Shown here one piece after another: positions 1 to 51,592 of a DNA stretch of 51,592 nt. This DNA comes from Verrucomicrobiota bacterium JB024 (GTDB taxonomy: Bacteria; Verrucomicrobiota; Verrucomicrobiia; Opitutales; Cerasicoccaceae). Under the pieces are notes generated by a model that made no database searches, was not told the origin of the DNA, and worked only from the letters and a program-made list of their open reading frames with translations. Position numbers and translations under genes: made by a program. The stretch is taken from positions 1-51,592 of the forward strand of contig JAUTCS010000004.1 of NCBI GenBank assembly GCA_030673825.1, written 5' to 3'. The stretch's first letter is position 1, and each line of letters opens with the position of its first letter.

Positions 1-44
1 AACCTGCGCCTGCTATTAGCATAATCCCTGAAACGTTATTCGTG

Positions 45-1961
45 ATGAAAGCTCTGTTAATGACATTTGCGCTGTCGTTCGGCCTGAGTGGCTGGCTTTG
101 CGCCCAGGAGGTAGAAGACCCGCACCATTATAAGGAGCACTCGGACGCCTACGAGCGCGAGCACTTGGATGTACCCCACTATGTGGATCAGCATTTGGAC
201 TCACGCAAGCTGCTGGACAACATGTCCAACTTCGCCTCGGACACGCGTAGCCCCCGCGCCACGTTGGAGAGCTTTTTTTACCTGATCGACAGCTACTACA
301 CGCTGATCAACGCCGACGGGGTGACTTGGCAGAATCAGGACGACCTCAACAACATTGCGCTCGAGCTGGCTGACCTGTTCGACATGGAGGACATCCCGGT
401 GAATTTCCAGGGCGACGCCGCCATCGAGGCTTCCGTTTACATGGCGGAGTATTTGTCGCGCCGCGAGATGCCTCCGCTCGACGAAGTGCCCGATGAGGGC
501 GAGATGGCTGCCTCGATCAAGGCCGGCAAGCTCCCTGTCTATCGTATTCCGGGCACGCCGATTGAGATCACCCGGATCAACCACGGTGATTTGGAGGGGC
601 ATTACCTGTTCGTCAACACGATGCTGAGCGATGCCAAGAGCTTGTACTATCAGGCGGAGAACTACCCCTATCTCAGTGACCAGTTCCAGGGCTTTTACGA
701 ACTGTACTTCCTCACTCCTGGTCCGATGATCCCGGTCGAATACGTCCGACGCCTGCCGCACTGGATGACGGTCGAGGTTTACGAGCAGACCATCTGGCAG
801 TGGGTTCTGACCTTGTTGGGCTTTGGTCTGCTAATTGGCATCGTGTACGGACTGGCTCGCCTGATCCGCCGCATCTCTCAGTACTGGCAACCGCTGGCGG
901 TGAACACGGCACACCTTAGCCTGCCGGTCGTGACGATCGCGTTGACGCGCGTGCTCATTTACATGCTCGACGATCAGGTGTTCCTCACGGGGGACGCGTG
1001 GAAGTTCATCATCATGATTTCTGATGTCATCGTCCTGGTCTCGTACATCACGATCATTATCGTCCTGGGCAGCATCGTGGCCTCGGCCATCGTGAAGTCC
1101 CGGCACCTGCAGGAGCGCCGCATCGACCAATACCTGATCCGGCTGGGCATTCGCATCCTGAGTATCGTCATCGCCATCGGGGTGATGGTGCAAGGGTTGC
1201 AGCGGCTGGGCTTCTCCGGGGCGACGCTGCTGGCCGGGGCCAGTGTGTCCGGCCTGGCGGTGGCGTTGGCGGCCCAGAGCACGCTCAAGAACGTCTTCGG
1301 CAGCATCATGCTGGTACTGGACCGGCCCTTCGTCATCGGCAACCGTGTCCGCATTAAGGGCTTTGACGGAACGGTCGAGGAGATAGGTCTGCGCTCGACG
1401 CGCCTGCGCACGCTCGACGGGCACATGGTTTCCATCCCCAACGACGAACTGTCCTGCTCCGACATCGAGAACGTCAGCTCCCGCCCCTACATTAAGCGTG
1501 CCTTCACCATATCGCTGACCTACGGCACGCCGCCGGAGAAGATTTTTGAGGCTATGGATATCGTGAAGGAGATCCTCGCTCCGCCTGCGCCGGAAGAAGC
1601 CGTATCGGGAGAGGAACTTGCCGGGCAGACCGTCGAAGAGAAACAAAAAACTCCGCCGAGCAATGCCCCCATCCATCAGCCCGATTTTCCGCCCCGGGTA
1701 TTTTTCAACGAGCTGGCGTTAGACTCGCTCAACCTCATCGTCATCTACTGGTACCACCCGGCGGACTACTGGGGCTATATGGAGCATGCCACTTGGGTGA
1801 ACTCCGAGCTCATCCGCCGTTTCAACGCGGCGGGCATCGACTTTGCCTTCCCGACCCAGACGATCATGCTCGAAAACGTATCGGGCGACCCGGCCCGCTC
1901 CTCGGAAACGCCTCCGGCGCAGCCGCCTGCCTCACCGTCACCCGAACCCGCCGGGGTGTAG
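45..1961 (+). CDS. MscS-family mechanosensitive ion channel
   Basis: A 638-residue membrane protein that should open under membrane tension and release solutes during osmotic downshock. The ATG at 45 is chosen over the GTG one codon upstream because it begins a signal peptide (MKALLMTFALSFGLSGWLCAQ). A periplasmic domain of about 220 residues follows, then four hydrophobic segments between about residues 250 and 400. The last has the glycine/alanine-rich pore-helix pattern of MscS (ATLLAGASVSGLAVALAAQS), followed by the conserved beta domain (LDRPFVIGNRVRIKGFDG, then VSIPNDELS). The C-terminus is proline-rich and low in complexity. It is longer than E. coli MscS (286 residues) because of the N-terminal extension. 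The gene runs towards the next one, which is on the minus strand. The family assignment is secure; the role of the periplasmic domain is unknown. Confidence 0.93.
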   Translation: MKALLMTFALSFGLSGWLCAQEVEDPHHYKEHSDAYEREHLDVPHYVDQHLDSRKLLDNMSNFASDTRSPRATLESFFYLIDSYYTLINADGVTWQNQDDLNNIALELADLFDMEDIPVNFQGDAAIEASVYMAEYLSRREMPPLDEVPDEGEMAASIKAGKLPVYRIPGTPIEITRINHGDLEGHYLFVNTMLSDAKSLYYQAENYPYLSDQFQGFYELYFLTPGPMIPVEYVRRLPHWMTVEVYEQTIWQWVLTLLGFGLLIGIVYGLARLIRRISQYWQPLAVNTAHLSLPVVTIALTRVLIYMLDDQVFLTGDAWKFIIMISDVIVLVSYITIIIVLGSIVASAIVKSRHLQERRIDQYLIRLGIRILSIVIAIGVMVQGLQRLGFSGATLLAGASVSGLAVALAAQSTLKNVFGSIMLVLDRPFVIGNRVRIKGFDGTVEEIGLRSTRLRTLDGHMVSIPNDELSCSDIENVSSRPYIKRAFTISLTYGTPPEKIFEAMDIVKEILAPPAPEEAVSGEELAGQTVEEKQKTPPSNAPIHQPDFPPRVFFNELALDSLNLIVIYWYHPADYWGYMEHATWVNSELIRRFNAAGIDFAFPTQTIMLENVSGDPARSSETPPAQPPASPSPEPAGV

Positions 1962-2001
1962 TTTTTTTCGGAGAGATTGGGGGAGGACCCGCACTTGGGG
2001 T

Positions 2002-2391
2002 TTACCCCTCCCGTCGCGGGCGCTTTTTCACGGCGGGCTTGCGCTTCTTTTTGGGCGGGGGGATGACGCCGAAGCGCTCGTCTTCGGCCAGAATGCGCTC
2101 GACGATGCGCCCGGACACGGTCTCGAAGTGGTCGTCCTCGGCGTGAAGCATGAGCCACTTGGGCAGGACGGGGTGGTTTGTCAGCATGGGGAAGTCCGCC
2201 ACGATGGCGGCGTGCCGGTCGCGCTCGGCGGGCACGAGAAAGGCGTTCCACGGGTCCTCGCCCTCGGCGAGCACGGCCACGAGCTTGCCCCGGTAGTAGC
2301 AGCCCAGGCAGCCGAACATATTCCGCTGAAAATAGCCGGGCCGCTCCTGCAAGGGCTCGACCAGGTACTCGTAGGGGTGGCGTTTGGCCAT
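2002..2391 (-). CDS. Small conserved hypothetical protein with lysine/arginine-rich tail (TfoX-N-like?)
   Basis: A 129-residue protein starting MAKRHPYEYLVEPLQERPGY. The frame stays open upstream to 2646, but that part runs inside obgE, so the ATG at 2391 is preferred; it leaves about 100 bases to the divergent obgE start. The middle has RNMFGCLGCYYRGKLVAVL, which recalls the MFGG-type start of TfoX N-terminal or YjbR-like domains, but the match is weak and I assign no function. The last 20 residues are very basic (PPPKKKRKPAVKKRPRREG), suggesting nucleic-acid contact. It shares a divergent intergenic region with obgE. Confidence 0.7.
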   Translation of the reverse strand: MAKRHPYEYLVEPLQERPGYFQRNMFGCLGCYYRGKLVAVLAEGEDPWNAFLVPAERDRHAAIVADFPMLTNHPVLPKWLMLHAEDDHFETVSGRIVERILAEDERFGVIPPPKKKRKPAVKKRPRREG

Positions 2392-2491
2392 GGGGAAAGT
2401 GTGGTGCGTTCGCCGGGCCTCGGCAAGCCCGCAGCGTGGGGCCGCGCTTTGGCCCTTGACCGCCGGGCCCGCCTCGCCGACAAAGGGCTGT

Positions 2492-3490
2492 ATGTTTGTC
2501 GATGAAGTTAACATTCGCCTCAAAGCCGGAGACGGCGGCAATGGCTGCATGAGTTTCCGGCGCGTGGCGCACAACCCCAAGGGCGGCCCCGACGGCGGTA
2601 ACGGTGGGCGCGGCGGCGACATCATCCTCGTGTGCGACCCGAACACGACGGACTTTACCGACTACAAGTTCAAGCCCCACGCCACCGCCGCTAATGGCGT
2701 CCCCGGCAAAGGCTCGGACATGGACGGGGCCAACGGCCCTTCGCTCAAGCTGAAGATGCCCCCCGGCACTGTCGTCATCGACGAGGAGACGGGCGAGACC
2801 GTGCTCGAGCTGATCGAGTACAACAAGGAGTACGTCCTGCTCAAGGGCGGCAAGGGCGGCCTGGGCAACACCACCTTCAAGTCTTCCGTCAACCAGGCCC
2901 CGCGTCAGTACACCCCCGGTATCCCCGGCGAGGAGGGCACCTTTAAACTCGTGCTCAAGTCCATCGCGGACGTGGGTCTGGTCGGCTTCCCCAACGCCGG
3001 GAAGTCCACCCTCATCAGCCTCTTGACCGGCGCTTCGCCGAAGACTGCGAGCTACCCCTTTACCACGCTCCAGCCGACTGTGGCCGTGGTCGAGTACCCC
3101 GAGACCTACGAGCGCCTGACCATGGCCGACATCCCCGGCCTGATTGAGGGCGCGCACGAGAACCGCGGCCTTGGGCACCGCTTCCTGCGGCACATCGAGC
3201 GCTGCCACCTGTTGCTCCTGCTCATCGACATGGCCGGGACCGACGGACGCGACCCGGTGGAGGACTACAAGCAGCTGATGGAGGAGCTTCGCCTCTACGA
3301 CGAGACCATGCTCGACAAGCCGCGCCTCATCGTGGCCAACAAGATGGACGAGCCCGCCTCACCGGAAAACCTCGCCCGTTTCAAAAAGAAAGTCCGCCGC
3401 AAGGTCCACGAGCTCTCCTGCCTCAGTGACAACGGCCTGCCCGAGCTCAAGGAGCTCCTGCGCAAGCATGTCCTCAAGGGCAAGAAGTAG
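2492..3490 (+). CDS. obgE: Obg/CgtA ribosome-associated GTPase
   Basis: A 332-residue P-loop GTPase of the Obg family, which acts on the maturing 50S subunit and links growth to nutrient state. The ATG at 2492 gives the standard N-terminus MFVDEVNIRLKAGDGGNGC. The glycine-rich Obg fold covers residues 1-160. The G domain has G1 GFPNAGKST, G3 DIPGLIEGA and G4 NKMD. The family's variable C-terminal extension is missing, so the protein ends soon after the G domain, a common short form. It usually follows rplU-rpmA, but here it stands alone, divergent from a small hypothetical gene and convergent with ilvB. Confidence 0.96.
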   Translation: MFVDEVNIRLKAGDGGNGCMSFRRVAHNPKGGPDGGNGGRGGDIILVCDPNTTDFTDYKFKPHATAANGVPGKGSDMDGANGPSLKLKMPPGTVVIDEETGETVLELIEYNKEYVLLKGGKGGLGNTTFKSSVNQAPRQYTPGIPGEEGTFKLVLKSIADVGLVGFPNAGKSTLISLLTGASPKTASYPFTTLQPTVAVVEYPETYERLTMADIPGLIEGAHENRGLGHRFLRHIERCHLLLLLIDMAGTDGRDPVEDYKQLMEELRLYDETMLDKPRLIVANKMDEPASPENLARFKKKVRRKVHELSCLSDNGLPELKELLRKHVLKGKK

Positions 3491-3681
3491 GCCCGAGCGT
3501 CAGCCTTATGGGATAAGAATTTGCCCGCGAAGGTACGCGAAGAGGCGCGAAGGGAAAGAGTCGGAAAAGTCCCTCCGCTTAATCTCACTGTGTGCTCTGT
3601 GGTTAAACCTCTTGTATAAAACGGTTGCGGCGGCCGGGGAGTATTTAAGTCCTCAGCCGCCGCCGTTGTGTGAAGCCTGCC
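3491..3681. repeat. Convergent intergenic region with repetitive words and a GC-rich hairpin
   Basis: This gap lies between obgE and ilvB, which converge. It holds a quasi-repeat of the word CGCGAAG three times at 3526-3560, then the phrase CTGTGTGCTCTGTGGTTAA near 3590. At 3627-3634 and 3656-3663 the arms GCGGCGGC and GCCGCCGC can pair and may act as a weak terminator. No open frame here looks coding. Similar CGCGAAG/CGCAAAG words recur at 14011-14092. Confidence 0.45.
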
Positions 3682-5349
3682 TTAAGCCTGCCGGATCATT
3701 TCCCTATTAGCGCCGCCGGGGGGGACCATTGGCAGCACGTGCTGCTCGACGCAGGTGGGGGCGTTGATCAGGACCGGGCCGGGCCGGGCGAAGGCCTCGG
3801 CCAGCGCCGCGTCGATGTCCGCCTCGTCGGCCAGATCGATGGCGTCCATGCCCATGGCCCGCGCCATCATCGCGAAGTCCGGCCCATGCTGGAATTTCGA
3901 GGCGATCAGGCGCTTGCCGAAGAACAAGGTCTGCTGCTGGTGGACCAGTCCGAGCGACTGGTTGTTCATGATGATGATTTTCAGGTTGGCCCCGGCCTCG
4001 ACGGCGGTGACCAGCTCCTGGTTGTTCATCATGAAGCTGCCGTCGCCGCTAATGCAGACGACGGGGCACTCCGGCTCGGAGAGGGCCGCGCCCAGCGCCG
4101 CGGGCAGCCCGAACCCCATCGTGCCCAGGCCGCCGCTGGTCAGCCATTGGCGGGGGCGGCAGAAGGGGAACGCCTGCGCGGTCCACATCTGGTGCTGGCC
4201 GACGTCGGTGGCGACGATGGCGTCGCGCCCGGCATGGCGGGCGATGGCGCGGATCAGCCCGTAGGGGCGCGAGGGGTCGTCCGCCCCCGGCATGTCCATC
4301 GGGTGCTCGGCCTTGAGGGTGGCGATGCGGGCGTTCCAGTCGGCGCGGGCGCGCTCGGGCAGGATGGCCAGCAGCTCCGCCAGGAATCGGCCCACGTCGG
4401 CGCGGGCGGCCAGGGTGGGGCGGCGGATCTTGCCCAGCTCGGCGGGGTCGATATCGACGTGGATAACGCTCGCGCCGGGGCAGAACTCAGCGACCTTGCC
4501 GGTGGCGCGGTCGTCGAAACGCGCCCCCAGCGCGATCAGCAGGTCGCACTCCTCCAAGCCGAGGTTCGTGTACGGGGCGGCGTGCATCCCCAGCATCCCC
4601 AGGGATTGCGGGTGGTCGGTCGGCATCGCTCCCAGGGCCATCAGCGTGCTGACAGTCGGCAGGTGCGAACGCTCGGCCAGCGCGCAGGCCAGCTCGGAGG
4701 ATTCACTGTGAATGATGCCCCCGCCCAGGTACAGGATGGGGCGCTGCGCGGCCTCGATCATGGCGGCGGCCTCGGTGACGGCGTCGGCTTCCGGCTCGAT
4801 GGGGGCCGACGCCGCGCCGCATTCGGGCCAGTCCGCGAACTCAATGGTGGCCTGCTGGACATCCTTGGGGATGTCGATCCAGACCGGGCCGGGCCGCCCG
4901 CTGGCGGCGATGCGGAAGGCTTCGGGGATAATCCGCAACAGCTCCTCGGCGGACTGGACGAGGTAGTTGTGCTTGGTGATGGGCAGGCTCATGCCGAAGA
5001 CATCGACCTCCTGAAAGGCGTCCGTCCCGATGAGCGGGCTGGCGACCTGCCCGGTGATGCAGACCACGGGGATCGAGTCCAGCTTGGCGTCCGCGATGGC
5101 GGTGACGATGTTGGTCGCGCCCGGTCCACTCGTGGCGAAGCACACGGCGGGGCGTCCGCTCGCGCGGGCCAGGCCCTGCGCGATAAAGCCCGCCCCCTGC
5201 TCATGGCGGGAGAGGATGTGGCGGATCACGGGGCGGCGGGCCAGTGCGTCGTAGAGGGGCAGATTGGCTCCTCCGGGGATACCCGCGATGGTGCGGATAC
5301 CCTGGCGTTCCAGCAGGCGAATAACGAGGTCGGCTCCGGTCATTTTCAT
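3682..5349 (-). CDS. ilvB: Acetolactate (acetohydroxyacid) synthase, catalytic subunit
   Basis: A 555-residue thiamine-diphosphate enzyme that condenses two pyruvates, or pyruvate with 2-oxobutyrate, in the first common step of valine, leucine and isoleucine synthesis. The N-terminal PYR domain has the catalytic glutamate (E50, RHEQGAGF). The central domain and C-terminal PP domain follow, with the ThDP/Mg motif GDGSFMMNNQE. Length is normal for the family. No small regulatory subunit (ilvN) or ilvC is adjacent; the downstream neighbour is convergent, so the gene looks monocistronic. It is preceded by a valine/leucine-rich leader peptide and a terminator hairpin (5408-5551), which points to attenuation by branched-chain aminoacyl-tRNA and supports a biosynthetic role rather than a catabolic acetolactate synthase. 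Confidence 0.93.
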   Translation of the reverse strand: MKMTGADLVIRLLERQGIRTIAGIPGGANLPLYDALARRPVIRHILSRHEQGAGFIAQGLARASGRPAVCFATSGPGATNIVTAIADAKLDSIPVVCITGQVASPLIGTDAFQEVDVFGMSLPITKHNYLVQSAEELLRIIPEAFRIAASGRPGPVWIDIPKDVQQATIEFADWPECGAASAPIEPEADAVTEAAAMIEAAQRPILYLGGGIIHSESSELACALAERSHLPTVSTLMALGAMPTDHPQSLGMLGMHAAPYTNLGLEECDLLIALGARFDDRATGKVAEFCPGASVIHVDIDPAELGKIRRPTLAARADVGRFLAELLAILPERARADWNARIATLKAEHPMDMPGADDPSRPYGLIRAIARHAGRDAIVATDVGQHQMWTAQAFPFCRPRQWLTSGGLGTMGFGLPAALGAALSEPECPVVCISGDGSFMMNNQELVTAVEAGANLKIIIMNNQSLGLVHQQQTLFFGKRLIASKFQHGPDFAMMARAMGMDAIDLADEADIDAALAEAFARPGPVLINAPTCVEQHVLPMVPPGGANREMIRQA

Positions 5350-5407
5350 AAGGATGTTCTGGTTGGCTTTTTTTATTGGCCCCCGGAAGCGTCCGACATG
5401 GTTGGGT

Positions 5408-5447
5408 AAAACAAAAACCCCCTGTCGAACGCATTCGGCAGGGGGTT
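5408..5447 (-). terminator. Intrinsic terminator/attenuator ahead of ilvB
   Basis: On the minus strand an almost perfect stem uses CCCCCTG (plus strand 5418-5424) and CAGGGGG (5439-5445). It is extended inward by five pairs, one of them G-U, to a 4-base loop at 5430-5433. On the minus strand it is followed by TTTTTGTTTT. It lies 26 bases after the stop of the leader peptide and about 60 bases before ilvB, the classical position of an attenuator. I did not work out a competing antiterminator. Confidence 0.85.
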
Positions 5448-5473
5448 CAGAAAGTTTTGTTTAAAGTTCTTTG

Positions 5474-5551
5474 CTATACCCGTGCGGATGCGGTCGAGGT
5501 CACGAGGACTACGACTACGCTTACGAGCACGGCTACGAGGTTGAACTTCAT
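5474..5551 (-). CDS. Branched-chain leader peptide for ilvB attenuation
   Basis: A 25-codon frame with ATG at 5549-5551 and TAG at 5474-5476. It begins MKFNLVAVLVSVVVVLV and ends TSTASARV. Nine of 25 residues are valine and three are leucine; four valine codons run in a row. Isoleucine is absent. The frame is followed at once by an intrinsic terminator and then ilvB on the same strand. This is the arrangement of ilv/leu leader peptides: ribosomes stalling at valine or leucine codons when the charged tRNAs are scarce should prevent the terminator from forming. A secreted-peptide look (hydrophobic core, ASA near the end) is a side effect of the valine run, although a tiny signal-peptide-like protein cannot be fully excluded. 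Confidence 0.82.
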   Translation of the reverse strand: MKFNLVAVLVSVVVVLVTSTASARV

Positions 5552-5561
5552 TATTGGACGC

Positions 5562-5591
5562 CTATGAATCCTTTTACGGCCCTTTTGTCAA
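5562..5591 (-). promoter_or_regulatory. Possible promoter of the ilv leader (-35 only)
   Basis: A perfect TTGACA lies on the minus strand at 5586-5591, 35 bases upstream of the leader ATG. No good -10 hexamer stands at the expected spacing (the best is TTCATA), and transcription from it would leave an untranslated leader of only a few bases. It is offered as a weak candidate. Confidence 0.3.
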
Positions 5592-5688
5592 ATACTTTAT
5601 CGGGCGGGCTTCGGCCCCACCTCCGTCTTGTAGGGTGAGTCGTAGATATCCGACAGCATTGGGTGGGCCAGTTTGGATGCTCCTTCTG

Positions 5689-5795
5689 GGGTTACGGCTT
5701 TCAGCTTCGCTGAAAGCCGTAACCCAGACGCGATGCGCAGCATCGAAAGTGCAGACTTCGTCTGCCGCAGGGTTTGGGGGCGCGGAGCCCCCAAA
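5689..5795. repeat. Cluster of four consecutive short palindromes
   Basis: Four perfect stem-loops stand in a row: a 17-bp stem with loop TTC (arms 5689-5705 and 5709-5725), CGATGC/GCATCG with loop GCA (5731-5745), GCAGAC/GTCTGC with loop TTC (5751-5765), and TTTGGGGGC/GCCCCCAAA with a 5-base loop (5773-5795). They sit just downstream of lpxI, where they could end transcription or protect mRNA, but none is followed by a T-run. A similar cluster with three-base loops is at 15304-15392. Confidence 0.75.
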
Positions 5796-5801
5796 GACCA
5801 A

Positions 5802-6659
5802 TTACAGCCCGTAGCCGGTGAGCTGGATCTTGAGCTGACGGGCTTTTTCGAGGACGGCGGGCTTGTCGAGGATGATGGTGTTGGCGGCCTCGACGGCGGC
5901 GTGGCGGATGTTGGCGGCGGCGAGGCTTTCGAGCGTTTTCAGGCCGAAGACCGGCACGTCGAAGCGGTAGTCCTGGCCGGGTTTGACGGTCTTGACAAAG
6001 AGCGGGTCGCGCGCCTCGAACTGACCAGCCCGCTTGAGCATCTCGTCCGTCCCCTCAAAGCCCTCCACCGCGAGCACGGTACCGCGGCTGACCACGACGC
6101 CCTGGCCGATGTCGAGCCGGGCGACTTCTTTGGCTATGCGGATACCGTGGGCGAGCACCTGCGGGTCAATCTTGTCGCGCCCGCCGGTCATGACGCCAGC
6201 CTCCGCGAGCTGGTCCTCCAGAAAGGCGCGGGCGTCGAGCTGGCGCACGCCGATCTTCTCGATCTCGGCGGCGAGCGCCCCGAAGATCGATTCTGCGTTG
6301 CGCTCCTTGAGCGAGGCGAGGATGGCGACGGCCTTGAGGTCCGGGTGCAGGCCCTTGAACAGGCGGCGCGGCGTGATCTGCCCGGCCATGATCGCGGTCC
6401 CGGCTCCGAGGCGCTTGAGGGCCTTGAGCATGTGGCCGACCTGGCCGACCTTGATCAGGGCGCGTTCGCGCTCGGGAAAATCCTCAAACAGGTCGGTCGA
6501 AGTCTCACCGTGAAAGGCGATCAGCCGCAGCGGTACCCCGGCGGCACGGGCCTTTTCGGCCAGTAGGATGGGGTAGCGCCCCTTGCCCGCGATGATGGCC
6601 AGGGGCCGGGCGGGGTCGAAGTCCGCCGGGAGAAACGGGCTGGAGATCGGGAGGCTCAA
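5802..6659 (-). CDS. lpxI: UDP-2,3-diacylglucosamine pyrophosphatase LpxI
   Basis: Hydrolyses UDP-2,3-diacylglucosamine to lipid X in lipid A synthesis, in the cytoplasm at the inner membrane. The frame is open to 6731, but a TTG at 6657-6659 overlaps the stop of the upstream gene by four bases (TTGA), gives 285 residues (typical LpxI length) and removes a non-conserved N-terminus, so it is the preferred start. The protein begins with the Rossmann-like motif LAIIAGKGRYPILLAEKA, has the family's AGQITPRRLF segment, and ends with a DVPVFGLKTLE / AVEAANTIILDK domain. It is the last gene of the overlapping leuS / FecR-like / lpxI operon. Other bacteria use LpxH or LpxG for this step, so LpxI supports a complete lipid A pathway in the host. 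Confidence 0.9.
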   Translation of the reverse strand: MSLPISSPFLPADFDPARPLAIIAGKGRYPILLAEKARAAGVPLRLIAFHGETSTDLFEDFPERERALIKVGQVGHMLKALKRLGAGTAIMAGQITPRRLFKGLHPDLKAVAILASLKERNAESIFGALAAEIEKIGVRQLDARAFLEDQLAEAGVMTGGRDKIDPQVLAHGIRIAKEVARLDIGQGVVVSRGTVLAVEGFEGTDEMLKRAGQFEARDPLFVKTVKPGQDYRFDVPVFGLKTLESLAAANIRHAAVEAANTIILDKPAVLEKARQLKIQLTGYGL

Positions 6660-7434
6660 TTGCGGATCAGATAGTCGTTTTTGGCCGCGTTCTGGGTCGC
6701 GGTCTTGAGGATGCGGACCTGGGGCTGCCAACCGCTGGCGGAGGGCGTGAAAAAGACGAGCTTGTAGTTGCCCTCGGCCACGTCGGTCTCACTGCGGACG
6801 GCGCTCTCGTGCACAGCGTCGAGGGGCTTGAGCATGTCGCGCTGGGAGAGGTGGCTGGTCATACTCAGGTCCAGCCACTGGCCGGACTGCACCAGCAGGT
6901 CGCGCCCACTTTTGCGGCTCATGCGGAGGTTACCCTCCAGGACGGCTACCTCGGGCGGCACGGTGTCGAGGGAGATGTGCATCGCGCTCACGCGCCCGCT
7001 CAGCGTGCACTGGGGCAGCTCGATCGTCAGCGTGGAGGTGGCGCGGGGCTTGACCTGCGCCAGCGCGAAGCCTCCGCGCTCGAGCTTGAGGTCGATCTCG
7101 CTACGGGCTTGCTCAACGTCGTCGGTATGGCGGGCCGAGCCGTCGGGCAGGGCCTGCTGGAAGGACTTCACAACGAGTGTGGTGTCGGGGTCGAGCACGA
7201 GCGCCATGCGGTTGGAAAAGACCAGGCAGGAGTGCCCGGAGGAACCGCTGACGATGGTCTTGCCCACCGGGTCGAAGGACTCGTGCTTGGCGAGCTGCCG
7301 TCCGTCTGCGGTCAGGCTGCCGGAGAGGCCCTTGACAAACACGGACCCCTCGCGCATTTCCTCGGCCCGCAGACCGGCGCAGCCCAGCGCGAAAAGCGTG
7401 AGCAGGCAAAGCAGGCGGGCGGGGCGGCGAAGGC

Positions 7435-7438
<4 letters not shown>
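6656..7438 (-). CDS. FecR-like secreted or anchored domain protein
   Basis: A 260-residue exported protein. The N-terminus is a signal peptide (arginines, then [19 protein letters not shown]); the cysteine in LGCAGL may be a lipobox, which would make it a lipoprotein. The rest is beta-rich and resembles FecR-type domains: residues 30-75 run [19 protein letters not shown] to [25 protein letters not shown], and later VLEGNLRM and [10 protein letters not shown]. FecR-like proteins in such genomes are not tied to iron; they often occur as stand-alone envelope proteins. The start overlaps the stop of leuS by four bases and its own end overlaps lpxI, so all three are translated together. Its role between a tRNA synthetase and lipid A synthesis is unknown. 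Confidence 0.8.
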
Positions 7439-10107
<2,669 letters not shown>

Positions 10108-10206
10108 GTCTGTAAAAACGGGAAGAAATAGCCGCTTCCGGGGGCAGGGGTCAAGCCCATGTCGGTTTGGCCGTGACAGGGCGGCGAAATCGGCTAGGGG
10201 TTGGGC

Positions 10207-11601
10207 ATGCGATTTTGCGCCCCCGCTCTGTTCTCACTGCTCGCCATCGCCTTGGGGATGCCCCTGCTCAACGCCGCGCCCGGGCCACGTTTCGCCACGC
10301 GGGGCGGGGGGGATGTCTCCGCCTCGGTGGACGATATTCAGCCGGGCTTTCAGCGGCTGCTGGACGCGGTGGTGCGGCTCGATGTGTGGGAAACGACCTT
10401 TGACCAGGGGGCCAAGCGCACGCAGCACGGGGTCGGCTCGGGGGTGATCATGACGCCCGAGGGCCACATCCTGACGAACGCCCACGTCGTCAACCCCTAC
10501 GCTGAGCGCATCATGGTCACGCTCAACAACCTCGAGCGCGTCGATGCCGAGCTGGTCGGCTGGGACCACTGGACCGACCTCGCCGTGGTCAAGATCGACC
10601 CCGAACTGCTCGCCAAGCGCGGCCTCTCCTTTGACTACGCGGAGTTCGGTGATTCGGATGCGCTGGTGCCCGGCCAGACCGTGTACGCCGTCGGCACGCC
10701 CAACGGCCTCTCCCGCACCGTCACCCGGGGCATCATTTCCAACACCGACCGCTACTTCGAGGGCTCGACCGTCGGGCGCGGCTACGAAACCGGGTATTTC
10801 AACACTTGGCTCCAGACCGACGCGGCCATCAACCCTGGCAACAGCGGCGGCCCGCTCGTGTTGCCCGACGGCGACGTCATCGGCATCAACACCCGCGGCT
10901 ACCTCGGCGCGGAAAATCTGGGCTTTGCCGTGCCCTCGGCCATCGCCCGCGCTGTGCTCGAGGCGCTGATCAAGGACGGCTCCATCACCCGCAGCTATAT
11001 CGGCCTGCGCCCCGGCCCGATGCAGGATCTGGAGAACTTTTACGAGCTGGAGAGCAACCGTGGGATGCTCGTGCAAAGCGTCGACCCCGGCTCGCCCGCC
11101 GCCAAGGCAGGGCTGCGCCCCGGCGACATTGTCCTTGAAATCGACGGGCAGCCGGTGGACGGGCGCTTCCCCGAGCAGCTCCCGCCCATCCAGAATTTTA
11201 TCGCCTCGCGCGCGCCGGGCGAGACCGTCGAGCTGAAGGTCAAGCGCGGCTTCCAGACGCTGACCGTGCCCGTCGTGACCGAGCCGCTGGAGAGTCGCAT
11301 CGGCGAGGAGACCGCGCTGGCGGGTTGGGGCCTGGGCGTGCAGAAGATCAGCCGCTCCATCGCCCGCGAGGAAAACCTCGACTCGACGGACGGTTTTGTC
11401 GTGGTGGGCGTGCAACCGGCCTTCCCGGCCTACGAGGCGGGCATCCGCCCCGGCGACATCATCACCAAGGTTAACCGCCAGCCCCTCCAGTCCCTCGAAG
11501 AGCTGGAAGACATTTACAACCTCTACGAGGCCGACCCGCAAAAGACCCTCATGGAGATCGACCGCAACCACCAGGTGCGCTTCATGGTGCTCAAGCCCTG
11601 A
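10207..11601 (+). CDS. HtrA/DegP-type periplasmic serine protease with two PDZ domains
   Basis: A 464-residue exported trypsin-fold protease for envelope protein quality control. ATG at 10207 is preferred to the TTG two codons upstream because it starts a signal peptide ([20 protein letters not shown]). The catalytic triad is intact: H93 in TNAHVV, D124 in TDLAVV and S213 in [11 protein letters not shown]1 begins near residue 280 ([19 protein letters not shown]) and PDZ2 near 390 ([18 protein letters not shown]). It is followed, after a 280-base gap with a large nested palindrome, by an HtrA-like paralogue that lacks the triad. The pair may work together, but this is inference from position. 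Confidence 0.93.
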
Positions 11602-11621
11602 GCGTGGGTCGCTGTTTTTTT

Positions 11622-11834
11622 CTCTCACAAAGGCACAAAGGGCACAAAGAGGGACGAACCGCGTTTTCCCTCGAAACGGAAAAATCCCTTTAACCACGGA
11701 TTTCACGGATAACTCGGATATTGTTTATTCATCTGTGCCATCCGTGAAATCCGTGGTTAAAAACATTGAATGAATTAACAGCGCACGATGATGGCTTCCC
11801 CTCCCACTTTGTGTCCTTTGTGCCTTTGTGAGAG
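11622..11834. repeat. Nested double inverted repeat between the two HtrA-like genes
   Basis: An outer pair of 28-base arms (11622-11649 and 11807-11834) matches with one mismatch and is built of the words CACAAAGG and CACAAAG. Inside lies a perfect pair of 22-base arms (11689-11710 and 11740-11761) containing CCACGGATTTCACGGAT. The two pairs are separated by unrelated spacers of 39 and 45 bases. The whole 213 bases could form one long interrupted hairpin. Both word families are, to my knowledge, common intergenic repeats in Verrucomicrobiota and Planctomycetota. There is no coding frame of note. Confidence 0.85.
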
Positions 11835-11880
11835 CTAAAAGATTGAACACGTGGCGGCGGGCGGTTTGACTGGCGGGCCT

Positions 11881-13290
11881 ATGTCCCAGACTCACCGCAA
11901 ATTCCTTCTCTGCCTGTTTTCCGCCCTGCTGATGCTGCCGATGGCCCGTGTGGCCGCGCAGGAGCCTTTGCCCGACGATTTCGAGGCGCTTTTCAACGCG
12001 CGCGCCAAGAGCGTGGTGGCGGTGGAGATGTTCGTGCAGAACGAGATCGACCGTGAGCCGGTCGGGGCGATTGGGGTGGTGTTTGACGGGGAGGGGCGAA
12101 TTATCCTGATGGACAGCGCCATCCCCTCGTGGCTGCCGCCGGAGCGTTTTAAGGACATCCGTGTGCGTCCGCTTGGGCAGGACGTGGAGGGCTTCAAGGG
12201 CCACTACCTCGGCCAGGACTACCTGACCGCTTTTCACTTTATCCAGCTCGACGAGGGGCAGGAAAACTTCACCCCCATCACCGAGTGGGGCAAGGCGGAC
12301 CTCAAGACCGGCCAGTTCCTGTGGGGGATCGGTGTGATGAGCAAGCCCTGGCACTTCATGCCGTACTTCCTGAGCAGCCGCCTCTCCGCCATCGAGCAGC
12401 TGCCCTGGGAGATCGGGTTCACCGTGCGGGCGGTGACCACGCCGGGATCGGCGGTGTTTGACGCGCAGGGGCGCTTCGCCGGGTGGGGCGGTCGCCCCAG
12501 CACGGAAGAAAAGCTCCTCATTCTCGATGCCACGCAGCAGCGCCCGGTGGGGATTCAGGACCTGCGCGAGACGAATGCCTTTCTCACCGTGGACCGGTTC
12601 TATGACTTTATCCAGCGCGTGCCCTCGCAGCCGGTGGGCGACCCGCGCCCGTGGCTCGGAGCGACCGGACTGCAGCCGCTCTCGCGCGAGGTGGCTCAGT
12701 TCCTCGGGCTGGAGGGGCAGGGCGCGGTGGTCGTGAGCGACATCATCGAGGACAGCCCCGCCGCCAAGGCCGGACTCCAGAGCAAGGACGTGATCGTCGC
12801 GCTCGACGGCGAGCCGCTGCCCAAGCTGCGCCCCGACGTGATCATTCCGCGCTATCTCGACACTCAACTGGCGACCCACCAGATCGGCGACAAGGTTACG
12901 CTGACCGTCATCCGCGGCGACGAGGAAAAGCAGGTGGAGGTCGAGCTCGGCGCGCAGCCCAAGGTGCTCAAGGAAGCCGAGCGCGAGTACTACCCGGAGC
13001 TGGGCCTGGGCATCCGTGAATTTCTGCTGATGGACGGCATCGCCCGGCGCGAACTGCGCGCGGACGTGGGCGGCGTGGTCGCGGACTTCATCAAGCCCAA
13101 CAGCAAGGCCAGCTCCGGCGGCGTGCAGATCGGTGACTGGATCAAGGAGATCGACAACACCGAGATCACCAGCTTCGCGCAGGCCCAGCAGGTTCTCTCC
13201 GCCATCGAAAGTGATAAGGACAGGAGCGAGGCGGTCTTTCTGGTCGAGCGTAACAACGAGACCAAGGTTCTGCGCATCAAACTGAAGTGA
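11881..13290 (+). CDS. HtrA-like PDZ protein, probable pseudoprotease
   Basis: A 469-residue exported protein, chosen from ATG 11881 (signal peptide MSQTHRKFLLCLFSALLMLP, then VAAQ) rather than the upstream GTG at 11851. The layout matches HtrA: a trypsin-like region (residues 30-250), then PDZ domains at about 255-350 ([33 protein letters not shown]) and 380-465. The catalytic positions are lost: the histidine motif TNAHVV is replaced by IILMDSAIP, and the GNSGG serine motif aligns with TTPGSAVFDAQGRFAGW, where the serine position is proline. It may therefore bind but not cut envelope proteins, or regulate the active HtrA encoded just upstream in the same direction. Confidence 0.82.
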   Translation: MSQTHRKFLLCLFSALLMLPMARVAAQEPLPDDFEALFNARAKSVVAVEMFVQNEIDREPVGAIGVVFDGEGRIILMDSAIPSWLPPERFKDIRVRPLGQDVEGFKGHYLGQDYLTAFHFIQLDEGQENFTPITEWGKADLKTGQFLWGIGVMSKPWHFMPYFLSSRLSAIEQLPWEIGFTVRAVTTPGSAVFDAQGRFAGWGGRPSTEEKLLILDATQQRPVGIQDLRETNAFLTVDRFYDFIQRVPSQPVGDPRPWLGATGLQPLSREVAQFLGLEGQGAVVVSDIIEDSPAAKAGLQSKDVIVALDGEPLPKLRPDVIIPRYLDTQLATHQIGDKVTLTVIRGDEEKQVEVELGAQPKVLKEAEREYYPELGLGIREFLLMDGIARRELRADVGGVVADFIKPNSKASSGGVQIGDWIKEIDNTEITSFAQAQQVLSAIESDKDRSEAVFLVERNNETKVLRIKLK

Positions 13291-13394
13291 GGGGAGTCAT
13301 TTGTTATTCGTCACTTGTCATTGGTCATTCGGGAAGAGTGAGTCGCGGGCGAGGGGCCTTTTATAACCGGTAACGGATTAACGGATAAAATTTT
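13291..13394. repeat. Intergenic word repeats upstream of ribE
   Basis: The 104-base gap contains tandem variants of the word GTCATTnGTCATTCG at 13297-13331 and a CGGTAACGGATTAACGGATAA phrase (13370-13389) just before ribE. Both look like low-complexity intergenic words, not operators. It is too short for, and lacks, the conserved boxes of an FMN riboswitch. Confidence 0.4.
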
Positions 13395-13988
13395 ATGTTT
13401 ACGGGAATCGTCGAAGAAACGGGGAAGGTCGTCTCCTTCACCGAGGAAAAAGAAGCCTGGCGGCTGATCATCCGCGCCAAGGAGGTGCTCAGCGACCTCA
13501 AGATCGGGGACAGCCTGGCCTGCAACGGCTGCTGCCTCACGGTCGTGGAGATCGCCGGGGACACGCTGCGCTTTGACCTGCTGGGCCAGACTGTGCGGCT
13601 GACTTCGTTCGCCGATCTCGGGCCGGGCTCCCTCATCAACCTCGAACGCAGCCTCGCCGCCGACGGGCGCCTGGGCGGGCACTTTGTGCAGGGCCACATC
13701 GACGAGACCGGGACGATTTCCATCATTGAAGAGCGCGGCAAGGACATCTACATCCGGGTAAAGATCCCGGCGGGCACCGGCAAGTACCTCGCCCCCAAGG
13801 GCAGTATTGCCATTGACGGCATCTCCCTGACCGTGGCCGAGCTGCACGAGGACGGCTTCGCGGTGTGGATCATTCCGCATACCCGTGAGGTGACCAATCT
13901 CCAGCAGAAAAAGGCCGGTGACCGCGTCAACCTCGAGTTCGACATGCTCGCCAAGTACCTGGAGCGGCTGCTGAACAAGGACGCCTAA
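13395..13988 (+). CDS. ribE: Riboflavin synthase, alpha chain
   Basis: A 197-residue enzyme that converts two molecules of 6,7-dimethyl-8-ribityllumazine to riboflavin plus a pyrimidinedione. The two lumazine-binding repeats are clear: repeat 1 begins MFTGIVEETGKVVSF and carries the CNGCCLTV segment; repeat 2 begins about residue 97 with GHFVQGHIDETGTI and has the parallel AIDGISLTV. Length is typical (200 or so). It stands alone, with other rib genes absent nearby apart from a RibD-type deaminase at 46854-47423 in a different context. Confidence 0.96.
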   Translation: MFTGIVEETGKVVSFTEEKEAWRLIIRAKEVLSDLKIGDSLACNGCCLTVVEIAGDTLRFDLLGQTVRLTSFADLGPGSLINLERSLAADGRLGGHFVQGHIDETGTISIIEERGKDIYIRVKIPAGTGKYLAPKGSIAIDGISLTVAELHEDGFAVWIIPHTREVTNLQQKKAGDRVNLEFDMLAKYLERLLNKDA

Positions 13989-14010
13989 GTCCAGAACAGA
14001 CTTTTATCTA

Positions 14011-14092
14011 AACCGCAAAGGACGCCAAGTGCGCGAAGGCTGGTTGGCTGTGGGGGCTCCACTGCTTTTTTCTTCGCGACCTTTGCGTTCTT
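14011..14092. repeat. Imperfect inverted repeat of CGCAAAG/CGCGAAG words
   Basis: Downstream of ribE, the words CGCAAAGG and CGCGAAGG at 14014-14038 are answered on the other strand by CTTCGCG and CCTTTGCG at 14073-14088. The spacer holds TGGTTGGCTGTGGGGG. The same words occur in tandem downstream of obgE (3526-3560). It may act as a terminator-like hairpin after ribE, or be a dispersed repeat. Confidence 0.5.
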
Positions 14093-14166
14093 TCTATGCC
14101 ATTCCTCCGAGATAGAGATTTAGCTTTTGAAAAACCGTCCGTTTGCGGTAAACCTTGACCCAACGT

Positions 14167-15210
14167 ATGCGCACCGAACTGCTGGCCGTCGTCGATGAAC
14201 TCAAGCGCCTCCGCGAGGAGGGCGTGGGGAGCGTCGCCGTCAGCCAGGAGGCGCTGGACGGCCTGCGCGCCGCCGTGGCCGCCCGCCAGGCCGAGACTGG
14301 ACCCGCTATTGAGGTGCCCGCCTCGGGCGGAATCTCGGAGGACGCGGCGCCTTCACCCGCGCCCGCCCGTGCGCCGCGCCGCGCCTATTCGGAGCCGTCC
14401 ACCGACTCGGGCGAACGCGCCACCGGGATCGTCCTGCCGGGCACGGAACCCGCCGCCCCCGCGAAAAAAGCCGCTCCGGCAGCTTCCCCGGCTTTCGGGC
14501 GCTCGTCGCAAGCCGCCGGGCCTTCGGCGCCGGGATTGCCGGACTTTGTGAAGCCCATTCCCGCGCCGACGCCGTTCACGCTGCCGGGCGGGGACAAGCA
14601 GAGCCGCTGGGATTGGCTCAAGGACAAGGTGATGAATGACCCGGTCTGCCGGGAACACGTCAAACCGGGTAAAAAGCTCGTGCTGGGCGTGGGTAGCCTG
14701 GATGCGGATATTTTCTTTTGCGGGGAGGCCCCAGGCGCGGACGAAGAGACCCAGGGCGAACCCTTTGTCGGAGCCGCTGGTCAGCTTTTGACCAAGATCA
14801 TCAGCGCGATGGGGCTCAAGCGTGAGCAGGTCTACATCGGCAACATCATGAACTGGCGGCCCGAGCATGATAAGCCCTTCGGTAACCGCAAGCCGGTCGA
14901 GGTCGAAATGGCCTACTGCCTGCCGCACCTCAAGGCCCAGATCGAGATCGTCCAGCCCAAGGTGATCGTGGCCCTCGGTTCCACCGCGGTGGACGGGCTC
15001 TTCGGCTACGGGCAGGGAGCGGGCATCCGGCGTAAGCGCGGCTCCTGGCGCGATTTTAACGGCATCCCGGCCATCATTACCTTCCACCCGTCATATCTGC
15101 TCCACCAGGGCTCGCCCCAGGTCAAACGCCAAGTCTGGGAGGACATGCTCGCCGTTATGGACAAGACCGGCATGCCCATCTCCGACAAGCAGCGGGGGTA
15201 TTTTCAATAA
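14167..15210 (+). CDS. Uracil-DNA glycosylase, family 4-like
   Basis: A 347-residue protein whose last 200 residues form a uracil-DNA glycosylase domain of the SPO1-polymerase-related family, which removes uracil from DNA. Motif A is GEAPGADEETQGEPFVGAAG (about residues 180-200), motif B is HPSYLL near residue 300, and VALGSTAVDGLFG lies between. In family 4 enzymes four cysteines bind a 4Fe-4S cluster; here only single cysteines remain in DPVCREH and AYCLPHL, not the usual CxxC, so the cluster may be absent or altered. The N-terminal 140 residues are a proline/alanine-rich, probably disordered extension after a short coiled-coil start. ATG 14167 is preferred to TTG 14155. Confidence 0.88.
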   Translation: MRTELLAVVDELKRLREEGVGSVAVSQEALDGLRAAVAARQAETGPAIEVPASGGISEDAAPSPAPARAPRRAYSEPSTDSGERATGIVLPGTEPAAPAKKAAPAASPAFGRSSQAAGPSAPGLPDFVKPIPAPTPFTLPGGDKQSRWDWLKDKVMNDPVCREHVKPGKKLVLGVGSLDADIFFCGEAPGADEETQGEPFVGAAGQLLTKIISAMGLKREQVYIGNIMNWRPEHDKPFGNRKPVEVEMAYCLPHLKAQIEIVQPKVIVALGSTAVDGLFGYGQGAGIRRKRGSWRDFNGIPAIITFHPSYLLHQGSPQVKRQVWEDMLAVMDKTGMPISDKQRGYFQ

Positions 15211-15303
15211 CCCGCCGTCAATGGTCGTCTGCCTGCCGGTCTCCGTACACTGCCTGTGTGGGCGTGCGTGGTTCGTGTGAGTCGGCGTCAACCGCCGTGG
15301 CCC

Positions 15304-15392
15304 ATGCCGCCGTCTTGGCGGCGGCATCAGTGATCCGTAGGATCACACAGGTCAAGGACCATGTCCTTGCACAGGTTAAGGGCTATGTCCTT
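15304..15392. repeat. Second cluster of palindromes with three-base loops, overlapping a stop codon
   Basis: Consecutive stems: ATGCCGCCG/CGGCGGCAT (15304-15327), GTGATCC/GGATCAC with loop GTA (15330-15346), CAAGGAC/GTCCTTG with loop CAT (15353-15369), and AAGGGC/GTCCTT with loop TAT and one G-U pair (15378-15392). The last two form a tandem repeat of about 24 bases separated by ACAGGT-type spacers. The last stem contains the stop codon of the minus-strand gene at 15383. Read on the minus strand, the repeats have a codon-like period (KDIALNLC, KDMVLDLC), but I find no gene there. Confidence 0.7.
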
Positions 15393-16117
15393 GGCAGGTA
15401 GTCGCGGATGTCGGGCAGGGCGAGTTCGAACTGGCCGGAGGGCAGGCGGGCCAGGTAGGGGTCGGCCTTGGAGGTCAGGTCGATGATCTCGTCGGGCAGG
15501 TTGTCCTCGTCCAGTTCGAGTTCGTCGATGGGGTCGAGTCCATCGAAGAGATGGCTGAGCCGGCGCGGTTCGGGATGCAGGATGCGGGGCGGGTTGGCCA
15601 CGCGGCCCTTTTTTACGAGCTCGAAGAGACTGGGGAAGTGCCGCTTGTGGTAGGACTGCTCGAACTCACGCAGCCACTTGTTTTCCACGTCTTCGCGGCG
15701 GTTGAGCAGCACCACGTCGCTGAAGTGGATGAGCGCGTCGTACCAGGGGGCGAGGGCGGCTGCTTTCTCGGCCAGCGCGCAGTCCACCACTGTGATCACA
15801 CGCAGCAGCTCCACGCCGTTGGCCTCGGTCCAGCGCTTGAAAAGCTCGATCTCGTCGCGAAAGTCAGCCGTCCCGTCCGTGAGGTAAAACACGGTCGCCC
15901 CGAAGTCAGGCGAGGGGGGCATGCCGGGCTCGTCGCGCTCGATCATCTCCAACTGTGGGCGGGCGGCGAGCTGCTCGTCAAAGGGCGAGTCGGGCTCGGT
16001 GGCCGCGAGGAGGATGTTGACGGGCTGGTCTTGCTCAAGGCCGCCGTCGATGAGGTCGAAAACGACTTCGCGCCGCCCGGCGCCGGGCGTGCCGAGGATG
16101 AGATAGGCTTCAGTCAT
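15383..16117 (-). CDS. G3E/CobW-like P-loop protein with degenerate Walker A
   Basis: A 244-residue protein that resembles COG0523/G3E GTPases in layout: a strand and P-loop-like LGTPGAGRREVVFDLI at residues 8-23, VITVVDCALAE near 130 and VVLLNRREDVENKW near 153, where G3E proteins have a VVDA segment and the NKxD base motif. The Walker lysine and the following serine/threonine are both arginine, the base motif is NRRE, and no CxCC metal site is present. It may therefore not bind GTP. The acidic region DPIDELELDEDNLPDEI lies near residues 196-212. I assign no function. The stop codon lies inside a palindromic repeat, so the last residues (PRT) may have been added by repeat insertion. Confidence 0.65.
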   Translation of the reverse strand: MTEAYLILGTPGAGRREVVFDLIDGGLEQDQPVNILLAATEPDSPFDEQLAARPQLEMIERDEPGMPPSPDFGATVFYLTDGTADFRDEIELFKRWTEANGVELLRVITVVDCALAEKAAALAPWYDALIHFSDVVLLNRREDVENKWLREFEQSYHKRHFPSLFELVKKGRVANPPRILHPEPRRLSHLFDGLDPIDELELDEDNLPDEIIDLTSKADPYLARLPSGQFELALPDIRDYLPRT

Positions 16118-16217
16118 GGCAGTGCTTTTATCGAAAAAGAATAAGCCGGGACGGGCGTGGCGTCAATGGTGTCCCGCGCAGATTCGGCCAGTGTGAGGGG
16201 GAGGGTGGCCTTAGCCC

Positions 16218-17339
16218 CTAACTGCGCGGAGCGGTGCCGAGGCGGGCCTGCTGGGCCATCCACTGGTCGGCCAGCACGAGCCAGGTCATGGCCTCGACGA
16301 TGGGGACCGCGCGGGGGACCACGCAGGGGTCGTGCCGCCCGCGTCCGATCAGCTCGGTCTCGGCGCCGGACTGGTCCACCGTGGCCTGGGGCTGGAGGAT
16401 GGTGGCGGTGGGCTTAAAGCCGACCCGGAAGTACAGCTCCTCGCCGTTGCTGATACCGCCCTGGACGCCGCCGGAGCGGTTCGTGCGGGTGCGTACCTGG
16501 CCCTCGCGGTTTTCAAAGAGGTCGTTGTGCTGGGAGCCGCTCATGAAGGTCCCGGCAAAGCCGCTGCCGATCTCGAAGGCCTTGGTCGCGGGCAGCGAGA
16601 GCATGGCCTTGGCCAGCTCGGCCTCCAGCCGGTCGAAGACCGGTTCGCCCAGGCCCACGGGCAGTCCGCGTACGCGGCAGACGATGACCCCGCCCACAGA
16701 GTCGCCCTCGGAGCGGGCGTCCTTGATGCAGGCGATCATTTGCGCGGCCAGGTCGGCGTCGGGGCAGCGCACGGCGGTCGCCTCGACCTGCTCCAAACTG
16801 GGGAAAGGAAAAAGCGGGGCTTCGCCGCTGCCGAAGTCTTCCAGCCCGAGCGTGTGGATACGCTCCACGTAGGCGCGCACTTCGATGCCTGCGCAGGCGC
16901 TCTGGAGCGCCTTCTGGGCGACGGCTCCGGCGGCGACGCGGCCGATGGTCTCGCGGGCCGAGGAGCGTCCGCCACCCTCGTGGTTACGGATGCCGTACTT
17001 GGTCTGGTAGGTGTAGTCGGCGTGCGAGGGGCGGAATTTTTCCTTCATCTCCGCGTAGGCCTCGGGGCGGTGGTCGGAGTTCGGGACCGTGATTGCGATG
17101 GGGGTGCCCAGGGTCAGCCCCTCGAAGACTCCCGAGACGATGGTCGCCGTGTCGGTCTCCTTGCGCGGGGTGGTGATGTCGCTCTGGCCCGGGCGGCGGC
17201 GGTCCAGCGCGGGCTGGATGTCGTCCTGCACGCTCAGGGGCAGATTGGGCGGGCAGCCGTCGATGACGACGCCGATGCCGCCCCCGTGGCTTTCGCCCCA
17301 GGTGCTGATACGGAAGAAGTTGCCGAAGCTGTTACCCAT
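16218..17339 (-). CDS. aroC: Chorismate synthase
   Basis: A 373-residue enzyme that makes chorismate from 5-enolpyruvylshikimate 3-phosphate with reduced FMN, the last step of the common aromatic pathway. The start at 17339 ([19 protein letters not shown]) is the canonical N-terminus; the longer frame adds four residues. The family signatures [33 protein letters not shown] and [16 protein letters not shown] are all present. No other aro genes lie nearby. Two small minus-strand genes end just upstream and might be read into it. Confidence 0.97.
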
Positions 17340-17378
17340 GGCGCACAACAATGACGGGCCCCCCGCGCGGGTAAAAGT

Positions 17379-17720
17379 CTAAAATTGCCGGGCAATGAGC
17401 CTGCCCAGTTCGCCCTGGAGTTTTTCCAGCTCGGGACGGGAACGGTGCTTCAGCAGCCCGGCCACGCGCTGGAGAAAGTCCGACGGCTCGTAGTTGGCCG
17501 TCTCCAGCAGGAACAGCAGGAGCCCGTCTCGGTGGATCTGGTAGGTTTTGCGCCGGACCTGGGCGGAGCGGGCGTTGGAGGCGTGGCCGAGGATGCGCTG
17601 GTTGTCAAAGGCATCGCGCACGTACTGATCGGACTTGCCGATGATGGCGGCGACCTCCTTGGGGGAGAACCACTCCTGCCCCTGCGGCAGTAAAAAGGAG
17701 AAATGCTCGTTGGCTTTCAT
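17379..17720 (-). CDS. Small HTH-type DNA-binding protein
   Basis: A 113-residue protein. Residues 17-60 (WFSPKEVAAIIGKSDQYVRD, then AFDNQRILGH) look like an excisionase/MerR-type winged HTH that selects a DNA site, followed by YQIHRDGLLLFLLETANYEP and a helical, basic C-terminus. It follows a 78-residue gene on the same strand at a 29-base distance, and the pair diverges from an XRE regulator at 18170. I do not recognise the specific family. The arrangement suggests a small regulatory module, perhaps left by a mobile element. Confidence 0.65.
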   Translation of the reverse strand: MKANEHFSFLLPQGQEWFSPKEVAAIIGKSDQYVRDAFDNQRILGHASNARSAQVRRKTYQIHRDGLLLFLLETANYEPSDFLQRVAGLLKHRSRPELEKLQGELGRLIARQF

Positions 17721-17749
17721 GGCGGAAACGGATGGCGTGAGGTGACCGG

Positions 17750-17986
17750 TCAGCGCAGCTCGGCGGGCCGACGGGGAGTGGAGAAGCGCATGGCCAGCTT
17801 GATCGCCTGCGCGCGTTTTTCCACATCCCGGAGCGTCTGGGCCTGCTCGCGCAGCTGACCGGCGATAGTCTCGCTGGGCAGAAATTCAGCCAGGTCCTCG
17901 TACAGGGCGGCTCGGCTGGCCACGGGTTCGGTTTCGAGTTTACTCAGAATGTAGTCGACAAGACGGTTCGCGGCGGTGCGGTTCAT
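17750..17986 (-). CDS. Small hypothetical protein
   Basis: A 78-residue, mostly helical protein beginning MNRTAANRLVDYILSKLETE, with no signal peptide or membrane segment. The C-terminus is basic. It is the first gene of the minus-strand pair that diverges from the XRE regulator, with about 180 AT-rich bases between. I do not recognise it; size and position suggest an accessory protein of the neighbouring HTH proteins. Confidence 0.55.
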   Translation of the reverse strand: MNRTAANRLVDYILSKLETEPVASRAALYEDLAEFLPSETIAGQLREQAQTLRDVEKRAQAIKLAMRFSTPRRPAELR

Positions 17987-18129
17987 AGCGGACAGGTGTA
18001 TTCAGGCGCCGGGGACAGGAGACCGGGCGGAGGTTGATTATTTTAGTATAAACTAGTACAAGTGAGTTTTTTGTTGTCTTGTAATGATAGAAGAAGATAC
18101 TGGGTTCAGTTGTAATGTAAATGAAAAAA

Positions 18130-18144
18130 GTGGAAAAATTCTAC
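18130..18144. promoter_or_regulatory. Possible XRE operator upstream of the regulator
   Basis: GTGGAAAAATTCTAC, a palindrome with one mismatch, lies 25 bases before the ATG of the XRE gene in an AT-rich divergent region (17987-18169). A perfect version (GTGGAA-AAA-TTCCAC) occurs inside the gene at 18408-18422. The shared 15-base pattern suggests an autoregulatory site. Confidence 0.5.
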
Positions 18145-18169
18145 TTTGTGATAGAAAAAATCCATAGCC

Positions 18170-18694
18170 ATGTCACAGATACACTCCACGCTTCCAGTTG
18201 ATGCGCCGCAGTTTAGCCTGCGTTTTCGGCTCTTGATGAGCTACCATGACCTTACCTTACGGGATATCGCCCACCACACTGATAATGCTATATCAACTGT
18301 GGGAACCTGGAAAAACGGACGGGTTCCTGCTTCGTCCGATACCCATGAACGGCTGGCAGAGCTTTTCGGTGTCAGTGTGGAATTTCTCCTCTACGGGGTG
18401 GGGGAGAGTGGAAAAATTCCACGAAAGGGTGGCGCTGGTCATGTCTTCCGGGACATCGAGGCCCTGCTGGGCGAGATTGACGGGGATACCGATGCGCACG
18501 AGCCGCCCCAGAGCTTTCAGCAGCCGGTCCGACAGGGGGCCGAGGAGGAGGGCACGCCTTTCCGGCGCTCGCGGATCGAGGGCTACCTGCGGCAGTTTCT
18601 GGACCGGGCGGAGGCTCAGCCGGGCGGGCTGGCCCACACCTGGTACCACCTCAAGCGCGAATTCCCGCTCGATCTGTTCACCCGGCTGAGCTGA
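18170..18694 (+). CDS. XRE-family transcriptional regulator
   Basis: A 174-residue protein with an N-terminal lambda-repressor-like HTH at residues 15-70 (FRLLMSYHDLTLRDIAHHTD, AISTVGTWKNGRVPASSDTH, LAELFGVSVEFLLYGVGE). The C-terminal half is hydrophilic, with no recognisable effector domain, and ends in a helical segment. The upstream region is AT-rich compared with the flanks, and two copies of a GTGGAAAAATTCnAC palindrome, one in the promoter and one within the gene, may be its binding sites. It diverges from two small genes, one of which is also HTH-like. Confidence 0.85.
   Translation: MSQIHSTLPVDAPQFSLRFRLLMSYHDLTLRDIAHHTDNAISTVGTWKNGRVPASSDTHERLAELFGVSVEFLLYGVGESGKIPRKGGAGHVFRDIEALLGEIDGDTDAHEPPQSFQQPVRQGAEEEGTPFRRSRIEGYLRQFLDRAEAQPGGLAHTWYHLKREFPLDLFTRLS
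18408..18422. promoter_or_regulatory. Intragenic perfect palindrome matching the upstream operator candidate
   Basis: GTGGAA-AAA-TTCCAC lies within the XRE coding region, about 240 bases after its start. It matches the promoter copy at 18130-18144 at all but one position. Two sites 278 bases apart could allow looping repression. This is inferred from sequence similarity only. Confidence 0.4.
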
Positions 18695-18763
18695 GGAGGC
18701 CGACGGTGGGGCGTTGACTTCCCGCTTGTTTTTTCCAGAGTGGAATGCAATACGTTACCGTTT

Positions 18764-20602
18764 ATGCCTCGTGAAGGAATCGAAACCCCGTTGAGCCTCG
18801 TCCGCCGGAATATGTCCGGGGGCGCAAAGGGGGCGATTTACAAGGTCGCTGGGCCTGCCATGGAGCGTTTTCTGCGGCTAAACGGCCTGGAGGATGCGTA
18901 CCTGCGTGTGGTGGACGACCCCACGACTCCGAACTTCTTCCAGCGGGCGATGCGGGCGATGGAGATTTCCTACGAAATCTCCGACGAGGACCTGGAGCGT
19001 ATTCCGCGCGAGGGCCCGCTGCTGGTTGTCAGCAACCACCCTTACGGCGGGCTCGACGGCGTCGTGCTCGGAGCGCTGCTGACCTCGGTGCGCGAGGATA
19101 CCAAGCTCCTGGCCAACTACCTGCTGGAGGTGATGAAGGAGATCAAGCCCTGGCTGATCGCCGTGGACCCCTTTGACCGCCCCGAGTCGGCGCGTTATAA
19201 CTTTAAGGCGATGAAGGAAACCATCCGGCACCTGTGCGCCGGGGGCTGCGTGGGGACGTTCCCCTCGGGCACGGTTTCGCACTTTCGCTTAAAGCAGCGC
19301 CAGATCACCGACCCGGTTTGGGCCGCCAACACCGGACGCCTCATCCACAAGTCCCAGGCGACCGTCCTGCCGTGTTACTTCGAGGGTGGCAACAGCATGC
19401 TTTTCCACCTCGGCGGGCTCGTACACCCGCGCCTGCGCACGCTCATGCTGCCGCGGGAGATGATCCGGCAGATGGGCAGCACGTTGCGCCTGCGCATCGG
19501 CAATCCCATCCCGTATCGCAAGATGGCCGAGTTCACCAGTAACGAGGAGCTCATTCAGTACCTGCGGATCAACACTTACATTTTGGCCAAACGCGCTCAG
19601 GACTCGACCCCGCGCCACAAGTTTGCCTTTCCCCGCCTCCCGCGCAAGCCGGGCGCGGAAAAAACCCTGGCCCAGGCTGTGTCGTCCGAGGTCCTGCGGG
19701 CGGAGATTGCCGCCATCCCCGAGGAGCAGCGCCTTGTTGAGCACGGCGCCTTTCAGGTTTACTACGCGCACGCCTCGCAGATCCCCAATGTGCTGGACGA
19801 GCTGGGCCGCCTGCGCGAGAAGACCTTCCGCGAAGTGGGCGAGGGGACCGGCGAGCCCTCCGACACGGACCGCTTCGACCTGTACTACCGGCACCTGTTC
19901 ATGTGGGACATGAAGGCGGAGAAAATCGTCGGCGCCTACCGCGTGGGCCTGACCGACGAGATCCTCCTCACCCACGGCAAGGCCGGCCTCTACACCTCGA
20001 CCCTTTTCAAGTTCAAGCCTGGCTTCCTCGAAAAGCTCGATCCGGCGCTGGAGCTGGGCCGCTCCTTCATCGTCTCGGAGTACCAGAAAAAGCACGCCTC
20101 GCTTTCGCTTATCTGGCGCGGCATCGGGCAGTTCGTCTGCCGCCACCCGCAGTACAAGACGCTGTTCGGCCCGGTCAGCATCAGTCAGGAGTACAACTCG
20201 ATTTCCAAGGACCTGATGGTCAAATTCCTGCGCAAGAACAAGCTCGACCCCGCGCTGGCCGCGTTTGTGAAGGCGAAGAACCCGCCTCGCGGCGGCCCGA
20301 AAATCCGCGGCACTGAAAAACAGGCGCTGCTGGAGTCGGTCAAGGACATTGACGACGTGTCCGCACTCATTTCCGAGATCGAGACCGACCACAAGGGCGT
20401 GCCCGTCCTCCTGCGGCACTACCTGAAGATGAACGGCAACTTGCTTTCCTTTAACGTGGACAATGATTTCGGCCACTGCGTGGACGGGCTCATCGTGGTC
20501 GATTTGACCCAGGCCGACGGACGCCTGCTGCGCTCCTACATGGGAGAGGATAATAACAAGTCCTACAAGGCCTTCCACCACAGCCCGTTGATTAATTCGT
20601 AA
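18764..20602 (+). CDS. OlsF-like bifunctional acyltransferase (aminolipid synthesis)
   Basis: A 612-residue fusion. The N-terminal half (about 60-290) is a lysophospholipid-acyltransferase domain with the block SNHPYGGLDG, then VGTFPSGTVSHF. The C-terminal half (about 330-560) is a GNAT-like OlsB/hemolysin-type acyltransferase (AYRVGLTDEI, ELGRSFIVSEYQKKHASLSL). This order is that of OlsF, which makes ornithine lipids; in Bacteroidota, separate GlsA and GlsB proteins do the same for glycine lipids, so the amino-acid headgroup is not certain. Cytoplasmic face of the inner membrane. ATG 18764 is preferred to GTG 18740. The stop codon is inside an inverted repeat shared with the convergent mscK-like gene. 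Confidence 0.82.
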   Translation: MPREGIETPLSLVRRNMSGGAKGAIYKVAGPAMERFLRLNGLEDAYLRVVDDPTTPNFFQRAMRAMEISYEISDEDLERIPREGPLLVVSNHPYGGLDGVVLGALLTSVREDTKLLANYLLEVMKEIKPWLIAVDPFDRPESARYNFKAMKETIRHLCAGGCVGTFPSGTVSHFRLKQRQITDPVWAANTGRLIHKSQATVLPCYFEGGNSMLFHLGGLVHPRLRTLMLPREMIRQMGSTLRLRIGNPIPYRKMAEFTSNEELIQYLRINTYILAKRAQDSTPRHKFAFPRLPRKPGAEKTLAQAVSSEVLRAEIAAIPEEQRLVEHGAFQVYYAHASQIPNVLDELGRLREKTFREVGEGTGEPSDTDRFDLYYRHLFMWDMKAEKIVGAYRVGLTDEILLTHGKAGLYTSTLFKFKPGFLEKLDPALELGRSFIVSEYQKKHASLSLIWRGIGQFVCRHPQYKTLFGPVSISQEYNSISKDLMVKFLRKNKLDPALAAFVKAKNPPRGGPKIRGTEKQALLESVKDIDDVSALISEIETDHKGVPVLLRHYLKMNGNLLSFNVDNDFGHCVDGLIVVDLTQADGRLLRSYMGEDNNKSYKAFHHSPLINS

Positions 20603-20710
20603 ATTTGTAGATTAGAAGATTTGTAAGATTTGTCCGTGTCGGCAACCGCCACTCAATAATGTTTCGAATCTGCGAACCCTACGAATTTATAAATCTACAA
20701 ATTTACGAAT
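20595..20710. repeat. Inverted repeat spanning two convergent stop codons
   Basis: Perfect 19-base arms at 20595-20613 and 20692-20710 (ATTCGTAAATTTGTAGATT and its complement). The plus-strand gene ends AAT-TCG-TAA and the minus-strand gene ends GAT-TCG-TAA, so each arm supplies the serine codon and the stop of one gene. The spacer repeats related words (GATTTGTAAGATTTG). It may be a bidirectional transcription stop. Confidence 0.8.
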
Positions 20711-23700
20711 CTTTCTCGCCTTCCCGAACAATGTGCAGCGTGCGCTGCGGGAAGGGAATCTCGATGCTCTCGGCGGCGAAGCGCTTGACGATGGCGTGGT
20801 TGATCGCGCTCTGCGTATCCAGCCGGAAGTCCATGCTGGAAAGGTAGGCGAAGCAGATGAAGTTCAGCGACGAGTCCGCCATCTCCGTGAAAAATACGCG
20901 GGGCTCAGGGTCACTCAGGACGTTGGGCGTGCTGGCGAGGATCTCCTTCAGGATGATGATGACCTTCTCCGTGTCGGTGCCGTAGGCCACCCCGACGGGG
21001 ATTTTCAGGCGCGTCATGGTGTCGCTCAGGGTCCAGTTGATGAGCTTGCCGGTGATGATGGTCTTGTTCGGGACGATGACTTCGCGCCGGTCGAATTCCC
21101 GGATCGTGGTCCCGCGGATGCGGATGCGGGCAATGCTCCCGGTGGTGTCGTCGATCGTGACGATGTCGCCTACCCGGATCGGCCGCTCAAACAGCAGGAT
21201 GATGCCCGCCACCAGGTTGCCAAAAATCTCCTGCAGGCCGAAGCCCAGGCCCACCGACATGGCCGCGATCAGCCATTGCACCTTCGACCACTCGACCTCG
21301 GCGATCACGCTGGCCCAGATGACGCCGCAGAGCACGATGAAGTAGGCCACGAGCGTGGCGAAGGCATGCCGGTTGCCCTGGCTGATGCTCTCCATGCGCC
21401 TGAAGATGACCAGCTCGATGATCGTGGGCAGGTTCTTGGCCAGGACGAGAGTCGTGATGAGGCAGACGCCCAGCATGACGAGCTGCCCGACGGTCAGCAT
21501 CGGCGAGGCACTGTCACCGATCAGCGCGAAGTCCGAAATCGTGCGGAAGGCCGGGAGCGCGTCGTGCCAGATAAAGGCCACGCCGATGATAAATATGACC
21601 ACGCGCAGCAGGTTCAGGATGTGGCGGATCTGTGGGTCGATCTCGCGCCAGTTGGGATTACCTTCCTCCACGGGCGGGACGGCTTCGTTGCCCCCGTCGG
21701 TCGCTCTCTCCGCAGCGGCCTTTTCGGCGTCCTTGGCGCGTTGCTGGACGATCGCCTGGTAGCGGTGGATGCGCAAGTAACGCGACAGCAGCCCGTCGAG
21801 CACCGCAATACCAGCCAACAGCCAGAGCGTGTGGACCGTCGTGCGGACCATGGCCATGACCCCGGCCATGTAGCCGAGGCTGATCATAACGGCCAGCATC
21901 GTGATCCAGCCCACCAGCAGGATATACACGCTCCAGCGCAGGAAGGCGTGCCGAAACAGTCCGAAGCGCATCCCGCTGTCTGAGAAAATCCCCTTCTCCG
22001 GATGAAACACCCGCTGGAAGGCCACGATGAGTAAGATCAGCGCCCCCAGGAAAAGCACGCGCGAGCCCGTGTTCTGGTCGTAAATCACTCCGTAGGAACT
22101 CAGGAACGTGGCAATGAACGAGAGTGCGTAGGCCGGCAGCATGACCCAGCGCACGGTGCTGTTGATCACGCGGCAGGACTGGTCGTTCCACCGGAACTGT
22201 ACGTCCCCAAGGCCGCCGGGCAGGGAGAGCCGGTACAGGAGCGTGAGCGAGATGGTGGCGGGGATGAGCCCGAGGCAAGTCATCGCGATGGCGTCCGCGA
22301 AGCTGTTCCGGGCTGTGCCCACGGTGCTTTCCCAGCTGTTTTCGATCGCGGGGATATCGACTGTCCAGGCAATGCCGAGCAGCACCAGCACAGGGATGAA
22401 GGCGAGGGCGATTTCGTAGGCCAGCAGAAGCAGCGTATCCGGAAACTGCGCCTCGCTCAGCGGGCGTTGGCGTAGCCGATCCAGCGAACGTCCGATCCGC
22501 CGGGCCACCAGCACCAGCAGCAGCGTGCCCAGGATGATGACGGCCAGCCGCTCCAGCCCCTGGGTGAAGATGTTACTGATCATCTGCCCCGTGCGGTGGG
22601 CGATGTCGTTCAGGATGCCGGGCAGGATAAGGAAATCCTCATCCGAGAGGTGGTTCCGGTCCGGGATCCACAAGGCGTTCTCGGCGGTGAACTCCTCAAA
22701 GGATTCCACCGCGGTGATGGCGGTGCCGACGGCGGCGGCGGTCGCCACGATGGACTCAAAGTAGTCGTCGGTATCGGAGATCAATCCGCTGAGAATCTCT
22801 ACCCGCTGGGCCAGTAACTCACGCAGCAGGCGCTCGCGAAGGGCACCCTCCTGGGGTGACTTGGCTGCGGGCAGTTGCTGGCGGTAAGTGGCCATCGCCT
22901 GGTTGGTGTCCGATGCCTTGTCCCGTTCTTGTTCCAGGTCGATCAGGTCGAGCTGGACCTCGCGCACATGGTCGTTGAGGTCGTCTTGTTCGTTTTCGAG
23001 CTTTTCCGTGTCGGGCAGGGCCCGCAGTTCGCGGTGGAGCAGGGCGCCGACCGACTGCGAATGCCCGGCGATGGACAGGCGCTGTTCGATCTTTTCCAGT
23101 CGGGCCTGTGTATCTTGGGTAACCTCGGTGTAGTAGGTCAGCTGCTGGTTCTGCTTCTCAATCTGCCCGGTCAACTCCCTGCGCATGGCGATCCAGCTCT
23201 GATTCTGCTTGGCCAGTTCCTTTAAGACTGGGTCCTGCATGGCGGCCTGGCGCGTGGCCTCGCGGGCTTCTTCCTCCTGACGGGTGAGGGCCTCCTTGCG
23301 CAGTTGTTCGACATGGGCGCCGAGGGTCTCGATCTGTCGCGCCTGGCTGGTCTGCTGAGCCTCGGCCAGTTCGCGCTGGGCAACCCGGTAACCGCGCCGC
23401 AGGTCGGAAGTCGCGGTCTGGCGCTCAAGCAGGTCGAGTTGGGCCTGAAGCTGCTGGATGCGGGCCTGGCGGGCGGCCTTCTCTGTCTCGCTGCCGCCCT
23501 GGGTTTTGCTCAGGTCGTTGATCCGGGCTCGGATCTCGTTGACCTGTGTGGATGCGGTGAGCTTTTCCTCGGAAAACTTGCCGATCCGGGCCTTCAAATC
23601 CTGGACCTGAGTATTGAGAGCGTCCTGCTTGCTCTTGAGCTGGCTGAGAAGGCTCTCGGCATCGGCGAGGCTATCGGGTAGGGCCGGGTCGGGGGTATTT

Positions 23701-24110
23701 TTGACCAAGGTGGTCTGCTCCTTGAGAGCCTGAGTATCGGCCAGAGCGGCACTGATCACCTTTTCGAGGTCGTTGAGCTGGACTTTATACTGTTGGGCCT
23801 GATCGAGTGAGGCCTTGGCATCCTGGATCAGTTTAAAGTCGCTGCTGGCCGGCTCGTTATCTTTGGGCGCGGGGTAGTCCTCTTCGAGCCCTTGCAGGTA
23901 TTCGGCTGTGACGACTCCGGGCGCTGCGCTTGACTGGTCGGTGCCGGTGGCGGGTGGGGTGGCCGGTTGCCCCGGCTCCTGAGCCTGAAGGCTAACGACT
24001 GCGAAGCTCCAGCAAACGGTGAAAAACAGGCACCGCCAGAGCGGACGCAAGCGGGTGAGAGTGGGCGCTTGAGAGTGAGCCGGAACGGCGGAACGCATTC
24101 CCATAATCAT
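20703..24110 (-). CDS. Large MscK/KefA-type mechanosensitive channel
   Basis: About 1135 residues. The frame is open to a GTG at 24176; the ATG at 24110 is chosen because it directly precedes a signal peptide (RPLWRCLFFTVCWSFAVVSL, ending LQAQE), but 24104 and 24098 are also possible. A long periplasmic coiled-coil region covers roughly residues 60-450 (many Q/E/L repeats), as in MscK/YbiO-type proteins. Around ten membrane segments follow, then the MscS core near residues 915-1050 with LIAAMSVGLGFGLQEIFGNL and ERPIRVGDIVTIDD, and the VPNKTIITGKLINW beta segment. It should release solutes on hypo-osmotic stress. It lies directly downstream of tRNA-Gln on the same strand. The window encodes a second, smaller MscS-type channel at 45-1961. 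Confidence 0.92.
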   Translation of the reverse strand: MIMGMRSAVPAHSQAPTLTRLRPLWRCLFFTVCWSFAVVSLQAQEPGQPATPPATGTDQSSAAPGVVTAEYLQGLEEDYPAPKDNEPASSDFKLIQDAKASLDQAQQYKVQLNDLEKVISAALADTQALKEQTTLVKNTPDPALPDSLADAESLLSQLKSKQDALNTQVQDLKARIGKFSEEKLTASTQVNEIRARINDLSKTQGGSETEKAARQARIQQLQAQLDLLERQTATSDLRRGYRVAQRELAEAQQTSQARQIETLGAHVEQLRKEALTRQEEEAREATRQAAMQDPVLKELAKQNQSWIAMRRELTGQIEKQNQQLTYYTEVTQDTQARLEKIEQRLSIAGHSQSVGALLHRELRALPDTEKLENEQDDLNDHVREVQLDLIDLEQERDKASDTNQAMATYRQQLPAAKSPQEGALRERLLRELLAQRVEILSGLISDTDDYFESIVATAAAVGTAITAVESFEEFTAENALWIPDRNHLSDEDFLILPGILNDIAHRTGQMISNIFTQGLERLAVIILGTLLLVLVARRIGRSLDRLRQRPLSEAQFPDTLLLLAYEIALAFIPVLVLLGIAWTVDIPAIENSWESTVGTARNSFADAIAMTCLGLIPATISLTLLYRLSLPGGLGDVQFRWNDQSCRVINSTVRWVMLPAYALSFIATFLSSYGVIYDQNTGSRVLFLGALILLIVAFQRVFHPEKGIFSDSGMRFGLFRHAFLRWSVYILLVGWITMLAVMISLGYMAGVMAMVRTTVHTLWLLAGIAVLDGLLSRYLRIHRYQAIVQQRAKDAEKAAAERATDGGNEAVPPVEEGNPNWREIDPQIRHILNLLRVVIFIIGVAFIWHDALPAFRTISDFALIGDSASPMLTVGQLVMLGVCLITTLVLAKNLPTIIELVIFRRMESISQGNRHAFATLVAYFIVLCGVIWASVIAEVEWSKVQWLIAAMSVGLGFGLQEIFGNLVAGIILLFERPIRVGDIVTIDDTTGSIARIRIRGTTIREFDRREVIVPNKTIITGKLINWTLSDTMTRLKIPVGVAYGTDTEKVIIILKEILASTPNVLSDPEPRVFFTEMADSSLNFICFAYLSSMDFRLDTQSAINHAIVKRFAAESIEIPFPQRTLHIVREGEKDS

Positions 24111-24196
24111 TGCCAGTGCGGCGTCTGCGTCAAGCCCGGTCTGGTATTCGTTCTCGGGCGTTAGCCATTGCTCCACAAGGAGATCGGCTAAAAAAG

Positions 24197-24270
24197 TGGC
24201 AGGCCCGCAGGGATTCGAACCCCGACAAGCAGAACCAGAATCTGCGGTGCTACCGTTACACTACGGGCCT
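24197..24270 (-). tRNA. tRNA-Gln (anticodon CUG), CCA encoded
   Basis: A full cloverleaf on the minus strand: 7-bp acceptor AGGCCCG/CGGGCCT, D arm GTGT/CAC region with AACGGTAG, anticodon stem GCAGA/TCTGC around loop TTCTGGT (anticodon CTG, reads CAG), T arm with GGTTCGAATCC. The 3' GCCA, that is discriminator plus CCA, is in the DNA and is followed by a run of six T. Confidence 0.95.
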
Positions 24271-24409
24271 GATGCGAACAATGACAACCGACGCCTGCTC
24301 GTCAAGGAGTATAACCCAAAAATTTTAAAAGAATTTACATGGGAGCAGCCATCGCTCCGATGGCAGGGATGGGAAAGCTCCCGGCCCGGACCGTTCGTAT
24401 ACCCCCTGT

Positions 24410-25252
24410 TTATGGGTACTGCGGGAGCCCGTACTTGATCCGGTATTGCCGTGGAGTGGTTCGGTGGGCGGCGCGGAACTGCTTGTAAAAGTACCCGAGG
24501 TTTTCGAAGCCGCATTCCTCGGCGATTTCGATGATCTGTTTGTCGGAGGTCTCCAGCTGCATGGAGGCCCACTTGAGCCGGGCGCGGTTGATCAGGTCCC
24601 GCGGGGTCGTGCCCAGATACTGCTGGCAACAGCGGCAGACGTGTTCATGGCTGCGCCCGGCGAGGCGCACGAACTCCGGCACGCCTCCGACGAAGTTGGG
24701 CCAGGACTCGATCGTACGGACGGCTCGGGTCAGCCATTCGGGGGTGGGGGCGTGCGCCTGCCCGCCGCTTTGGCGGTTAGCCAGTAGGCAGAGGACACCC
24801 AGTAAGAAAGCGGCGGCATTAGTGCTGTCCCAGCGTCCAGCCGCCAGATCGAACCCCAAATGCCGGAATCGCTCCCGGTCGTCGGCTCCCAGGAAAAACT
24901 CCCGCTCTTCGATCGGCTCGCGGTCAAAAAAACAGGGCGCCTCGGGGAAGAAATTATCGCGGAGCTGTTCCCAGAGCGAGGGGTGAAAGGCGAAGTTGAT
25001 CAGGCGCATCCGTCCCCCCTCTTCCCAGGCGGAAAAGCCGTGCCAGTCGTCTTTACGGATCAAGGCGAGATAACCCGTTGGCGTGTGCCTGCGCTCCCCC
25101 TTGTACAGGTGGCATCCCTCGCCGCTTTCGATCCAGAATAGCTCCAGATAGTCTTGTTCATGGGGGGGAGGCTCCGGAACATAGGCGTAGTTGTAGGCCT
25201 CGTAGGTGCACGCGTAGGGAGCTGGCCAGTCATTGACAGAGATAAAGCGCAT
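24410..25252 (-). CDS. AraC-family transcriptional regulator
   Basis: A 280-residue regulator. The ATG at 25252 (MRFISVNDWPAPYACTYEAY) is preferred over the longer frame to 25582, which runs into the divergent mannosidase. The N-terminal half is a cupin-like sugar-sensing domain (LELFWIESGEGCHLYKGERR). The C-terminal half is the double HTH of AraC/XylS proteins: VPEFVRLAGRSHEHVCRCCQ and the signature region EIAEECGFENLGYFYKQFRA. It is divergent from an alpha-mannosidase gene with 76 bases between, so it probably controls that gene in response to a sugar. Its termination region (24271-24409) separates it from tRNA-Gln and has no gene. Confidence 0.93.
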   Translation of the reverse strand: MRFISVNDWPAPYACTYEAYNYAYVPEPPPHEQDYLELFWIESGEGCHLYKGERRHTPTGYLALIRKDDWHGFSAWEEGGRMRLINFAFHPSLWEQLRDNFFPEAPCFFDREPIEEREFFLGADDRERFRHLGFDLAAGRWDSTNAAAFLLGVLCLLANRQSGGQAHAPTPEWLTRAVRTIESWPNFVGGVPEFVRLAGRSHEHVCRCCQQYLGTTPRDLINRARLKWASMQLETSDKQIIEIAEECGFENLGYFYKQFRAAHRTTPRQYRIKYGLPQYP

Positions 25253-25328
25253 CAAGCCAGCGTAATAAATAGTCAGCCTATCGCAAGACGACAACGCGCT
25301 CCGCCTGCTATAATTTGCCTTTACCATT

Positions 25329-28300
25329 ATGCTTCCTAAAGACCACCTCCCCCAACTGATCCCGAATCGCCTGGAGGCCTGCCTGCGCCGCCTCAAAGCC
25401 GCTATTTGGCAGGATGAGCGCGCTGTCTCCGTCGAGGCCTCCGAGCCCTCGGCCCAGCAGGTCCCCCTCTCCGCCGGCAAGGCCCTCAAGCGCAAACCGG
25501 TCGGCCCCTGCTCGTACTGGGGGAAGATGTTCGACCAGCGCTGGTGCCGGGTCACGCTGCCCGCTCCGGCCGACGCCAACACCTGGCTGCACTGGATGGA
25601 TCAGGGCGAGGCCACCCTTTACGTCAACGATCAGCCGTACTTCGGCTTCAACGTCGCCCATCGCCATTGCCGTCTGCCCAAGGGCGTGAAGAATCTCTGG
25701 ATCCAGTCCAGCTGCATCCAGAGCGCCATCTGGCACCCCGAGGCCAACGGCATGAAGCCCGGCGGCAGCTTTTTTGAAAAAGCCTTCGTCGCCCGCCGTG
25801 ATGAGGCCGCCTGGCACGCTTATCACGACCTGAAGTGCCTCTTCGATCTGGCCATCGATCAGCGTACCCGCGAAAATCCGCAGGTCTCGACCACGCTGAT
25901 CGGCGCTGGCCTCCAGCCGGTGTTCGACAAGTACAGCCCCGCGCTGCGCCTGATGTTCCACGGCATGAACGAGGCTGTCGATGCCTACGACCTGCACGGC
26001 CCTGCCGCCCTGAGCAAGTCCCTCGCCGCCCTCTACAAGAAGCTCCGCGCCGACAAGACCTTCTCCCGCTGCGTGCTCACCGGCCATGCCCACCTCGACT
26101 TGGTCTGGATCTGGCCCGAGCGCATGGGCGAGCTCAAGGCGGTCAACATCTTCGCCACCGTCAACCGCCTGATGGAGGAGTACCCCGAGTACAAGTTCGC
26201 CTACAGCCAGCCCGCCAGCTACGAGGCTGTCGCCCGGCGCGAACCCGACTTCTATAAACAGGTACTCAAGCGCATCCGCTCCGAGCGTTGGGAAGCCACA
26301 GGGGCCATGTACGTCGAGTCCGACACCACCATGGCCTGTGGCGAGGCGCTCGCTCGCAGCTTCATCCTCGGCCAGCAGGGCTTCAAGGGCATCAATGGTA
26401 AGCCCTCGCGCCTGACCTGGCTGCCCGACGTCTTCGGCTATGCCGCCTGCCTGCCGCAGATCATGGCCCAGACCGGCGTGGACTACTTCTTCACCACGAA
26501 GATGACCTGGAACGCCATCAACCGCTTCCCGTACAGCAGCTTCATCTGGCGTGGTAACGACGGCTCGGAAATCCTTGCCCACGTCACGCAGGAGTCCAGC
26601 TACGTCACCCACATGACGGTGGATAATATCAAGGCCCCCATGCACGCCAACCGGCAGGCCGACGTGCACGAGGAGTACCTCCTGCCCACCGGCTACGGTG
26701 ACGGCGGTGGCGGTCCCACCGACGAGATGATGGAGCGTGCCCGTCGTCTCGGCAGCCTGCCCGGCATGCCCGCCATCGGCTGGGACCAGCCAGAGGCTTT
26801 CTTTGAGCGGTTGGAGTCGGCCAAGGACAAGCTCCCCGTCCATCAGGGCGAGTGTTACCTGGAGTATCACCGCGGTACCTACACCACCCACGGCAACCTC
26901 AAGTCCTCTTTCCGCAACCTCGAGCGCGCCATGCAGCTCGCCGAAGCCGTTTCCGCCGCCACTGGCAAAGCTTGGGACATGGAGCACGCCTGGAAGCGCC
27001 TCGTCTTCGCTCAGTTCCACGACTACATCCCCGGCAGCTCCGTCTGGGACGTGTACCTGGAAGGGCTGCCCGAGCTCGACGGCCTGGCCGACAGCCAGCG
27101 CGCCCAGGCTCTTGGAGCCCTGGAGGACAAGGGCGGCGAACGCTGCCTCTTCAACCCGCACGCGGTCGCGCTCAAGACCTGGGTCAAGCCCGCCGGGGCG
27201 AAGAAGCCCGTCTATGTCAGCCTGCCGCCGCTCAGCGGCTCGTGTATCGAAAAAGCCACTACGCAGGCACCTGACGCTGTCGTCCTCAAGGGCAAGACCG
27301 TCTCCAACGGCCTGGCGGCGTTCCGCGTCAACGCCTCCGGATGGATCGACCGGCTGGAGTGGGAGGGCGTCTCCGTCCCCTTGGGCAATCCGCTTGGTCA
27401 GCTTGTCGTTTACCCGGACAAGGCCGCCAACTTCGAGGCCTGGGATATCGACCGCCACGTGCTTGCCCTCGGCGAAGTCTGCAAGGCCAAGGCCGAAGTC
27501 TCGACCTTCGAGGAGGGGCCGGACCGCGCGGGCATTCGCGTCACCCGCAAGGTGGGCGAAAAGAGTTCCGCCACCGTGACCTTTGCGCTGGAGGCGGGCA
27601 GCCCGCTCGTTCACCTCAGCGTGGACCTCGACTGGCAGGAGCCCGAGCACCTGCTCAAGCTTTACTTCCCGACGCAGTACGCTGCCACGCAGGCGCGCTT
27701 CGGCATCCCCTACGGCAGCGTCCTGCGCTCGCAGGTCCCCAACTCCATGGGGGCCGAGGCGATGTGGGAGGTCCCCTTCAGCCGTTATCTTGCCGTCTTT
27801 GACGAGGGCGAGCGCGAGGGCCTGTTCGTGGTTTCCGAGTCCAAGTACGGCGCGTCCGTGCGCGAGGGTAAGGTCGGCGTCAGCCTCGTGCGCAGTCCGC
27901 GCGTAACCGGCCACGAGGCCCACGCCTTTGCCTGGCCGCCGCACATGACGCGCCTGCAGACGCCCGGCCCGTACAGTGACATGGGTAAGCACGTGATCCG
28001 CTTGGCCATCGGTCGCTACGACTGTGCCCTGCCGCGCGAACGCCATCCCGCCAGCCTCGCAGACACGCTCTTCACCGCACCACTCGCCTACACCGGCACG
28101 CCCGTCGCCCCGGTCATCGAGGCGCTGGAGGGCGGCGACTCGCTCGTGCCCTGCTGGGTCAAGCCCGCCGCCGACGGTGGTTGGATATTGCGCCTTCACG
28201 AGGTTGGAGGCCGCCGCGGCGAGCTCATGGTCCGTGCCGCCGATGGCTGGACGCTCGAGCAGACCACGCTCGGCGAGTCCGCCTTCCGCTCTTGCAAGAC

Positions 28301-28355
28301 TTCCGTCGCCTTCAAGCCCTACGAGGTCATCAGCCTACGCTTCGCACGGGCCTGA
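25329..28355 (+). CDS. GH38 alpha-mannosidase
   Basis: A 1008-residue cytoplasmic-type glycoside hydrolase that releases alpha-linked mannose, probably from mannans or N-glycan fragments. It has no signal peptide. An N-terminal beta domain (1-240) precedes the catalytic domain: GHAHLDLVW with zinc ligands H255 and D257, the nucleophile D367 in WLPDVFGY, and the HDYIPGSSVWDVY block near residue 560 that supplies a further zinc ligand. The C-terminal half is beta-rich. The length matches bacterial class II GH38 enzymes. It is divergent from an AraC regulator and followed by an intrinsic terminator. Confidence 0.94.
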   Translation: MLPKDHLPQLIPNRLEACLRRLKAAIWQDERAVSVEASEPSAQQVPLSAGKALKRKPVGPCSYWGKMFDQRWCRVTLPAPADANTWLHWMDQGEATLYVNDQPYFGFNVAHRHCRLPKGVKNLWIQSSCIQSAIWHPEANGMKPGGSFFEKAFVARRDEAAWHAYHDLKCLFDLAIDQRTRENPQVSTTLIGAGLQPVFDKYSPALRLMFHGMNEAVDAYDLHGPAALSKSLAALYKKLRADKTFSRCVLTGHAHLDLVWIWPERMGELKAVNIFATVNRLMEEYPEYKFAYSQPASYEAVARREPDFYKQVLKRIRSERWEATGAMYVESDTTMACGEALARSFILGQQGFKGINGKPSRLTWLPDVFGYAACLPQIMAQTGVDYFFTTKMTWNAINRFPYSSFIWRGNDGSEILAHVTQESSYVTHMTVDNIKAPMHANRQADVHEEYLLPTGYGDGGGGPTDEMMERARRLGSLPGMPAIGWDQPEAFFERLESAKDKLPVHQGECYLEYHRGTYTTHGNLKSSFRNLERAMQLAEAVSAATGKAWDMEHAWKRLVFAQFHDYIPGSSVWDVYLEGLPELDGLADSQRAQALGALEDKGGERCLFNPHAVALKTWVKPAGAKKPVYVSLPPLSGSCIEKATTQAPDAVVLKGKTVSNGLAAFRVNASGWIDRLEWEGVSVPLGNPLGQLVVYPDKAANFEAWDIDRHVLALGEVCKAKAEVSTFEEGPDRAGIRVTRKVGEKSSATVTFALEAGSPLVHLSVDLDWQEPEHLLKLYFPTQYAATQARFGIPYGSVLRSQVPNSMGAEAMWEVPFSRYLAVFDEGEREGLFVVSESKYGASVREGKVGVSLVRSPRVTGHEAHAFAWPPHMTRLQTPGPYSDMGKHVIRLAIGRYDCALPRERHPASLADTLFTAPLAYTGTPVAPVIEALEGGDSLVPCWVKPAADGGWILRLHEVGGRRGELMVRAADGWTLEQTTLGESAFRSCKTSVAFKPYEVISLRFARA

Positions 28356-28389
28356 GGCGACGCTTGACCCCAAGGTCAGCTTAGTTATC

Positions 28390-28438
28390 GGCCGGCGGTT
28401 CCGTCCCCATCGAGGGCAGGGGACCGTCGGCCTTTTTT
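28390..28438 (+). terminator. Intrinsic terminator of the mannosidase gene
   Basis: GGCCGGCGGT (28390-28399) and TCCCC (28404-28408) pair with GGGGACCGTCGGCC (28419-28432) apart from a 4-base bulge and one mismatch, followed by six T at 28433-28438. It lies 35 bases after the stop. Confidence 0.8.
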
Positions 28439-28653
28439 ATCGTAATCCTCCTGCCAGCTCCCGGCACCACCGGAGAACTTGTCTGCACTCTAGCTTCAAA
28501 GACCTGTAATCCTGAGAGTTTGGTTTTCTCGCTTGAAAAAGGAGGTTACTAGGTAGATGTTTATAGACTTGTTCTTTGAGAATGCCCTGAACGTGGCCGA
28601 ACTTCAAACAGACGGCTGACGTTCATCCCGCATTTCTCATCGAGTGAAATTGT

Positions 28654-29002
28654 GGGGGTGTTCCGGATTCGACCCGGAGCCGTAGGGTAAGGCTGCATGC
28701 CGGAGATGATGGTTGGCTCCGTATCAAATCCATCACACCTATAAATGGCGAAGAACAATACGCCATGGCTGCCTAATTAACGCAGTCACGCAGAAGGGCT
28801 GATACCTGTTAGGCCTGGAAGCGATCATCTAGCAGGCATAGTTCGCTCCGGGTTCCCGGGGGCGGGCCGTACTCAAACAGGGTTCTCGCGGCTCGGCAGC
28901 GCGCTCCATCGCGTCCGTTCCGTTAAACCAAATATGCAGCTAAGCATGTAGACGCTTTGTCTGAAACCTCCGGGCACGCGGGTTCGACTCCCGCCACCTC
29001 CA
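28654..29002 (+). ncRNA. ssrA: tmRNA (SsrA)
   Basis: A 349-base transfer-messenger RNA that rescues stalled ribosomes. The 5' end GGGGGTGTTCCGGATTCGAC and the 3' T-arm and acceptor (GGGTTCGACTCCCG, then CCACCTCCA) are typical, and the acceptor halves pair 7 of 7 with one G-U. The tag frame is at 28744-28776: resume codon AAT, encoding NGEEQYAMAA then TAA, so the degradation tag would be A-NGEEQYAMAA, 11 residues as in E. coli. The 3' CCA is not in the DNA: the discriminator A is followed by CGG. A phage gene fragment begins at once after it, as expected when an element has integrated at ssrA. The start base is inferred from the acceptor pairing. Confidence 0.95.
28989..29002 (+). other. Candidate attL in the tmRNA 3' end
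   Basis: TCCCGCCACCTCCA, the last 14 bases of the tmRNA gene, is repeated exactly in direct orientation at 42014-42027. The 3' ends of tmRNA genes are well-known integration sites. The repeat brackets the AT-rich island. Confidence 0.6.
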
Positions 29003-29308
29003 CGGTGACGAAATCCTTTCCGTCGAAGGCTACGTGGTGGGCGCGGACGGCACCGTGACGCTGGCCAACCTGCGACGCGGGCGTTTCGGCACGCTGGCCG
29101 TGGACCACGAAGTGGGGGAGCGGGCGTTTCTGGTGAGCCGCGAGCACCTGCATGTGCTGCGTAGCTACGGCTTCCAGCAGGGCAGCTCTCATTACTTCAA
29201 GTCCACTTCCTACACTATTGCGAAGGAGCAGGACATCGCCACCCTCTCATCCTGCCGCTGGAGATACCCGAGCCTGAGCCGCCGGTTGACACAGATCCCG
29301 AAGGGTAA
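29003..29308 (+). pseudogene. C-terminal remnant of a phage tail-tip (J/host-specificity-like) protein
   Basis: Immediately after the tmRNA the frame starting at 29004 is open without a start codon and reads GDEILSVEGYVVGADGTVTL then ANLRRGRFGTLAVDHEVGER, which resembles the C-terminal part of phage and gene-transfer-agent tail-tip proteins. Around 29200-29245 the good reading switches frame, ending LPLEIPEPEPPVDTDPEG with TAA at 29306-29308, just upstream of the holin-like gene. So it lacks its 5' part and seems frameshifted. The family call rests on recall of the LRRGRFGT-type motif, not on a search. Confidence 0.6.
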
Positions 29309-29328
29309 CCTCAACCTAAAGGATCATT

Positions 29329-29793
29329 ATGGACCCGGTCATCACAGAAATGGCGGCGAGCGCCGTCGCAGGCGGACTCTTTCAGGGAGTCTCCGAAGTC
29401 TTCAAGCTCGGACAGGGCTTCATCACCACGCTACGCGACGTGGCGATCTCCAATAACGAGCAGGCCCGTAAGAACGCGGAACTGAACAACGCGAATGCCA
29501 ATGCTGCCGCCAAGCGTACTCAGCCTTGGCTCACCGCCACGCTGGCCATCATCGTTATCGTGGCGGCGTTCCTCCTGCCGTTTGTGGCTGGTTGGATCGA
29601 CATGCCGACCCAGATCGTCAGCGACGAGGTACCGTTCTCCATGCTCTGGGGCCTGATCACCTTCGGGGGCGGCAAGATCGTCACACAGGCTCAGGGCTTC
29701 GTCCAAGGGCCGGAGTTCTGGAGCACCGTTCGCATGGTCGCTGGCTTCGTCTTCGGCGTCAAAGCTGTCTCCACCGGAGCGCGGTTGTTTTGA
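29329..29793 (+). CDS. Holin-like phage protein (3TM type)
   Basis: A 154-residue protein with a helical N-terminus (MDPVITEMAASAVAGGLFQG), a hydrophilic stretch rich in N and A (NNEQARKNAELNNANANAAA), and three hydrophobic segments (TLAIIVIVAAFLLPFVAGW, FSMLWGLITFGGGKIV, MVAGFVFGVKAVSTGA). This resembles the 3TM phage holin family, which forms membrane holes for lysis. It starts 20 bases after the tail remnant, in the usual phage order of tail genes then lysis genes. No endolysin follows, so it is probably a surviving piece of the prophage. Confidence 0.75.
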   Translation: MDPVITEMAASAVAGGLFQGVSEVFKLGQGFITTLRDVAISNNEQARKNAELNNANANAAAKRTQPWLTATLAIIVIVAAFLLPFVAGWIDMPTQIVSDEVPFSMLWGLITFGGGKIVTQAQGFVQGPEFWSTVRMVAGFVFGVKAVSTGARLF

Positions 29794-29855
29794 GGTGGAA
29801 ATCGTATTTTCTGCTGGCTGTATGCCTTGTCGGCATGTAGCTGATTTATGCTTAA

Positions 29856-30764
29856 ATGATCGCTGCTCAGGATAATTCCAATAGATCGCCCAGGCGGCTT
29901 ATTATCATGGCCGGAATTGGATTGCTGATGTTGCTGGTCCCCCTGGTAATAATCATGTCCCAGGGGGACGATGAGGCCGAAGCGGAAGTTGTGAAAACGC
30001 CGCCACCGGTCCCGAAGGAGAGCGTTGATACCTCCGGGGACGAGGCTGAGGAGGTAGAAACGCTGGCTATCGACGTGCAAGACCCAGAACTACTCCGTTT
30101 GATTCGAGCCCATCTTGAAGCGCTTGGGGGCTTGGACCGCTTAGGTGAGTCCAACAGCCTCATTGCATCGGGTACGATCCGCCGTGGCACGAATGAAATT
30201 CCTTTTACGGTTGTGCGAAAGCGGCCTCGTTTTTGGATGGTCTCTTCCCAACTGGGAGACAAGGAGCGGACGGATTATTATAACGGGAGCCAGGCTTGGC
30301 GTCAGGAGCAATCGGCTCTGTCGGGCCGCAAGACTGTCAGCGACATCAGTGGAACGAAGTTGGATAGTATCCGTGCGACAGCGGATATTGACGACCCAAT
30401 TGTACGGGTTGTTTTAGCCGAATCGTACCCCGGCCATCCAGAGCAGTTGGACATTCGGTTAGAGGGAGGCGGTACCTTCGAAGGTAACTCTGGCTATTGG
30501 ATTATCGTGGGCGACGATCTGGGGGCAGAGCGCCGGGTATTTTTGGATGGGGAAAGCTTCCTCATCGACCGCATGGAGATCTCTTATGCGGGCCGAACCA
30601 CGGCCATTCGTTATGACGACTACCGTGAGGTAGACGGGCTGATGTTGCCGTTCCGCACGACGACGACCAATTCTGATACGATTATTTCGACGGTGGAGGT
30701 TGTTGAGCGTTATCGAATGGGTGAGATTGTTTTTGAGGCGGTTTTTACGCCTGCCTCCCAGTGA
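29856..30764 (+). CDS. Membrane-anchored protein with LolA-like (lipoprotein-carrier) domain
   Basis: A 302-residue protein with an N-terminal membrane anchor (LIIMAGIGLLMLLVPLVIIM, residues 16-35), an acidic linker to about residue 75, and a beta-rich domain. That domain begins LIRAHLEALGGLDRLGESNS, followed by ASGTIRR and later YNGSQAWRQEQS, FLDGESFLIDRMEIS and DYREVDGLMLPFRTTTT. This is the pattern of LolA/MucB-like outer-membrane lipoprotein-sorting proteins, in which a half-barrel binds a lipid or acyl chain. I infer the fold from these phrases. It is convergent, by 6 bases, with a HEAT-like gene and is the first gene after the phage remnants. Confidence 0.7.
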   Translation: MIAAQDNSNRSPRRLIIMAGIGLLMLLVPLVIIMSQGDDEAEAEVVKTPPPVPKESVDTSGDEAEEVETLAIDVQDPELLRLIRAHLEALGGLDRLGESNSLIASGTIRRGTNEIPFTVVRKRPRFWMVSSQLGDKERTDYYNGSQAWRQEQSALSGRKTVSDISGTKLDSIRATADIDDPIVRVVLAESYPGHPEQLDIRLEGGGTFEGNSGYWIIVGDDLGAERRVFLDGESFLIDRMEISYAGRTTAIRYDDYREVDGLMLPFRTTTTNSDTIISTVEVVERYRMGEIVFEAVFTPASQ

Positions 30765-30770
30765 GTCATT

Positions 30771-31691
30771 CTAATGCGTAGCGATGGAGTGGGGCGGAGT
30801 TAACCGCTCTTTAATCTGCTCCTGGGCGTGAATGGTTGCCCAAAACAGTTCCGGGGTGCTGGCCTCCTGTTCGTTCAGCAAAGGCAAATCTTCGTTCGTG
30901 CCGATGGCCCCCAGTGCTTGAATGGCTTTGAGCTTGATCGCGTCTGAGCCGGGGTGACGGATTTGGTCCCGGACGTAGGGGAGCATATCAGTTAGCCGAA
31001 GTTCAGCAATGACTTGCAGTGCACATGCCTGATTGTATTCGGGAAGATTTGGAGTATCGATTAGGACCTCGATCTGATCTTCAAGGTATTTGCTGCCGAC
31101 CAGTTCCGGGTGACGGGAGTGTAGGTAGGCACCCGCGAGTAGGGCGGTGCCCTGGAGGTTGGCTTGATTTTTCTGGAGGGCGATATCCAGCAACTGACGG
31201 AGCTGTTCAGGATTGGCGGGGTGCCCAAGACTGATCAATTGATCGAGCCGGGTTATCGAAGCCCGCAGGGCGAAATCTTTTTGGGCAATGGACTGGGCCG
31301 GTTCGAGGATAATAGTGTTGGTCTGCTCAAGGATTTCGGACGGATCAGCAACGGATTTCACCCATCGGTCGAAAGCCAGATTTTGGAGTTCGATGGCTTC
31401 CTGGCTTGAGGGGGAATCAATTGCCCGACGAATGAGGGCTTGATAAAAATCGACTAATTGAGAGGAGGGCGGCATCGTCTGAAGCAGTAATATCCGTTCT
31501 TTAGTTGTCGTGGCATTAGCGAAGGCCGTTTGGAGTGTCTCAACGTTTTCCTGATTCAAGTCCTTGAGTGGAGTTGTCATTTGAGGTTGAGGCGTCTGTT
31601 GATGTGGTCGGTTGAGGAAAATCAACCCGAAAATAAAAAGGACCAGTAGTGAGTTGACGGCAGAAAGAATAATCAGTGATCGGCGGCTCAT
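30771..31691 (-). CDS. Membrane-anchored HEAT-like solenoid protein
   Basis: A 306-residue protein with an N-terminal membrane segment (LIILSAVNSLLVLFIFGLIF) and an all-helical body. The last 150 residues have the helix-pair rhythm of HEAT repeats (YNQACALQVIAELRLTDMLP, IKLKAIQALGAIGTNEDLPL). It is similar in order and phrasing to the protein at 36763-37764 (QKDFALRASI against IRDYALQHLS; ACALQVIAEL against ASALQVLSRF), so the two are paralogues. It diverges from the surface-protein operon across an AT-rich 180-base region and may share its regulation. Likely a scaffold facing the periplasm; no substrate can be named. Confidence 0.75.
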   Translation of the reverse strand: MSRRSLIILSAVNSLLVLFIFGLIFLNRPHQQTPQPQMTTPLKDLNQENVETLQTAFANATTTKERILLLQTMPPSSQLVDFYQALIRRAIDSPSSQEAIELQNLAFDRWVKSVADPSEILEQTNTIILEPAQSIAQKDFALRASITRLDQLISLGHPANPEQLRQLLDIALQKNQANLQGTALLAGAYLHSRHPELVGSKYLEDQIEVLIDTPNLPEYNQACALQVIAELRLTDMLPYVRDQIRHPGSDAIKLKAIQALGAIGTNEDLPLLNEQEASTPELFWATIHAQEQIKERLTPPHSIATH

Positions 31692-31871
31692 GGGGTTGAT
31701 TAGTAAATATTATTCAAAGTAATATATATTCTAAAAATATTATTTTGAATTTTGGCGTCAGGTGAATGCTGAGCAAATGGTTATGAATATGTAAAAACAT
31801 AAATAAACAACATTTATATTACAATATGTACTTGACCATCCTTTGTGACGCAGCCATACCCAGCGTCAACC
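31692..31871. promoter_or_regulatory. AT-rich divergent promoter region of the surface-protein cluster
   Basis: This 180-base region lies between the minus-strand HEAT-like gene and the plus-strand operon. It is the most AT-rich stretch of the area and has several TATA-like hexamers (TATATT, TATTAT, TATAAT-like) and short inverted A/T runs. I cannot pick one promoter with confidence. Confidence 0.4.
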
Positions 31872-32069
31872 ATGAAACCCCGTTTACTCCCTGTTTTAAT
31901 TCCTTTTCTGGTTGCTCCTTCCATTGCTCTCGCCGGAGAGCAATCTAAGGGAACCCTCATCATGATGAGTTCCCTTGGCGGCTGGGTGCTGCTTACCTGC
32001 GGATACATGTTTGTCCGCGAGGTTCAGCGTGCCCGGCAGGATCGCAATAAGAAGCAAGACGATCAATAA
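31872..32069 (+). CDS. Small exported single-span membrane protein
   Basis: A 65-residue protein starting at ATG 31872 (a GTG nine codons upstream is also in frame). It has a signal peptide (PRLLPVLIPFLVAPSIALAG), a second hydrophobic segment (LIMMSSLGGWVLLTCGYMFV) and a highly charged tail (REVQRARQDRNKKQDDQ). It is 20 bases upstream of the giant gene and probably the first gene of the operon. I do not recognise the family; size and place suggest a small partner or assembly factor for the secreted protein that follows. Confidence 0.6.
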   Translation: MKPRLLPVLIPFLVAPSIALAGEQSKGTLIMMSSLGGWVLLTCGYMFVREVQRARQDRNKKQDDQ

Positions 32070-32089
32070 CTCAACGCGAGAGGCAAGCC

Positions 32090-35000
32090 ATGCATGCGTT
32101 GAGACTGCGTTCGTCAAGTTACGTCTGTTGGCGTAAATTATGTTTGTTTGTCGTACTGAATGTCCACTTGATGGTATTTGGGGATAATGCGAATTTGCCT
32201 TATGCTACGGACTTTGAGCAGGAGGAAGGATACCAGCTTGGCTTGGTTGAAAGCGGAGAGGGTTGGTACTTGGAATCAGGTTTGGAGGGCGAAATCCTCT
32301 CTGGCGGTGCCTCAGGGGCGCAATCGCTCAGCTTGGGCGGGGGCCAATGGATAACCTTTGACGCGAATAGTTCGGCCCCCTTGACGGTGACTTGGGTCGA
32401 TCTTTTTATGAAGCCCGTCTTCGTCGAGGTGGGCGAATTGCCGGAAGTCATCAGCACCGAGCAATCGGCGGTGACTGGCTTTGTAAAGATTGACACTCAG
32501 GGCGAAGTTTACGCGGTGAATGGCGATGGGCTTGGCGGCGGTGCCTGGGTTCCCTCCGGACAGCGCACAGCGTTGACGGACAATATTGCCCAGGATTGGA
32601 TTCGGCTGACCTACCGCATCGATTATGCCACCAAAACGTGGGACCTCTTTGTTGACGGACAGATGGCGTTGGCGGACTTGGGATTTTTAGACAACACACT
32701 GAACGCTTTTTCCCAATTTGCGATTCGTTCGGATGCCGAAGACCCGACAGCCTTTGACTTTTTCTATGCCGGAGAGGGAAACCCACTGTTTGTTGATACC
32801 TCGAACGACGGCTTGCCCGATGCCTGGGCGGTCTCTCAGGGACTGAACCCCAGTGCCAACAACCGCTATGGTGACGATGACATGGACGGGTTAGATAACC
32901 TGGCCGAATACATGCTTTCGACAAGAACGGATAACGCCGACACGGACGGAGACGGAGTCAGCGATGGTATGGAGTATGCGTTAGGTGAGGACCCACTGAC
33001 AGCCGACAACTATGCTTTGAACGTCTTGCCGTTTGCGGACGGATTTGAAACCTACGATGTTGGTTTGCCACCGTTGCTCAATGGCTGGGCGGTGGCCGGA
33101 GATACCGTCGAAGTGCAGCAGGGCGATGTGTTCAGCGGGCAGGCGGCATTGAGTGTCGGAGAAGGAGCTACGGTTTCTAACCATTACAATGGTTCCGGCA
33201 ATGCGGTGGTTTGGGTGGATGTCTATCTCAAACCGACGCCTTCGCATGAGACGCCCGAAGTGCCAGAAGATGCCAGCGTCGTTTATTATTTCAATAAGGA
33301 AGGCCAGCCCGTTGCCTTCGACGGCTTGGGCAGCGGATCGGGATTTTGGACCTTGCTGGATGCGGCGACTTCTGCGGATTGGCGGCGAGTAACGGTGAAG
33401 GCAAATTATCAGGCCCAGAGCTACGATATCTACGTGGACGGAGAGCGTCTCGGGGTCGGTCTTGGGTTTGCACATACGCAGCCATTTCTCTCTCGTTTCG
33501 AGGTGCGTGAATCTACCATGGTGGACGATGTCTCCGTCACGACGACCGAACCGGCAGGATTAGACGACGACCGGGACGGCTTGGACAATGCGACGGAAGC
33601 TTCTTTAGGGACAAGCTCCGTGGCCTTCGATAGTGACCAAGACGGGCTAGCGGACTCCTTGGAAGCGCTTTGGGGACTCGATCCGATGGTGGCCGACACC
33701 TCCGTTGCTATACCGACTGAAATTGAGCCGGGTGTCTTCTATTGGGCGACGGCATTCTCCGGCTCTGAAGGCTACGTCAACGGGGCTTTGGGTGGCCAGC
33801 ATGACTGGGCCGCGTCGGGCACGGTCAATGTGAGCGAGGAAGAGGATGTCAGCCTGGAGCAGGCCTCCATGGACGAGCAGTCCTTTGAGCGACTCTTCGG
33901 TGTCGGTGAAAACCGCCGTATCTGGATTACTTTCCGGGCCAAGCTGCTCGTTGGTCCGATGCCGGATGTCAGCGAACTGTCCGAACCGGCGGTTGCGTTG
34001 ATGGGCTTTACCGACCGCGACACGATGGTGGTGTGGGACGAAGCTTCTCAAACGTGGGACGACTTTGCCACGGTTGCTGATCCCACCGAGTGGAACGATT
34101 ACGCTATTTATTTGGATTACGTGAACCAGCAGTGGAGCATTTGCCAAAACGGTGTCCTGCTCGCAAGCGGTTTACCCTTCAAGGACAAGAACCTGACCGT
34201 CTTCTCTCGTTTCAAGGCGCTTCAGGCCCGTTTGGATGAAGAGACCGATCCTCAACATGATCCACTTCAGGCCTCTTTCGACGATGTCACCATTTCCAAT
34301 GCCGAGCCGACCGGTCTTGACTACGACGGTGACGGACTGGATAACGATCTAGAACGCCAACTGGGCTCTGACATTCTCCTCGCCGATACCGATGGCGACG
34401 GGCTCGATGACGCTTGGGAGTATCAGTATGGGTTTAATCTATTGGTCCGTAATGCAAATACCGATGCTGATGGCGATGGCTTGAAGCTTTTGGTCGAGTA
34501 TGAATATGGCACGAACCCATCCGATTCAGACACCGACCATGATGGTTTAAATGACACCATGGAGATCGCATTTTTACGCGATCCAAATAGCAATGAGGAC
34601 GCTGTTCTGGTTGAAAGTGCAGATCCTTGGGTTGTGAAGAATATATCCAATAGCATCGGACTGTCGGTGCGTGTTTATGATGCCATATGGATGGCTTCCA
34701 ATGGGACAGGATTTACCACGCATGGCAGCGACAATGTAAGTTTTGCCTATCAGCAGATTGCCGGTGATTTTGAGTATAGTACAAAAGTGGAATTCCCGGT
34801 CGGTGCTCCAAACACTTGGATGGCTGGGATTATGGTCCGGGAGGATGTAGATGCACGGTCTGCGATGGCTGGAATTCTGATTACGCCGAACGGGACCGTA
34901 TATCAGCAAGACCGGGCCTACTATAAGGGAAAAGTGGGCCGGGTTGGTGACAGTATCATCAAGTCCGCAGTGCCTGGATGGCTCAAAATAAAAAGGCAAG

Positions 35001-36760
35001 GTGACGAAATTTCAGTTTGGTTGTCATCGGATGGCCAACACTGGGATAAGTTTTATAACACAACGTTGGAGCTTTCGGATTCGCTTCTGTGTGGCATGGT
35101 TGTCACATCGGGCGATGCAGAGACAATCGCCGGAGTTGCCTTCTCTGATCACAATTTCGACTACGATGCCGACTCTGATGGGATTCTTGCCTCTGAGGAG
35201 ATTCTCGCGGGGACATCGGATTCTACTGCGGACTCGGACGGGGATCAAATCAGCGACCTTAGGGAGCAGACCGAATTTTACACCGATCCCACTCAAAATG
35301 ATTTGGATGCCCCCATTGTTGTTACCTCCGTCCGTGGGCGTAGTTTGACTGTGGCTTCCGGTTCTTGGGTTGGATATGGGAACGGCAGGTATTGTGATTC
35401 CATTTGCGGAGAACTGGCATGGCAGACCGATCTGTCGGAATCCGGTGTATATCAACTGACAGTGAGTGCTGGTTTTGCTGCGAACGACACCTATGATCCG
35501 GTATTTTCCATTGATGTCGAAGTGGATGGCGAGTTTATCAAAACCTTAAAATTTGATATAGATGACGATTTCGCTCACGATGGGGCTGTCTTGCTTCCTT
35601 GGCTGGCAAGTGGTGAACACGACATCCGCTTGGTCGTGAAAAACACCTACCTCTTCCGGAAAATTTGGGTGAATGATGTAAAATTGGAAGCTATCGGCGG
35701 TGAGGATGCGGATAATGATGGGATCGCTGATTGGGTGAATCGGCTCCTGCTGAGAAACAATGGCGTCGATTCTACAACAATCGAAAGCCGGACTTCTCCT
35801 TTATGCTTAACTGGTATTTCACGCTATCCTGGCTTTACCGAGGTTGATGGAAACGTTGTGGTCCCTGGCCCGAATTATAAATGGCTGAATGAGTGTACTC
35901 TCAATGAAAACGGAGAGACCGTATTCACCATCTCGTTTGAAAATGAAGCACTAACCTCTGAGGTCTCTGCCAGTTGGATGCCTACGAATGTTTTCAATGA
36001 GGCTTCAGACATATACGTCAGGAAGGGAGATTCACTAAAGCTCATGGCCTTGCCCGACGGTAAGGATGCCAACCAGACTGCCCAGATTCATATCGGAGGT
36101 GAGTTGGTATACGAGGGGTTGGCCAGTGGATACGGTGTTTATGAATTCAATGAGGCCGGAGAGTATACCGTTAATGGGATTTATTCCCCCGCCTCAGGTT
36201 CTCAAACAGCTAGTGTCAAGGTTATCGTTGTGGACGCGGCTTTTGCGCCAAGCCCGCTTGCAGTGGTCGACCAGTCGCGTAAATGGAAGTCCAGCGATTT
36301 GCCTGCTGAGTCCGTCGTTGAATCTGATGCCCGGATGATTTTCGAGAACGCTTCTGCTTCTGATTTCAACATCAGGACTGATGCGAGCAGGGACCGTTAT
36401 GTTTGGGCTCGTCTCGGTGAGGATGGCCCCGTGCTTGATCGGCAAGTGATTCGAGGCACTCAAGTGGCTACTTTGGCTAATACTGGATTGTTTGCCGAAC
36501 AGACCTATGAGGACGGTGTTGTTTGTGTTCTGATGCCCGTCGTCGTGGATAATCTAGAAGACGATTTCAGGCTCACGCTTGATATCTTTATTGGCGGTGT
36601 TCTCTTTGAAGACGGAACCACGTTTATGGAGCTTAGTCCGTCTGATTTTGATGAGACCGGCGTTGCCTTTGTCCGCTTCCTAAAATCGCCAGGAAAATCA
36701 GCGACTTGCCATACGGCAAGGGCCTATCAAGACAACTTCTATATTGGCAAAAACAAATAA
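32090..36760 (+). CDS. Giant secreted protein with LamG-like and calcium (TSP3-type) repeats
   Basis: A 1556-residue exported protein (signal peptide CLFVVLNVHLMVFGDNA). Three concanavalin/LamG-like domains alternate with acidic DxDxDG repeats of the thrombospondin type 3 kind: lectin-like at about 38-235, 310-480 and 550-740; calcium repeats near 245-300 (DTDGDGVSDG), 490-530 (DSDQDGLADS), 743-835 (DTDGDGLDDAW), 1025-1070 and 1205 (DADNDGIADW). A fourth lectin-like domain (DUF1349-like, about 845-1020) and carbohydrate-binding-like domains (1085-1200, 1290-1370) follow. There is no membrane anchor or sorting tail that I recognise. It is probably a rod-like, calcium-stabilised adhesin or glycan binder on the cell surface. 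Its 3' half is richer in A/T than its 5' half. The next gene starts 2 bases later. Confidence 0.85.
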   Translation: MHALRLRSSSYVCWRKLCLFVVLNVHLMVFGDNANLPYATDFEQEEGYQLGLVESGEGWYLESGLEGEILSGGASGAQSLSLGGGQWITFDANSSAPLTVTWVDLFMKPVFVEVGELPEVISTEQSAVTGFVKIDTQGEVYAVNGDGLGGGAWVPSGQRTALTDNIAQDWIRLTYRIDYATKTWDLFVDGQMALADLGFLDNTLNAFSQFAIRSDAEDPTAFDFFYAGEGNPLFVDTSNDGLPDAWAVSQGLNPSANNRYGDDDMDGLDNLAEYMLSTRTDNADTDGDGVSDGMEYALGEDPLTADNYALNVLPFADGFETYDVGLPPLLNGWAVAGDTVEVQQGDVFSGQAALSVGEGATVSNHYNGSGNAVVWVDVYLKPTPSHETPEVPEDASVVYYFNKEGQPVAFDGLGSGSGFWTLLDAATSADWRRVTVKANYQAQSYDIYVDGERLGVGLGFAHTQPFLSRFEVRESTMVDDVSVTTTEPAGLDDDRDGLDNATEASLGTSSVAFDSDQDGLADSLEALWGLDPMVADTSVAIPTEIEPGVFYWATAFSGSEGYVNGALGGQHDWAASGTVNVSEEEDVSLEQASMDEQSFERLFGVGENRRIWITFRAKLLVGPMPDVSELSEPAVALMGFTDRDTMVVWDEASQTWDDFATVADPTEWNDYAIYLDYVNQQWSICQNGVLLASGLPFKDKNLTVFSRFKALQARLDEETDPQHDPLQASFDDVTISNAEPTGLDYDGDGLDNDLERQLGSDILLADTDGDGLDDAWEYQYGFNLLVRNANTDADGDGLKLLVEYEYGTNPSDSDTDHDGLNDTMEIAFLRDPNSNEDAVLVESADPWVVKNISNSIGLSVRVYDAIWMASNGTGFTTHGSDNVSFAYQQIAGDFEYSTKVEFPVGAPNTWMAGIMVREDVDARSAMAGILITPNGTVYQQDRAYYKGKVGRVGDSIIKSAVPGWLKIKRQGDEISVWLSSDGQHWDKFYNTTLELSDSLLCGMVVTSGDAETIAGVAFSDHNFDYDADSDGILASEEILAGTSDSTADSDGDQISDLREQTEFYTDPTQNDLDAPIVVTSVRGRSLTVASGSWVGYGNGRYCDSICGELAWQTDLSESGVYQLTVSAGFAANDTYDPVFSIDVEVDGEFIKTLKFDIDDDFAHDGAVLLPWLASGEHDIRLVVKNTYLFRKIWVNDVKLEAIGGEDADNDGIADWVNRLLLRNNGVDSTTIESRTSPLCLTGISRYPGFTEVDGNVVVPGPNYKWLNECTLNENGETVFTISFENEALTSEVSASWMPTNVFNEASDIYVRKGDSLKLMALPDGKDANQTAQIHIGGELVYEGLASGYGVYEFNEAGEYTVNGIYSPASGSQTASVKVIVVDAAFAPSPLAVVDQSRKWKSSDLPAESVVESDARMIFENASASDFNIRTDASRDRYVWARLGEDGPVLDRQVIRGTQVATLANTGLFAEQTYEDGVVCVLMPVVVDNLEDDFRLTLDIFIGGVLFEDGTTFMELSPSDFDETGVAFVRFLKSPGKSATCHTARAYQDNFYIGKNK

Positions 36761-36762
36761 CG

Positions 36763-37764
36763 ATGCCTCGTTGGTTCCCATATATAGCTCTTGCAGGGGG
36801 AGCACTTATTCTGGTTACAGGATATGTGCTGTGGAGGCCCAGTAGCCGCGTCGAAGAAACGGAGTCTCTTTTTGACCGTAAGGATTTGTCGAGTGAAAGA
36901 AATGATTTGCAGCTTTTGACAGCGACTCCTCCTTATGAGGATTCCTTAGCGGATGACGCATCAGAGCCCGATGAGCCGTCTAGTGACCAAGAGGTAAATA
37001 TGATGGGCAAGCAGAGCACCACGCGGTTGCCTGAAATGTTGGTATCCGTTATTGGCGAGATTGATCTGACGGTGCCAGAGCGCCTGAACAATCTTCACCA
37101 GCTTGTACTTTCCTCGGATGAAATCGATCAGTTATACAGCTTTCTTGCCGATGATGGGAATTTTACTGGACTCAGTGAGGAGCGCTTAATGTGGCTCAAG
37201 AATGATATCATGACCTACTTGAGAGACCATGATGAAAGCGACGAGCGCTACCTTAACGCCCTTAGCTCACTGTTTTTAGAGCCTGATCAGAATATTGTCA
37301 TTCGTGACTATGCTCTTCAGCACTTAAGTGTTTGGGCCGAGCAGGGTGATGGAGCAGAAAAAGTTATTCCGCTGTTGTGGAAAGGCTCACAAGAGACGGA
37401 TGGGACTATCGCTGGAACATCGCTTCTTGCTCTTGAAAGACTGGACCGAGCAGGCTTGTTCCAGGATCCTGATGAGGACATCGCTGAGATGGCTTTTGCC
37501 GTCGTGTCTGACCCTAGCTTCTCTACGGCGTCGAGGGCTTCGGCTTTGCAGGTCTTGTCACGCTTTAATGCGCAATCTGCCCAATTGAGGGCTGTTGAGA
37601 TATTACAAGCGTCATCGCCTCAGGACGCCATGTTGCAGGTTTCCGCTATCGGGGTTTTGAAAAATGCGGGGACGGATTCGGAGTACCAGCAACTGCTTAG
37701 CGATTTCATGACTCACCCCGACACGCGAATTCGAAGAGCCGCTAACCTTGCGCTGAAAAAATGA
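36763..37764 (+). CDS. Membrane-anchored HEAT-like protein (paralogue of the 30771 gene)
   Basis: A 333-residue protein starting two bases after the giant gene stop (MPRWFPYIALAGGALILVTG, an N-terminal anchor). An acidic, disordered linker (about 35-85) precedes a helical solenoid: DYALQHLSVWAEQGDGAEKV, GTSLLALERL, ASRASALQVLSRF and VSAIGVLKNAG, ending IRRAANLALKK. The phrase order matches the minus-strand gene at 30771-31691. Its stop overlaps the start of the next gene (ATGA), so translation is coupled. It may scaffold the giant protein or the protease in the periplasm. Confidence 0.78.
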   Translation: MPRWFPYIALAGGALILVTGYVLWRPSSRVEETESLFDRKDLSSERNDLQLLTATPPYEDSLADDASEPDEPSSDQEVNMMGKQSTTRLPEMLVSVIGEIDLTVPERLNNLHQLVLSSDEIDQLYSFLADDGNFTGLSEERLMWLKNDIMTYLRDHDESDERYLNALSSLFLEPDQNIVIRDYALQHLSVWAEQGDGAEKVIPLLWKGSQETDGTIAGTSLLALERLDRAGLFQDPDEDIAEMAFAVVSDPSFSTASRASALQVLSRFNAQSAQLRAVEILQASSPQDAMLQVSAIGVLKNAGTDSEYQQLLSDFMTHPDTRIRRAANLALKK

Positions 37765-40154
37765 ATATTAGCAGGTATATATTCCTTTCATGTACATTTT
37801 GGTATGCTGCCATCGCAGTGGCTTTGGCGTCCGATCCTGGCAATGTGCCCCCCGATGATTCTGACTGTGAGTCACATACACGAAAGCAGTTCTTTAATTC
37901 ATACACTACCCAATGGTATCAGGGGGAATATGTGAATACAACATACTGCGCTGATGGAAGCGTAAATGAGGTATTCTATAAATTTCATTTGTGTTGGGTT
38001 CTTATCGAAAAGGAACAAACCTACTATACCGGTGGAACCAATTGCCCATCTGATAGTGCTTGGGTCGCCACAGGGGAGACCAAACGTGGTGCGGAAGTTG
38101 GGTGGCCTCAGACGAGGGCTGTTACTGATAACGGATGCTCAACAGAACGTGAGGACGACGACGACGATGGTAAGACATCGGGTGGCGGAGGCAATGACGA
38201 TTGCGATGGCGATGGTATTCCGAATAGTATAGACGCAACGCCTGGTTGTGATGATGACGATGATGATCCCTCTGAGTGTTATACGCTCAGTGAAACAAAT
38301 CGAGACGCATCTCAAGACAATAGCTGTGTTACCTACTACGAGCCGGATTATATTCCTCCCGCAGATGACGCAAGTACATTGCCAAATCCAAATGGACTTA
38401 ATATTATCTATGAGAGCATCGGAGAGGTTATACCGCGTCCAGGCTTTTCTCAATTCGGCGAAATCCCGGATGATCCAGAAAATGTTGTTACATACCTGAA
38501 GAAAGTGTACACCCGTGCCCGTGATGGCGGAAATGGATGCTTCGAGGACGGTGGTACCGTATATGGAAAAACTACCTATGAGTATGATACTTCCTCACTT
38601 GAGCGTTGCACCAGCTACGAGGGCTATGATTATACATGGTATAAATCAGGTGAAACTATCGATTCTGGGGAAACTGACACGTCTAAGTGGACAACGACTC
38701 AATTTACCTACGGAGATAATAAGACATTTAACGTTAAGTACTCATATGAATTGACTAATTCCTTTACGACTTCCCAATTTCGTCAGTATGCGGAGGGTGT
38801 AATGCCTGATTTTTCAGGTAAGTATCCATATGCATCTTCTAATTCTCTAGGTATATCAGCATCTTACGATCTTGATGGTTCCTCAACCATCTACTATAGA
38901 AAAGTTAAATTTAAATTCAAATGGGGGTCAAATGTAACTGCCGACCAGCGCCATCCGGTTGTATACTTTGTTGTATTCATTCCTGAAGATGATCCAGATA
39001 CCGCAACCGATGAAAGTGACAATTTTCAGATAATATATTCAAAAACTATAACCTGGGACGGTGCCTCATCTGAATCTCCTATGTCATATGAGTTGGATCC
39101 CGGCGCGATTGACTCTAGCAAGGATGGTGTTTATCGTTTGCTATATGTAGATTTGATTTCACCTGCCGGTGGCGCGAACAACGATCCTATTAATCTACCG
39201 ATTGATGGTGGAGATGGAACGGGCGCAGTTACAAGCGGAGCGAATGAATTCACCTTTTCTGCGGCAAATCCAGGAGTACTAACGATCCCATTCCAGGCAT
39301 CAGTGTCTGGTCCTCTTACTGCGCAGCAAATTAGCAGTCTGGTGACATTTACCGTCGAGAACATTGGGCAGGCGCCGACTTGGGATTCGGCGAATCCTGG
39401 AGGGCTGGCAAGTGTCCAAAACGGCAGTTTGACGGCCAAGGCGACTTTTACAGGCCTACCAGCGAATAATACAGATTTCGGAACGAAAACAGTTTCAGTG
39501 AAATTGGGAAGTCAAGTTGCAGAGGAGGCCGAGATTGAGGTGTTTTTCCGGCGTGATGAGAAGAATCATCCAGGGCCTAAAAACGGTATTACACCAAATT
39601 GGCTTTATTACTGGCTGCAAACGCTTACACCCCTAGGCCCAAATCCTAAATTCAACTATGACGTGAGCTCATACTATGATCCTAGTACCAATGCTATCTT
39701 TCTGAGTGATGGCGATAGGGGTAGCTACGATGCTCCTTATGGTAAGAATAATCCGTTAGAAGGTATCGACAACTTTGCTTGGACGGTATTTCATGAAAGT
39801 CAGCACTATTTAGATTGGGTGAATTATTGGGATGTCGAAAATGATGGTATTACTAATTGGCAGAACGCCTATGGTGGGCTAGATCCTAATGACAATAAAG
39901 ATCCACATGAAACTTCAAGGGGCGGAAGCGACTATTTACCTAACTATGTTGAAGATGTGAATCTTAATCAAGATTACGACCAAGGAGATTTATATGATTG
40001 GTCTAATGGCTTAACTGGTAATCCTCCTTCTACGATAATTGATGATGCTGAAGATTACACCTGTCAGCGTCACACAAGTGTCGTCGGTGATCATTCCCTC
40101 GACTGGGCGGATCCTGGAATGCAACATAATACACTTGATGTATATCATGACTAA
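37761..40154 (+). CDS. Secreted putative zinc metalloprotease (HESQH) with acidic repeats
   Basis: A 797-residue exported protein (signal peptide YIFLSCTFWYAAIAVALASD). The N-terminal third has many cysteines and a polyaspartate region near 130-172 with one calcium-type repeat (DCDGDGIPNS). The middle is beta-rich. The C-terminal part has FHESQHYLDWVNYW at residues 677-690, that is an HExxH zincin motif with H678, E679 and H682, followed by acidic, D/N-rich segments that may bind calcium. A third zinc ligand cannot be fixed without a model, so activity is a proposal. The start overlaps the previous stop by 4 bases and its stop overlaps the next gene by 8. Codon use is markedly AT-rich. Confidence 0.72.
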   Translation: MNISRYIFLSCTFWYAAIAVALASDPGNVPPDDSDCESHTRKQFFNSYTTQWYQGEYVNTTYCADGSVNEVFYKFHLCWVLIEKEQTYYTGGTNCPSDSAWVATGETKRGAEVGWPQTRAVTDNGCSTEREDDDDDGKTSGGGGNDDCDGDGIPNSIDATPGCDDDDDDPSECYTLSETNRDASQDNSCVTYYEPDYIPPADDASTLPNPNGLNIIYESIGEVIPRPGFSQFGEIPDDPENVVTYLKKVYTRARDGGNGCFEDGGTVYGKTTYEYDTSSLERCTSYEGYDYTWYKSGETIDSGETDTSKWTTTQFTYGDNKTFNVKYSYELTNSFTTSQFRQYAEGVMPDFSGKYPYASSNSLGISASYDLDGSSTIYYRKVKFKFKWGSNVTADQRHPVVYFVVFIPEDDPDTATDESDNFQIIYSKTITWDGASSESPMSYELDPGAIDSSKDGVYRLLYVDLISPAGGANNDPINLPIDGGDGTGAVTSGANEFTFSAANPGVLTIPFQASVSGPLTAQQISSLVTFTVENIGQAPTWDSANPGGLASVQNGSLTAKATFTGLPANNTDFGTKTVSVKLGSQVAEEAEIEVFFRRDEKNHPGPKNGITPNWLYYWLQTLTPLGPNPKFNYDVSSYYDPSTNAIFLSDGDRGSYDAPYGKNNPLEGIDNFAWTVFHESQHYLDWVNYWDVENDGITNWQNAYGGLDPNDNKDPHETSRGGSDYLPNYVEDVNLNQDYDQGDLYDWSNGLTGNPPSTIIDDAEDYTCQRHTSVVGDHSLDWADPGMQHNTLDVYHD

Positions 40155-41058
40155 TAATTTTTATGCATTGTGCCTAGTCGGCCTACTTTGTTTTTTTGGG
40201 GTTGCTACAGCTAAGCCCATTGATTTAGTGGAAGCCGATCAGGTTATGCCGATTCTCGAAAAATTGCGCATAAAAGCAGTTAAGAATGAGACTCTTAGTG
40301 AAGGTGATCTGCTATACATGGATAATATCTTGAGAGGTGGAAGCCCTTACACTGTTGCTCATGTTTCATGGATAATAGAAATAGCTGGTGAGTCTGCTGC
40401 TTCACTCAAAGATAGCCTAGATGTGTCTCGACATAGAGGCTTGGGGTTCGCCGATGCTCAGCTAGCCCTCGCTCAATATGCGATTGACTCAGTCGGCATG
40501 CCTAGCGAAAAGCGTGTTAATGGATTGTTGGTTTTGTCGCAGACTGCCGACAATTATCTTAAATTAGAAATTGCTAAAAGATTATTATTGACTAGCGATT
40601 ACAGGGATGATGGCAAGTCTCTTGTCGGTCAGATAGATACAAGCAATAGCCCAATCCTGAGGTATCAGCTTATGCAGGTAGTGGCTGATTACGATTTGGA
40701 TAGTGGCATTGCGGGAATAGCAGAATACGCTCCGGTAACGGATAATTCTTATTTTTCATTTAATGATGACATATCTAGTTCAGGTGGAATTAGGTTTAGC
40801 AGTATCCTTGATGGTGTGACCTTGTATTCAAGGGATAGAATTTGGGAAAAAAATGAGGACCATGAGGGAGAAAATGGTGCGCCATTGGAGCCCAAAACGG
40901 TTGCTGTCAGTAAGCGGATTGCACTGGACGATGGTGGGGCTGTCGGGCCAATAAACAAAGATGATGCTTTGAGCGATGATAGCTATATATATATAGTTAT
41001 GGTAGTTTTATTATCGGTAATTGTGATTGTGATTTTAGTGTTGCGTAAAAATAGGTAG
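40147..41058 (+). CDS. Exported helical protein with C-terminal membrane anchor
   Basis: A 303-residue protein. It has a signal peptide (FYALCLVGLLCFFGVATAKP), a helical body of about 200 residues (ADAQLALAQYAIDSVGMPSE, VNGLLVLSQTADNYLKLEIA) with a solenoid feel, an acidic linker, and a terminal membrane span ending in basic residues (YIYIVMVVLLSVIVIVILVL then RKNR). This topology (signal peptide, body, one span, short basic tail) resembles sortase-like or PEP-CTERM tails, but no sorting box is visible. It is the last of the four overlapping genes. I do not recognise the family. Confidence 0.68.
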   Translation: MTNNFYALCLVGLLCFFGVATAKPIDLVEADQVMPILEKLRIKAVKNETLSEGDLLYMDNILRGGSPYTVAHVSWIIEIAGESAASLKDSLDVSRHRGLGFADAQLALAQYAIDSVGMPSEKRVNGLLVLSQTADNYLKLEIAKRLLLTSDYRDDGKSLVGQIDTSNSPILRYQLMQVVADYDLDSGIAGIAEYAPVTDNSYFSFNDDISSSGGIRFSSILDGVTLYSRDRIWEKNEDHEGENGAPLEPKTVAVSKRIALDDGGAVGPINKDDALSDDSYIYIVMVVLLSVIVIVILVLRKNR

Positions 41059-41238
41059 GCCGCGTGGACAGGAGATTTAGCTTATAATTATATGTGCTGT
41101 ATCGCGTGAAATGCATGCGCATATGTTTGCAATGGATTCGCACTACTTTCCGAGGATATGCCAGTGTGTGTGGTGACGTGATTTGTGTTAAGCCCCCATT
41201 TGTGGATGCAAGTTGCCAGCTTAAATTTTGATTCTTTA

Positions 41239-41895
41239 ATGATGCTAAATATTATAATGTTCGGTACTGTTCTAACCTGTTTTATTTCTTTAACATCTTA
41301 CGCTGGTTTGGCTTGGGAAAATGTTGTGTCTAAAGAGGACCTAGGCGTTCGAGATGAAGTGGCAATTGCTCAATTTGCATTTAAAAATACTGGTCCAGGT
41401 TATGTTGTCATCGACGAAATACGCACAAGTTGCGGTTGTACGACTGCTGAACTGGAGAAGATGGAATATGCACCTGGTGAGTCAGGGACGATCGAGGCTG
41501 TATTTAATGTAGGAAATAGGCATGGTTTTCAGCGTAAGAAAATATTTGTTTACTTTGCTGGTGATAAAAAACCTATTGAGCTGACAATGGAGGTGAATAT
41601 CCCGACTGTATTTGTTGTGAATCCGAGTATAGTCTATTGGAAGAAAGGTGATGCCGCTGCACCTCAGACCATTAAATTGATTAATGAGCAAAAAGACGCG
41701 ATCAATATCACTTCAATAAAATACAACTCGGATTATTTTGATTGCGTACTGGAGCCCGTAGAAGTCGGAAGGAAGTATCAGATTCACGTTCGCCCCCTGA
41801 GTACGAATCTAAAGATACGAGCAAATATTGAGATTAATACTGATTGGCCTAAAGATAAACCTGTATCCTACACGATTACGGCATATGTGAAATAG
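41239..41895 (+). CDS. Exported DUF1573-domain protein
   Basis: A 218-residue protein from ATG 41239 (MMLNIIMFGTVLTCFISLTS, signal peptide); a GTG at 41185 would add 18 residues. Residues 25-120 contain the DUF1573 signature: IAQFAFKNTGPGYVVIDEIR, then TSCGCTTAEL and YAPGESGTIEAVFN. A second immunoglobulin-like domain follows (IVYWKKGD, TIKLINEQ). DUF1573 proteins are common, poorly characterised envelope proteins in Bacteroidota and Verrucomicrobiota. The gap of 180 bases from the operon, with a TATAAT at about 41081, allows separate transcription. Confidence 0.82.
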   Translation: MMLNIIMFGTVLTCFISLTSYAGLAWENVVSKEDLGVRDEVAIAQFAFKNTGPGYVVIDEIRTSCGCTTAELEKMEYAPGESGTIEAVFNVGNRHGFQRKKIFVYFAGDKKPIELTMEVNIPTVFVVNPSIVYWKKGDAAAPQTIKLINEQKDAINITSIKYNSDYFDCVLEPVEVGRKYQIHVRPLSTNLKIRANIEINTDWPKDKPVSYTITAYVK

Positions 41896-42013
41896 TATGG
41901 GATGCACTTCAATGCGACTGTGTGCGACTCAATTACCTTAATTGAGCCTTGACTGAGAAATGCAAGAAGTCGCTATTTGCTGGTAAACAGTGACTTATGC
42001 GTGGGTGTCCGCG

Positions 42014-42027
42014 TCCCGCCACCTCCA
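42014..42027 (+). other. Candidate attR, copy of the tmRNA 3' end
   Basis: TCCCGCCACCTCCA is identical and in the same orientation as 28989-29002. The sequences before and after differ, as expected for the far end of an integrated element. Confidence 0.55.
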
Positions 42028-42292
42028 GTGCTGCCACCTAAATCCCTCTTTGTGCTATTAAACAATGGTATGGACCGGATGTTAAGTGAGACCTGCCCGG
42101 AGAGGGGGGGGCGAACTCATTCGTAAATTAAAGCGGATTGACTTTGATTATGTCGTCCGTGGAGTGCTTGACAGCGCAAGTTGCTAAGCATATTCGGCAT
42201 AAATCTGATACAAAAACCGACTCAGTACGTTTGTGTCGGACAAAAAGAATCCCTTTAAAATAGAGGATTGGGGGCGATGGGGTCATTTTTCA

Positions 42293-42305
42293 GCCACCTC
42301 CACGG
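42293..42305 (+). other. Second partial copy of the ssrA junction
   Basis: GCCACCTCCACGG matches 28993-29005, that is the end of the tmRNA plus the first three bases of the island. It could be the remnant of a second integration or chance. Confidence 0.35.
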
Positions 42306-42397
42306 GGGCAATCGAGGCAATTGATGAGTGCTGGCTCTCATTCCTTTTCCATGTTCGTTTATCCAAAGTGCCCAGTAAGGGCCGACCACTGAACTCC

Positions 42398-43627
42398 CTA
42401 GGTAAGCGTCTTACGAAGCTTTTGGATGCGTGATCGAATCATCACATCTATCGATTGCTGAGTCTCATTGTCTGGGGCGCAGCAAAGCTCTTCCAAGGAA
42501 TCGGCGAACTGCAAAGTTTGTTTGCGGGCTTGGTTGGGTGAAAAACCAATGCTCTCCCAGTATTTTTCCCAATCTCTAAGCCGAAGCTCAGCCGGCAGAT
42601 CGGTCTTTCCGATTTTCATAGCCATTTTAGGTGAGAGCTCGGAATAACAGGCAGTACTGACGAGGTCGTAAAGGGGTGCCAGACGGACCGAATAGGGTTC
42701 TACTTCAGGGGAATAGAGCAGCGAAAAGTTTTTGCCGTGGGCGTCGTTATTGCCGATCAGGAAATTGAAGAGCACTGCGTTGAACAGTTGGATGAGGTCG
42801 CGAGCGGGGCTGGCGGAGGCTGTGCGTACCAGTTCAAAGCACTCTGCCAGTCCCGGGCCTCCTTCCGATTGATATTTGATGCGCGTCGGGATACCCAGTG
42901 CCTGGCAGAAATCCTCCTGATGAAGCCGGACAACCATACTGTTTTGCAGGATGCGGTCGTAGCGGGTGATCAAGAGGCAGCTGTGGGGACCGAACTGGCG
43001 GGGGGCGGCCTCGCAGGTGGGCAAGCCGGTTTTAGCGGCGAGATGGAGGCAGTAGGCCTCATTTTCCACCAGGCCGGGGAAGCGTTCTAATTCGGGTTTT
43101 AAGATATGGGTGCTCGGCGATTCATGGAGCGGAATCGCAAAGCCGTTTTCATTGACGCGCAGAGCGACTTTGTTTTGCGCCCCGGCCAAGGAAAGGCGGA
43201 TTTCAGCCTTACCCGCCAGTAACGGGCGTTGTGGCAATTGATCCAGTAGGGCGATCAATTCTCCTTCGGAAATAGGCTCGTAGCTATTCGTTGCCGGAAC
43301 GGGTTTTTCCCCGGGCGACATGAGGGAGACGGACCCCGCGCATTCACCCCCAATTTCCCGCAGCATCGCGAAATCGTTTCGAGGAGTGATACCAAGATTC
43401 TTGGCGATGATTTCACGGTTGTATTCTTCGGGCAATAATCCTCCGAAGAAACCGACGCATTCCCGTTCGCTGAATTTCTCCGATCTCAGTGGAAGCGACT
43501 GGGAGAGTGGGCGGGCTTTAGGATTATTGAGCCAAGAATCGCTATAGGCGAAGGATAGGTTTCCTTCGCGGTTTTGGGCAAGGATACCGACCTCACTTCC
43601 CTGAAGGTAGACGAGGAGTTGCTTCAT
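42398..43627 (-). CDS. hipA: HipA-family serine/threonine kinase toxin
   Basis: A 409-residue kinase from ATG 43627 (MKQLLVYLQGSEVGILAQNR). In known systems HipA phosphorylates glutamyl-tRNA synthetase and causes growth arrest and persistence; HipB blocks it and represses the operon. Landmarks: the N-terminal subdomain (SLPLRSEKFSERE, FFGGLLPEE), the SLAGAQNKVAL loop with the autophosphorylated serine, a HILKPE lysine, the catalytic NNDAHGKNFSLLY and APLYDLVST metal site. All look intact. The start overlaps the hipB stop (ATGA). The operon is at the right flank of the ssrA island and may be part of the mobile region. Confidence 0.92.
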   Translation of the reverse strand: MKQLLVYLQGSEVGILAQNREGNLSFAYSDSWLNNPKARPLSQSLPLRSEKFSERECVGFFGGLLPEEYNREIIAKNLGITPRNDFAMLREIGGECAGSVSLMSPGEKPVPATNSYEPISEGELIALLDQLPQRPLLAGKAEIRLSLAGAQNKVALRVNENGFAIPLHESPSTHILKPELERFPGLVENEAYCLHLAAKTGLPTCEAAPRQFGPHSCLLITRYDRILQNSMVVRLHQEDFCQALGIPTRIKYQSEGGPGLAECFELVRTASASPARDLIQLFNAVLFNFLIGNNDAHGKNFSLLYSPEVEPYSVRLAPLYDLVSTACYSELSPKMAMKIGKTDLPAELRLRDWEKYWESIGFSPNQARKQTLQFADSLEELCCAPDNETQQSIDVMIRSRIQKLRKTLT

Positions 43628-43833
43628 GGCTGCTGAATCAGTTCGACCTGGATTCCCAGACAACGTGCGACATGCAGGGCCTTGCCGATTTGACTGGTTG
43701 GTTTGCCATTTTCCAGATCCGAGATGAAGCGAGGGGCGGTGTTGGCCGTCATGGCCAACTCCTGTTGAGTGAGTCCTTGCGCTTTACGCGCTCTGCGGAT
43801 TGCTTGGCCGAATGTTTTTGGGTCCATACTCAT
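43624..43833 (-). CDS. hipB: HipB-type antitoxin, XRE family
   Basis: A 69-residue XRE repressor (KTFGQAIRRARKAQGLTQQE, then PRFISDLENGKPTSQ) that binds HipA and the operon operators. The second methionine at 43827 is an alternative start. Translation is coupled to hipA by the 4-base overlap. Three palindromic operators lie upstream; the nearest is five bases from the start codon, so binding would also mask the ribosome site. Confidence 0.93.
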   Translation of the reverse strand: MSMDPKTFGQAIRRARKAQGLTQQELAMTANTAPRFISDLENGKPTSQIGKALHVARCLGIQVELIQQP

Positions 43834-43836
43834 TTT

Positions 43837-43951
43837 ATTCCCGATCGGTATTATATAGGCTGTCGGATGTGCAAATCAAGGACATCATTACCGGTCGGTA
43901 ATATCTTGGGCGTGCATTTCAGGACACTACTTATTTTTACCGATCGGTAAT
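43837..43951 (-). promoter_or_regulatory. Three HipB operators spaced 50 and 49 bases apart
   Basis: Palindromes with cores CCGATCGG at 43841-43848, CCGGTCGG at 43891-43898 and CCGATCGG at 43940-43947. The outer two-thirds follow TTACCGRTCGGTAA, best at 43937-43950; the first copy is degenerate on one side (TTCCCGATCGGTATTA). Centres are at 43844.5, 43894.5 and 43943.5, so spacing is close to five helical turns and the three sites face the same side of the DNA. Confidence 0.85.
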
Positions 43952-43953
43952 AA

Positions 43954-44185
43954 TATGGTTGCTCTGTTGTTGTGGACTATGTTTGCTACAGTTTTCCGTC
44001 TTCAGGGCCATATTTTCCGGAAGACTCACGGTATCATGTCTCGGCCAACCGCTTCCGTTTTATCCCTTTTAAAGACAGTGATAGTGCAGAGACCGACGCT
44101 GGCAGTTTGATCCTTTTCGGGAAAAGTACTTCCTTTGTAGGAATGAATCGGCCGAGAACTTGCATGTTCCAGCTGGCGAACTTAT
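43954..44185. other. Intergenic region without recognisable genes
   Basis: The stretch between the hipBA operators and the COG0523 gene has only short frames (78 codons at most) without family resemblance. It is AT-rich at the left and ends at the Zur-box-like site. Confidence 0.4.
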
Positions 44186-44206
44186 TAATGCAGGTTGTTT
44201 GCACTT
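44186..44206 (+). promoter_or_regulatory. Zur-box-like site upstream of the first COG0523 gene
   Basis: TAATGCA-GGTTG-TTTGCACTT, with AATGCA at 44187-44192 and TTTGCA at 44198-44203, 64 bases before the ATG at 44270. The same AATGCA-N5-TTTGCA-N-TT pattern lies upstream of the second COG0523 gene (50411-50437), as a perfect palindrome. The shared site next to two zinc GTPase genes and a Zur/Fur gene supports Zur control. Confidence 0.6.
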
Positions 44207-44269
44207 GACGCTGTTGCCAACATGGAGAATCCATAGGACACACTTATTGTAAGTATCTTTTATTTGCGT

Positions 44270-45649
44270 ATGAATTTCCTGACTTGGCATCCCGACAAAT
44301 TACCCGCCGCGCACGAACGTATACCTGTGACCGTCTTGAGCGGATTTTTGGGGGCAGGCAAGACCACGCTGCTCAATCACATCCTCAAGCACTCCCCGGC
44401 GGAGCGCCTCGCCGTGCTCGTGAACGACCTTGGGGAGGTGAACATTGACGCCTCGCTGATTCGTTCGCAGATGGAGACCTTACCCGGCCCGATTGGCGAG
44501 GTCGTGGAGCTGACAAGCGGGTGTATCTGCTGCTCGATTCAGACCGAGCTGATGGATGCGTTGCTGTCGCTTTATGAGCGTTACCATCCGACGCATATTC
44601 TGATCGAGGCGACGGGCGTGGCCGAGCCGAAATCGATCCTCGAAACCATCTACGCCGGGAACTATCGGGGCCACCATGGGACGGATTTCCTGCGCGTGGC
44701 CAACATGGTGACGGTCGTCGATGGAGCCAATCTCGAACAGTATTTATCGCCACCGCAAACCGAAGGCAAAACTCACCGCACGCACCTGCTGTCCGCGGAT
44801 CCGCGCAAGCCGCTTCAGGAACTGCTGATGGAGCAGATCGAGTGCGCGGATGTGCTCGTGCTGAACAAGGCCGAAACGCTCAACGACTACGACCGTGACC
44901 GCCTGAGGGTGTACCTGCATAAACTGAACGCGCAGGCCACGGTCTGGGAGGCCAGTTTTGGGCAAATCGATGTCGAGGCGCTCATGTTCGAGTCACGTTT
45001 TTCCGAGGAGCGCACGCTGACAGGGGCGCTCTGGCGTCAGGCGCTTCTGTCCAACGATAAAGGCCGGCGCGCGGATGGCCATCACGATGAACACGCATCG
45101 CCTTCGGAGGCGCACGGGCACGGCCATGAGAAAGAGCACTCCTGCCAATGTTCGGGCGAATGCCACTGTTGCCACAGCCATTCCGGACATGCTCACGCAG
45201 AAGATGATCACCACGGTTGCTCACATGAGCACGGCCACCACCATGACCACCACGGCCACGACGACTTTCACCACGATTATGGCCTGGAGACGTTCGTTTT
45301 CAATGCGCGTCGTCCCTTTAATGAGGCACGGTTTTTCAAGACGCTCCGCAACGGCCTTCCAGGTGTAATCAGGGCTAAAGGCTTTTACTGGGTGGATCGC
45401 TGCCCCGACCGTGTGGGCCTGCTGTCTATTGCCGGAAAGATACTCCGCACGGAATTTCTGGGGACCTGGTGGTACACGATGGTCGAGCAGGGACAAGCCC
45501 CGCAGGATGGACTTCCCGACATCGTCCGCGAGGCATGGCTGCCAGAGGTCGGCGACCGCCGACAGGAGATCGTGCTTATCGGTATCGACATGGATCGGGC
45601 CGCGATCACGCAGGCCCTGAGCGCCTGTTTCATCGATGAAAGAAACTGA
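44270..45649 (+). CDS. COG0523 (CobW/ZNG1-type) metallochaperone GTPase, His-rich
   Basis: A 459-residue G3E GTPase thought to carry zinc to client enzymes. ATG 44270 is preferred to TTG 44264. Walker A is [13 protein letters not shown], the CxCC metal site is GCICCSI, Walker B is IEATGVAEP and the base motif is NKAE. An insert of about 80 residues (265-345) is packed with histidine and cysteine (for example CQCSGECHCCHSHSGHAH, HEHGHHHDHHGHDD), a metal-storage or sensing region. The C-terminal domain is typical (FVFNARRPFNEARF). A Zur-box-like site is 64 bases upstream. A small gene overlaps its 3' end and hisI converges after that. Confidence 0.92.
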   Translation: MNFLTWHPDKLPAAHERIPVTVLSGFLGAGKTTLLNHILKHSPAERLAVLVNDLGEVNIDASLIRSQMETLPGPIGEVVELTSGCICCSIQTELMDALLSLYERYHPTHILIEATGVAEPKSILETIYAGNYRGHHGTDFLRVANMVTVVDGANLEQYLSPPQTEGKTHRTHLLSADPRKPLQELLMEQIECADVLVLNKAETLNDYDRDRLRVYLHKLNAQATVWEASFGQIDVEALMFESRFSEERTLTGALWRQALLSNDKGRRADGHHDEHASPSEAHGHGHEKEHSCQCSGECHCCHSHSGHAHAEDDHHGCSHEHGHHHDHHGHDDFHHDYGLETFVFNARRPFNEARFFKTLRNGLPGVIRAKGFYWVDRCPDRVGLLSIAGKILRTEFLGTWWYTMVEQGQAPQDGLPDIVREAWLPEVGDRRQEIVLIGIDMDRAAITQALSACFIDERN

Positions 45650-45896
45650 AGGCGAGGGACTGCTGGGAGAGCTTGCCAGGCGCACGCCGCGCACGTCCTT
45701 TGCGCGGACTGCGGCCGTAGCGGCGGCTTCGCAGAGCGAGCAAAGCTGGCACTTCGAAGCCTTTCGCGCCTGCCGGACTTTTGACGAGGTCAAGGCACTC
45801 GCTGCCACACTGGGTATGCGTGCGGAAAATGACTTCGGTTGCGTCAGTCTCTTTCGAGACGGGCGGCGAATCGCCAGCTTCTGGCTATTTGACTAA
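45636..45896 (+). CDS. Small hypothetical protein overlapping the COG0523 gene
   Basis: An 86-residue protein that starts 14 bases inside the end of the COG0523 gene, which suggests translational coupling. It begins MKETEGEGLLGELARRTPRT and ends GCVSLFRDGRRIASFWLFD; the middle is helical. No metal motif beyond one or two cysteines. I do not recognise it. Its position makes a zinc-stress role likely, but that is inference. It ends 15 bases from the convergent hisI stop. Confidence 0.6.
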   Translation: MKETEGEGLLGELARRTPRTSFARTAAVAAASQSEQSWHFEAFRACRTFDEVKALAATLGMRAENDFGCVSLFRDGRRIASFWLFD

Positions 45897-45911
45897 CCGG
45901 TTGGGCCCCGC

Positions 45912-46421
45912 TCAGAGCTGAGTTGGGTTGGGGGCATCGCCATAGACGGCATGGGGATCGAACGCCTTCCGATCTTCAACGAATTTCAGCCGTAATGGTT
46001 TTTCGGCTACATCGCCGCCGACCGGAACCTCCCGGTAAAAGCAGGAGCGATAACCAACGTGGCAGGAGGCTTCCTCGCCTCCGGCCTCGGGGACCGTGAG
46101 CGTGACCTCGATCACGACGCAGTCCTGATCGTCATCGACCAGCATGCGCTGGACGTGCTGAAACATCCCGGAGCTTTCGCCTTTTTTCCAGAGCTTTTTG
46201 CGGGAACGTGACCAGTAGTGGGCCAGCCCGGTTTCGATGGTCAGGGCGAGCGCCTCGGCGTTCATAAAGGCGAACATCAGCACCTCGCGCGTTTCGGCAT
46301 GGAGGGTGACGCAGGGGATGGTGCCCTTGTCGTCAAACTTGGGGGCCAGCCATTCGCCTTCTTCGACTTGCTGGACGGATTCACGGGTGGAAAAGAGAGT
46401 TGAGAGCGGAGTTTTGTTCAC
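45912..46421 (-). CDS. hisI: Phosphoribosyl-AMP cyclohydrolase
   Basis: A 169-residue zinc and magnesium enzyme that opens the adenine ring of phosphoribosyl-AMP in histidine synthesis. The hydrolase core has the acidic magnesium site DDDQDC and the zinc cysteines in DQDC, SCHVG and RSCFYREV, all kept, so it is not a zinc-free variant. It is HisI without the HisE domain and is about 30 residues longer than the E. coli HisI domain. It is convergent with the small gene and divergent from the zur-like gene at 46481. Zur-linked second copies of hisI beside COG0523 genes are known from other bacteria; whether this is the only copy in the genome cannot be seen. Confidence 0.94.
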   Translation of the reverse strand: MNKTPLSTLFSTRESVQQVEEGEWLAPKFDDKGTIPCVTLHAETREVLMFAFMNAEALALTIETGLAHYWSRSRKKLWKKGESSGMFQHVQRMLVDDDQDCVVIEVTLTVPEAGGEEASCHVGYRSCFYREVPVGGDVAEKPLRLKFVEDRKAFDPHAVYGDAPNPTQL

Positions 46422-46461
46422 GATTTAACTCTTGCTTCGAGGAACTCTTAAGTCAACCATC

Positions 46462-46478
46462 ATGAAAGATTCTTTCAT
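46462..46478. promoter_or_regulatory. Palindrome between hisI and the zur-like gene
   Basis: ATGAAAGA-T-TCTTTCAT, a perfect palindrome (8-base arms) ending two bases before the zur-like ATG. It could be an autoregulatory operator, but does not match the AATGCA-N5-TTTGCA box. Confidence 0.5.
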
Positions 46479-46480
46479 TA

Positions 46481-46930
46481 ATGCCCAAACGGAAAGACAG
46501 TCTGCTTGAATCCCTGATCCGCTGCATCCGCGAGAGTCCGCTGAGGCTGACCAAGAAGCGGGAACTCATCCTCAGTGCGCTGCTGACCTCGGACCGGCCC
46601 GTGTCGGCCATGCAGATCCGTGAACGCGCTTCGCTGCCCGAGGGGGACCTGGTCACGGTTTACCGCACGCTGGAGGCCTTTCTGACGATCGGCATCGTGC
46701 AGCGGGTTCCCCTGGAGAACGGGGCGTGCCTGTACGAGGTGACCGCTCCGCACGACCATCATCACCACTTTGTCTGCCGTTGCTGCCATAAGACCGAGCG
46801 GCTGGACCTGTGCCTGAGCGATGAGCTGGAAAGACGGGCGCAGGCCATTGGCTTTAAGCAGGTTGCCCATGTGATGGAAGTTTACGGTGTCTGCCCTGAG
46901 TGCGAGGAAGCGCAAGCATCCGGGCATTGA
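46481..46930 (+). CDS. Fur-family regulator, probably Zur
   Basis: A 149-residue metal-dependent repressor. The N-terminal winged helix (LTKKRELILSALLTSDRPVS, DLVTVYRTLEAF) is followed by the metal-binding dimer domain with HDHHHHFVCRCCHKTERLDL and VCPECE, that is two CxxC pairs for the structural zinc plus the histidine cluster. Fur, Zur and PerR cannot be split by these motifs alone; the neighbourhood of two COG0523 GTPases and three zinc enzymes makes Zur the best guess. It is divergent from hisI, and its 3' end overlaps the convergent RibD-type deaminase gene by 77 bases. Confidence 0.85.
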   Translation: MPKRKDSLLESLIRCIRESPLRLTKKRELILSALLTSDRPVSAMQIRERASLPEGDLVTVYRTLEAFLTIGIVQRVPLENGACLYEVTAPHDHHHHFVCRCCHKTERLDLCLSDELERRAQAIGFKQVAHVMEVYGVCPECEEAQASGH

Positions 46931-47423
46931 ACCGCGGGTTGAGCGCCTCGCAGGCAGCCGTCCTCACTCCCCAGACAACCTCGATCCTCGCCTCCAGCAG
47001 CAGGCGGATGCCGCGCCCGGCGTGGGCCGGATTGGGATCGATCGTACCGATGACGACACGGCGAATATTGCGCGCCGCGAGAATACGCTCGCAGCAGGAG
47101 CCGGTGCGCCCGGTTGTCGAGCAGGGCTCCAGTGTCACGATCATTTGTGCCTCGTGTTTCGGCAAGCGTCCGAGGTTGTGGAGAGCGATGCGCTCGGCGT
47201 GTGGACCGCCGTCCCGGGCATGGTATCCCTCCGAGACGATGATGCCGTCCTCCACGATGAGCGCCCCGACCCGGGGATTGGGGAGCGTCGCGGTTTCCGG
47301 GACGCTGCGGGCCAACGCGATGGCGCGATCCATCAGCGCCTCGTCCCGTGAGTCCCACTCGAATCCCCGCCCCCGTGAAGTCGAGGGGATCGGAAATTGC
47401 CACGTCTCATCGAAGGCAGCCAT
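46854..47423 (-). CDS. RibD-type deaminase (stand-alone, no reductase domain)
   Basis: A 189-residue deaminase of the cytidine-deaminase fold, like the N-terminal half of RibD, which deaminates the pyrimidine intermediate of riboflavin synthesis. The zinc site is GPHAERIAL (histidine, glutamate) and PCSTTGRTGSCCERI (two cysteines), and NPRVGALIV and GTIDPNPAHAG are typical. The RibD reductase domain is absent. The start ATG 47423 is one base after the cysS stop, so it is the last gene of the minus-strand operon. The longer frame to 47624 runs into cysS. The end overlaps the zur-like gene on the opposite strand. Confidence 0.85.
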   Translation of the reverse strand: MAAFDETWQFPIPSTSRGRGFEWDSRDEALMDRAIALARSVPETATLPNPRVGALIVEDGIIVSEGYHARDGGPHAERIALHNLGRLPKHEAQMIVTLEPCSTTGRTGSCCERILAARNIRRVVIGTIDPNPAHAGRGIRLLLEARIEVVWGVRTAACEALNPRFNARMLALPRTQGRHRKLPSHGQPA

Positions 47424-47424
47424 A

Positions 47425-48840
47425 TCAGTTCGCCTTGAGCGGACTGAGGGCGCGCAGGGTATAGCCCCCGGGCTGGTCCTGTACCTCCCAGCCAAGTTCC
47501 TGCAGCCGTTCGCGCAATTCATCGGCCAGCTCCCAATCCCGGTTGCTCCGGGCGACCTGGCGTTCTTCAGCCAGCGTTTGGATCTCTGGCGGCACTTCCA
47601 CTGCCTCCCCGGTGCGCTGGGCAATGCCCTCCAGGCCGAACAGGGTGAGTACGCGCATCAGGTCACGCTGAATGGCGTCGAGCTCGCTTACGCTTTCAGA
47701 ACGTTCAAAGCGGCAAGCTTCGTTCAGCCTGCCGAGCGCCTGCGGGGTGTTCAGGTCGTGACAAAGGGCTTCGACGACAGGCAGGAACCGGTCGGTCTCC
47801 AGGCGGGAAAGGTTCGCTTCGCCGGAATCGAGCGTGGCGTCCGGTCCCAGCTTTCCGCTGATTCTGTTGAGCACGGAACGGGCGGCCTCCAGAGACTGAC
47901 GGGAGAAATTGAGCGTCTGCCGATAGTGGCCGGAGATCAGGACATAGCGCAGATCCAGCGGGTGATAGCCCCACTCGACGATATCGCCCAGGGTGTACAG
48001 ATTGCCCAGCGACTTGCTCATCTTGGCCCCGTCCACCTGGAGGTGGGCAATGTGGAACCAGTGTCGGGCGAAAGTCCGCCCGGTGGCCGCTTCGCTCTGG
48101 GCGATCTCGTTTTCATGGTGCGGAAAGATCAGATCGACGCCCCCGGAGTGCAGGTCGAAGGATTCTCCCAGGTAGCGCATGCTCATCGCGCTGCACTCGA
48201 TGTGCCAGCCCGGTCGCCCCGGCCCCCACGGGCTGTCCCAGCGGTTTTCGCCGTCCCCGGGCTTCCATGCCTTCCAGAGCGCGAAGTCATGCCAGGATTC
48301 TTTCCCGTACTCGTCGTCGCTGTTCAGGCGGTTGTCGGCATTGGCTTGCCTGCTCTCCGCCCGCAGGCCACTGAGCTTCCCGTAGCCGGAAAAAGCCGCG
48401 ATGCGGTAATACACACTGCCGTCCTCGGCTTTGTAGGCATAGCCTTTTTCGATCAGCCTTTCGATGAGCCGGATTTGGTCGGGGATATGCGCGACCGCGG
48501 AGGGCGTGACGTGCGGCCGCAGGACCGCCAGGGCGTTACAATCCACTTCGAACCTGTCCCGCCATTTATCTGTGAACGTGGACAGAGCAACGCCTTCGAC
48601 CTGCGACTGGCGGATCGTCTTGTCGTCCACGTCGGTGACGTTGCGCACGTGCCGGGTCGGGACCTCCAGGAAATCCAGCAACCGCCGCAGCGTATCCTGC
48701 AGGACAAAGGTGCGGAAGTTTCCGATGTGGGCCGGGCCGTAAACCGTCGGCCCGCAGCAGTAAAACCGGAACGTCTCGCCGTCCATGGGGGCGACCGGTT
48801 CTGCCCGGCGCGTCAGGGTGTTGTAGAGCGAAAATTGCAT
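47425..48840 (-). CDS. cysS: Cysteinyl-tRNA synthetase
   Basis: A 471-residue class I synthetase that charges tRNA-Cys, with a zinc ion that selects cysteine. The start MQFSLYNTLTRRAEPV at 48840 is the normal N-terminus; the longer frame adds 11 residues. The zinc cysteine lies in YCCGPTVYGPAHIGN (with the HIGH-type motif), a second in GWHIECSAMSMRYLG, and the histidine/glutamate in FPHHENEIAQSEA; the KMSKS motif is present. All zinc ligands are kept. It is in an operon with a COG0523 GTPase and an FmdB-like gene upstream. In other bacteria, Zur-regulated duplicate cysS genes are known near COG0523 genes; the presence of another copy in this genome is unknown. Confidence 0.95.
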   Translation of the reverse strand: MQFSLYNTLTRRAEPVAPMDGETFRFYCCGPTVYGPAHIGNFRTFVLQDTLRRLLDFLEVPTRHVRNVTDVDDKTIRQSQVEGVALSTFTDKWRDRFEVDCNALAVLRPHVTPSAVAHIPDQIRLIERLIEKGYAYKAEDGSVYYRIAAFSGYGKLSGLRAESRQANADNRLNSDDEYGKESWHDFALWKAWKPGDGENRWDSPWGPGRPGWHIECSAMSMRYLGESFDLHSGGVDLIFPHHENEIAQSEAATGRTFARHWFHIAHLQVDGAKMSKSLGNLYTLGDIVEWGYHPLDLRYVLISGHYRQTLNFSRQSLEAARSVLNRISGKLGPDATLDSGEANLSRLETDRFLPVVEALCHDLNTPQALGRLNEACRFERSESVSELDAIQRDLMRVLTLFGLEGIAQRTGEAVEVPPEIQTLAEERQVARSNRDWELADELRERLQELGWEVQDQPGGYTLRALSPLKAN

Positions 48841-48850
48841 GGGAAGAAAA

Positions 48851-49066
48851 TCAGCAGGTGCCGCAGCAGCCACCCTCCGGGTGATGCCCGGCGTGGACCC
48901 CGGCCTTTTTCATAAAGTACAGTCCGCCGGTAATGACCCGGCGCACCGGGAGACCTGTTTCGGGGTGATGCGTCAGCGTCTGCGCATGGATCGACTGGTA
49001 AAGCTCGAACCGCTCCGGCGGCTGGGCCTTGTCTGCCGGGACCGTCTCGTAAACGTAAACAGGCAT
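48851..49066 (-). CDS. FmdB-like small protein without the zinc-ribbon cysteines
   Basis: A 71-residue protein in the style of FmdB/zinc-ribbon regulators: MPVYVYETVPADKAQPPERF, ELYQSIHAQTLTHHPETGLP, VRRVITGGLYFMKK. The CxxC pairs normally found after the first YxY and in the CPxCG segment are missing (VPAD and HHPETG instead), so the ribbon zinc site is gone. A new metal-looking tail, HAGHHPEGGCCGTC, follows. This is what a zinc-sparing replacement would look like in a zinc-starvation operon. It lies 11 bases after the COG0523 gene and 10 before cysS. Confidence 0.78.
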   Translation of the reverse strand: MPVYVYETVPADKAQPPERFELYQSIHAQTLTHHPETGLPVRRVITGGLYFMKKAGVHAGHHPEGGCCGTC

Positions 49067-49077
49067 GGTCGTCGGGG

Positions 49078-50310
49078 TTAGTTAAGCTCCGCCGGAGCCG
49101 GTGCTGCTGTCAGCCATTGTGGGAAACGGTCCGGCAAAAACTTCCACTCGGCCTGACCTGCCTGCATCTCGTCGTCCGTGAGCAGGCAGGCATCGAAGCT
49201 TTGCCGCAGGAACTCCTCGTCCATCTTGTTAACAAAGCCGATCACGACGATCTCCTGGCGCCGGTCGCCAAAGGGCTCTTTCCAGTTGGTCAGCACGGAG
49301 GTAATCTCCTCCTGATCACCCGGCCATTGGTGGCGGGGCACTGCCGCATACCACTTCCCGGCCAGCCGCACATCCGACTGAGCTCCGGCCCGCGACCACA
49401 AGCCGACGTAATCCATACGAGTAGCCAGCCAGAAAAAGCCCTTGGAGCGGATGACGCCCGGCCAGTCCTGCGCGAACCACTTTTTCAGGCGTTCGGGATG
49501 AAAGGGGCGGCGCGCGCGATAAACAAAGTGCCCCACGCCATACTCCTCGGTTTCCGGCACCGGCTCGCCCTGCGCCATTTTCAGCCAGTCGGGCATGAGC
49601 TCGGCCTCGTCGAGGCTGAATTTGCCCGTGTTCAAAATCGACTTGGGATCGACCACTCCGTGCGAAGCCTCGATCAACGTCGCCCGGCTGTTGAGCGCCT
49701 TCAGGCCGCTGATGATGTCGCGCTTCTGCGCTTCGTTGACCTGATCCAGTTTGTTGAGGACGATCACGTCCGCGAACTCCACCTGATCCACCAGCAGGTC
49801 CACGATGCTGCGCTCATCCTCGGGGCCGACGGCCTGCCCGCGGTCCTGCAAGCGATCCGCCGAGCCGAAATCGTGCTCGAAGTTCGCGGCATCCACCACC
49901 GTGACCATGGTGTCCAGGCGCGCAATGTCCTCCAGACTGAAGCCGAACTCGTTGCGAAAGAAAAAGGTCTCGGCTACCGGCAGCGGCTCGGAGACGCCTG
50001 TCGATTCGATCAGCAGATAGTCAAAGCGCTTCTCGTGGGCCAGCCGCCGCACCTCCTCCAGCAGGTCGTCGCGCAGCGTGCAGCAGATGCAGCCATTACT
50101 CATCTCGACGAGCTTCTCTTCCTGCCGGCTGAGGCTGGCACCGCCTTCCTCAACCAGACGGGCGTCGATATTGACTTCGCTCATGTCGTTGACGATGACG
50201 GCCACGCGCAGCCCCTGGCGGTTGTTCAGGACGTGGTTTAAAAGGGTGGTTTTTCCTGCCCCCAGAAAGCCGGAGAGGACAGTCACGGGAAGCTTTTGTT
50301 TTGGTTTCAT
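49078..50310 (-). CDS. COG0523 (CobW/YeiR-type) metallochaperone GTPase, second copy
   Basis: A 410-residue G3E GTPase for zinc delivery. Walker A is [20 protein letters not shown], the CxCC site is GCICCTL, the switch segment IESTGVSEP and the base motif NKLD. The C-terminal domain is of the YeiR/YciC kind ([34 protein letters not shown]). Unlike the first copy, it lacks a His-rich insert. It heads the operon COG0523 - FmdB-like - cysS - ribD-type, with a perfect Zur-box-like palindrome about 100 bases upstream. Confidence 0.92.
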
Positions 50311-50410
50311 AGAGATTTCGATGATGTGAGAGTTGATCGGGGAGTATGTTGTCGGCCATCGGCATGCGCCGCGTTCACCGCTTAAAAGTTGTAGCTATAC
50401 GCAGAATCCC

Positions 50411-50437
50411 ATTAAATGCAAACGATTTGCATTTAAT
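50411..50437 (-). promoter_or_regulatory. Perfect Zur-box-like palindrome upstream of the second COG0523 operon
   Basis: Arms ATTAAATGCAAA (50411-50422) and TTTGCATTTAAT (50426-50437) around CGA. It contains AATGCA-N5-TTTGCA, as does 44186-44206. It lies about 100 bases upstream of the start at 50310. Confidence 0.68.
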
Positions 50438-50685
50438 GCGATCGGTGCATTCTCATCGTTTAGGGAGGGGGGAGGATTTGCCGGGATCATCGGCAGGAGG
50501 TGAGCAGCTTAAGTTTACCGCTTGTTATCCGGACGGAGAGGCGACCTCTCATGCCATCGTCAAGTTCTCCCCGTTAACGGCCATACCGACAGACCCGCGG
50601 AGTGCAATGGCTGGGAATGAGGCTTTGCCTGGACAGTCGGTTAATTTCATTGATTTTTGATCTATTTTACGTATCGTAACGTTAA
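50438..50685. other. Intergenic region, nothing clearly coding
   Basis: A frame at 50346-50660 is open but lacks family resemblance and starts in the operator region, so I do not accept it. At 50667-50679 there is a small palindrome TTACG-TAT-CGTAA, just upstream of the truncated gene at 50686. Confidence 0.4.
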
Positions 50686-50778
50686 ATGGAAAAAGAAGAT
50701 ATCTTGCGGGCCTTGAGCCGACTGGGAGAACTAGGCCGTGTACGCAAACTTCGCTATCTTACAATCGTAATATATTGA
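50686..50778 (+). pseudogene. 5' fragment of a gene cut off by the IS element
   Basis: A 30-codon frame MEKEDILRALSRLGELGRVR then KLRYLTIVIY and TGA. The first 16 residues look like the N-terminus of small nucleotidyltransferase-like proteins (DUF6036 style) that begin with such a helix. The frame loses this character and ends just before the transposase, so the rest of the gene was probably displaced by the insertion. The identification rests on a short peptide and is tentative. Confidence 0.4.
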
Positions 50779-50809
50779 CTATTAGCGTGATGCGATTAGT
50801 CTGATTGGT

Positions 50810-51592
50810 GTGAAGCAACGCTATCGCCGCACGCTTTCAGACGAAGCCTGGAAGCCCTTAAAAAAATTAACGCGCACTGCCTGAAAGGCGGTGATACAAA
50901 AAGGGACAGAGGTGGTCGTCCCCGTCACGCAGACCGTCGGTTTGTCGAAGCGATGCTGTGGATATTGCGCACGGGTGCTCCTTGGCGCGATCTGCCCAGT
51001 TGCTTTCCTGCGTGGTCGAGCGTTTACGCGCGCTTCTGGCGTTGGACCCGCAACGGGCTTTGGCCACGTCTGCTGGCGGCGCTCAGCGAGCACGCCGACA
51101 CCGAGTATGTCATGATGGACGGCACGGTGGTACGCGCCCACCAACATGCCAGTTGCTCCCGTGAGCAACAGGACCAGCAGGCGCTGGGCCGCTCGCGTGG
51201 TGGGCTCTCGACCAAGCTGCACTGGCTGTGCGATGCGTTGGGCTACCCACTCGGACTCATCGCCACGCCTGGGCAAAAAGCTGAGTGCGAACAGGCCCTG
51301 GGGCTGCTCAATCAGTGTAAGCGCCCCTTCGAATATCTGCTGGCAGATACAGGCTATGACAGCGATGCCATACGAGAAGGTGTGAAGCAACGTCGAGGCA
51401 TCGCCGTCATAAAACCCAGCTCATCTCGTTCACAAAAGCCCGCCTTCGACAAGCATCTTTATAAGGAAAGGCACCGCATTGAGAACCTCATCGCAAAGCT
51501 CAAACACTCAAGAAGACTCGCCACCCGATACGACAAAAGGGCACGACACTACATCGCTTTCGCACAGCTGGCCGCTATCAAACTATGGATAT
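50810..51592 (+). mobile_element. IS5-family transposase (IS427-like), two frames, partial
   Basis: ORF A begins with GTG at 50810 (KQRYRRTLSDEAWKPLKKLT) and stops at 50882-50884. The -1 frame, open from before 50860, continues without a stop to the window end: RGGRPRHADRRFVEAMLWIL, RTGAPWRDLPSCFPAWSSVY, later the DDE-type catalytic segments EYVMMDGTVVRAHQ, LLADTGYDSDAIRE and KERHRIENLIAKLKH. Joining the frames at an A7 run gives one transposase, so it is probably made by programmed frameshifting. The 3' end lies just beyond the window. The left terminal repeat could not be placed with confidence. Confidence 0.85.
50857..50870 (+). other. Candidate -1 ribosomal frameshift site
   Basis: CTTAAAAAAATTAA: seven A at 50860-50866 in the phase A-AAA-AAA relative to ORF A, the classical slippery heptamer. 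Slipping back one base joins ORF A to the long transposase frame. Confidence 0.65.

What the first reader, a model, noticed from the sequence alone, without database searches (positions are those of the whole stretch)
32090..41058. Coupled operon for a giant calcium-repeat surface protein, HEAT-like anchor, HESQH protease and tail-anchored solenoid
Seen: four genes with 2-base spacing or overlaps of 4 and 8 bases, all exported or anchored, preceded by a small membrane protein, all within an AT-rich island. Each has a topology suited to a surface apparatus: signal peptide plus calcium repeats and lectin-like domains (1556 residues), anchored helical solenoid, secreted HExxH protein with polyaspartate, signal peptide plus C-terminal span. 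I know no named system with this gene order. Inference: the protease could mature or release the giant protein, and the two anchored solenoids could hold it at the cell surface; with lectin-like domains it may bind glycans or other cells.
Basis: partly seen in the sequence, partly recalled or inferred. Interest (0 to 1): 0.82.

Follow-up and report, generated by a model that had tools for sequence, protein, structure and literature searches.

The report
Verrucomicrobial toxin operon with swapped effector
A tightly packed bacterial operon looks like a surface-deployed weapon kit: a shared module (small membrane protein, giant calcium-repeat protein, membrane-anchored helper), followed by an exchangeable protease-like effector and an anchored protein that probably protects the producer from it.

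Summary
In detail: 2-base spacing, overlaps of 4 and 8 bases, all products exported or anchored, in an AT-rich island (GC 0.48 against 0.60-0.63).

The meaning changes. Gene 1's C-terminal module occurs in 25 of 372 genomes of the order and 36 of 288 drawn from the phylum. Of 67 such giants with room, 44 are followed by a relative of gene 2; of 56 with 3 kb, 32 have an Rhs/YD-repeat gene within 5 kb. Genes 1 and 2 are thus the constant part of an Rhs-type polymorphic-toxin operon; in this order the 65-residue protein upstream often belongs too.

Gene 3 sits in the effector slot. Its middle domain carries other tips elsewhere and its HExxH tip domain sits on other N-termini.

Gene 4 sits in the immunity slot. 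In seven other genomes 13 proteins of the same topology share one C-terminal anchor, and their variable domains co-vary perfectly with the tip of the gene before them: 8 of 8 pairs with related tips, 0 of 58 others. Gene 4's own anchor is not detectably of that sequence family, so its role is by analogy.

Toxicity, delivery and immunity are inferred. New variant of a known kind; interest 0.6.

The parts
31872..32069 (+). 65-aa small membrane protein, first gene of the constant part
   Evidence: tblastn relatives upstream of giants (best E 2e-11). A profile made from these hits lies just before 7 of 20 giants (window included) with a complete 5' end and >=300 bp upstream: 7 of 13 in the order, 0 of 7 outside
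32090..36760 (+). Gene 1: giant exported protein with TSP3-type calcium repeats
35627..36757 (+). Conserved C-terminal module of gene 1, modelled as a chain of Ig-like beta domains
   Evidence: 25 of 372 order genomes, 36 of 288 phylum genomes; AlphaFold2 pLDDT 91; generic Ig-chain matches
36763..37764 (+). Gene 2: N-terminally anchored HEAT-like protein, constant partner of the giant
   Evidence: Family within 300 bp downstream of 44 of 67 giants; window gene 2 scores E 5e-52 against the other 18 order members and E 5e-51 against a profile of 25 members from outside the order
37761..40154 (+). Gene 3: exported protein in the effector slot
38244..39209 (+). Middle 'core' domain of gene 3 (residues 162-483), found with other tips elsewhere
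   Evidence: 4 of 372 order genomes
39129..40151 (+). Conserved pre-tip part plus HExxH tip of gene 3
   Evidence: 4 of 372 order genomes; alignment A5
39792..39806 (+). HESQH, residues 678-682 of gene 3
   Evidence: HExxH in 4 of 4 rows of A5
40147..41058 (+). Gene 4: exported, C-terminally anchored protein, probable immunity protein
   Evidence: Place, 8-base overlap and topology; co-variation shown for analogous tailed proteins, not for gene 4 itself
40870..41055 (+). C-terminal anchor of gene 4
   Evidence: Span plus basic end. Its match to profile A6 is by construction: left out of training it scores E 33, below a control
30771..31691 (-). Second gene-2-family gene, divergent and upstream
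   Evidence: E 1.4e-21 and 5.8e-19 with profiles not trained on it; the genome's only other match at E<=0.01
41185..41895 (+). DUF1573 protein; a relative has the same place after a tailed gene in G076
   Evidence: Pfam E 1.8e-23; 38.9% identity to L009 9196-9846

Best explanation
The operon is a Sec-exported polymorphic-toxin system. The constant part is the small membrane protein, the giant TSP3 protein with its Ig-like C-terminal module, and the inner-membrane HEAT-like protein; together they assemble and display the weapon. Gene 3 is the exchangeable effector, here not an Rhs protein but a Cys-rich core with a C-terminal metallopeptidase-type (HExxH) tip. Gene 4 is its immunity protein: exported, held in the inner membrane by a C-terminal span and facing the periplasm, where it would neutralise the tip during export or on arrival from sister cells. 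Shown: gene order, slot equivalence with Rhs loci, tip swapping, and tip-partner co-variation in the analogous tailed proteins. Inferred: enzymatic activity, toxicity, surface display, neutralisation, and that gene 4 behaves like the tailed proteins elsewhere.
For: Giant module followed by gene 2 family in 44 of 67, and by Rhs/YD genes within 5 kb in 32 of 56. Outside the order, which trained neither profile: of 31 giants with >=3 kb, 14 have gene 2, 21 Rhs/YD (18 by profile), 25 at least one. Rhs core over NCBIfam cut-off in 7 of 10 effector ends scanned. In G076 two copies are 89% identical over 293 residues and share nothing detectable after that; a third copy starts at the core without the signal region (L010 1-423; open frame 144 aa). 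The window core is shared with effectors bearing three other tips (G076 twice, G294), and the tip domain sits on other N-termini in G063, G125 and G276. 13 tailed partners in 7 other genomes: of 12 compared, 8 of 8 pairs with related tips have related partner domains and 0 of 58 other pairs do (window rows set aside). In G056 an open tailed gene stands beside a broken core fragment, as expected of immunity genes. Nearest slot-for-slot case: L077, with small protein, giant, gene 2 relative, 391-aa HEEEH protein and 289-aa protein with an N-terminal span.
Against: No toxicity or immunity data. Gene 4's anchor is not detectably of the shared sequence family when left out of the profile (E 33, below a control at 0.71), and the window tip and partner have no related pair in the co-variation test, so gene 4's role rests on place, overlap and topology. 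Among window, G063, G125 and G276, whose tip domains are related, the four neighbours are unrelated to each other by BLAST. The gene 3 tip model failed (pLDDT 42), so a peptidase fold is not shown. In none of the other 371 order genomes searched do clear relatives of gene 1's module and of gene 3 share a contig; G063's tip contig is only 5.3 kb. 7 of 56 giants with room have neither gene 2 nor Rhs.
Confidence: 0.63

Rival explanations
1. Enzyme with its own foldase, chaperone or membrane dock: gene 3 is a secreted enzyme for feeding or surface remodelling, and the anchored partner helps it fold or holds it at the membrane.
For: Co-variation of tip and partner would fit a dedicated chaperone too; 8 of 13 tailed partners follow a C-terminal HExxH domain.
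Against: The same anchor also follows other tips (G076:C116, G294:C63, G133, G274); tips swap on near-identical N-termini; open partner beside a broken effector; the same slot holds Rhs proteins elsewhere.
Confidence: 0.22
2. One reading: the protease matures or releases the giant protein and two anchored solenoids hold it at the surface.
For: Tight coupling of the four genes; one HExxH effector each in L077 and L079 also lies behind a giant.
Against: Giants are more often followed by Rhs/YD genes; the related tip occurs in G125 and G276 with no giant module found, and in G063 on another contig; gene 4 is not of the gene 2 family.
Confidence: 0.1
3. Chance packing of unrelated surface genes in a horizontally acquired island.
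For: GC drop; patchy distribution of gene 3's domains.
Against: The gene 1-gene 2-effector order recurs in distant genomes.
Confidence: 0.04

Closest known systems
Sec/T2SS-route polymorphic toxins with RHS repeats (Zhang et al. 2012, PMC3482391)
   Same: Signal peptide, large constant part, variable C-terminal tip, adjacent immunity gene, standalone cassettes, HExxH toxin domains; HEAT proteins are in its table of immunity proteins (passages)
   Different: The window effector has no RHS repeats; a giant TSP3 protein and a HEAT-like anchored protein precede the effector; the immunity candidate is exported with a C-terminal anchor. No such partners in the passages I saw, which are a part of the paper
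Rhs effectors of type VI secretion
   Same: Tip polymorphism and immunity genes (recalled, and abstracts in listing)
   Different: The window genes have N-terminal export segments; so do most effector ORFs, though L072, L075, L077 and L078 show none at the threshold used. VgrG/PAAR partners were not searched for
Tc toxin (TcdB/TcaC) type
   Same: Signal peptide and RHS part (PMC3482391)
   Different: No SpvB or TcdB Pfam match at E<=0.001 in the 4 whole Rhs proteins scanned
CdiA/CdiI contact-dependent inhibition
   Same: Works alike: swappable tip plus cognate immunity protein (recalled; abstract)
   Different: No two-partner secretion domain matched in genes 1 or 3

Membership tests
Polymorphic toxin system (PMC3482391) | Constant N-terminal part with varying C-terminal domains | tested here: met
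   89% identical cores with unrelated ends in G076; N-terminal parts shared across tips. Shown on relatives of gene 3
Polymorphic toxin system (PMC3482391) | Standalone cassettes | tested here: met
   Core without signal region in G076 (L010); broken core fragment with open partner in G056. None in the window itself
Polymorphic toxin system (PMC3482391) | Cognate immunity gene next to the toxin | tested here: inconclusive
   Genetic signature met in the tailed classes (8 of 8 against 0 of 58); window gene 4 fits by place and topology only; no functional test
Polymorphic toxin system (PMC3482391) | Toxic activity of the tip | not testable with these tools
   HExxH conserved, nothing more
Rhs toxin | RHS/YD repeats and Rhs core in the effector | tested here: not met
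   No TIGR03696 match in the window genome (95% complete); no Pfam or NCBIfam match in gene 3
Tc toxin | SpvB/TcdB domains | tested here: not met
Shared C-terminal anchor family (defined here) | Window gene 4 found by a profile not trained on it | tested here: not met
   E 33, best control 0.71; the 12 others tested score E 2e-7 or better when left out
Gene 2 family (defined here) | Found by a profile not trained on it | tested here: met
   E 5e-52 and 5e-51
Known or candidate anti-phage defence proteins (PADLOC-DB 2.0.0) | Match to a model at E<=0.01 | tested here: not met
   0 of 5 window proteins

The most novel reading that the evidence does not exclude
The small protein, giant TSP3 protein and HEAT-like protein form a dedicated, undescribed deployment apparatus of Verrucomicrobiota for surface toxins, which accepts Rhs and non-Rhs effectors alike, together with a new class of exported immunity proteins set on C-terminal membrane anchors, many of them one shared modular anchor.
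Probability: 0.38. Interest if true: 0.8.

Novelty: new variant of a known kind. Interest (0 to 1): 0.6.

Why it matters
How signal-peptide Rhs toxins of two-membraned bacteria are displayed or leave the cell is, to my knowledge, poorly understood. A constant partner pair found across a phylum names candidate parts that can be deleted and tested. The tailed partners suggest that some immunity acts at the periplasmic face of the inner membrane and can be swapped onto a common anchor.

Tried and rejected
Scans of genome contigs: gene 3 alone found nothing, alignment A1 found 2 loci. AlphaFold2 on the gene 3 tip failed (pLDDT 42), so no fold search was made with it. The PDB fold search of the gene 1 module gave generic multi-Ig chains, TM-scores at most 0.31 in the 50 rows shown of 1685. 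PDB sequence search: for A3 a short aspergillopepsin II match (E 5e-5) and nitrosocyanin (E 0.003), taken as beta-sandwich noise; for A5 only chance-level matches, E 0.29 or worse. Gene 4 against gene 2: unrelated. The G276 order (TSP3 giant, N-anchored HEAT, TSP3 plus HELHH, tailed gene) first looked like the same four genes; G276 had no match to the gene 1 module and its HEAT protein is not in the gene 2 family (E 0.72), so it is an analogous order only. L086 gave no significant BLAST hit but matched by profile and was kept.

Corrected late: I had counted window gene 4 among 14 proteins with a shared anchor. The window tail was a row of the query alignment; left out, it scores E 33, below a control. 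The closest control, the 179-residue protein at L031 11832, reaches E 0.0004 in one run, so the border of that family is not sharp.

Circularity: the gene 2 profile was trained on the window and 18 order loci and the Rhs profile on 7 order loci, so the outside set is the fair test of adjacency; leave-one-out shows that gene 2 membership does not depend on training (19 of 19, E 1.7e-38 or better). No chance control of gene adjacency was computed.

Papers: of PMC3482391 I saw 12 of 72 and 12 of 29 passages; all other papers only as listings with the start of abstracts (two of these listings were empty and one search showed 15 of 195). That I found no description of this partner set rests on these seven searches of an open-access library.

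Full report
What is there. Five genes run on the + strand from 31872 to 41058, with 20 bases between the small protein and gene 1, then 2 bases, a 4-base overlap and an 8-base overlap. All five have an N-terminal hydrophobic segment and gene 4 also a C-terminal one. The stretch is AT-rich compared with both flanks. Genes 1 to 4 reach no Pfam or NCBIfam model over its cut-off, and the five proteins match no PADLOC model at E<=0.01.

Gene 1 and gene 2 are a constant pair. The last 377 residues of gene 1 match 25 of 372 genomes drawn from the order (35 match rows). A profile of 24 such modules (A3) matches 36 of 288 genomes drawn from the phylum (52 rows). I pulled 31 loci from the first search, and 37 of the 47 rows of the second that were neither the window nor G056; 10 rows were not pulled. 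With the window they hold 70 giants. Of 67 with at least 600 bp downstream, 44 have a gene-2-family gene within 300 bp: the window, 25 of 30 in the order, 18 of 36 outside. Of 56 with at least 3 kb, 32 have an Rhs/YD-repeat gene within 5 kb, 18 of them after gene 2 and 14 directly; 17 have gene 2 without Rhs in reach, the window among them (two others are masked); 7 have neither. The order loci trained the profiles, so the fair set is the 31 outside giants with room: 14 gene 2, 21 Rhs/YD, 25 at least one, 6 neither. Window gene 2 scores E 5e-51 against a profile built only from 25 outside members. NCBIfam confirms the Rhs core over cut-off in 7 of 10 effector ends. Tips of these include sub-threshold matches to Peptidase_M91 and phospholipase A2.

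The small protein often belongs too. Relatives of the 65-residue protein lie just before 7 of 20 giants (window included) with complete 5' ends and room, 7 of 13 in the order and 0 of 7 outside.

Gene 3 is in the effector slot. Its core domain is in 4 of 372 genomes and its tip domain in 4 of 372, and only the window genome has both. In G076 two cores 89% identical over 293 residues carry unrelated ends. The core also occurs in G294 with a third end, and in G056 in one copy cut by a contig end and one broken copy. The tip domain sits on TSP3 proteins in G125 and G276 and on a short protein in G063. HExxH is kept in 4 of 4 rows (HESQH, HENKH, HEAEH, HELHH). Before the motif, pairs are 39-51% identical; from it onwards 20-28%, as expected of a conserved pre-tip part and a fast-changing tip. 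The window genome has no Rhs core match, so here the constant pair appears to serve a non-Rhs effector. It has six secretin matches over cut-off, so an outer-membrane exit of type II kind is possible but not shown.

Gene 4 is in the immunity slot. A profile of six C-terminal tails (A6) found 14 matches in 8 of 372 genomes and 11 in 5 of 30 chosen genomes. The window tail was one of the six. Leave-one-out profiles find the 12 other tails tested at E 2e-7 or better, but the window tail only at E 33, below a control at 0.71. I therefore count 13 proteins in 7 genomes and treat gene 4 as alike in topology and place only. Upstream of the 13: eight follow an ORF ending in an HExxH domain (G276, G189, G294:C59, G056:C101, C39, C82, C8, G076:C126), of which that of G189 is a 128-residue ORF near a contig start; four follow other tips (G076:C116, G294:C63, G133, G274); one follows a broken core fragment. 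I compared the last 130 residues of the effectors (128 for G189) and the partner domains without signal and tail for the window and the 12 with an intact neighbour. Of 78 pairs, 8 have related tips and the same 8 have related partners; none of the other 70 has either. Without the window it is 8 and 58; with the window kept and G274 left out, which is identical to G133 in these parts, 6 and 60. Pairs inherited as blocks also give this pattern; what makes it telling is that flanking parts are shared across classes: effector N-terminal regions, an upstream ~290-residue protein (4 proteins, 6 of 6 pairs related) and the anchor.

Results against. Within the gene 3 tip family the neighbours of window, G063, G125 and G276 are unrelated. 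The window tip and partner have no close relatives, and the anchor test failed for gene 4, so their pairing is by analogy. No fold was obtained for the tip. No other order genome searched shows gene 1's module and gene 3 relatives on one contig. The closest slot-for-slot case is L077.

Mechanism. Export by Sec, display by the giant protein with help from the HEAT-like protein, damage by the tip, protection by gene 4 at the periplasmic face. Only the arrangement and the co-variation among relatives are shown; the rest is inference from how polymorphic toxins are described in PMC3482391 (passages).

Literature. Seven searches of the held library showed no description of this partner set (listings only, in part).

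Noticed in passing
window 30771-31691 (-): A second gene-2-family gene, divergent, without a giant beside it; the genome's only other match.
   Followed up: partly
window 41185-41895: DUF1573 protein after gene 4, with a 38.9% identical counterpart after the tailed gene in G076; weaker relatives in L079 and L132.
   Followed up: partly
L009, L013, L027, L031, L172-L176, L185-L187: Modular C-terminal anchor: often a Glu/Pro-rich linker, SSxWWLWL, membrane span, basic end; could be a sorting signal and not only an anchor.
   Followed up: partly
L012 6667-7629, L174 5753-6616, L175 4818-5678, L176 4906-5790: Related exported proteins of 286-320 residues directly before TSP3 proteins with different tips, a possible second constant partner.
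   Followed up: partly
G076 contigs C33, C34, C116: Contigs end inside near-identical core copies, suggesting an array of several cassettes broken up in assembly.
   Followed up: no
window 42398-43663 (-): HipA-type gene just beyond the AT-rich stretch.
   Followed up: no
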